Positions 1-36,487 of a DNA stretch of 36,487 bases are shown here, piece after piece (positions within the stretch are counted from its first letter, which is position 1; each line of letters opens with the position of its first letter). The notes beneath the pieces are model-generated. The model had not been told where the DNA came from and did no database searches. It saw only the letters and a program-made list of their open reading frames with translations. Source of the DNA: Bacteroidota bacterium. Its GTDB lineage: Bacteria; Bacteroidota; Bacteroidia; J057. A program made the translations under genes and the position numbers. The stretch is taken from the NCBI GenBank assembly GCA_013298365.1, contig JAAFHL010000005.1:1-36487 (forward strand), written 5' to 3'.

Positions 1-1065
1 TGGAATCCTTATACAGCTTGGACTCCTGCAAAATATTATATTTATCGCAATGCCACTTATGGTAGTGGTATTTTGATAGACAGTGTGGCAGGAAATGTGC
101 ATGTTTACAAGGATTTTAGGGTAGATTGTAATACGTATTATAGCTATCGAGTAGCGGCAAAACAGTTGGGTGCTTCATGGCGTTCTTTGAGTGATACCGC
201 AGGCGTGATGAGCTTACATTTTACCAGCCTCAACCCTGTGGAAACGACCTTGGCAACTGTGGTAGAAAATAAAAATGTCAAACTCACTTGGAAAATTCCC
301 AATAGTGTAACGAAAATTTATGTGTTGCAAATAGAGCGAAACGATTTGAGTGTGGCAAACAGTGATTTTCAACAGTTGGCAGCTTTTCCGATACCCTTGC
401 CTACCGAATACAAAGACATTACCGCAAATGTGTATCATAATTATGAATATCGCACATTTGTGTTAGACAGTTGTGGCGACAAAACGCCGATAGGCAATGT
501 AGCAACGAATATTGTGGCGAAGGCAACAAGAGACGATAATCAAATAAAAGTGGCTTGGTCGCCGTATCGAGAATGGACTGATGGCGTAGATTTTTATCGT
601 ATAGAACTCAAAAAAGCCTTAGCTATACCGCCTGCTTATATCTTAGTGGCTGATGTACCTGGTACAGATAGCACGTATTTCCATGCAGAAAAGCCTTTTA
701 TTCAAGAAAATAACTGTTACCGAGTTACGGCATTTAAGAAGTATGCCAACGAAGTACAAAGTATGTCAAATGAGGCTTGTATTGGAATGGGGGCAATTAT
801 CAATATTCCGAATGTATTTACCCCCAATAATGACTTCATAAATGATGAATTTACGTTATTAGGTACGTTCATTTTGAGCTATCAAATCAATATCTACGAC
901 CGTTGGGGCGTTCAAGTGTTTGAATCACACTCGATTGCAAATAGCTGGGACGGTAGAATCAATGGACGGGCTGCTCCCGAAGGTACGTACATGTATAAAG
1001 TATCAGTAACAGGATTTTCTGGTGCGTCAAAAGCCTTGAATGGCTCTGTGATGCTGGTGAGGTAG
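1..1065 (+). CDS. C-terminal part of a large secreted protein with a gliding motility-associated (CHU_C / T9SS type B) C-terminal domain; 5' end truncated by the window
   Basis: Frame is open from base 1 (WNPYTAWTPAKYYIYRN...). C-terminus IPNVFTPNNDFINDEFTLLG...INIYDRWGVQVFES...WDGRINGRAAPEGTYMYKVSVTG is typical of CHU_C. The listed start at 73 is an internal TTG. Confidence 0.88.
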   Translation, partial: WNPYTAWTPAKYYIYRNATYGSGILIDSVAGNVHVYKDFRVDCNTYYSYRVAAKQLGASWRSLSDTAGVMSLHFTSLNPVETTLATVVENKNVKLTWKIPNSVTKIYVLQIERNDLSVANSDFQQLAAFPIPLPTEYKDITANVYHNYEYRTFVLDSCGDKTPIGNVATNIVAKATRDDNQIKVAWSPYREWTDGVDFYRIELKKALAIPPAYILVADVPGTDSTYFHAEKPFIQENNCYRVTAFKKYANEVQSMSNEACIGMGAIINIPNVFTPNNDFINDEFTLLGTFILSYQINIYDRWGVQVFESHSIANSWDGRINGRAAPEGTYMYKVSVTGFSGASKALNGSVMLVR

Positions 1066-1104
1066 GTAATATGTAATTTAACAGAAATTCATGCTGATTT
1101 TCAG

Positions 1105-1157
1105 GCAAAGCCGCAAAGAAAAAATCTCAATACTTTGCGGCTTTGCTCCTTTTTTTC
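1105..1157 (+). terminator. Intrinsic terminator after the CHU_C gene
   Basis: Perfect 14-bp inverted repeat GCAAAGCCGCAAAG (1105-1118) / CTTTGCGGCTTTGC (1133-1146), followed by a T-rich tract. Confidence 0.75.
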
Positions 1158-1226
1158 TTTGCGAGAAGACTAGCTAGTTATTTCTTTTTCATTCCTTAGT
1201 TATTTTTCATTACAGCAGAAAATTAT

Positions 1227-2867
1227 TTATTCTTTTATCATTTTTTGAGAAAATAAGCCCTTTTCTGTATAAATATATACCCAATATAATCCCATTGGCA
1301 GGGTAGAAACATCTATTTTTCCTTGTACTAAAATAGGATTTAATATTTTTTCGCCCAAACTATTGAGGATAAATATTTCTCTAACTTGCGCATTATCAAT
1401 TTTTAATATGTCTTTTACGGGATTGGGATAAAATGCCGTAGTTTGATTTTCTCCCATTCCACTTGCTACATCAACGGATAAATGTTTGAACGTAAGATTT
1501 AATACAGGAGCAAAATCAGGGTCATTTGTAGGGCTAAACGTAAACATTCCATCTGTGGCATTTGGTGCAGAAATAAGAAACTGCGTATTGCCTGCTTGAT
1601 GAATAAATGGCAGCATGGACGCTGGCAAGTCCACACGAAGCCAATGCCCATTTTTACTATTTGAGCCAAATACACAAGCCAAGTCTGTAGCATCTGCATT
1701 TGCGCTCCAATCCCCTGCCTCAACATCAGCACCTGCCCCAAAGTTGCCATGCACAATTTTCACTTGCAAACTACTCCCAATCGGATTTGTGCCTGACAGC
1801 GATTCTCTTCTGAGAAAAATACTTGCCCCCGTCAAAACCGTATCAGGCATATTTGTGGTATTGAAAGAAAGTGCAGTTGCAAAACTTTCTCCTGCATTTT
1901 CCCCTATTTGCAAAGTCGTAGAAACATTTCCACCAGAAGAAACGCTGCCATTTTGCGTGATGCCTTCCGCCAGAAAATACTGGTCATCCATCAAAAATTT
2001 GTGATAAAATTTCTGCATCTGATAGTCTAACATGTCATCATAGCCTTTGGGCGAAAGATGAAAACAATCTTTGGTAAGAAAATAATTTCTCATGCCATCT
2101 TTGGGGCTGGGATAATTGGGATAACCATACGGCAAAGGAGCTGTGTAGGCAGGATATGTACCATTCGGCGCAACCGTAACGGGGTCTATTTGTCCAAAAG
2201 TATATTGCAAAATCCCTGGTGCATTGACATAATCTACTTGTGGGTCGCTATTGGTATAGATTTCCATTTCGTGCGCCACGCTATCCAATAATGAATTGAT
2301 TTGCAAGAAATTAGGAAAACCCATGCCTTCCCATGTATCATAAAAAGGGTGATTGGTTTGGAAGGGGGCAGAATCTTCTATCACCTCCTCAAAATTGGGA
2401 TAGGTATAGCCGCTCCAAAGAATCCGAACCCCTGGCTTCGCACTTTTAAGAAAATCAATGACTTGCAATAAACGTGCTTCAACGGCTTGCATCAAAGAAT
2501 CGGTTTGGGCTTGGGTAAAATTCACATTCCAATCTCCCAAAAAATCGTTTCCACCAATGCTCAAATGAATTAGCTCAACTTCGGGGTGTGCGTCAAGTTG
2601 TGCAATGATTTCAGCCTGTTTATCAGGTTTCAAAAAATCATCGGTTTCTGCACCATTTTCTGCAATGGTCGTATTGGTAAAAAACTTGTAATGAGAATGT
2701 CCCCATCTTTCTAAGGCATTGTTGAGGGTTTGGTCCACCCCCATAAAAAATGCCCAACTATCCCCTACCAAAAGTACTTTGGTTTGGTCAGTTTCTGTGC
2801 ATTGCGAAAAGGCAGGAAAAGAAGTTACTAAACATGTAACGAAGAGGAGAAAGTACTTTTGTATCAT
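1227..2867 (-). CDS. SGNH/GDSL-type hydrolase with signal peptide and T9SS type A C-terminal sorting domain
   Basis: Likely start MIQKYFLLFVTCLVTSFPAFSQ; VLLVGDSWAFF (GDS block), HLSIGGNDFLGDW; C-terminal FYPNPVKDILKI...GLYWVYIYTEKGLFSQKMIKE. Confidence 0.8.
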   Translation of the reverse strand: MIQKYFLLFVTCLVTSFPAFSQCTETDQTKVLLVGDSWAFFMGVDQTLNNALERWGHSHYKFFTNTTIAENGAETDDFLKPDKQAEIIAQLDAHPEVELIHLSIGGNDFLGDWNVNFTQAQTDSLMQAVEARLLQVIDFLKSAKPGVRILWSGYTYPNFEEVIEDSAPFQTNHPFYDTWEGMGFPNFLQINSLLDSVAHEMEIYTNSDPQVDYVNAPGILQYTFGQIDPVTVAPNGTYPAYTAPLPYGYPNYPSPKDGMRNYFLTKDCFHLSPKGYDDMLDYQMQKFYHKFLMDDQYFLAEGITQNGSVSSGGNVSTTLQIGENAGESFATALSFNTTNMPDTVLTGASIFLRRESLSGTNPIGSSLQVKIVHGNFGAGADVEAGDWSANADATDLACVFGSNSKNGHWLRVDLPASMLPFIHQAGNTQFLISAPNATDGMFTFSPTNDPDFAPVLNLTFKHLSVDVASGMGENQTTAFYPNPVKDILKIDNAQVREIFILNSLGEKILNPILVQGKIDVSTLPMGLYWVYIYTEKGLFSQKMIKE

Positions 2868-3028
2868 GGCGGTATTTAGTTTGAAAATGTGTTCAAACCT
2901 AAGCATTATCTTTTGTTTTTGCAATATTTCTTGTTGTGAGAAAAAATGAACGTATTTTATTTGGTATTTTTTTGTTAAAACTATTTAGCTACACCTGGGC
3001 TAAATAAATGATACATTTTCGATAAATA

Positions 3029-3068
3029 AAAAACCATACACGCATTTGTTAATACATGTATGGTTTTT
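3029..3068. terminator. Inverted repeat / probable terminator downstream of the glutamate dehydrogenase gene
   Basis: AAAAACCATACA ... TGTATGGTTTTT arms just past the minus-strand stop at 3092, with A/T tracts on both sides. Confidence 0.65.
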
Positions 3069-3091
3069 ATATTGAAACAATTATTTAATGA

Positions 3092-4342
3092 TTAATACAT
3101 TCCCTGCAATTTGATGCCATTTGCAACACGCTCAACTGCAACGATATACGCAGCTACACGCATTGGACAGTTATGGTTTTTGTGTGCAGTATAAACACGC
3201 TCAAACGCATTTGACATCATCGGCTCAGCCATTTTGAATACTTCATCTTCTGAATAGTAGTAGCCCAAACGGTTTTGTACCCACTCCAAATAAGAAACGG
3301 TTACGCCACCTGCATTAGCCAAAACATCAGGAACGATGAAAACACCTTTTTCATTCAATATATCATCAGCCTCCGCAGCTACAGGTCCGTTTGCACCCTC
3401 AACCATGATTTTTGCTTTGATGTCTTTTGCATTTGCCAAAGTGATGCAGTTCTCAATCGCACATGGTGCTAATACATCTACGTCTAAAACCAAAAGCTCA
3501 TCATTTGTGATAGCTGTTCCCCCTGTGAAACCAGAAAGTGATTTATTTTTGGTTACATAGTCAAAAGCAGCAGGAATATCCAAACCATCGGCATTGTGAT
3601 AAGCACCTGTATGGTCGCCGATAGCCACAATTTTCAAGCCTTGTTCAGCCATCAATTTTGCGCCATAAGAACCTACATTTCCGAAGCCATGTACTGCACA
3701 AGTAACGGTTTGTGTTTTTGGGTCAATATTATGTTTTTTCAAAGCGTGCATACAAGTAAGCATTACGCCCCAACCTGTTGCAGCCGCACGACCTTGTGAG
3801 CCACCCATTTCCAAAGGTTTACCTGTGATAACGCCTGATTGATAGCCTTTTAAGCGAGAATATTCGCTCACAATCCAAGCCATTTCACGTCCGCCTGTGT
3901 TCATGTCTGGTGCAGGAACGTCAGAATCTGTACCAAATACATCTTTCAAACGGCGAGTATATACACGAGTAACACGCTCCAATTCGCCTTCGCTCATGGT
4001 TTTAGGGTTAAGGGTAATTCCTCCTTTTCCACCACCATACGGCAAGCCAACCACCGCACATTTCAACGTCATCCAAGAAGCTAATGCTTTTACTTCGTCC
4101 AAATCAACGAAGTCTGCATAACGAATACCCCCTTTAGAAGGACCCATTACCGTAGAGTGAATTACACGATAGCCTTCAAATACTTTTACCGTTCCATCGT
4201 CCATTGTTACGGGTAGGCTCACAATCATGGTACGTTCTGGAACGCTGATAATATCACGGTAACGTTGGTCAAGATTAAGAATATCGGCGGCTTTATTTAA
4301 TCTCGCCAAAAATGAAGCATACGGAGATAGTTTGTTGCTCAT
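3092..4342 (-). CDS. gdhA: Glu/Leu/Phe/Val dehydrogenase (glutamate dehydrogenase)
   Basis: 416 aa; GGIRYADFVDLDEVKALASWMTLKCAVVGLPYGGGKGGI, PAPDMNTGGREMAWIVSEYS, VHGFGNVGSYGAKL are family-defining blocks. Confidence 0.93.
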   Translation of the reverse strand: MSNKLSPYASFLARLNKAADILNLDQRYRDIISVPERTMIVSLPVTMDDGTVKVFEGYRVIHSTVMGPSKGGIRYADFVDLDEVKALASWMTLKCAVVGLPYGGGKGGITLNPKTMSEGELERVTRVYTRRLKDVFGTDSDVPAPDMNTGGREMAWIVSEYSRLKGYQSGVITGKPLEMGGSQGRAAATGWGVMLTCMHALKKHNIDPKTQTVTCAVHGFGNVGSYGAKLMAEQGLKIVAIGDHTGAYHNADGLDIPAAFDYVTKNKSLSGFTGGTAITNDELLVLDVDVLAPCAIENCITLANAKDIKAKIMVEGANGPVAAEADDILNEKGVFIVPDVLANAGGVTVSYLEWVQNRLGYYYSEDEVFKMAEPMMSNAFERVYTAHKNHNCPMRVAAYIVAVERVANGIKLQGMY

Positions 4343-4687
4343 AAAATCGGTTAATCAGTTTAAATTGAGAATGTATATTTTTTTGCAGATTAGTTCGACA
4401 GGCTCACTAACCTAATCGCAGATGCCATACCGATTATCGCAGATAAGTATGGAATTTCTTTAAAATGCTCGCAAAATTACCTAAACATTTTATATGTATC
4501 AAAAATATTTTTGACATTTTATTTATACCTAACAAACTGTAAATGAATCGCTTGTTTTAATGATAAATTGATACTTTGTAAAGGATTTTATTAGATTTAT
4601 CACAGATATTACAGAAATATTTTCCAAATTAAATTGCGTACAGATTTATTTATCTGTATAAAAAGAATAATTTTTCTCAAAATTGTG

Positions 4688-4695
4688 TACCTTTG
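4688..4695 (+). promoter_or_regulatory. Bacteroidota-type -7 promoter element TACCTTTG
   Basis: Matches TAnnTTTG, 24 nt before the ATG at 4719. No clear -33 box. Confidence 0.4.
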
Positions 4696-4718
4696 TTTTT
4701 ATTATATCTTTCATTTTT

Positions 4719-5699
4719 ATGAAAAAACTATATCTCATTTTTTGTTTGTTTGCAGGAATTAACTTGCTTTATGCACAAGATAGTACCAAGGTTTGTTATT
4801 TTAACAATGAAAATGCTATTTTTTTCCTCGCCCCTAAAATTGAAGGTAATCCCTATCAAGGCTGTATTTTTTTATATACCTCTTGTGAACCTGTCAAACC
4901 TGTTGGGATAGAAATACCGCTTTATCAATTCATTACAGATTATGATTTGAGCATTTTTCATAATAAAGACACCCTCACAACTTTTTATATCAACGGAAAA
5001 GCCTATACAGGTGTGGCTCAGTTTTCCAAATCAGCGGATACTTGGACCGAAATGTACTGGTATCAATTCAAAGAAGGCTGGTTGGAGGTGGCAGATACGA
5101 TAAAAGCAGCGATTCCTGTTATTCCTTCAACAGATTTGAAAAAACCTGTTTTGTATTTGTATCCACCTCAAAAACAAGAAATTAGTATTAAGGTGAATTT
5201 GCATAATGGAAAAATGGTTCACCCTTATCCTGCCTATCATGAAGGTTGGGAAGTGATTGCCTCGTCAGATGGGACATTGTTCAACAAAAAAACAGGGAAA
5301 TCGCATTATTGTTTATTTTGGGAAACAGAAGGAAGTCCTTTGATGCAAACGATTCCTACGGGTTTTGTGGTAAAAGGGGAAGAAACCGCTACTTTTTTGG
5401 AGGAGAAATTGGCAGAATTGGGGCTAAATGAAAAAGAGGCAAATGAGTTTATTATTTTTTGGTTGCCACAAATGGAAGGAAATACCTACAATTTGATTCA
5501 TTTTGCGCAAAAAGCATACGAAAATGTATCCGAACTCAACATTCAGCCCAAGCCCGAAACCCAAATTCGTGTGATGATGGTATGGCAGGCTTTGGCTCAA
5601 AAAATAGAAATTGTGCCTCAAACTTTGCCACAAAAACCACTAAGAAAAGGTTTCACAGCTGTAGAATGGGGCGGAACGGTGTTAAATCCTGCGGATTGA
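4719..5699 (+). CDS. Secreted protein of unknown function with a KPVxYLYP-type domain
   Basis: Signal peptide MKKLYLIFCLFAGINLLYAQ; conserved blocks KPVLYLYPPQKQEISIKVNL, GWEVIASSDGTLFNKKTGK, CLFWE, GFVVKGEETATFLEEKLAELGLNEKEANEFIIFWLPQMEGN. Confidence 0.75.
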   Translation: MKKLYLIFCLFAGINLLYAQDSTKVCYFNNENAIFFLAPKIEGNPYQGCIFLYTSCEPVKPVGIEIPLYQFITDYDLSIFHNKDTLTTFYINGKAYTGVAQFSKSADTWTEMYWYQFKEGWLEVADTIKAAIPVIPSTDLKKPVLYLYPPQKQEISIKVNLHNGKMVHPYPAYHEGWEVIASSDGTLFNKKTGKSHYCLFWETEGSPLMQTIPTGFVVKGEETATFLEEKLAELGLNEKEANEFIIFWLPQMEGNTYNLIHFAQKAYENVSELNIQPKPETQIRVMMVWQALAQKIEIVPQTLPQKPLRKGFTAVEWGGTVLNPAD

Positions 5700-5700
5700 G

Positions 5701-6273
5701 TTATTTAGCATCTGCTATTTCGTCCTTTTTAGGAAACAAATTTCGATAGACACGCTCAATATCTACCTCACAATCCATGAGGTTGCAAAAACCTGTTGTG
5801 TAAATTTCAGGCTCCCAACCATTTTTTTTGCGATAAATTTCTATTTTCTGCTCGTCTTGATGCGCTAAAAATACAATTTCTACGCTTGGAATGGTGAGAT
5901 AACAAGGCAGTTTGTTTTCTCTATCATACTTTGCTGTGCTGGGGGATAAGACTTCGCCTATAATGGTAGGATTCAACAAAACTAAATTTTCTTTTCCTTC
6001 CAAAAATTCGGCTTGTCCACAACATACCATAATATCTGGATAACATGTTAATCAACAGCGTTTTACATGTAATTGCATATCATGTAAATAAATCCAACAA
6101 TCATCATCTTTTGTAAGGCTACATTGCCCTAAAAAAGTACCTATACGTGAAGTAATGACGTTATGCTTGTGGCTTGAGCCAGGGATAGCTAAGATTTCGC
6201 CCCGAAAAAATTCACTTTTGTAATCAGAAAGTTCTTGAAAAATAAAATATTCTTGTAAGGTAAATTCTCGCAT
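5701..6273 (-). pseudogene. Uma2-family (DUF820) PD-(D/E)XK protein interrupted by an in-frame TGA
   Basis: ORFs 6052-6273 and 5701-6030 are in the same frame, separated by TGA at 6054..6052 (MQLHVKRC*LTCYPDIMVCCGQ). LLNPTIIGEVLSPSTAKYDRENKLPCYLTIPSVEIVFLAHQDEQKIEIYRK matches the Uma2 core. Confidence 0.75.
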
Positions 6274-6297
6274 ATTGTTTTTGCGCTATATTTTGTA

Positions 6298-6305
6298 CAA
6301 AGATA
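6298..6305 (-). promoter_or_regulatory. Bacteroidota-type -7 element (TATCTTTG) upstream of the Uma2 locus
   Basis: CAAAGATA on +, i.e. TATCTTTG on -, 25 nt before the start at 6273. Confidence 0.4.
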
Positions 6306-6327
6306 GGTAAAAATGAAATAAATCCTT

Positions 6328-6846
6328 TTATTTCTGTTTCTTCTTATTTCTTACTTTCTTTTTCTTTGTAGAAAGCGGCGGCAATTCCTTTACACCTTCA
6401 GCATACATCTCTAAAAAGTCTGTTCCATTAGGTGCATTTGTCAAAACGGTGAGGGTATGATGAATTTTACCTTCCTCTTTTACCCGAAAGCCGCCTTGAA
6501 TTACGCCTACCTCGTTTGGAGGAATGGCATCAGCAGAAAAATAAGCTACGGTACATTCGCAACTTGAAACCACATTCGTAATAATAAGGGGGGCTTTTCC
6601 TGTATTTTTGATATAAAAATCTTTGTATAAAGAATCGCCGATTTTCACTTTGCCAAAATCATAATTTGCAACGGTCATTGAATCTTCGCCAGATGCCATC
6701 ATCTTATAGTTTATCCCTTGCCATGCTATTTTGGGAATAACAAATAGTTTTTTTATGCTGTCAGGCGAGGCAACAGGGGCTTTTCCGCCTTGCGAAAAGA
6801 GGGAAAAGCAAAGTATTTGGAAGAAAAAGAAGATAGTTGTTTTCAT
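6328..6846 (-). CDS. DUF1573 domain-containing secreted protein
   Basis: YDFGKVKIGDSLYKDFYIKNTGKAPLIITNVVSSCECTVAYFSADAIPPNEVGVIQGGFRVKEEGKIHHTLTVLTN is the typical DUF1573 pattern; N-terminal signal-like segment. Confidence 0.88.
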   Translation of the reverse strand: MKTTIFFFFQILCFSLFSQGGKAPVASPDSIKKLFVIPKIAWQGINYKMMASGEDSMTVANYDFGKVKIGDSLYKDFYIKNTGKAPLIITNVVSSCECTVAYFSADAIPPNEVGVIQGGFRVKEEGKIHHTLTVLTNAPNGTDFLEMYAEGVKELPPLSTKKKKVRNKKKQK

Positions 6847-6863
6847 TAAAATGCTTATGAAAA

Positions 6864-6892
6864 GTTCGGCGGGTTTTTAAAACCCACCGAAC
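6864..6892. repeat. Near-perfect inverted repeat
   Basis: GTTCGGCGGGTTTTTAAAACCCACCGAAC with one mismatch in the stem. Confidence 0.6.
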
Positions 6893-6907
6893 TTGATAAA
6901 GTAACAT

Positions 6908-6940
6908 AAAAAACTCCTTGCAGAAAATTCTACAAGGAGT
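6908..6940 (-). terminator. Intrinsic terminator of tRNA-Ser
   Basis: On -: ACTCCTTG-tagaattttctg-CAAGGAGT followed by a T tract, immediately 3' of the tRNA. Confidence 0.75.
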
Positions 6941-6947
6941 GATTTTG

Positions 6948-7034
6948 CGGTGGAAGAGGGATTCGAACCCTCGATACGGTTTCCCGTATGGCAGTTTAGC
7001 AAACTGCTGGTTTCAGCCGCTCACCCATCCCACC
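6948..7034 (-). tRNA. tRNA-Ser(GCT)
   Basis: On -: GGTGGGA...CAGTTTGCTAAACTG...long variable arm (ATACGGGAAACCGTAT)...GGGTTCGAATCCC...TTCCACC G. Anticodon GCT; 7-bp acceptor stem with G-U/A-U at its base; no encoded CCA. Confidence 0.93.
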
Positions 7035-7077
7035 AGATGTGATAGTGATTAAGGCAAAACCTTTTTCGTTTGTGGTA

Positions 7078-7109
7078 CAAAAGTACGAAGGATATTCAAA
7101 CTAAACAAA
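7078..7109 (-). promoter_or_regulatory. Bacteroidota-type promoter of tRNA-Ser
   Basis: On -: TTTG (7109-7106), 20-nt spacer, TACTTTTG (7085-7078), matching TTTG-N19-21-TAnnTTTG upstream of the tRNA. Confidence 0.6.
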
Positions 7110-7168
7110 TATTTGCGCTTTTTTTTTGAAAAAAAATGTAGAAATCTGTGATAAAGCCTTTTTTTAGC

Positions 7169-7960
7169 CTAAATCCCCATTTCTGCCCACATTTTTTTGG
7201 CTTCTGCTGCCGCTTTTTCGGCAAAGTCTTCTCCTTTTCCTGCATAAATAATCGAGCGGCTTGCGTTGATAAGTAAGCCCCCTTTTTCTGTTTTACCTTC
7301 ATTCAAAACCGCTTGCAAATCTCCTCCTTGCGCACCTATACCAGGCACAAGCAGCCAAGCATCAGGACACATTTCCCGTATTTCCCCGATATAATCCGCC
7401 TTTGTTGCGCCCACTACATAACCCAATTCGCCCACAGAATTGGCTGCCCATTTTTGCGAAGTTGTGATAACATGTTGATATAAAGGTTTTTCACCATCTT
7501 TCAACCATTGGAAATCTTGCGCACCTGCATTTGAAGTCAAAGCAAGCAAGAAAACCATTTTGTCGGGATAGGCTAAAAAAGGTTTGACCGAATCTGCGCC
7601 CATATATGGCGCAACGGTGATGCTGTCAAAATTCATGGTTTCAAAAAAAGTTTTGGCATACATGGTAGAAGTATTGCCAATATCGCCCCTTTTTGCATCT
7701 GCAATCGTGAAAATATCGGAAGGAATCAAAGACAAAGTCTCTGCCATCGTCTCCCAACCTTTTGTCCCCATACATTCATAAAAAGCCGTATTGATTTTGT
7801 AGGCAATCGCATATTCTGCCGTAGCCGCAATGATTCTGCGATTAAATTCCAACATAGGATTGGGATAATCCAACAAAAATGCAGGAATTTTTTCGATGTC
7901 TGTGTCTAATCCCACACAGAGTAGCGATTTTTTTTGTGCGTATTGTTTGTGTAATTTCAT
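7169..7960 (-). CDS. pyrF: Orotidine 5'-phosphate decarboxylase (long, bacteroidetal type)
   Basis: LLCVGLDTDIEKIP, FTIADAKRGDIGNTSTMYAKTFFE, VPGIGAQGGDL, LLINASRSIIYAG. Start taken at MKLHKQYAQKKS. Confidence 0.93.
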   Translation of the reverse strand: MKLHKQYAQKKSLLCVGLDTDIEKIPAFLLDYPNPMLEFNRRIIAATAEYAIAYKINTAFYECMGTKGWETMAETLSLIPSDIFTIADAKRGDIGNTSTMYAKTFFETMNFDSITVAPYMGADSVKPFLAYPDKMVFLLALTSNAGAQDFQWLKDGEKPLYQHVITTSQKWAANSVGELGYVVGATKADYIGEIREMCPDAWLLVPGIGAQGGDLQAVLNEGKTEKGGLLINASRSIIYAGKGEDFAEKAAAEAKKMWAEMGI

Positions 7961-8156
7961 TTTTTGAGAAAGAATATAAATTGGGCGCAAGTTCGGCAAA
8001 AAACTTGAATGAGAAAGCTAATAGTTACCTGTATCTTGGCAAAAAGAGTCAAACAAATTCCTGTTTTTTCAAAAAAAGAGAAAAACATTTACCTACATAT
8101 AAGTATAGCATGAAATTTGAGTGGCTTTTAAGATTATTATCTAATTGTAAATTCTT

Positions 8157-9725
8157 ATGATTCGTACTATTTACTTATGCTCTTTTTTACTGATTTCAAC
8201 CCTGATTTCTGCACAAAATATCGTTTATAATGGTGGCATGGAAAGCATAGAAAAACAACTGCCCTGCCATTGGAAATCGCTTGCTATGATGGAGCAAAAT
8301 AGCACTTATCAATGGTTTGCGCCGCAGGAAAAGATAGGGAAATATGTATCAAGACCCTTTACGTCTACACATAAGCAGGGCGATGTGCAAGCAATGTTGA
8401 TGTTTCGGGCAGAAAACAGTGCGTATATGGTCGTAGAATTGAAACGAACCCTTAGCAAAGGGGAGGAGGTTAATATTTCCTTAGAAACCATCGGCTCTTA
8501 TATGCAAAATGGAGAAGGTTTGGACGAAATTGGGGTTTTACTTTTGCCTTTTTCGCCTACACGAGCCGCCGATTTAGACAATTATAAAACAAATGATGTC
8601 GTACATTTGCGCTCTCTTGCTTTTCCTAAATTGGATTCAAGAGACAAATGGATGAGTGTTGAAAGTAATTTTATTGCCAAAGGTGGCGAGCAATTTTTGA
8701 TAATAGGTAATTTTAAAGGCGCAAATTTTGCGATGATTTCTCGTAACAAATCGGTAGGAAATTGGTATCAAAGCAGTGCTGCAACCGGAAATTCAAAGGG
8801 TTGGTTTGGGTTTATCTTTGATAATGTGGCGATTACCTCTGTTTTGCATAAAGAGGCTGATGCGGCTTATAATAATATGTCGAATTGTGGCTATGAGATG
8901 TTGCCAAGTGTGAGCAATGTTTCGCCGAAAACAGAGGTATTAAATGCGAATAAGCCCACACAAGTTCCTAATAAAACAAGTTCTTTGCAAGCAGGTGTAA
9001 AGTCAGAAAAAGGACCAAATGTGAGCGCACAAGAAATCACTTTTGCAAGCGAAAACGAAATGACTTCAAAAGGTAAAACAGCCTCAAATATATACAGAAC
9101 AACGCCGCAAGTGGGTGAAAGTAATGCACAATTTGCATATATAGGAACTACAAATGTCGCTACGCCCGCCACAAATGCAAGTGAAAGAAAAGCGTTAGTG
9201 CATTCTAATAGTGTGGCTTCAACGACTCGTGCAACTGTTGATACGACAACTACAAGCGAAAAGAAAATAACGGTTACAAATCAAATAGTTGAGATGCGTG
9301 CAAATCCTCCTGCAAATGAAACCCCAGAAACGAGTGCCACACAGCATACAAATGCGGCTACAACAAGCCTATCTGCCACTACTTATTATTCTCCCTCCGT
9401 AGTTGCCGTTAAAGTAGATATGCAGGCAGAAGTGATTTTCTTTGAAAATGCCAAAGCCAATCTTTCCGAAAAAGCCTTTATTTTATTGGATAATATGGCA
9501 AAGAAAATGGCGAAAAATCCTCGCTTATTGCTGCAAATCAATGGTTATGCCAATGAAAGCAAAGAGCAATCTTTTGCGTATCTGCGGGCAAATGCGGTGC
9601 AGGCATATCTTCGCAGCAAGGGGATAGACAAGGCTCGACTCATTATTAAGCCTGTTGGAAATGCGTATATATCTCATTTTCCTACACAAACAGGCAAAGT
9701 AGATTTTATTTGGATAGAAAAATAA
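8157..9725 (+). CDS. Secreted/outer membrane protein with C-terminal OmpA-like domain and a low-complexity linker
   Basis: Signal peptide MIRTIYLCSFLLISTLISAQ; C-terminal VIFFENAKANLSEKAFILLDNMAKKMAKNPRLLLQINGYANESKEQSFAYLRANAVQAYLRSKGIDKARL is OmpA-like; middle is Thr/Ser/Ala/Asn-rich. Confidence 0.75.
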   Translation: MIRTIYLCSFLLISTLISAQNIVYNGGMESIEKQLPCHWKSLAMMEQNSTYQWFAPQEKIGKYVSRPFTSTHKQGDVQAMLMFRAENSAYMVVELKRTLSKGEEVNISLETIGSYMQNGEGLDEIGVLLLPFSPTRAADLDNYKTNDVVHLRSLAFPKLDSRDKWMSVESNFIAKGGEQFLIIGNFKGANFAMISRNKSVGNWYQSSAATGNSKGWFGFIFDNVAITSVLHKEADAAYNNMSNCGYEMLPSVSNVSPKTEVLNANKPTQVPNKTSSLQAGVKSEKGPNVSAQEITFASENEMTSKGKTASNIYRTTPQVGESNAQFAYIGTTNVATPATNASERKALVHSNSVASTTRATVDTTTTSEKKITVTNQIVEMRANPPANETPETSATQHTNAATTSLSATTYYSPSVVAVKVDMQAEVIFFENAKANLSEKAFILLDNMAKKMAKNPRLLLQINGYANESKEQSFAYLRANAVQAYLRSKGIDKARLIIKPVGNAYISHFPTQTGKVDFIWIEK

Positions 9726-9812
9726 GATTTTTTAGAAAAAAAAACGTAATTTTGAACCCTAAAATCAGTTATTATCTGTAAAAAATCTGCGCAAATCTGC
9801 GATTATTAAGAT

Positions 9813-10688
9813 ATGGGACATTATTCTATTCGAGATTTGGAATACCTTTCGGGTATAAAAGCGCACACAATTCGTATTTGGGAACAACGTTATGACATTG
9901 TTAGCCCTAAACGAACTGCCACAAACATTCGTTATTATGACGATTTTGATTTACGTAGATTACTCAATGTCAGTTTTTTAAATCAAAATGGGTATAAAAT
10001 TTCTCAAATAGCTAAACTTAGTTATGATGAGGTTTTGGCACTTGTAGATAAAATTGCGATCACCTACACAAGCCATGAGACGCAAATCAGTACACTTATT
10101 TTGGCAATGGTCAATTTAGATGAAAGGCGTTTTCATCAAATTTTGAAACTGCACACGCAAGAAGATGGCTTTGAAAAAACGGCTTTGCAACTTATTTTTC
10201 CTTTTTTAGAAAGGGTGGGCATTTTGTGGCAAACGGGTGATGTAAATGCCGCACAAGAACATTTTATTTCAGGGCTTATTCGGCAGAAACTGCTTGCGGC
10301 TATTGATAATATTCCTGTTCAAACAGACGCAGATAGACGATTTCTACTTTTTTTGCCAGAAGATGAATGGCATGAAATAGGGCTTTTGTTTGCCTATTAT
10401 CTCATCAAAGTACGTAATCATAGAGTTATTTATTTAGGGCAATCGCTCCCTTTTCAAGATATTATTAGTACAGTAACTAGTTATCAGCCACATGTGCTTG
10501 TAAGCAGCATTACAAGTGTACCTGCAAACCAAAAAGCCATAGAATATGCGAATCGTTTGCTTGACACCTTTCCACAATGTGAAATTATCCTTTCGGGCTA
10601 TCAGATTACAAAGCAAAAAGAATTGATGCCTGAAAAGGTAAAAACGATGAATAATATTCAAGAGTTGATAGCCTATTTGAGCCAATAA
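9813..10688 (+). CDS. MerR-family transcriptional regulator with cobalamin-binding domain (CarH/LitR-like)
   Basis: MerR HTH YSIRDLEYLSGIKAHTIRIWEQRY...; W-x9-EH motif (WQTGDVNAAQEH) and E-x-H-x2-G motif (EWHEIG), followed by a Rossmann-like VIYLGQSLP segment. Confidence 0.87.
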   Translation: MGHYSIRDLEYLSGIKAHTIRIWEQRYDIVSPKRTATNIRYYDDFDLRRLLNVSFLNQNGYKISQIAKLSYDEVLALVDKIAITYTSHETQISTLILAMVNLDERRFHQILKLHTQEDGFEKTALQLIFPFLERVGILWQTGDVNAAQEHFISGLIRQKLLAAIDNIPVQTDADRRFLLFLPEDEWHEIGLLFAYYLIKVRNHRVIYLGQSLPFQDIISTVTSYQPHVLVSSITSVPANQKAIEYANRLLDTFPQCEIILSGYQITKQKELMPEKVKTMNNIQELIAYLSQ

Positions 10689-10901
10689 CAACGTGCATTT
10701 AATCTTAAAAACAAAGAAGTTTCTATATGTAAATAGCCATGTAAGAATTTGTTTAGGAATGTGTATGAAATAATGTACCACTTTTGAGTCCTACCTTAGT
10801 GTTTCTTATTTCGGCTCAATACAAGCAGTAACTTAGTAGTTAAAAATAGGAACGTAATCTATATACATTCTTTAGGTTCTCGCAGATGAGTACTGATAAA
10901 A

Positions 10902-10943
10902 GCAGATTTTCGCAAACTATGTTTTTCATCTGCGAAAATCTGC
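10902..10943. repeat. Inverted copies of a dispersed 13-mer GCAGATTTTCGCA; may act as the clpB terminator
   Basis: GCAGATTTTCGCA (10902-10914) and TGCGAAAATCTGC (10931-10943), just past the clpB stop. The same 13-mer recurs at 36441 and 36464. Confidence 0.65.
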
Positions 10944-10956
10944 GTCAACTCAAAAC

Positions 10957-13569
10957 TTAGCCCACTTTTTCCACCTCATTTTCAAATTTTATCACACCAA
11001 ATACTGATTTCACCCCAATCACACTATCTTTGTGAATTGTCCCTGCTAAGATTTGCTTAGAAAGGTCATTGATAATTTCTTTTTGCAAGAAACGTTTCAC
11101 AGGACGTGCGCCATATTGCGGGTCGTAAGCATCTTTTGCAATGTGTTGTATCGCCGAATCGTCAAATTTAACAGAAATGCCCATTTCTTTGAGCTTTTCG
11201 CACAAATCATCTGTTTGTATTTTCACAATGGCAGCCACATCTTTTTGCGTAAGCGGCGAAAAAACAATGGTTTCATCTATTCTGTTCAAAAATTCGGGTC
11301 GCAAAACTTGCTTCAACATTTCATACACTTCTTCACGCACCAAAACCATAGTAGCTTCCTTGTTTTCATCGGTCAAGGCTTCCATTTTTTGTTGGATAAA
11401 ATGCGCCCCAATATTGGAAGTCATAATGATAATGGTGTTTTTGAAATTGACCATGCGACCTTTATTGTCCGTAAGTCGCCCATCATCTAAGACCTGCAAC
11501 AAGATATTGAGTACATCGGGGTGTGCTTTTTCGATTTCATCTAACAAAATAACACTGTATGGGCGGCGGCGAACCGCTTCTGTCAATTGTCCGCCTTCTT
11601 CGTAGCCCACATATCCTGGAGGCGAACCCACAAGGCGGCTTGCGCTGTGTTTCTCCTGATATTCCGACATATCTATACGCACCATTGCGGCATCATCATC
11701 AAAGAGAAACTCTGCCAAAGCCTTTGCCAACTCTGTTTTGCCCACGCCTGTGCTGCCCAAGAAAATAAACGAGCCTATCGGACGTTTTTGGTCTTGCAAA
11801 CCTGCACGAGAACGGCGAATCGCATCGGAAACTGCGCCAATCGCTTCTGCTTGCCCCACGACACGCTTGTGCAATTCTTCTTCCAAACGAAGGAGTTTTT
11901 TACGCTCACTTTCCACCATACGGGTAACAGGAATCCCTGTCCATTTTGCTACAATTTCCGCAATTTCTTCCGAATTTACCTCTACTTTCATCAAACGCAT
12001 ATCTTTTTGCGCAGCCGTAAGGTCTAATTTTAAGGTTTCTATTTCTTTTTCTATGCTCGGAATTTGCCCATAACGAATCGCAGCAACCTTGCCAAAATCA
12101 GCCTGTCTTTCCAAACCTTCAGCCTCCAAACGCAGTTTTTCTACTTCTGCTTTTTTCTCTTGTACAGATAAAATAAGTGCCTTTTCCGTTTCCCATTGCG
12201 CACGTAACGCCTTGCGTTTTTCATTCAAATTTGCCAATTCTTCCTCAATTTCTGCCAAACGCTGTGTCTCATTTTCCCGTTTCATTGCCTCCCTTTCTAT
12301 CTCCAAATTGCGGTTTTTTCTTTCTAAAAGGTCAAGTGGCTCTGGCATAGAATCCATGCCCAAACGCAATTTAGAAGCCGCTTCGTCCATCAAATCTATG
12401 GCTTTGTCGGGCAAGAATCTATCTGTAATATAACGATGCGATAATTCTGCCGCCGAAATCAACGCTCCATCAGTGATACGCACGCCATGATGCACTTCAA
12501 AACGCTCTTTTAGTCCACGTAAAATGGCAATCGAATCTTCTACACTTGGTTCATTGATTTGAACGGTTTGAAAACGGCGTTCCAAAGCCTTGTCTTTTTC
12601 GATATATTTTTGATACTCGTCCAAAGTTGTTGCACCAATCGTATGCAACTCGCCACGAGCAAGGGCAGGTTTTAAGATATTTGCTGCGTCCATTGCGCCA
12701 GAATTACGTCCAGCACCCACCAAGGTATGAATTTCGTCTATAAATAAAATGATACCGCCTTGTGCATCAATCACTTCCTTAATCACCGCCTTTAATCTTT
12801 CCTCAAATTCGCCTTGAAATTTTGCACCCGCAATCAATGCGCCCATGTCTAAGGAAAAAATCGTTTTTGATTTTAAATTTTCAGGTACATCACCTTGCAC
12901 AATGCGGTGCGCAAGCCCTTCGGCAATCGCTGTTTTTCCTACACCTGGCTCACCAATCAGAATCGGATTGTTTTTGGTTCTGCGAGACAAAATTTGCATC
13001 ACCCTACGAATCTCCTCATCACGCCCAATCACAGGGTCCATTTTGCCCTTACGAGCCATTTCATTCAAGTTACGAGCATATTTTTTTAAAGCATTGTATT
13101 TTCCTTCAGGATTTTGCTCCGTAACACGCTGCCCTCCCCGTATTTCATCAATGACTTTGCGAAGATTTTTTTCTGTCATGCCCAATTCCTTCAACAACTT
13201 GCCTGTTTTGTCATTCGACTTTACCAAAGCAATCAACAAATGCTCAATGCTCACAAACTCATCTTGCATTTTGCCCGCCTCTTGATTTGCCGTTTCCAAC
13301 ATTTTGTGGGTTTCAGAAGCATAAAATTGTCCGCCCGTTGCGCCTGTAACACGAGGCAAAGTAGCCACCAATTCCGTCAATTTTTTGGCAAGAAAAGCAG
13401 GCTGTATATCTAATTTCTTCAAAATATAAGGCACAATGCTTTCTTCTGCCTCCAACAATGCCTGTAACATATCCGCAGGTTCTACGGCTTGCCTTTGTCC
13501 ATTTTTTGCCAAGTGAGCCGCTTTTTGTACGGCTTCTTGAGATTTGAGTGTGAAATTGTTTAAGTTCAT
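10957..13569 (-). CDS. clpB: ATP-dependent chaperone ClpB
   Basis: 870 aa with Clp N domain, two AAA modules ([31 protein letters not shown]), coiled-coil M domain and [14 protein letters not shown]-terminus. Confidence 0.97.
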
Positions 13570-13817
13570 GTTTTTTCAGTTATCAGTGAACAGTCATCAG
13601 TTATCAAAAATCATTTATGTTTTTCCTTTCAAAATGCTATCCAAAGCGATATATTCGGACTTTTTGGCAGATTTAGCGTATTTTTGGGGCTTAATCTGTC
13701 ATTTTTTCAGAAAAGAGATAATATGATAATTCCTGTAATAGCCAAACATTAGCTATTTTAAGAGAAGAATAATATAAAGGAATCCGAAATTGTTTCGGTA
13801 GTATATAATATTTTGCC

Positions 13818-13825
13818 TATCTTTG
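13818..13825 (+). promoter_or_regulatory. Bacteroidota-type -7 element (TATCTTTG) for the TA locus
   Basis: TATCTTTG, 38 nt before ATG 13864. The ORF-track start at 13813 overlaps it, so the later ATG is preferred. Confidence 0.4.
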
Positions 13826-13863
13826 TCATAAATAAAGTCATATTCCTTATTGTACTATTTTTT

Positions 13864-14103
13864 ATGGAAACATTACTTATCAAAATAAAAGAGCCTAATA
13901 AAGCGAATTTGCTCATGGAAATACTAAAATCTATGGATTTTATTATTTCTGTAGATTATTATGAAAACTATCAAAAAGCAAAAACACTTTTTGATGACAT
14001 CAATTATTTTGCAGCAACAACAGAGCTTTCTGAGTTATCTATGGAAGATATAATTGCCGAAATCAACGCCTATAGAAATGAAAAAAAATTACGTGGTAAT
14101 TGA
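13864..14103 (+). CDS. Putative antitoxin of a PIN-type toxin-antitoxin locus
   Basis: 80-aa protein METLLIKIKEPNKANLLMEILKSMDFIISVDYYENY...; its stop overlaps the start of a PIN-domain ORF by 26 nt, typical of TA operons. Confidence 0.65.
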   Translation: METLLIKIKEPNKANLLMEILKSMDFIISVDYYENYQKAKTLFDDINYFAATTELSELSMEDIIAEINAYRNEKKLRGN

Positions 14104-14501
14104 TACCAATGTTTTTATTTCTTCAATTATTGGACAAACGGGTTTTCCCAAAAAGATATTTGAGGAAATTATATTGACAAACGAAGTGAAAATCTGTTTT
14201 TGCAGAATATGAAGAAGTGATAAGTCGGGGTAAGTTTTCAAAAATAAAAGGGTTTAGCGAAAGGGCAGAAGCATTGCTGAATGCAATAAAAGAAATCGCT
14301 TTTTGGTTTGAACCCAAAGAAGAAATTAATATATTGTCCGACCCCGATGATGACATGTTTATAGAATTGGCTGTAGAAGCAGATGCAAGTTACATTGTTA
14401 CAGGGAATACACAGCATTTTATCATGCAAGAATTTAGGGGAATCCTAATCCTTAGCCCAAAAGAATTTTATGAGGAATGGGTGAAATCGCTGCTGAGCTA
14501 A
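14078..14501 (+). pseudogene. PIN-domain toxin (COG1569-like), frameshifted
   Basis: MKKNYVVIDTNVFISSIIGQTGFPKKIFEEIILTNEVKICF breaks after about 41 aa; continuation in another frame AEYEEVISRGKFSKIKGF...LSDPDDDMFIELAVEADASYIVTGNTQHFIMQEFRGILILSPKEF restores the PIN fold. Confidence 0.8.
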
Positions 14502-14638
14502 TGGCAAAAGACATTTCTCCCATAGATATTGTGATGGGTTTTATTTCTCCTGCCTGGCGTTTGCAGACACAATATGCGGTGGGGTGAGTTGCGGCTCTTA
14601 TTTCGAGTATTTTTTAATCAGAAGGACAAATATTTTTG

Positions 14639-16510
14639 TCATATTTTAATGATATTAATTTTACCAAACCATTCTTCAGCCTTCAAAATTATTTCTTTTG
14701 TTGGTTTATGATAGAAAACAACTAAGTTATCCTTTGCTCTGGAACAACAAACATAGAATATCTTTTCAGTATTCTGAAAAACTTTGTTAGCGATTTCCAT
14801 TTTTGTTTCTTTATCTTTCTTTGTTCGCTTACCTTCAAATAAATCTTTAAAATTATATTTACTATTCCATTTTCCGTTATCTAATATGACAAATACGTTA
14901 TTAAATTCTGCACCCTTAATTCCATGTTGTGTAGAATAGGGCGTTAATTTTTCTTCAAAATTATACAAATTAATTAATTGTTGATAGTTTAATTGTTTAA
15001 CACTATCATAGATACCATTATAATATTCACTTGTTACAAAGTTATTAAAATCATCATCTTTTTTTACAATTCCATTTGTGTGCGCAAAATTAACAACATT
15101 TTCAATGCTTTCATTTTTCATTTCCTTTAATTTATCAATCACTTTTTTTAGGTTAGTTTTATCAAGTATAGATTTAATCTTATAATCTGTTTTCTTAATA
15201 AATTCATTTACTTTATTATTTTCATACAAATAAATGCAATCTTGTATCTTAAATAAATGTTGAATTAGCTTATCTCTTTTTTCTCCTATCAAATAATCTT
15301 TTTCGATTCGCACCCTTCTTACATATTCAAAGGGTAACGCTTTTGCTATATCATACAGATTTTTATTATCTATGATAAACTGTTCAAAAGGTTTAGAAAC
15401 TTGTACTAAATTTAAATTTAATACTTCTTCAAGTGTTTTGCTAATTACTTTACTATAATCATTTGGATTTTTTTTCAAATAATCATCTATCTTCTCTTTG
15501 ATATGTTTAATGATTTCATCTTTATTATAAATAGAATATATTTCATCAAAACCTGCTTTTTTTGAAATCAAATTATGCGTTAAATACAACTCTTTTGTAT
15601 TTTCTGTATCTGAAAATATCCAACCCTTAAAAACATCATGTTTCTTTACCTCCTTTTCAATATCAATCGTTTCTTTATCTGAATAGATAAATTTGATACT
15701 TCCTTCAAGGTTTTTACACATTTCCTTTTGTTGAATATCTTTCCTTAAATGATTTAACAAACCAATTACTTTTCTCGAACAACGCCAATTATCTTGTTTT
15801 TTTACTTCTTCAACTAATTCTTTCTCTATATATTGCTGCAAACTCCCCACACCGTTGTCGTAAATAGATTGCATAGAATCTCCAAAAAAGCCTATAACAT
15901 TTTTTTTGTTTTTATTTAAGGGTAAAAAGTCTAAAAAAATCTCAACTACTTGTTTTTCAGTATCTTGGTATTCATCAATTAAAATAAAATCATACTTATC
16001 TATTAAAATACTTCGTAATAGTGGATATTCTTTATACATATAATTCGCTATTTTTAATACTTCATCATGCGAAACCTTGCCTTCTTCTATTTTTTTATAT
16101 TCTTCATAGCTAATTTCATCAACTGTTTTATCTATCAAAAAAGCTGCATTTAAATCTAATGTGCCTCTGTACTCGATTCCAGATTTCTCTGCTTTTTTCT
16201 CCAAAGCTATGAGATGAATAAGTGCTTTTTTTACATCTGTTTGATAAGGTTTAATAGAATCCCATAGAAAATTATGAATCGTAGAAACCCTAAGATTCTT
16301 TTTATATTCAGCACTTCTATGTTCAATCTGAGCAACAGCTACTTTTGTATAGGTTATACAAGCAACATTTGCGATAGGATTTTTTTCATAAATCAAATCT
16401 AATACTTGCATGAGGGTATATGTTTTGCCACTTCCTGCGCCACCACTTAGCAAGAAATTTTCCCCATTTTCTATATGCTCATAAATTGATTCTATTACTT
16501 CGATAGCCAT
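14639..16510 (-). CDS. gajB: UvrD/Rep-like superfamily 1 helicase, GajB-like
   Basis: Walker A LLSGGAGSGKTYTL, motif II FILIDEYQDTEKQ, motif III GFFGDSMQSIY, motif V STQHGIKGAEFNNVFVILD, motif VI FYVCCSRAKDNLVVF; overlaps the OLD-family gene by 16 nt. Confidence 0.82.
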   Translation of the reverse strand: MAIEVIESIYEHIENGENFLLSGGAGSGKTYTLMQVLDLIYEKNPIANVACITYTKVAVAQIEHRSAEYKKNLRVSTIHNFLWDSIKPYQTDVKKALIHLIALEKKAEKSGIEYRGTLDLNAAFLIDKTVDEISYEEYKKIEEGKVSHDEVLKIANYMYKEYPLLRSILIDKYDFILIDEYQDTEKQVVEIFLDFLPLNKNKKNVIGFFGDSMQSIYDNGVGSLQQYIEKELVEEVKKQDNWRCSRKVIGLLNHLRKDIQQKEMCKNLEGSIKFIYSDKETIDIEKEVKKHDVFKGWIFSDTENTKELYLTHNLISKKAGFDEIYSIYNKDEIIKHIKEKIDDYLKKNPNDYSKVISKTLEEVLNLNLVQVSKPFEQFIIDNKNLYDIAKALPFEYVRRVRIEKDYLIGEKRDKLIQHLFKIQDCIYLYENNKVNEFIKKTDYKIKSILDKTNLKKVIDKLKEMKNESIENVVNFAHTNGIVKKDDDFNNFVTSEYYNGIYDSVKQLNYQQLINLYNFEEKLTPYSTQHGIKGAEFNNVFVILDNGKWNSKYNFKDLFEGKRTKKDKETKMEIANKVFQNTEKIFYVCCSRAKDNLVVFYHKPTKEIILKAEEWFGKINIIKI

Positions 16511-18627
16511 AATAAACCTTCTTTAATGTATGTTGGGATATGTAAATTGCTGAAATATTCTTCGCCACAATAAAGTATATCTATGGCAAAGTCTGTTTTT
16601 TTAGAAATATAATCATTTGCCAAGTCATAATAATCGTTTGTTTCTTTTGCTTTAATAATTGCATCTCCTAATTCGACCTTATCTTTATCTTTCTCCTTTA
16701 TATATTTTTTAAAACTCCTAAATTCATCTTTTTTACTTTCAATAAAAGTTAAGTTTAAAGAAATAAAAGCATCTTCAAAACTTCTGCCATGATAGCTATT
16801 ATTTTCTTCTTTGGTTTGATAGGCGATACAAAGCATCTCTTTATCTTTTTTATCTTCTTTAACGTATTGTTTCCATTCTCCGCTTATTTTAGATAATATT
16901 TTCTGTTGATGCGATAATGATTTTAATGTACTAAACGGCATATCGTTCAAAAAATGTCGTATAGAGTAATTCTTTGTATGTGTTCCCACCGACACAGGGC
17001 AACTGCTGCCGTTTTGAGAAGGTTTTACAGAATCTATATCCGTAATAATTAATGTTTTTATATCCAAAAACACTAAAAACTCATCAAAGATTTTTGAATT
17101 AGCTCCCACATGAACCATAGAAATATTTTGAGATAAAAGTGGTTTATAATTATCTTCTTTTTGGACTTCATTTATCTTTTTCATTTCACCTAGTTTTTTC
17201 TTTTCTTCCTCTTTATCCAGTTTTTTCATCATTGCGGGTAATAAAAGCCTCTCTGTATCTCCTTCGATAAATATAATTTTGTCTGCAAAAAAGAGTTCGC
17301 TGTTATTTAAAGTCAAATATTGTTTTAAGAATTTGAAATTCTCCTTTTTAGTCCCATATTTTTCTTCTAAAACAGATAAATTTTTTACAATAATCGTATT
17401 ATCTATATTTTTAGAAAAATATTTTATGCCGTTAAAATGGCTTTGCGAAGTAATATGGGCAGAGTGTGTGGTAATAACAGTTTGTAATGTTTTCTTATTT
17501 AGCTTTTCTTTACCTTTTTCCAGTAATGTATCTATTTTTTTTATGAAAACATATTGCATTTGTGGGTGAGTGTGAGCCTCGGGTTCTTCTATAAAAAGCA
17601 AATTTATATCTGAAGGCTTTTCTATTTCTTTGCTTTTTTCTGAAGGTTTTCCTGTTTTTTTAGCAAAACCTTCAAAAATAATATGGATACGAAATATTAA
17701 TGCGAACAAATTCATGTAACCTAACCCATTATAGTGTTCTGGTAGGAAATGCTCATTTTGCTGATACATTACAGATGTATTTCTCTTCAGAATATTCAAT
17801 TCTTCCAAATTCGACATTATCTCAATTTTTGACTCATCTTTGTTATATCCAAAATCTTCAACAAGCTCTCTAATTTCTTTGAATATTTCCTTGTATGAGT
17901 CATTCAATTTATCATCTGTTTTCATTAATTCTTTTTGCAAACCCGTAACTTTATCATCATTTGAGTATTTACTGGCTTCAAAATAATCAAACGAAAGTTT
18001 AGATAATGTCTTGTTATTTTTTCTGCCTCCTTCCTCATTTGCAACCTCTCTTTTCGCACTAATTGTTTGCAGGTTAATAATTTTCCGAATCTGTTTATCT
18101 TCTATAAAGATATAATTAGATTCATTTTCATATTCCACTACTTTTTTATTTCTCTCAAAATAATTTTTATGATATTTTTTAAGGAAATCAATTAGTGTTT
18201 TATCTTCAAAATCTTTCTTGAAATGTCTATATTTTTCTTTTATTTTCGATAACTTCTCAAATGGCAAACAGTATTCAAACGATAATTGTAATATATTATT
18301 ATCTGGATTTAAGTTCAAAATAAAATCTCCAATATTTTCTAAATTGTCATCTTCAAAATATTCAATGATAATATCTAATTGTAGCTTAAAATCCTTTTTA
18401 TCTACTTGACATTCAATTTCTTTACAGATTTTCTTTTGGTATTCTATATGAAAATCCTCAAATACAAAAGTATTTTCTGTATCTATTAAAAATCTTTCTA
18501 ACAACACAAGAAAAGAAGTTTTTCCCGTATTATTTTTACCAATTATTAATGATAAGCCTTTTTCCAAATCAATGGAAACTGTTTTTAAAAGCCTAAAATT
18601 AGTTATTTTTATCTGTTTGATATTCAT
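16495..18627 (-). CDS. gajA: OLD-family ATPase with TOPRIM nuclease domain, GajA-like
   Basis: MNIKQIKITNFRLLKTVSIDLEKGLSLIIGKNNTGKTSFL; Walker B LLFIEEPEAHTHPQMQ; TTHSAHITSQ; TOPRIM signatures IIFIEGDTERLLLPAMM and LIITDIDSV; followed by GRSFEDAFISLN. Confidence 0.83.
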   Translation of the reverse strand: MNIKQIKITNFRLLKTVSIDLEKGLSLIIGKNNTGKTSFLVLLERFLIDTENTFVFEDFHIEYQKKICKEIECQVDKKDFKLQLDIIIEYFEDDNLENIGDFILNLNPDNNILQLSFEYCLPFEKLSKIKEKYRHFKKDFEDKTLIDFLKKYHKNYFERNKKVVEYENESNYIFIEDKQIRKIINLQTISAKREVANEEGGRKNNKTLSKLSFDYFEASKYSNDDKVTGLQKELMKTDDKLNDSYKEIFKEIRELVEDFGYNKDESKIEIMSNLEELNILKRNTSVMYQQNEHFLPEHYNGLGYMNLFALIFRIHIIFEGFAKKTGKPSEKSKEIEKPSDINLLFIEEPEAHTHPQMQYVFIKKIDTLLEKGKEKLNKKTLQTVITTHSAHITSQSHFNGIKYFSKNIDNTIIVKNLSVLEEKYGTKKENFKFLKQYLTLNNSELFFADKIIFIEGDTERLLLPAMMKKLDKEEEKKKLGEMKKINEVQKEDNYKPLLSQNISMVHVGANSKIFDEFLVFLDIKTLIITDIDSVKPSQNGSSCPVSVGTHTKNYSIRHFLNDMPFSTLKSLSHQQKILSKISGEWKQYVKEDKKDKEMLCIAYQTKEENNSYHGRSFEDAFISLNLTFIESKKDEFRSFKKYIKEKDKDKVELGDAIIKAKETNDYYDLANDYISKKTDFAIDILYCGEEYFSNLHIPTYIKEGLLWLSK

Positions 18628-18663
18628 TTTGAAGGTGCTTGAGTCTTTTTAAATTTGGAAAGG

Positions 18664-18671
18664 CAAATATA
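18664..18671 (-). promoter_or_regulatory. Bacteroidota-type -7 element (TATATTTG) upstream of gajA
   Basis: CAAATATA on +, 37 nt upstream of the gajA ATG. Confidence 0.4.
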
Positions 18672-18689
18672 CTATTTTTTGCAATAAAG

Positions 18690-18850
18690 CCATTGACACC
18701 CTCAAATACTTCACAATCCTTGCCAATCTTTTTAAAATCTGTATGATTTTTTGTATATCTATCACATTTACAACAGGAAATGTGATTTTTTGAGTCTCAT
18801 AAAATCCTTATCATGGCTTAGCATAAAACTTGTATTATTTGCGATTCAAC
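18690..18850 (-). pseudogene. Possible C-terminal relic of a PIN-like nuclease
   Basis: On -: ANNTSFMLSHDKDFMRLK, then after a frame change KITFPVVNVIDIQKIIQILKRLARIVKYL; no intact start. Confidence 0.3.
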
Positions 18851-18922
18851 ATATTACTCCATATACGGCAAATGCCCTACCCGTTTCATAAAAGCCTTAG
18901 AACGCTTATACGGCACAATGCC

Positions 18923-19807
18923 CTAACGCCCTGTTCTTACATCTTCTGCAAGTTCCGCAATTTCCTGTATTTTTCTACCTTCCGAACTTTCTTTTCCTTT
19001 TTTGGGCAGAAATTGTTTCAATTTTTGGAGAAAAACGCCAGATAAATTCGCTTCATGATTTGCAAGGCGAAGTAAAAAATCGTTTTTTTCCATTTCTGGC
19101 AATTTTGCAATTAAATCGGGTAGGTTTATCGCATTTTCATTGGCTAATTTGCTGCTCAATGCGGCTGCTTTTACCCAATCTTCTGACAAGCCCCAAAAAT
19201 CGACAAAATGTTGTAAATCACTGCCTAAGTTTTTTAAATTTGGCGGACAAGGCGGTTCCTCTGCATTCATTTTGGCTTTTTCGTCATCTTCTTCTTCATC
19301 ATCATAATAATCGGCAGGAAAAGTAGCCTGGGAATCGGGCGAATGAAAATAGAGCCAAGCCAAATACAAAGCCCGATAGTCGCCATTGATAATTTGCTGC
19401 CGAACCCCCATCAAATCTGAAAGCGTGCAATCGTCTGCTTCAAAGTAATCTTCATACGCACCATCTTCTACATTTTCTTCGATAATAAGCAGCACATAGT
19501 CGCCCTTTGTACAAAGCTCAATGTTGTCCGAAAAAGTGTAGGGAATGAGGTCTTTTTTATTGACTAAGGCAAGTGGAAAGCGAAACATGAGCTTTTTTGT
19601 GCCAAAATTTGCATAATACAGCTCTGCATCAAAATATTGAAACATGACATCTTCGGGATTTTTCCTAAAATCTCCATAATTATATACAAATTGCGCTTTA
19701 TGGCTATCTACTTCTCCTCGGCTCGACCAAGTCTTGATTTCTGCTTTTTCGGTAGCAGAAAAGGGGCGGTCTATAGTACGAAACTCGTAAAATTGGTATT
19801 CGCTCAT
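18923..19807 (-). CDS. Conserved protein of unknown function (MSEYQxYEFxxIDRP family)
   Basis: 294 aa from MSEYQFYEFRTIDRPFSATEKAEIKTWSSRGEVDSHKAQFVYNYGDFRKNPEDVMFQYFDAELYYANFGTKKL; acidic segment DYYDDEEEDDEKAK. Confidence 0.7.
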   Translation of the reverse strand: MSEYQFYEFRTIDRPFSATEKAEIKTWSSRGEVDSHKAQFVYNYGDFRKNPEDVMFQYFDAELYYANFGTKKLMFRFPLALVNKKDLIPYTFSDNIELCTKGDYVLLIIEENVEDGAYEDYFEADDCTLSDLMGVRQQIINGDYRALYLAWLYFHSPDSQATFPADYYDDEEEDDEKAKMNAEEPPCPPNLKNLGSDLQHFVDFWGLSEDWVKAAALSSKLANENAINLPDLIAKLPEMEKNDFLLRLANHEANLSGVFLQKLKQFLPKKGKESSEGRKIQEIAELAEDVRTGR

Positions 19808-20040
19808 AATGTGTAATGTAATTCTTCGCAAATATAAAAACTTGTTTTTATATGTACAACATCTTAATTATCTAAACATATAATGTCCACAATTCTGCTA
19901 ATTATTGCGTAGCAGGAAACCTAATGAGTCAAATAACTGTCAGTTCTGCCTATTTTCTACTTCTTCTAAGGCACGCTCAAATATGCCACAATCCTCGCCA
20001 ACTTTTCTGGTGTAAAATCATTTTGATAATAAACGACTGA

Positions 20041-20173
20041 TTATGCAAAAGGATTGAAAATAGAAATATCAGAAAAACGGTCAAAATCCGAAACATTGCG
20101 GGTAATAAGCGTACATTGTTCCTTTTGTCCAATAGATGATTATATTACTGTCTAACAATGCTTTACCATTCAT
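20041..20173 (-). pseudogene. VapC-like PIN toxin with large internal deletion
   Basis: N-terminus MNGKALLDSNIIIYW (PIN motif 1) runs within about 10 codons into C-terminus CTLITRNVSDFDRFSDISIFNPFA* in another frame; only 133 nt in total. Confidence 0.72.
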
Positions 20174-20417
20174 TTCTTAATTGTCTTTGCCATTCCACAG
20201 GGTCGGCGATTTCAGAAAAAGGGTTTAAGGCTTGTAATTGTAGCATAGTCGCTTTGAGTCCTGCAAATTTGTCATTTACAGGCGTTTTTGCGTTATTTTC
20301 AACTATTTCTTCTTGCCACAAAAGAATAATTTTTACTTTTTGTGTCAGGTTTGAGAACAAAGGTGGCAAAATTATTTGCCCGTTTTCTACGTATGTTTCA
20401 AATTCGATGGCTTGCAT
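20163..20417 (-). CDS. Antitoxin-like protein upstream of the deleted vapC
   Basis: MQAIEFETYVENGQIILPPLFSNLTQKVKIILLWQEE... resembles AbrB/VapB-type or similar small antitoxins; its stop overlaps the vapC ATG by 11 nt. Confidence 0.6.
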   Translation of the reverse strand: MQAIEFETYVENGQIILPPLFSNLTQKVKIILLWQEEIVENNAKTPVNDKFAGLKATMLQLQALNPFSEIADPVEWQRQLRNEW

Positions 20418-20683
20418 AATTAATTTTTGCAGGTAATTTCTACAAAAATGCAACTTTTTTTGTTAATTGGCAAATAAAAGTCCAAATTTCGGCAAATTTT
20501 CAACTATTCTTCCCTCTAAAAAACCTATTCTTTGTTACTATAAAATGCACATAATTTACTCATAATCAATAAAATAAAAATACAAAACCTCAAAAAATTC
20601 GTTACTAATTCCTTAAAACCTTCCATTCCTACCCCAAAAAAAGCCACGACCTTTGTAATATCAAATAGGAAATGTCTCCTATG

Positions 20684-21622
20684 TTACACAACATCACAAT
20701 GCAAACAACACAAAACATCAAAGCGGAAGCAATTATTCTTTTCAACACGATTTTGGCGACAAAGCAGCTATATGGCATGAGTTATATTGTTAGGCTTGTG
20801 CGAGGTGATAGGTATTTTGAACTCAAAAAAGCCGAACATGAGAAATTGCCTACTTTTGGAACTTTGACAGATAGTTATGAGTACAAAGTCAAAAACCTGA
20901 TAACTTGGTTGCTAAAAAATGGCTATCTTACCATTACGAATTTGCAATATGGTTCTTTGGGTTTGACAGCAAAAGCTTATTTGCTGATGCACAGCGAGGA
21001 AGAATTATTGATTGAGGCTGCGGATTTGAAAACAACTGCGGAAAATCGGGTGCTTGCTGATTCGCTCAAACGGATTCGCAAAGACATCGCCGAAAAAGAG
21101 GAAAAAGCGGTATATGAGATATTTACGGATTGGTCTATGCAGAAATTGATAGATGAAAAACCGAAAAATGTAACAGAATTGAAATTGCTTGCGCCTATGT
21201 CCGAAAGCTATATAGATTCGTATGCCCATCTTTTTTTGAAGGCAATAGAAATGGCAAAGTCAGAAAGTGTGGTTCAGTTGCAGGTACTTTTGCAAGAAAA
21301 AGTAAAAATGCCCGAATATCAAATGATAAAAGCCTTGTTTTTGTCAGGTTATAGTATCGAAAAAATCGGAAAAGAGCGTCAAGTAGAACTAAATACAGTT
21401 CTTTCTTACTTGGGCGACTTGCACAAAACGGGCGAAATAGACCTGAAACCTTGGATTCAGCAGCGTGTAGATGCACCTGTTTTGCACAAAGCCACTACTT
21501 TTTTTGCGCAAACACAAGGGACTTTTCAGGAGGCATTACAGGTCTTAGGGCTTGATTATGAGACATTACGATTGGCAAAGTTGTATGTTAGTAAGGTTGA
21601 GGTAAGAGAGGAGTCGTTTTGA
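20684..21622 (+). CDS. RQC / HRDC / HTH_40-like protein resembling the C-terminal half of a RecQ helicase, without helicase motor
   Basis: RQC-like LYGMSYIVRLVRGDRYFELKKAEHEKLPTFGTL...VKNLITWLLKNGYLTI...LGLTAKAYLLM; HRDC-like EIFTDWSMQKLIDEKPKNVTELKLLAPMSESYIDSYAHLFLKAI; HTH-like ALFLSGYSIEKIGKERQVELNTVLSYLGDLHKTGEIDL. Exact start (20684 or 20702) uncertain. Confidence 0.65.
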   Translation, partial: LHNITMQTTQNIKAEAIILFNTILATKQLYGMSYIVRLVRGDRYFELKKAEHEKLPTFGTLTDSYEYKVKNLITWLLKNGYLTITNLQYGSLGLTAKAYLLMHSEEELLIEAADLKTTAENRVLADSLKRIRKDIAEKEEKAVYEIFTDWSMQKLIDEKPKNVTELKLLAPMSESYIDSYAHLFLKAIEMAKSESVVQLQVLLQEKVKMPEYQMIKALFLSGYSIEKIGKERQVELNTVLSYLGDLHKTGEIDLKPWIQQRVDAPVLHKATTFFAQTQGTFQEALQVLGLDYETLRLAKLYVSKVEVREESF

Positions 21623-21647
21623 CACTTAGCCCTTAGCGGTTAAAAAA

Positions 21648-21680
21648 TTAAGGGTGGCTCAAATGTGAGTCACCCTTAAT
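21648..21680. terminator. Inverted repeat / terminator after the RecQ-tail gene
   Basis: TTAAGGGTGGCTCA-aatg-TGAGTCACCCTTAA, 13/14 pairing (plus G-U), 26 nt past the stop. Confidence 0.7.
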
Positions 21681-21764
21681 TGATATTTCAAATCGTGAAT
21701 AAGCTGCCAAACTTTTTGATTGGCATTATCTACAAAATCAATATGTCTGCCATTTCTTTTTTCA

Positions 21765-21903
21765 TATCCCGTTAGGGATAAAATATCGGTAGAAAAATGA
21801 TAAATCCCATAAAATAGCCCGAATTTTCGTGCTTGCACGAAAAATTGGATGAGATGTGGGCGGCTTTTGCGAATTTCTACCGATATTTTGTGCCTACGGC
21901 ACA
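21765..21903. repeat. Symmetric palindromic BIME/REP-like or MITE-like element
   Basis: Hairpin TATCCC-GTTA-GGGATA (21765-21780), AAAATATCGGTAGAAA (21780-21795), central hairpin TTTTCGTG-CTTG-CACGAAAA, TTTCTACCGATATTTT (21874-21889, perfect reverse complement), hairpin TGTGCC-TAC-GGCACA (21889-21903). Confidence 0.8.
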
Positions 21904-21951
21904 GAAAAACAGGTTACGGTTAATTTGGCAGACATGTTGCAAAACAGAAAA

Positions 21952-22515
21952 CTATTTTTTCTCCTCTACTGGTGCAGGAGTCTCTGTCGCTTTTGAAGCT
22001 TCTACCAATTTTTTGATTTCTTCATACAAGTGCTTCTCATCGCCAGGTGCGTAAGTCGTATGTTGAGAAACGATTTTGCGATTGCCATCTAACAAAAATA
22101 CGTGAGGTACATTTGTAACATTCATCAAACGTTTCAATTCTGAATTAGGGTCTTTTAACACCTCATATTCCCATTCCCATGTCTCTACACGAGGTTTTAC
22201 CTCACTTTTGGTACGCTCATCATCAATCGAAACCGCATAAATTTTCACGCCAGTTTCTTTTTGCCATTCTGCATAATGGTCGCTAATGGCATTCAATTCC
22301 TTAATACAAGGCTTGCACCAAGTTGCCCAAAAGTCAATCACGATGGGTTTTCCATCATTTTGTATATCAGCCGTATTAAATGGCATGTCATCTATTGTAA
22401 AAACAGATACATTTGGAACGTCTCCATTTGAAGTTGCTTGTGGTTTTGCCGCCTCCTGCTGTGCCGTAGCAGACAAACCAAGCCCAAGCAGTAGAACTAA
22501 GAATAATTTTTGCAT
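21952..22515 (-). CDS. Thioredoxin/TlpA-family redoxin, secreted
   Basis: Signal peptide MQKLFLVLLLGLGLSATAQ; KPIVIDFWATWCKPCIKELNAISDHYAEW with CxxC active site; NVPHVFLLDGNRKIV. Confidence 0.88.
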   Translation of the reverse strand: MQKLFLVLLLGLGLSATAQQEAAKPQATSNGDVPNVSVFTIDDMPFNTADIQNDGKPIVIDFWATWCKPCIKELNAISDHYAEWQKETGVKIYAVSIDDERTKSEVKPRVETWEWEYEVLKDPNSELKRLMNVTNVPHVFLLDGNRKIVSQHTTYAPGDEKHLYEEIKKLVEASKATETPAPVEEKK

Positions 22516-22567
22516 GGTAATGAACAAAGTTATTTAAGAAATAAAAAACGTGTACTCGTTTCGTACA

Positions 22568-22575
22568 CAAAAATA
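22568..22575 (-). promoter_or_regulatory. Bacteroidota-type -7 element (TATTTTTG) upstream of the redoxin gene
   Basis: CAAAAATA on +, 53 nt upstream of the ATG. Confidence 0.35.
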
Positions 22576-22703
22576 CACACATTTTTCTATACAAAACGAT
22601 AAAAAACAGATTTCGTTACCTAAGCGTGTAAATTTTGGGTAAAATGTTGTCTTTTCTTAGCTAAAATGAACCTTCATTCATATATAAATTCACATATTTT
22701 GCC

Positions 22704-22711
22704 TACTTTTG
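22704..22711 (+). promoter_or_regulatory. Bacteroidota-type -7 element (TACTTTTG)
   Basis: TAnnTTTG match 44 nt upstream of the ATG at 22755. Confidence 0.4.
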
Positions 22712-22754
22712 CGGCTTACTTATAGGCATATTTTTTTGAGATAAATAATTATAG

Positions 22755-23666
22755 ATGTTGAATAAATCTTTTTTGAAATATATTGAGCAACTAGGTAGTA
22801 TTTCTGCTTATCAAATCATGTTGATAATCACAATATTGCTATGTATAATGAATGGCTGCGGCGGCTGTGGGGATAAAAAAGCGTTGGATAAAAGATTGGT
22901 AGCAGAATACAATGGCGACCCACTGTATATGTATCAACTGCAAAGGTATGTGCCAAGCGAGTTGAAAGGGCAAGACAGTGCGGAATTTGCCAATAATTTT
23001 ATTGATGATTGGCTCACAAATCAAGCCGTAAAAGAGAAAGCAGAAAAGGAAATTACGGATTTGAATGAGAAAATAGAACCAGAAATTGCTACGCTAAAAA
23101 TGTCTCTCATTCGCAAAACCTTTGCCGATTGGCTGGTAAACACGCAATTAGATACCATCATCTCTGACCAAGTTATGCGGGATTATTTCAAAAAATATCC
23201 TGACAGGTTTCGGAGTGATAGGGTTCAATATCAATATTTTTATGTGAAAGTAATGAGTGAAAATGCTACACAAATTGCTTCACAAATGAATAGTGCGAAG
23301 GCGGAGGAGTTGAATAAGTTGGCAAAATGGTGTGAAGATAATGCCGTTGAATATCGCCTTGATAGTTCTGTTACAAGTGAAAGCGAAATGAAACGAATCG
23401 CATCGGGCTATTATGGTACAATCACGCGTGCAAAGACAAACACCTTACAAACTTATAACGTTGCCGAGGGCGGGAAAAATTATACACAATTTTTTCGCCT
23501 CCTAAAAGTTATTCAAGAAGGGGAGATGTTGCCCTTCGCTGCTTGCAAAGACCGTATCGAAATGCTTATCCTCAATCAGCGCAAAAATGAGTTGATTGAG
23601 CAAATGGAAACGGGTTTGCTCGAAGATGCCAAAAAAAGCAATAAATACAAAAAATATACAGAGTAA
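22755..23666 (+). CDS. Putative SurA-like periplasmic lipoprotein
   Basis: Hydrophobic N-terminus then CGGCGDKKALDKRLVAEYNGDPLYMYQLQRYVPSEL...FANNFIDDWLTNQAVKEKAEKE; arrangement as in SurA N-terminal chaperone domains; precedes the SurA gene. Confidence 0.6.
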   Translation: MLNKSFLKYIEQLGSISAYQIMLIITILLCIMNGCGGCGDKKALDKRLVAEYNGDPLYMYQLQRYVPSELKGQDSAEFANNFIDDWLTNQAVKEKAEKEITDLNEKIEPEIATLKMSLIRKTFADWLVNTQLDTIISDQVMRDYFKKYPDRFRSDRVQYQYFYVKVMSENATQIASQMNSAKAEELNKLAKWCEDNAVEYRLDSSVTSESEMKRIASGYYGTITRAKTNTLQTYNVAEGGKNYTQFFRLLKVIQEGEMLPFAACKDRIEMLILNQRKNELIEQMETGLLEDAKKSNKYKKYTE

Positions 23667-23669
23667 AAT

Positions 23670-23730
23670 CAGTTAGCAGTTGTCAGTTATCAGTTTGGTG
23701 AGTTTGTATCTATTTGTTCACTGCTAACTG
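23670..23730. repeat. Inverted repeat CAGTTAGCAGT...ACTGCTAACTG with an internal CAGTTATCA motif
   Basis: Arms 23670-23680 and 23720-23730 are perfect complements; CAGTTATCA also occurs at 13577 and 13598. Confidence 0.6.
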
Positions 23731-23847
23731 TTTACAGCCTTGATGCAACCATTTTTATCAATTTTCGCTCTATTTGCGAAAATGGCTCAACACATTCATA
23801 CTTGCCCTGCGTTCATGCGAAGTGTGCAAGAAACAATTACAAGCAAC

Positions 23848-25200
23848 ATGTTTAAGTTTTCATTTTTCCGATTTTCATTTTTTACTTTCCTGCTAATTAC
23901 CTCAAATGTTGCTTTTTCGCAACCTTTAGATAAAATTATTGCCGTTGTAGGAGATGGTATTGTATTAGAATCTGATGTAGCAAATCAATATAACTATTTG
24001 CTTAATACAGGCGAAAAAGACAATGGTAATCTTCGTTGTCAATCGATAGAAGGCATGATTATCAATAAGTTGTTGCTTGCAAAGGCTGAGCAAGATAGTA
24101 TCGTGGTTTCTGATGATGAGATTAGCGGTGAGGTAGATAGAAGGGTGGCAGAAATGATGCAAAAAATGGGCGGTATAGAGCAGTTTACAGAAGTAGCTGG
24201 CAAATCGCCCGAAGAATTTAAGTTAGATGTGCGTGAGCCGATTCGAGAAGAATTGCTCATAGACAGACAAAAAAACAGGGTCTTAGCTTCTGCAAATGTT
24301 ACCCCAAAAGAAGTAAATGAATATTTTTATACGATTCCCAAAGATAGCCTTGGTCTTTTGCCTGCGGAGGTAGAAATCAGTCATATTGTAGCAACGCCGC
24401 CATTTTCAGAAGAAAGTAGGAAGGCAGCTAAAAAGAAGATAGAGGAGGCTCGGAAAAAAGTAGTGGAAGGCAAAGAGGACTTCACAGAAGTTGCTAAAAA
24501 ATATTCAGAAGAGCCTGGTGCATATAAAACAGGTGGTAACTTGGGGGAATTTCAAAGAGGTATGATGGTGCCAGAATTTGAGGCAGTAGCATATAGTATG
24601 CGTGTAGGCGATATTTCGCAGGTAGTTGAAACAGAATTTGGCTATCATATCATCAAAGTATTAGGGCGCAGGGGCGAAATTTTGAATGCACAACATATTT
24701 TGGTTACGCCTGATAGAGATACCAAAGGCGACTCTATTGCGATTGCTCGTTTGAAAAAAGCTTTGCGTTATATTCGCTCCGATTCTATGACATTTGAACA
24801 AGCTGCTATCAATTTTTCGCAAGAAAGAGGTTCAAAAGACTGCGGCGGTTGTGTACAAAATCCTAAAAATGGAGAGTTGCGTATTCCGTTAAGTGCGCTT
24901 GACCCCGAATTTTTCTTCAAAGTAGATGTGATGAAGCAAGGCGAAATTTCTGACCCTATGGAATATACCTTGCCAGACGGAACAAGGGCTTTTCATGTGT
25001 TGTATTTGAAGAAAAAAATTCCTGCACATAATCCCAATTTAAGAGATGATTATAAAAAAATAAACAATGCTGCAACAGTGGCGAAGCAAAGCAAAGTCCT
25101 TGATAAATGGCTGATTTTGGCAAAAAAGAACGTATATATAGACATCAAAACGGAGGAGTGTCCTGAATTATTAAATAAATGGAAACAAAAAAATCCGTAA
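23848..25200 (+). CDS. surA: SurA-type peptidylprolyl isomerase (two parvulin-like domains)
   Basis: Signal peptide MFKFSFFRFSFFTFLLITSNVAFSQ; LDKIIAVVGDGIVLESDV; EISHIVATPP...FTEVAKKYSEEPGAYKTGGNLGEFQRGMMVPEFE; second ILNAQHILVTP...GGCVQNP. Confidence 0.9.
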   Translation: MFKFSFFRFSFFTFLLITSNVAFSQPLDKIIAVVGDGIVLESDVANQYNYLLNTGEKDNGNLRCQSIEGMIINKLLLAKAEQDSIVVSDDEISGEVDRRVAEMMQKMGGIEQFTEVAGKSPEEFKLDVREPIREELLIDRQKNRVLASANVTPKEVNEYFYTIPKDSLGLLPAEVEISHIVATPPFSEESRKAAKKKIEEARKKVVEGKEDFTEVAKKYSEEPGAYKTGGNLGEFQRGMMVPEFEAVAYSMRVGDISQVVETEFGYHIIKVLGRRGEILNAQHILVTPDRDTKGDSIAIARLKKALRYIRSDSMTFEQAAINFSQERGSKDCGGCVQNPKNGELRIPLSALDPEFFFKVDVMKQGEISDPMEYTLPDGTRAFHVLYLKKKIPAHNPNLRDDYKKINNAATVAKQSKVLDKWLILAKKNVYIDIKTEECPELLNKWKQKNP

Positions 25201-25215
25201 TTTTTCAACTAAGAT

Positions 25216-26193
25216 ATGTACATCGCAAATCCCATATATGATGTGGTATTTAAGTATCTCATGGAAGATGCGAAAATCGCCAAATTGTTAATTTCTTCCA
25301 TCATTGGGGAGGAGATTAGGAGCTTGCGTTTTTTGCCACAAGAATTTATCGGCGATTTTTCAGAAAGTAAAGTCAAAAAAAAAGGAATATTACATAAAAA
25401 CCGTTTTGGTTTGACGGTCTATCGCTTAGATTTTTCGGCAAAAATAAAAACGCCTGAAGGCGAAAAACAAGTAATTATAGAACTCCAAAAAGCAAAATTC
25501 CAAACGGATATTATGCGTTTTCGGGCTTATTTGGGCAGACAATTTAGCAATAAAGAGAATACACAAAAAAAAATGGTAAATGGGCATAGACGCAAAATAG
25601 GTTTGCCCATTATCAGTATTTATTTTTTGGGACACAAACTCGACCATACAAAAGCAAGTGCTATCAAAGTCGGGCGCACTTATACCGACATGATAACAGG
25701 AGAAGTCATTACCCAAAAAGAGGATTTTATTGAAAGTTTGACACTTGATAGTTATGTGGTGCAGATACCTTTTCTCACAGATAAGCGCAGAAATGAGTTA
25801 GAGATATTGTTGCATGTTTTTGACCAAAGTACCTCGGTAGACCCCGAACATCATATCTTAAATATGGACGAGAAAAGTTTTCCTATAAAATTTCGTCCTA
25901 TTATTCGTAAACTACATCAAGCTGTTCAGAGTCCCGAAATGAAGCAACAAATGGAAATGGAAGATGGGATTCTTGATGAATTAGAAGATATGGAAAGAGA
26001 AATCGTGGTGTTGGAGCAAAAAGTAGAAGCAGAAAAAGCCAAAGTAGAAGCAGAAAAAGCCAAAGTAGAAGCAGAAAAAACGAAAGCAGAAGGAGAAAAA
26101 GCCAAAGTAGAAGCAGAAAAAGCCAAAGTAGAAGCAGAAAATGAGTCGTTAAAAAGACAACTTGCAGACTTATTGAAAAATAAAAAAGAATAA
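25216..26193 (+). CDS. Rpn-family / PD-(D/E)XK nuclease family transposase-like protein with repeat coiled-coil tail
   Basis: NPIYDVVFKYLMEDAKIAKLLISSIIGEEI, KQVIIELQKAKFQTDIMRFRAYLGRQF (E-x-Q/K core); C-terminal KVEAEKA heptads. Confidence 0.8.
   Translation: MYIANPIYDVVFKYLMEDAKIAKLLISSIIGEEIRSLRFLPQEFIGDFSESKVKKKGILHKNRFGLTVYRLDFSAKIKTPEGEKQVIIELQKAKFQTDIMRFRAYLGRQFSNKENTQKKMVNGHRRKIGLPIISIYFLGHKLDHTKASAIKVGRTYTDMITGEVITQKEDFIESLTLDSYVVQIPFLTDKRRNELEILLHVFDQSTSVDPEHHILNMDEKSFPIKFRPIIRKLHQAVQSPEMKQQMEMEDGILDELEDMEREIVVLEQKVEAEKAKVEAEKAKVEAEKTKAEGEKAKVEAEKAKVEAENESLKRQLADLLKNKKE
26020..26145 (+). repeat. Tandem repeat, six 21-bp units, encoding KVEAEKA heptads
   Basis: Units AAAGTAGAAGCAGAAAAAGCC starting at 26020, 26041, 26062, 26083, 26104, 26125; three are identical. 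Confidence 0.95.
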
Positions 26194-26306
26194 ATCTATT
26201 ATCACGTTAATCTGCGTAAATTTGCGCCTTCACTTAGTGAACGTATCAAAAAGTGCCGTCCTAATCTGCCATTATTCACAAAAAAATAACATTATATTCT
26301 AAATAT

Positions 26307-27284
26307 ATGCCTTTCAAAAACGAAAAAGAAGCTGCCGACGTAATGGCGCAAAAATATAAGGAACTCAAAAAAGAGATTTCTAAGGTAATTGTAGGGCAAG
26401 ACGAAGTAGTGGATAAGCTACTTGTTGCTCTTTTTTGCAAAGGTCATGCCCTTTTGGTAGGTGTGCCTGGTCTTGCTAAAACCTTGCTTATCAGTACGAT
26501 ATCAAGGGTATTAGATTTGAATTTTAATCGTATTCAATTTACACCTGACTTGATGCCAAGTGATATTGTAGGTACAGAAATTTTGGAAATTGATGATGAC
26601 ACGAATCGTAAGTATTTCAAATTTATACCAGGTCCTGTTTTTTGCAATATTTTGCTTGCAGATGAGATAAATCGTACCCCTCCCAAAACGCAAGCGGCTC
26701 TTTTGGAGGCGATGCAGGAGAAAAAGGTAACGGTTGCTGGTAAAAACTTCAAATTAGAAGAACCTTTCTTTGTACTTGCTACGCAAAATCCGATTGAACA
26801 AGAAGGAACATATCCTTTGCCAGAGGCGCAATTAGACCGATTTATGTTCAATATTAAAGTAGATTATCCCTCTATTCAAGAAGAAATAGAGATTGTAAAA
26901 CGTACTACTATCAGTCAAAATCCTGAATTGAAAGTGATAATGACACAAGCAGAAATTCTTGAATTTCAAGAACTTGTGCGCAAAGTTCCTGTACCTGATA
27001 GCGTCATAGAATATGCTGTAAAATTGGTAAATAAAACCCGTATTGGTACGCCACATTTTTCGCCAGCCCTCAAAGACCTTATTTCTTGGGGTGCGGGTCC
27101 TCGTGCTTCTCAATATTTGATTTTAGGCGCAAAAGCAGTCGCTTTACTTAGGGGCAAATATTCTCCAGACATTGCAGAAGTGCAAGAAGTTGCTGCTTCT
27201 GTGCTTCGTCATCGTCTTGTGCCAAGCTTTACAGCAGAGGCTGATGGCATTACGGCAGAAGATATTATTAAGAAAATACTTTAA
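26307..27284 (+). CDS. MoxR-family AAA+ ATPase
   Basis: [94 protein letters not shown]. Confidence 0.95.
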
Positions 27285-27298
27285 ATTATTATAAAAAC

Positions 27299-27362
27299 CA
27301 CTAAGGTACTAAGAAACACTAAGGCTATGATTATTAATGCTTTATGTGCCTAGTATCTTAGT
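27299..27362. repeat. Imperfect inverted repeat built on CACTAAG / CTTAGTG
   Basis: CCACTAAGGTACTAAG near 27299 and CCTAGTATCTTAGTGG ending near 27362, 14/16 complementary. Confidence 0.6.
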
Positions 27363-27381
27363 GGTAAAATATATAAATCGC

Positions 27382-28689
27382 ATGAATCGAATATCATTAT
27401 TTGTTTGTTTTTTATTAGTTTCCTTTTATGGCTTTAGCCAAAACCTCACCTTATCGCCTTATTCGCGCTACGGAATCGGAGACGTATTCAGCTATAGCAA
27501 TGTGCGCTCTGCAGGTATGGGAGGGGTGGGGATTGCTACTTCTACTGTTTTTTCACCTAATCGTTATAATCCTGCATCTTATTCCGACTTTTTTCTTACG
27601 ACTACTCGTACAAAAAACACTTTGCGCCGCACGTCTTTAGATGTATCGGGTTTTGCAAATGTCAATGCACTTTCTACGGACAAAGGGAAAGGCACACAGT
27701 CCACAGCAGGTTTTAGGGATTTAACTTTTGTTTTTCCTTCTAATAAAAAATTGGCAATAGCGATGGGTTTTGCGCCATATAGTGCGGTAGGTTATACGGT
27801 GCAAGATACCTTTCGTACACAAATAAATGATACAACAAGAGTCTTATCTATCATACAATATCAAGGCAGAGGCGGCTTAAATCAGGCATTTATCGGCGGT
27901 GCTACCAGTTTTTTGGGGCATAGAATTCGTCTTGGGGCAAACGCTTATTATGCTTTTGGAAATGTGCAAAATGAATGGTCAAGTTATCTTTTCTATTCAG
28001 GAGCAGTACCTACAACGACCACAAGAACGTCCTTTATGAATGGTGTAGGAGCTTTGGTGGGTGTACAATATCAAGATACTTTGAGAAAAGATTCTGTAAA
28101 AGGCTCTATCTTGTTGCGTGTGGGCTTGATTACCGATTATAACGTAAGCATGAACGCATCTCGTGTTACACTTTATGGGGGAGCGATTAAAGACACTTTG
28201 GGTGCAGAAGTAAAAACGGCGATTAACGTGCCTACCAAATATGGAGTAGGTTTTGAATTAAGTAAGCCTTTGAAATGGTATATAGCAGGAGATGTATTGT
28301 ACCAAAATTGGAAAAACTTTACCTATTTTAATGATAAGATTGTATATGGCTCGGATTTGCAAGCAGGCTTAGGGGGCGAATATACGCCTAATATGCTCGG
28401 TGATAAGTATTTTCAACGCATAAGTTATCGTGGTGGGGCATATTTCCATAAAACTTATTTGAGTTATGGAGACAAATCCCTCACAGACCAGGGCATCTCA
28501 TTAGGTGTAGGAATTCCGATGTCCCGCTCAAAACAAGCCTATTCTGAATATATCGGACGTTTTAACCTAAGTGTAGAGTTGGGACAAAGAGGTTCTTTGG
28601 CTAGTCAGCCTTTGAGTGAATTGTATTCGAGATTTCGTTTTGGGGTAACGATTTCGGAAAGATGGTTTGTAAGGAGAGTTGTAGATTAA
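27382..28689 (+). CDS. Outer membrane beta-barrel protein
   Basis: Signal peptide MNRISLFVCFLLVSFYGFSQ; NLTLSPYSRYGIGDVFSYSNVRSAGMGGVGIA typical of bacteroidetal OMPs. Confidence 0.75.
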   Translation: MNRISLFVCFLLVSFYGFSQNLTLSPYSRYGIGDVFSYSNVRSAGMGGVGIATSTVFSPNRYNPASYSDFFLTTTRTKNTLRRTSLDVSGFANVNALSTDKGKGTQSTAGFRDLTFVFPSNKKLAIAMGFAPYSAVGYTVQDTFRTQINDTTRVLSIIQYQGRGGLNQAFIGGATSFLGHRIRLGANAYYAFGNVQNEWSSYLFYSGAVPTTTTRTSFMNGVGALVGVQYQDTLRKDSVKGSILLRVGLITDYNVSMNASRVTLYGGAIKDTLGAEVKTAINVPTKYGVGFELSKPLKWYIAGDVLYQNWKNFTYFNDKIVYGSDLQAGLGGEYTPNMLGDKYFQRISYRGGAYFHKTYLSYGDKSLTDQGISLGVGIPMSRSKQAYSEYIGRFNLSVELGQRGSLASQPLSELYSRFRFGVTISERWFVRRVVD

Positions 28690-28701
28690 TTTTAAATACA
28701 A

Positions 28702-29457
28702 ATGAAAAAAATATACTTTTTCTACTTAATATTTGTACTTGCACACATCTCCACTTCTGCCCAAGTCAGCATCAAAGACTCGGCGATAGGCTTGACCATG
28801 ATTGATGTAGGCTACAAAGGTTTTTTCCCTGGTGGAGATATGGCGGATAGATTTGGTTATACCTCGTCTGTTGGGATTCACGCAAGCCACAAGTTTGTCA
28901 ATAATTTCTACCTAAGCACAGGCTTTGACTTTCTTTTTGGTGGAAAGATAAAAGAAACAGGTATTTTGAATAGCATTACCGTCAATGGCTATCTTATTGA
29001 TAATGAGGGGAATTATACGCCGCCTCGTATGCAGGAATCGGGCTTTATGATACCATTTGCCGTAGGAAAAATCTTTGGGGGAACATTGGCAAATAACAAA
29101 AATTCAGGAATTTTTGTGGAGGCGGGAGCGCAATTTATTCAGCACAAAATCTGGTTTAATTTGCCTCGAAATCGTGTGCCTACACTCACAAAACAATATC
29201 AAAAAGGCTATGACCGCCTTACAAATGGCATTGGCGCAACGCAAAGCATTGGTTATCGTTTTTTTGCTAACAATGGCTACGCTAATTTCGTAATAGGATT
29301 GGATTTCAGTCAGAATTTTACCGAAAATAGACGTAGCATAAACCTTGATACAGGATTTAAAGACGATAAAAAACGCTTAGATTTGCTTTATGGCATACGG
29401 GCTTGCTGGACTTTACCTATTTATAAGGAAGCCGCAAGTAAAACCTATTACTATTGA
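28702..29457 (+). CDS. Putative outer membrane beta-barrel protein
   Basis: Signal peptide MKKIYFFYLIFVLAHISTSAQ; alternating amphipathic segments; C-terminal aromatic KTYYY. Confidence 0.6.
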   Translation: MKKIYFFYLIFVLAHISTSAQVSIKDSAIGLTMIDVGYKGFFPGGDMADRFGYTSSVGIHASHKFVNNFYLSTGFDFLFGGKIKETGILNSITVNGYLIDNEGNYTPPRMQESGFMIPFAVGKIFGGTLANNKNSGIFVEAGAQFIQHKIWFNLPRNRVPTLTKQYQKGYDRLTNGIGATQSIGYRFFANNGYANFVIGLDFSQNFTENRRSINLDTGFKDDKKRLDLLYGIRACWTLPIYKEAASKTYYY

Positions 29458-30773
29458 GGTAAATTAGGAATAACAAGGCTAAATGTTGCACCTTCGCCTT
29501 CTATCGAACTTACTTCGATGCTTCCTTTCATTTTGTGAATGGCTTCTTTTACAATGTATAAGCCTAAGCCAGAACCTGAAACTCTGGCATTTGCTCGATA
29601 AAACATCTGAAAAATATTGGGTAAATGTTGTGCAGGGATACCGATTCCGTTGTCTTTTATCATAATAGTTGCTTGTTTTTGGGTCAAATCTATATCAAAA
29701 TGGAGATAAGATGCTACATTACTTTTACGGTAGCGAATGGCATTTGAAATAATATTTCCCAAAATGATATTCAAACGAAAATCATCATTATAAATGGACG
29801 AATTGCCCACTACATTCACTTGCAAATCAATGTTTTCTGCCGATTGCGCATAGCACTGTGATTCAAAAACTTCTCTTATAATACGTGCTAAATCTAAGGG
29901 AACAGGTACAACTTCTAACCGAGAATTACGGGCGTAATGTAAAATATCTTTGATGAAATTATCTAATTTATGCATACTTTTGTCCTGCAAACTCAAGTAA
30001 AGGTCTATATTTTCTCTATCTGTTTTACACAATTCCACCAAACCCATCACAGAGGTAATAGGCGCACGTAAATCATGCGAAACGCTATATACAAATTTAT
30101 CCAATTCCTCATTTGTTTTGCTTAATTGCAAATTCGCTTTTTCGAGTTCTTCATATTTTTCTTGTAAAGCATTTTTGGCTTCCTCCATTTCTGTAAAATG
30201 CTTTTGAATGTGTTTACCATACAGCCAAACAATTGTAGCACAACTTGTAATTACCGTAAAATACATAATGGGGTCAATGACAGCTCGTTCTTTTTCGCCA
30301 ATTGTAGGAATCAAAAACAAAGAAAAATCGGTAAGATAGGCAATAATCGAAAAGAATATAGGCAGGGATAATTGAATAATCAGCCATTTATCACTGTAAA
30401 TTTTAAAGTTGTAAATAGCTAAAATTTCGGCTATGATAAATAGCATATAAGCATTGCTTGTTTTTCCGTACGCCCCTGCAAGCCAAAAGAATAGTAAAAT
30501 AGAAATAAACCAAGAACTCAATCCTGCTAAATCGTGCCAATATTTGTGGCTAAACCACAAGCCGATAAGATACAAAAAACTCGCAATAATGGGAATATAT
30601 ATATAAGGAGTAGGCACATAAAATGCCGCCATCAATGTGCCTATGATGCTATATAAAAAAGATGCAGCAGCCCCTTGATTTGCATTTCTAATTTGCTCTT
30701 TTTTAAACTCAGGATAATCCTCCTTTATCCCTATCATTAAAATTTTTTCTCGGCACAACGAAACTATATTCAT
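29451..30773 (-). CDS. Membrane sensor histidine kinase
   Basis: Multiple TM segments; H-box FVYSVSHDLRAPITSVMGLVEL; N box ILGNIISNAIRYR; G box IKDNGIGIPAQHL, GSGLGLYIVKEAI. Confidence 0.92.
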   Translation of the reverse strand: MNIVSLCREKILMIGIKEDYPEFKKEQIRNANQGAAASFLYSIIGTLMAAFYVPTPYIYIPIIASFLYLIGLWFSHKYWHDLAGLSSWFISILLFFWLAGAYGKTSNAYMLFIIAEILAIYNFKIYSDKWLIIQLSLPIFFSIIAYLTDFSLFLIPTIGEKERAVIDPIMYFTVITSCATIVWLYGKHIQKHFTEMEEAKNALQEKYEELEKANLQLSKTNEELDKFVYSVSHDLRAPITSVMGLVELCKTDRENIDLYLSLQDKSMHKLDNFIKDILHYARNSRLEVVPVPLDLARIIREVFESQCYAQSAENIDLQVNVVGNSSIYNDDFRLNIILGNIISNAIRYRKSNVASYLHFDIDLTQKQATIMIKDNGIGIPAQHLPNIFQMFYRANARVSGSGLGLYIVKEAIHKMKGSIEVSSIEGEGATFSLVIPNLPQ

Positions 30774-30799
30774 TATTAATAATCTATGTGATATGCAGA

Positions 30800-30829
30800 C
30801 AAAAGTACACGTTTTATTTTGTTTTCAAA
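30800..30829 (-). promoter_or_regulatory. Bacteroidota-type promoter upstream of the 29451-30773 kinase
   Basis: On -: TTTG, spacer of about 18 nt, TACTTTTG, upstream of the start at 30773. Confidence 0.5.
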
Positions 30830-30920
30830 TAAAATAAGAAAATATGATTTATGTTCACAAATCTATGACAAAAATCGTTCCTACTTATGATTGTAATTAT
30901 ATTCTTGAAGCATGCAAGCA

Positions 30921-32237
30921 CTATAAGGTACTTTTTTTTAGATACAAAGAAACGCTTGTCCCTTTACCTTCTTCGCTGTCTATTCTAATTTGCCCTTGAT
31001 TTTTTTCGATAAACTCTTTACATAACATCAAACCCAATCCTGTACCTTTTTCTTTTGCTGTACCTTTAGTTGAAACAACAGGTTCACTATCAAATAATTT
31101 TTCTAATTGTGTTTTTGTTATACCTATGCCTGAATCTGTTACATTTATTTTATACATTTGGGAACTTTCATCATACAACCCATTTATCAAGATTTTCCCT
31201 TGTTGATGCGAAAATTTAATCGCATTTGCTACTAAATTTCTCAATATCAACTCAAAATGGTCTGAGTTTATCCAAACGCTAATCGTTGTATCTACCTGAT
31301 TTTCTAAACTAATTTTCTTATTTTCAGCCGTTTCAGAGAGTACATCAAAGACCCTATTTACAACGCTTGATACGTGCATACTTTTTTGCAAAGGTTCTTC
31401 TTTTTTTTGCATAGAAATGCCCCAATGCAATAAATTTTCCAAGGTAGATAAAGCGTTTTTATTACTCAATCGAATACGTTTGACAATGCTAATGCGTGTA
31501 GCATCGTCTATATCCGCACTTTCCAACAATTCCATCAGCCCTTCTATGCTATTAAAAGGCTGCCGTAAATCGTGTCCGATGATAGAAAAAAGGCGGTTTT
31601 TGAGGGTGTCGGCTTCTGTAAGTGCAATGGTTTTGCTGATTAGTTCGTTATTTTTTTCCTGTATATCATCTTTATATTTGTAAATTTCTCGCCTCAACTC
31701 GTTGAGGGCATTACTTAACAAGGCAATAATTACGGCAAGATTAATGAAAAAAATAATGTCTTTGTGTTTTGGAAGAGGATAGTCCACAATGTCGTAATAA
31801 TTGATGATTTGAATCGCTGCAAAGCACACAAGCCCTGCAATAGTGGGTATGATAGTAGAGACTTTTTCATGAAAATCGGCATACGCAATCACCATTGAAA
31901 TAATAATAATATACTCTACCAGTAGTTCTCCTTTGGAAATAACCGATAAGATTGATAAATAGGTGAGTGTAACATAGTAAATAATATAACGAAGCGCATC
32001 GAATTTTCCTACATGGATTAAATAGAGTATAAAAAATAAACAACCTATATAGCAAGCATAAGTATAAACATACAACTTCAAGTCCAATATTAGCCAAATG
32101 ACAATCATTGTGCTGACGAGGGCATGAAGTATAGACAAATTGACAACCCTTATTTTGGCTTTTTCGTCAATGCCTGTGGCATGATGCGTGCCTATATTAA
32201 TGATGCTATTAACTATTTTTTGAAAAAACAATATCAT
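30921..32237 (-). CDS. Membrane sensor histidine kinase
   Basis: TM-rich N-terminus; H-box LFSIIGHDLRQPFNSIEGLMELL; LILRNLVANAIKFSHQ; VTDSGIGITKTQLEKLF; GTGLGLMLCKEFIEKN. Confidence 0.92.
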   Translation of the reverse strand: MILFFQKIVNSIINIGTHHATGIDEKAKIRVVNLSILHALVSTMIVIWLILDLKLYVYTYACYIGCLFFILYLIHVGKFDALRYIIYYVTLTYLSILSVISKGELLVEYIIIISMVIAYADFHEKVSTIIPTIAGLVCFAAIQIINYYDIVDYPLPKHKDIIFFINLAVIIALLSNALNELRREIYKYKDDIQEKNNELISKTIALTEADTLKNRLFSIIGHDLRQPFNSIEGLMELLESADIDDATRISIVKRIRLSNKNALSTLENLLHWGISMQKKEEPLQKSMHVSSVVNRVFDVLSETAENKKISLENQVDTTISVWINSDHFELILRNLVANAIKFSHQQGKILINGLYDESSQMYKINVTDSGIGITKTQLEKLFDSEPVVSTKGTAKEKGTGLGLMLCKEFIEKNQGQIRIDSEEGKGTSVSLYLKKSTL

Positions 32238-32250
32238 TTTTAAATTGTAT

Positions 32251-33543
32251 TTAATTTTGACTATTAGGGATTGTAATGGCAAAAATAGTTCCTTTCCCTT
32301 CTTCCGATTGCACTTCTATTTGTCCTTTCATTTTGTTTAACGCCTCTTTTACAATGTATAAACCCAATCCTGACCCCGAAACTCTGGCATTTGCCCTATA
32401 AAACATTTGAAAGATATTGGTTAAATGCTCCGCAGGAATCCCTATCCCATTATCAGCAATCGTCATTTTTGTTACATCTGGCTGTAAATCTACTTCAAAA
32501 TGCAAAAAAGAAGGATTTGCTTTAGGGTTTCTATATCGAATGGCATTGGAAATAATGTTGGCAAAGATAATGTTTAAGCGAAACGCATCTCCATAAAGTG
32601 GGCTTGTACCCTGCACTTTTATCTCAAATTGCATGTCTTCGGCAGCAGATGCATACGCCTGATTTTCAAAGTTTTCTTTTATGATTGCAGGTAAATCTAA
32701 GACAACATGTAGCACTTCTAAACGGGAATTGCGGGCATAATTCAGAATGTCTTTGATGAAATTATCTAACTTATTCATGCTTTTGCGTTGCAAACCCAAA
32801 TACAAGTCTATATTTTCTCTGTCTGTGCCACATAAATCTACCAAACCCATCACAGAAGTAATGGGCGCACGCAAATCATGCGACACACTATATACAAATC
32901 TGTCAAGTTCTTCATTTGTTTTGTGTAACTCTGTATTCGCTTTCTCCAATTCGCCATTTTTCCTTTCTATATAGTCTTTAAATTTGTAAATCTCTGTCCG
33001 CAATTTCATTATCGTACCCAATATTAATGAAACTGACATCGAAAGGTAAACATAGTATAAAATCTCTTTATTTTGAGGTAAAGGATAATGTACAATCCCA
33101 TAATGATTGATGAGTTGTGCAATCGTAAAGAAAATCAATCCAATAATAAGTGGTTTAATCTGTGCCTTTTCCACTTGAAAATCGGCATAAGTGATGATAA
33201 TAGACGCAATTATAAAATATTCTATCAATAATTGCCCTTGAGATAAGATAGAAAGGATAAACAAGTAAACCAATGAAACATAGTAAAGATTGAATCTTAC
33301 CCAAGTAAACTTATTTTGGTATATTAAAAAGACGCAGAAAAATAATAGACTAATATAAATGGAATAGATTATTACATATAATGAAGACTCTAGCACAAAT
33401 AACATTAAAATAAATGTACCCACAATTCCTTGGAAAAGAGACTGTAATACCATTTTTACCTTGGCTTTCTCCTCCATTGTGGAAATATCTTTTATGGCTT
33501 TTTCAAATAACTGTTCTATCCTATGTTGAAGATATGATAACAT
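32251..33543 (-). CDS. Membrane sensor histidine kinase, paralogue of the 29451-30773 kinase
   Basis: H-box FVYSVSHDLRAPITSVMGLVDLC; IFANIISNAIRYR; IADNGIGIPAEHL; GSGLGLYIVKEALNKMKGQIEVQSEEGKGT. Confidence 0.92.
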   Translation of the reverse strand: MLSYLQHRIEQLFEKAIKDISTMEEKAKVKMVLQSLFQGIVGTFILMLFVLESSLYVIIYSIYISLLFFCVFLIYQNKFTWVRFNLYYVSLVYLFILSILSQGQLLIEYFIIASIIITYADFQVEKAQIKPLIIGLIFFTIAQLINHYGIVHYPLPQNKEILYYVYLSMSVSLILGTIMKLRTEIYKFKDYIERKNGELEKANTELHKTNEELDRFVYSVSHDLRAPITSVMGLVDLCGTDRENIDLYLGLQRKSMNKLDNFIKDILNYARNSRLEVLHVVLDLPAIIKENFENQAYASAAEDMQFEIKVQGTSPLYGDAFRLNIIFANIISNAIRYRNPKANPSFLHFEVDLQPDVTKMTIADNGIGIPAEHLTNIFQMFYRANARVSGSGLGLYIVKEALNKMKGQIEVQSEEGKGTIFAITIPNSQN

Positions 33544-33799
33544 TAGTTTGATACGGTTTTCCAAGATGAACATCTTGATGGTTAGTTATATAAAGAAAAA
33601 GAACAGTTTCTTTTCCTTCTTCCGATAGCACTTCTATTTGCCCCTTCATTTTGTTTAACGCTTCTTCTACGATAAATGTAGAAGCAACAACTCGCCCCCA
33701 ATTTACATTACAAATTTGGTGTTTTTTTATAGGTAAAAATGTAGGCTTAACGCCGATATTTAATATTTTTTGCCCAAATAGATGAAAGTGATTTTGCAT
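33521..33799 (-). pseudogene. Internally deleted histidine kinase relic (N-terminal leader fused in frame to the C-terminal tail)
   Basis: QKILNIGVKPTFLPIKKHQICNVNWGRVVAS aligns with the kinase N-terminus EKILMIGIKEDYPEFKKEQIRNANQGAAAS; then VEEALNKMKGQIEVLSEEGKE aligns with the tail VKEALNKMKGQIEVQSEEGKG. Sensor, H-box and most of the ATPase are missing. Confidence 0.72.
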
Positions 33800-34051
33800 G
33801 ATTAGTTGCCCCAACGTGAGTTGTTTTTTTACGATGTTTTTCTTGCAACAAATATAGACAAATAATGTGCTAAATAAATTGGTTTGTAAGGTTTTGCCCA
33901 ATATTGAACGAAAATACATCTGCCATTTTGTCCCAAAAAATCTGCCACTTCTGCAAAAAAGTTGTTTTGCATGTATTTTGTAAGTTAGACATGAAATTTA
34001 GTTGTACAAATCAATACATCTTTTTTGACAAGTCAAAATATAAATACATTT

Positions 34052-35878
34052 ATGAACGCAGAACCATTACAAAAAGAGCAAGGCTCGATTTTCGTAAACA
34101 CCGAAAATATTTTTCCCATCATCAAACGCTCTCTTTATTCAGACCACGAAATTTTTTTGAGAGAATTGATTTCTAACGGTTTAGATGCTACGCAAAAAAT
34201 AAAATATCTTGCAGGCTCTGGCGAATATCAAGGCGAATTAGGCGAACTTAATATCACCGTTAAAATTGATAAAGAGGCAAAAACTTTGACCATTTCGGAC
34301 AAAGGAATTGGTATGACGGGCGACGAGGTGCGCAAATATATCAATCAAGTGGCTTTTTCGGGGGCAGAAGAATTTGTGAAAAAATTCAAAGATGCAGGCG
34401 AAAACCAAGACATTATCGGACGTTTTGGCTTAGGTTTTTACTCGGCTTTTATGGTTTCTTCCAAAGTAGAGATCATCACAAAATCTTATCAAGATGCCGA
34501 AGCCATTCGTTGGGAGTGTGATGGTAGCACAAGTTATACCCTCGAAGCTGCCGAAAAAGCAGAAAGAGGTACGGACATTATCCTTCACATTGATGCAGAT
34601 TCAGAAGAGTTTTTGGAAGATTATCGTGTACGTGGTATTTTGACCAAATACTTCAAATTTATTCCTACCCCCATTCTTTTTGAAGAAGAAACCATCAATC
34701 CTGTTGCGCCACTTTGGAAAAAATCGCCTACCGAAATTCAAGACCAAGAATACATTGATTTTTTCCACGAAATTCACCCAGGCGCAGAAGACCCGCTTTT
34801 CTGGATTCATCTCAACATAGATTATCCTTTCAACTTGACAGGGATTTTGTATTTCCCGCAAATCAAGAAAGAAATAGAGCCAAATCGTAGCAAAATCCAG
34901 CTTTATTGTCGCCAAGTATTTATCACAGATGAGGTAAAAGACATCGTGCCTGACTATCTCATGTTATTGCAAGGTGTAATTGATTCCCCAGATATTCCAT
35001 TAAACGTGTCTCGTAGCTATTTGCAAAGTGATGCAAATGTGAAAAAAATCAGTAGTTATATCAGCCGTAAGGTTGCCGATAAATTGCAAGAAATTTTCCG
35101 TGATGACCGCCCTAATTTTGAGGCAAAATGGAAAGATATTTCTTTGTTTGTAAAATATGGCATGATTGCAGATGAGAAGTTTTATGAGCGTGCAGAGAAG
35201 TTTTTTGTAGTAGAAAATACAGAACATAAATTCTTCACGATGGAAGAGTACAAGGATTTTGTGGCACACGCACAAACTGATAAAGATGGCAAACTCGTTC
35301 ACTTGTATTCTAATAATCCAGATCAACAAGATTTGTTTGTAAAAACGGCAAGGGCAAAAGGCTATGACGTTTTAATTATGGACGGATTTTTGGACAGTCA
35401 TTTGATTGGCAATTTGGAAAGAAAAGTATCAAACAGCCGTTGGGCGAGAATTGACTCTGACACAGTAGATAAATTAATTCCAAAAGCTGATACAGAAGAA
35501 GAAACAAGTACACTTTCGGAAGAAGAAACAACGGGTTTGAAGACGATTTTTGGTACAACTACCACAAATCCAAATGTGGAGTTTCATACACAAGCCCTTG
35601 GCGAGGAGCAAATGCCTGTAACCATCATTCGTCCAGAATTTATGCGCCGTATGCAAGAAATGCAGCAAACAGGTGGCGGCATGTATATGGGCTTTTCTAT
35701 GCCTGAGACCTTAAAAGTGATGATTAATACAACGCACCCACTTGTGAAGGATTTGGCGGTTTCTAAAGATGAAAAAATGGCTCGTCATCTTTACGATTTG
35801 GCTTTGCTTGCACAAGATATGTTGAAAGGCAAAGATTTGTCAGAATTTATTCAAAGAACGGTTACTTTGGTGAAATAA
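34052..35878 (+). CDS. htpG: Molecular chaperone HtpG (Hsp90)
   Basis: GSIFVNTENIFPIIKRSLYSDHEIFLRELISNGLDATQKIKYLA; LTISDKGIGMTGDEVRKYINQVAFSG; IGRFGLGFYSAFMVS. Confidence 0.96.
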   Translation: MNAEPLQKEQGSIFVNTENIFPIIKRSLYSDHEIFLRELISNGLDATQKIKYLAGSGEYQGELGELNITVKIDKEAKTLTISDKGIGMTGDEVRKYINQVAFSGAEEFVKKFKDAGENQDIIGRFGLGFYSAFMVSSKVEIITKSYQDAEAIRWECDGSTSYTLEAAEKAERGTDIILHIDADSEEFLEDYRVRGILTKYFKFIPTPILFEEETINPVAPLWKKSPTEIQDQEYIDFFHEIHPGAEDPLFWIHLNIDYPFNLTGILYFPQIKKEIEPNRSKIQLYCRQVFITDEVKDIVPDYLMLLQGVIDSPDIPLNVSRSYLQSDANVKKISSYISRKVADKLQEIFRDDRPNFEAKWKDISLFVKYGMIADEKFYERAEKFFVVENTEHKFFTMEEYKDFVAHAQTDKDGKLVHLYSNNPDQQDLFVKTARAKGYDVLIMDGFLDSHLIGNLERKVSNSRWARIDSDTVDKLIPKADTEEETSTLSEEETTGLKTIFGTTTTNPNVEFHTQALGEEQMPVTIIRPEFMRRMQEMQQTGGGMYMGFSMPETLKVMINTTHPLVKDLAVSKDEKMARHLYDLALLAQDMLKGKDLSEFIQRTVTLVK

Positions 35879-35912
35879 TGTTGTTTAAGTCCTAAATAAA
35901 TGAAATGTAAAT

Positions 35913-35953
35913 AAAAATGTTTCGAGTGGTCATTGACTACTCGAAACATTTTT
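35913..35953. terminator. Bidirectional intrinsic terminator between htpG and the convergent gene
   Basis: AAAAATGTTTCGAGT (35913-35927) / ACTCGAAACATTTTT (35939-35953), perfect 15-bp arms with flanking A/T tracts. Confidence 0.8.
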
Positions 35954-35984
35954 TATTTTTCTATATTTTAGGCACAAAATAAGC

Positions 35985-36413
35985 TTAAAAATCCCCAAAT
36001 AAAGGTTTTTCCTCCGTTTTTTCTACGATATTTTCCTCCTTTTCAGGCACTTCTGCTACGATATTTGCAGGTTCTTCAGGCGGCAGCAAACCCATTTGTC
36101 TTTTCATTTCCAATAAAAGTTGTTGGGCTGCCATTTTTTGCAATTCCGCCTCAGAATGAACCTGTTCTTGTTTGTTTTGCTGCTCTTTGACAGCATCTGC
36201 GGCAAGTTCTGTTTTTGCGTCCATAAAAGCCGTTTGCTGATTAAGTTTTTCAATCCAATCATCAGAATCATCTTCTACTTTCAAGCCTTGGATAGCTTTG
36301 AGTAGCGGCTCTTGTTTTTTTAGCTCCTGCACTTTTTCGATAAACTGCTTTCGCTCACGCAAGTCTTTTTTGTATTGCTCTTTGAGCATATTACGATATT
36401 CTTCGCTTGTCAT
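35985..36413 (-). CDS. Charged, helical hypothetical protein
   Basis: MTSEEYRNMLKEQYKKDLRERKQFIEKVQELKKQEPLLKAIQGLKVEDDSDDWIEKLNQQ...; stop flanked by the shared terminator. Confidence 0.55.
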   Translation of the reverse strand: MTSEEYRNMLKEQYKKDLRERKQFIEKVQELKKQEPLLKAIQGLKVEDDSDDWIEKLNQQTAFMDAKTELAADAVKEQQNKQEQVHSEAELQKMAAQQLLLEMKRQMGLLPPEEPANIVAEVPEKEENIVEKTEEKPLFGDF

Positions 36414-36440
36414 AGTATAAAAATAACGGTTTAAGTTCAC

Positions 36441-36476
36441 GCAGATTTTCGCAGACAATGAACGCAGATTTTCGCA
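36441..36476. repeat. Two direct copies of the 13-mer GCAGATTTTCGCA
   Basis: Exact copies at 36441-36453 and 36464-36476, identical to 10902-10914 and the reverse complement of 10931-10943. Confidence 0.85.
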
Positions 36477-36487
36477 TATTTGCGAGA

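Follow-up and report, generated by a model that had tools for sequence, protein, structure and literature searches.

The closest described relatives of the element discussed here are the REPINs or BIMEs and the REPtrons (PMC3116915, PMC8266576), which, like it, are high-copy intergenic hairpin units arranged as inverted pairs, with mosaic reassortment and with half-unit arrays around a Y1 (HUH) gene, the latter seen in our case in other genomes. A canonical REP has its conserved GTAG immediately 5' of the palindrome or at most about 2 nt away from it (PMC8266576). Among the Y1 transposases, TnpA subclass 1.2 is listed as having neither REP sequences nor IS200-type ends (PMC6006769). MITEs (reviewed in PMC10969869) form the second group for comparison, and they share with our element the short, non-coding sequence, the terminal inverted repeats, the target duplications, the many copies, and a related IS remnant in the genome. 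The element lies in a 36,487-nt stretch (the window) of a 5.09-Mb draft Bacteroidota genome (630 contigs, 93.55% complete). It probably represents a MITE that encloses a REP/REPIN-like core, with several MITE shells sharing the core, half-units linked to Y1 genes, and spread through DDE transposition.

The core occupies positions 21766-21902. It begins with the left outer hairpin (ATCCC-GTTA-GGGAT, 21766-21779), followed by a conserved 16-mer tag, AAAATATCGGTAGAAA, on the forward strand (21780-21795), a central hairpin with a CUUG loop (TTTTCGTG-CTTG-CACGAAAA, 21824-21843), the inverted tag TTTCTACCGATATTTT on the reverse strand (21874-21889), which is the perfect reverse complement of AAAATATCGGTAGAAA, and the right outer hairpin (GTGCC-TAC-GGCAC, 21890-21902). 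The central hairpin of the core lies between two inverted half-units, each with the conserved tag CTACCGATATTTT ahead of a small hairpin. The symmetric three-hairpin structure with 16-mers abutting the outer hairpins, as described in the first-pass annotation, is borne out by the window sequence, its fold, and the aligned copies. A 16-bp perfect inverted repeat with a spacer of 20-130 bp is unique in the window and appeared in none of 100 first-order simulations, and the fold of the core is much more stable than that of shuffled sequences (z = -6.75 as DNA and -7.25 as RNA). Of the 16 tag pairs, 12 are invariant in both arms across an alignment of 15 copies. The arms of the outer hairpins vary among copies (GTGCC, GCCCC, ATCCC, GTCCC, and GTCGC), with pairing kept through compensatory changes. 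The constraint on the 16-mer is on its sequence, and that on the outer hairpins is on their structure.

The first-pass annotation placed the element at 21765-21903, a range that takes in just the core; the element itself is longer, and its limits are set by the terminal inverted repeats and the target duplication. The shell alignment and the duplication place the whole composite, a REP-like core in a shell-A MITE, at 21739-21939 (201 bp, without an open reading frame of its own). Its left terminal inverted repeat (CAATATGTCTGCCAT, 21739-21753) is an end common to shell-A copies and an IS4-family remnant, and its right one (TTGGCAGACATGTTG, 21925-21939) is likewise common to shell-A copies. Outside these lie the 6-bp target duplications typical of shell-A copies, CAAAAT on the left (21733-21738) and CAAAAC, with one mismatch, on the right (21940-21945). 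The composite sits between two convergent genes: one on the forward strand with RQC, HRDC, and HTH_40 domains, the C-terminal part of RecQ (20672-21622), and one on the reverse strand of the TlpA/AhpC-TSA thioredoxin family (21952-22527). The former resembles a solitary RecQ C-terminal part from which the helicase domain is absent. In the loci compared, relatives of the TlpA gene were present and a homologue of the RQC gene was absent, and an empty site for the window copy was not found. Elsewhere in the window, the reverse strand carries a two-gene Gabija anti-phage system (14639-18627), composed of GajA (AAA plus OLD-type TOPRIM; PADLOC E = 1e-219) and GajB (UvrD-like helicase; PADLOC E = 7e-190). 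It also carries, at 29451-33573, three neighboring related genes that by eye resemble membrane histidine kinases, two of the three having C-terminal parts that closely resemble each other.

The core is repeated throughout the genome. Allowing up to two mismatches, the 16-mer matches 210 places, compared with 38 for a reversed control pattern, and a covariance model of the core yields 148 matches with both strands counted. From loci fetched region by region in the draft genome we collected 83 distinct paired inverted elements, most of which measure 109-111 bp from outer tag end to outer tag end. The idea that the combination might occur only once, which would have spoken against a mobile repeat, is thereby dismissed, and the proposed count of singles and inverted pairs shows that pairs dominate: the 83 pairs compare with 14 unpaired tag matches, several of which are truncated by contig ends, several of which are degenerate halves, and some of which are chance matches within coding sequence. 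In seven loci (L010, L012, L026, L027, L160, L163, and L168), a second repeat, TTGTCATTGAGC....CGAAATGC, lies exactly in the outer hairpin loop and leaves the stem intact; this repeat is found in 46 places in the genome, and its reversed control in none. Insertion sequences that insert in REP hairpins, such as ISPpu9 (PMC8450116), provide a comparison.

The paired copies are mainly intergenic (one of the 83 lies inside an open reading frame), and one could assume that the core is cargo retained for a role in RNA or DNA, such as a bidirectional terminator or a stabilizer of mRNA 3' ends, and was for this reason taken up by different MITEs. The strong strand fold, the covarying hairpins, the intergenic placement, and the position of the window copy between convergent genes agree with this explanation. 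However, the copies have 16 convergent, 14 divergent, and 38 tandem gene contexts, as judged from open reading frames of at least 110 amino acids and not from annotation, and a terminator or convergent-gene role was rejected given this absence of an orientation bias. Furthermore, no Rfam family fits the core at the gathering threshold, where a tRNA was the only match in the window, and the substrate of a Y1 enzyme would also show covariation in its hairpins. We consider a functional cargo very unlikely.

Outside the hairpins, the copies sort into shells with unrelated ends, and the core is common to at least five of them. The ends read CAACATGTCTGCCA in shell A, GTAATG...ATAAAATAAAGTA in shells B and C, CTGATACTAACGGATTGTGTG in shell D, GGTTACGTTTCAAAGTGGAGAC in shell E, and ATGCGAATCAAGGG in shell F, and terminal inverted repeats are present in all shells from A to F. 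Target duplications were scored by comparing left and right flanks, with the expectation taken from permuted pairings. In shell A, for which one mismatch was allowed, a 6-bp duplication is found in 17 of 26 copies, compared with 1.8 expected. Shells B and C have a 3-bp duplication in 14 of 17 copies (7.4 expected); this expectation is as high as it is because most of the duplications are TAA, and the signal in part reflects a preference for TAA. The remaining samples are small: an 8-bp duplication in four of six shell-E copies (1.3 expected), a 5-bp duplication in all four shell-F copies (1.5 expected), and an 8-bp duplication in two of six shell-D copies (0.5 expected), the last a weak signal. 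The whole element, with its terminal inverted repeats, fixed-length duplication, short length, and lack of coding sequence, is a MITE by these features. IS200/IS605 elements, in contrast, have neither terminal inverted repeats nor target duplications, and the presence of both features here speaks against a non-autonomous element of this type, even if hairpins near the ends are a shared trait. The present element also departs from described MITEs in that the center is constant and the ends vary, with at least five families of unrelated ends having a single core.

Shell and core are separable in both directions. A-type ends surround core-less sequence in IS4-family transposase remnants on two contigs (C614 and C46); the match to the NCBIfam IS4 model has E = 7.9e-30 and falls below the curated cut-off for a whole protein. 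The degenerate transposase with shell-A ends links shell A to the IS4 family; however, the remnant copies are without the core, and an intact member was not found. For none of the shells did this draft genome yield an intact DDE partner: shell A is matched by degenerate remnants only, and shells B to F by no assigned transposase. Conversely, a core copy without a shell (C502:2402-2530) is located in the homing endonuclease region of a DnaB intein, where the insert of 129 bp, or 43 codons, is in frame and the reading frame stays open. The DnaB inteins of relatives do not have this core copy, and they differ there in length and sequence; this suggests that a local loss accompanied the insertion and that the event was not clean, and we rejected this copy as a clean empty-site case. 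The halves of the core are also mosaic: half-core type 1 is found in all shells from A to E and type 0 in the same shells except D, and four chimeras (C96:3380, C224, C314, and C76) have two arms from different shells.

These observations bear on the possibility that the element is an ordinary MITE, its core a subterminal or internal remainder of one ancestral IS and its likeness to a Y1 unit coincidental or secondary. The terminal inverted repeats, the target duplications, and the IS4-family remnant with the same ends are all compatible with this possibility, as is a weakly similar stretch, with four mismatches to the 16-mer, close to one end of a shell-A element that has no core. However, the sharing of one core by five shells whose ends are unrelated and whose duplications differ in length, together with the existence of core-less shell-A elements, argues against descent from a single IS, and so does the clustering of the half-unit at Y1 genes described below. 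Of the explanations considered, we regard this as the least probable.

The half-unit, CTACC-RANATTT plus a hairpin, is also found in other Bacteroidota: the tag plus hairpin has matches across several families of the class, and in other genomes the half-unit borders several Y1 genes, its tag facing the gene and its hairpin pointing outward. In 80 loci chosen by the subclass 1.2 Y1 protein alone, 79 half-unit matches at E <= 0.001 are no more than 1 kb from the Y1 gene and one lies elsewhere (binomial p ~8e-45, with matches inside one array not being independent of each other). At least one match is present in 25 of the 80 loci, and presence of the unit is clustered on the Y1 protein tree, requiring seven changes compared with 25 when shuffled. 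Pairing is kept in 98.2% of cells in half-unit hairpins from other genomes (52 both-side changes, compared with 9.8 in shuffles) and in 98.7% of cells in those around Y1 genes (104 compared with 24.6), in alignments that were both fitted to a hairpin model and are biased towards pairing. The unit-linked proteins share with subclass 1.2 (PMC6006769) an occurrence in Bacteroidota, a DH[IVL]H-type motif, and the Y---Q--HH signature, and they score above the cut-off of the NCBIfam IS200/IS605 model and below that of REP_Tyr_transpos. In contrast to the published listing of this subclass, many members here sit in arrays of tag plus hairpin. An array of a variant unit, CTACGAAGATTT joined to a GGGC/GCCC hairpin, surrounds a Y1 gene in the sister species (G001). 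G001 and three more genomes (G006, G027, and G046) show the paired-core anatomy with other hairpins. A regular array also adjoins a subclass 1.2 Y1 gene in Arcicella aurantiaca (L253, 3206-3950), where GTTCCTACGGAAC and CGGATTAAAATCCG hairpins take turns and the inner part repeats about every 74 bp.

The window's own genome encodes seven Y1 genes, and in this draft the half-unit flanks none of them, so the link to Y1 rests on other genomes; given the incomplete assembly, a unit-flanked Y1 gene may be missing. The clade that holds this genome's subclass 1.2 protein (39 rows) does not carry the unit; in it the same hairpin form is joined to a different tag, e.g., ATCGGTC. Hairpins of the Arcicella type occur in this clade too, with a tag other than CTACC, and several of the seven Y1 genes (L031-L037) are bordered by other hairpin repeats, such as GCGTAGGGGTTGCAACCCCTACGC at L031. 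The first-pass annotation had anticipated a mobilizing transposase in the genome and a Y1/RAYT gene flanked by the same unit: the genome does hold Y1 genes and an IS4-family remnant with the element's own ends, but the expected flanking failed for all seven Y1 genes, movement by them through flanking units was rejected, and the evidence for movement in this genome is of the DDE type. The annotation's open choice between a REP/BIME-like element and a MITE resolves into both, a REP-like inverted-pair core in a MITE shell, but without the canonical GTAG position or a class 2 enzyme. In the core some 10 nt separate the hairpin from CTAC on its 5' side, and GTAG is on the 3' side, a polarity and position that led us to reject a canonical GTAG-REP; the enzyme linked to the half-unit is not a class 2 TnpA-REP; and, in contrast to REPINs, the pairs in this genome are inside DDE-type shells with target duplications. 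Because GTAG position, enzyme class, and Y1 linkage in the own genome all deviate, we call the core REP-like and not a strict REP. Keyword searches of open-licence papers did not find a published description of the CTACC tag plus hairpin unit.

A plain BIME or REPIN, in which the 139-bp core alone is mobile as single-stranded DNA through a Y1/RAYT enzyme acting in trans, with the outer repeats extraneous to the mobile unit, would account for the inverted pairs of tag plus hairpin, the linkage to Y1 genes in other genomes, the paired anatomy in G006, G027, and G046, and the shell-less copy in the intein. However, nearly all copies have terminal inverted repeats beyond the hairpins and a duplication length specific to the shell, and the Y1 genes of the same genome are without a flanking unit. 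We therefore judge this explanation unlikely.

If the element is a REP/REPIN-like core nested in MITE shells, the most likely origin of the core is in a subclass 1.2 Y1 system of Bacteroidota, whose enzyme would most likely read the tag plus hairpin in single-stranded DNA; the linkage in other genomes suggests that the core owes its formation or movement to a Y1 enzyme. The core would then have become the center of five or more MITE families that are unrelated to each other and have ends resembling those of different DDE-type ISs, and ordinary transposition by DDE enzymes would multiply the whole element, producing duplications of 3, 5, 6, or 8 bp. The window copy, in shell A and inserted between two convergent genes, may have been moved by an IS4-type transposase, since shell-A ends are also found on the IS4-family remnant. 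More tentatively, we envisage a nested element with two engines, in which subclass 1.2 hairpin modules repeatedly became the center of unrelated DDE-type MITEs, spread without their cognate Y1 enzyme, and had their halves swapped between shells at the hairpin/tag module; in this scenario, which we regard as possible, a REP-like superfamily of Bacteroidota with the CTACC tag would have its missing partners in the subclass 1.2 enzymes.

Two mobility systems seem to be combined in one element. Y1 subclass 1.2, described without a REP partner, thereby gains a candidate DNA substrate, and a REP-like module serving as the core common to unrelated MITE families would provide a route for REPs without an enzyme of their own to persist and spread. 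The mosaic repeats in Bacteroidota genomes are layered, and target duplications, not hairpins, should define the boundaries of such elements.
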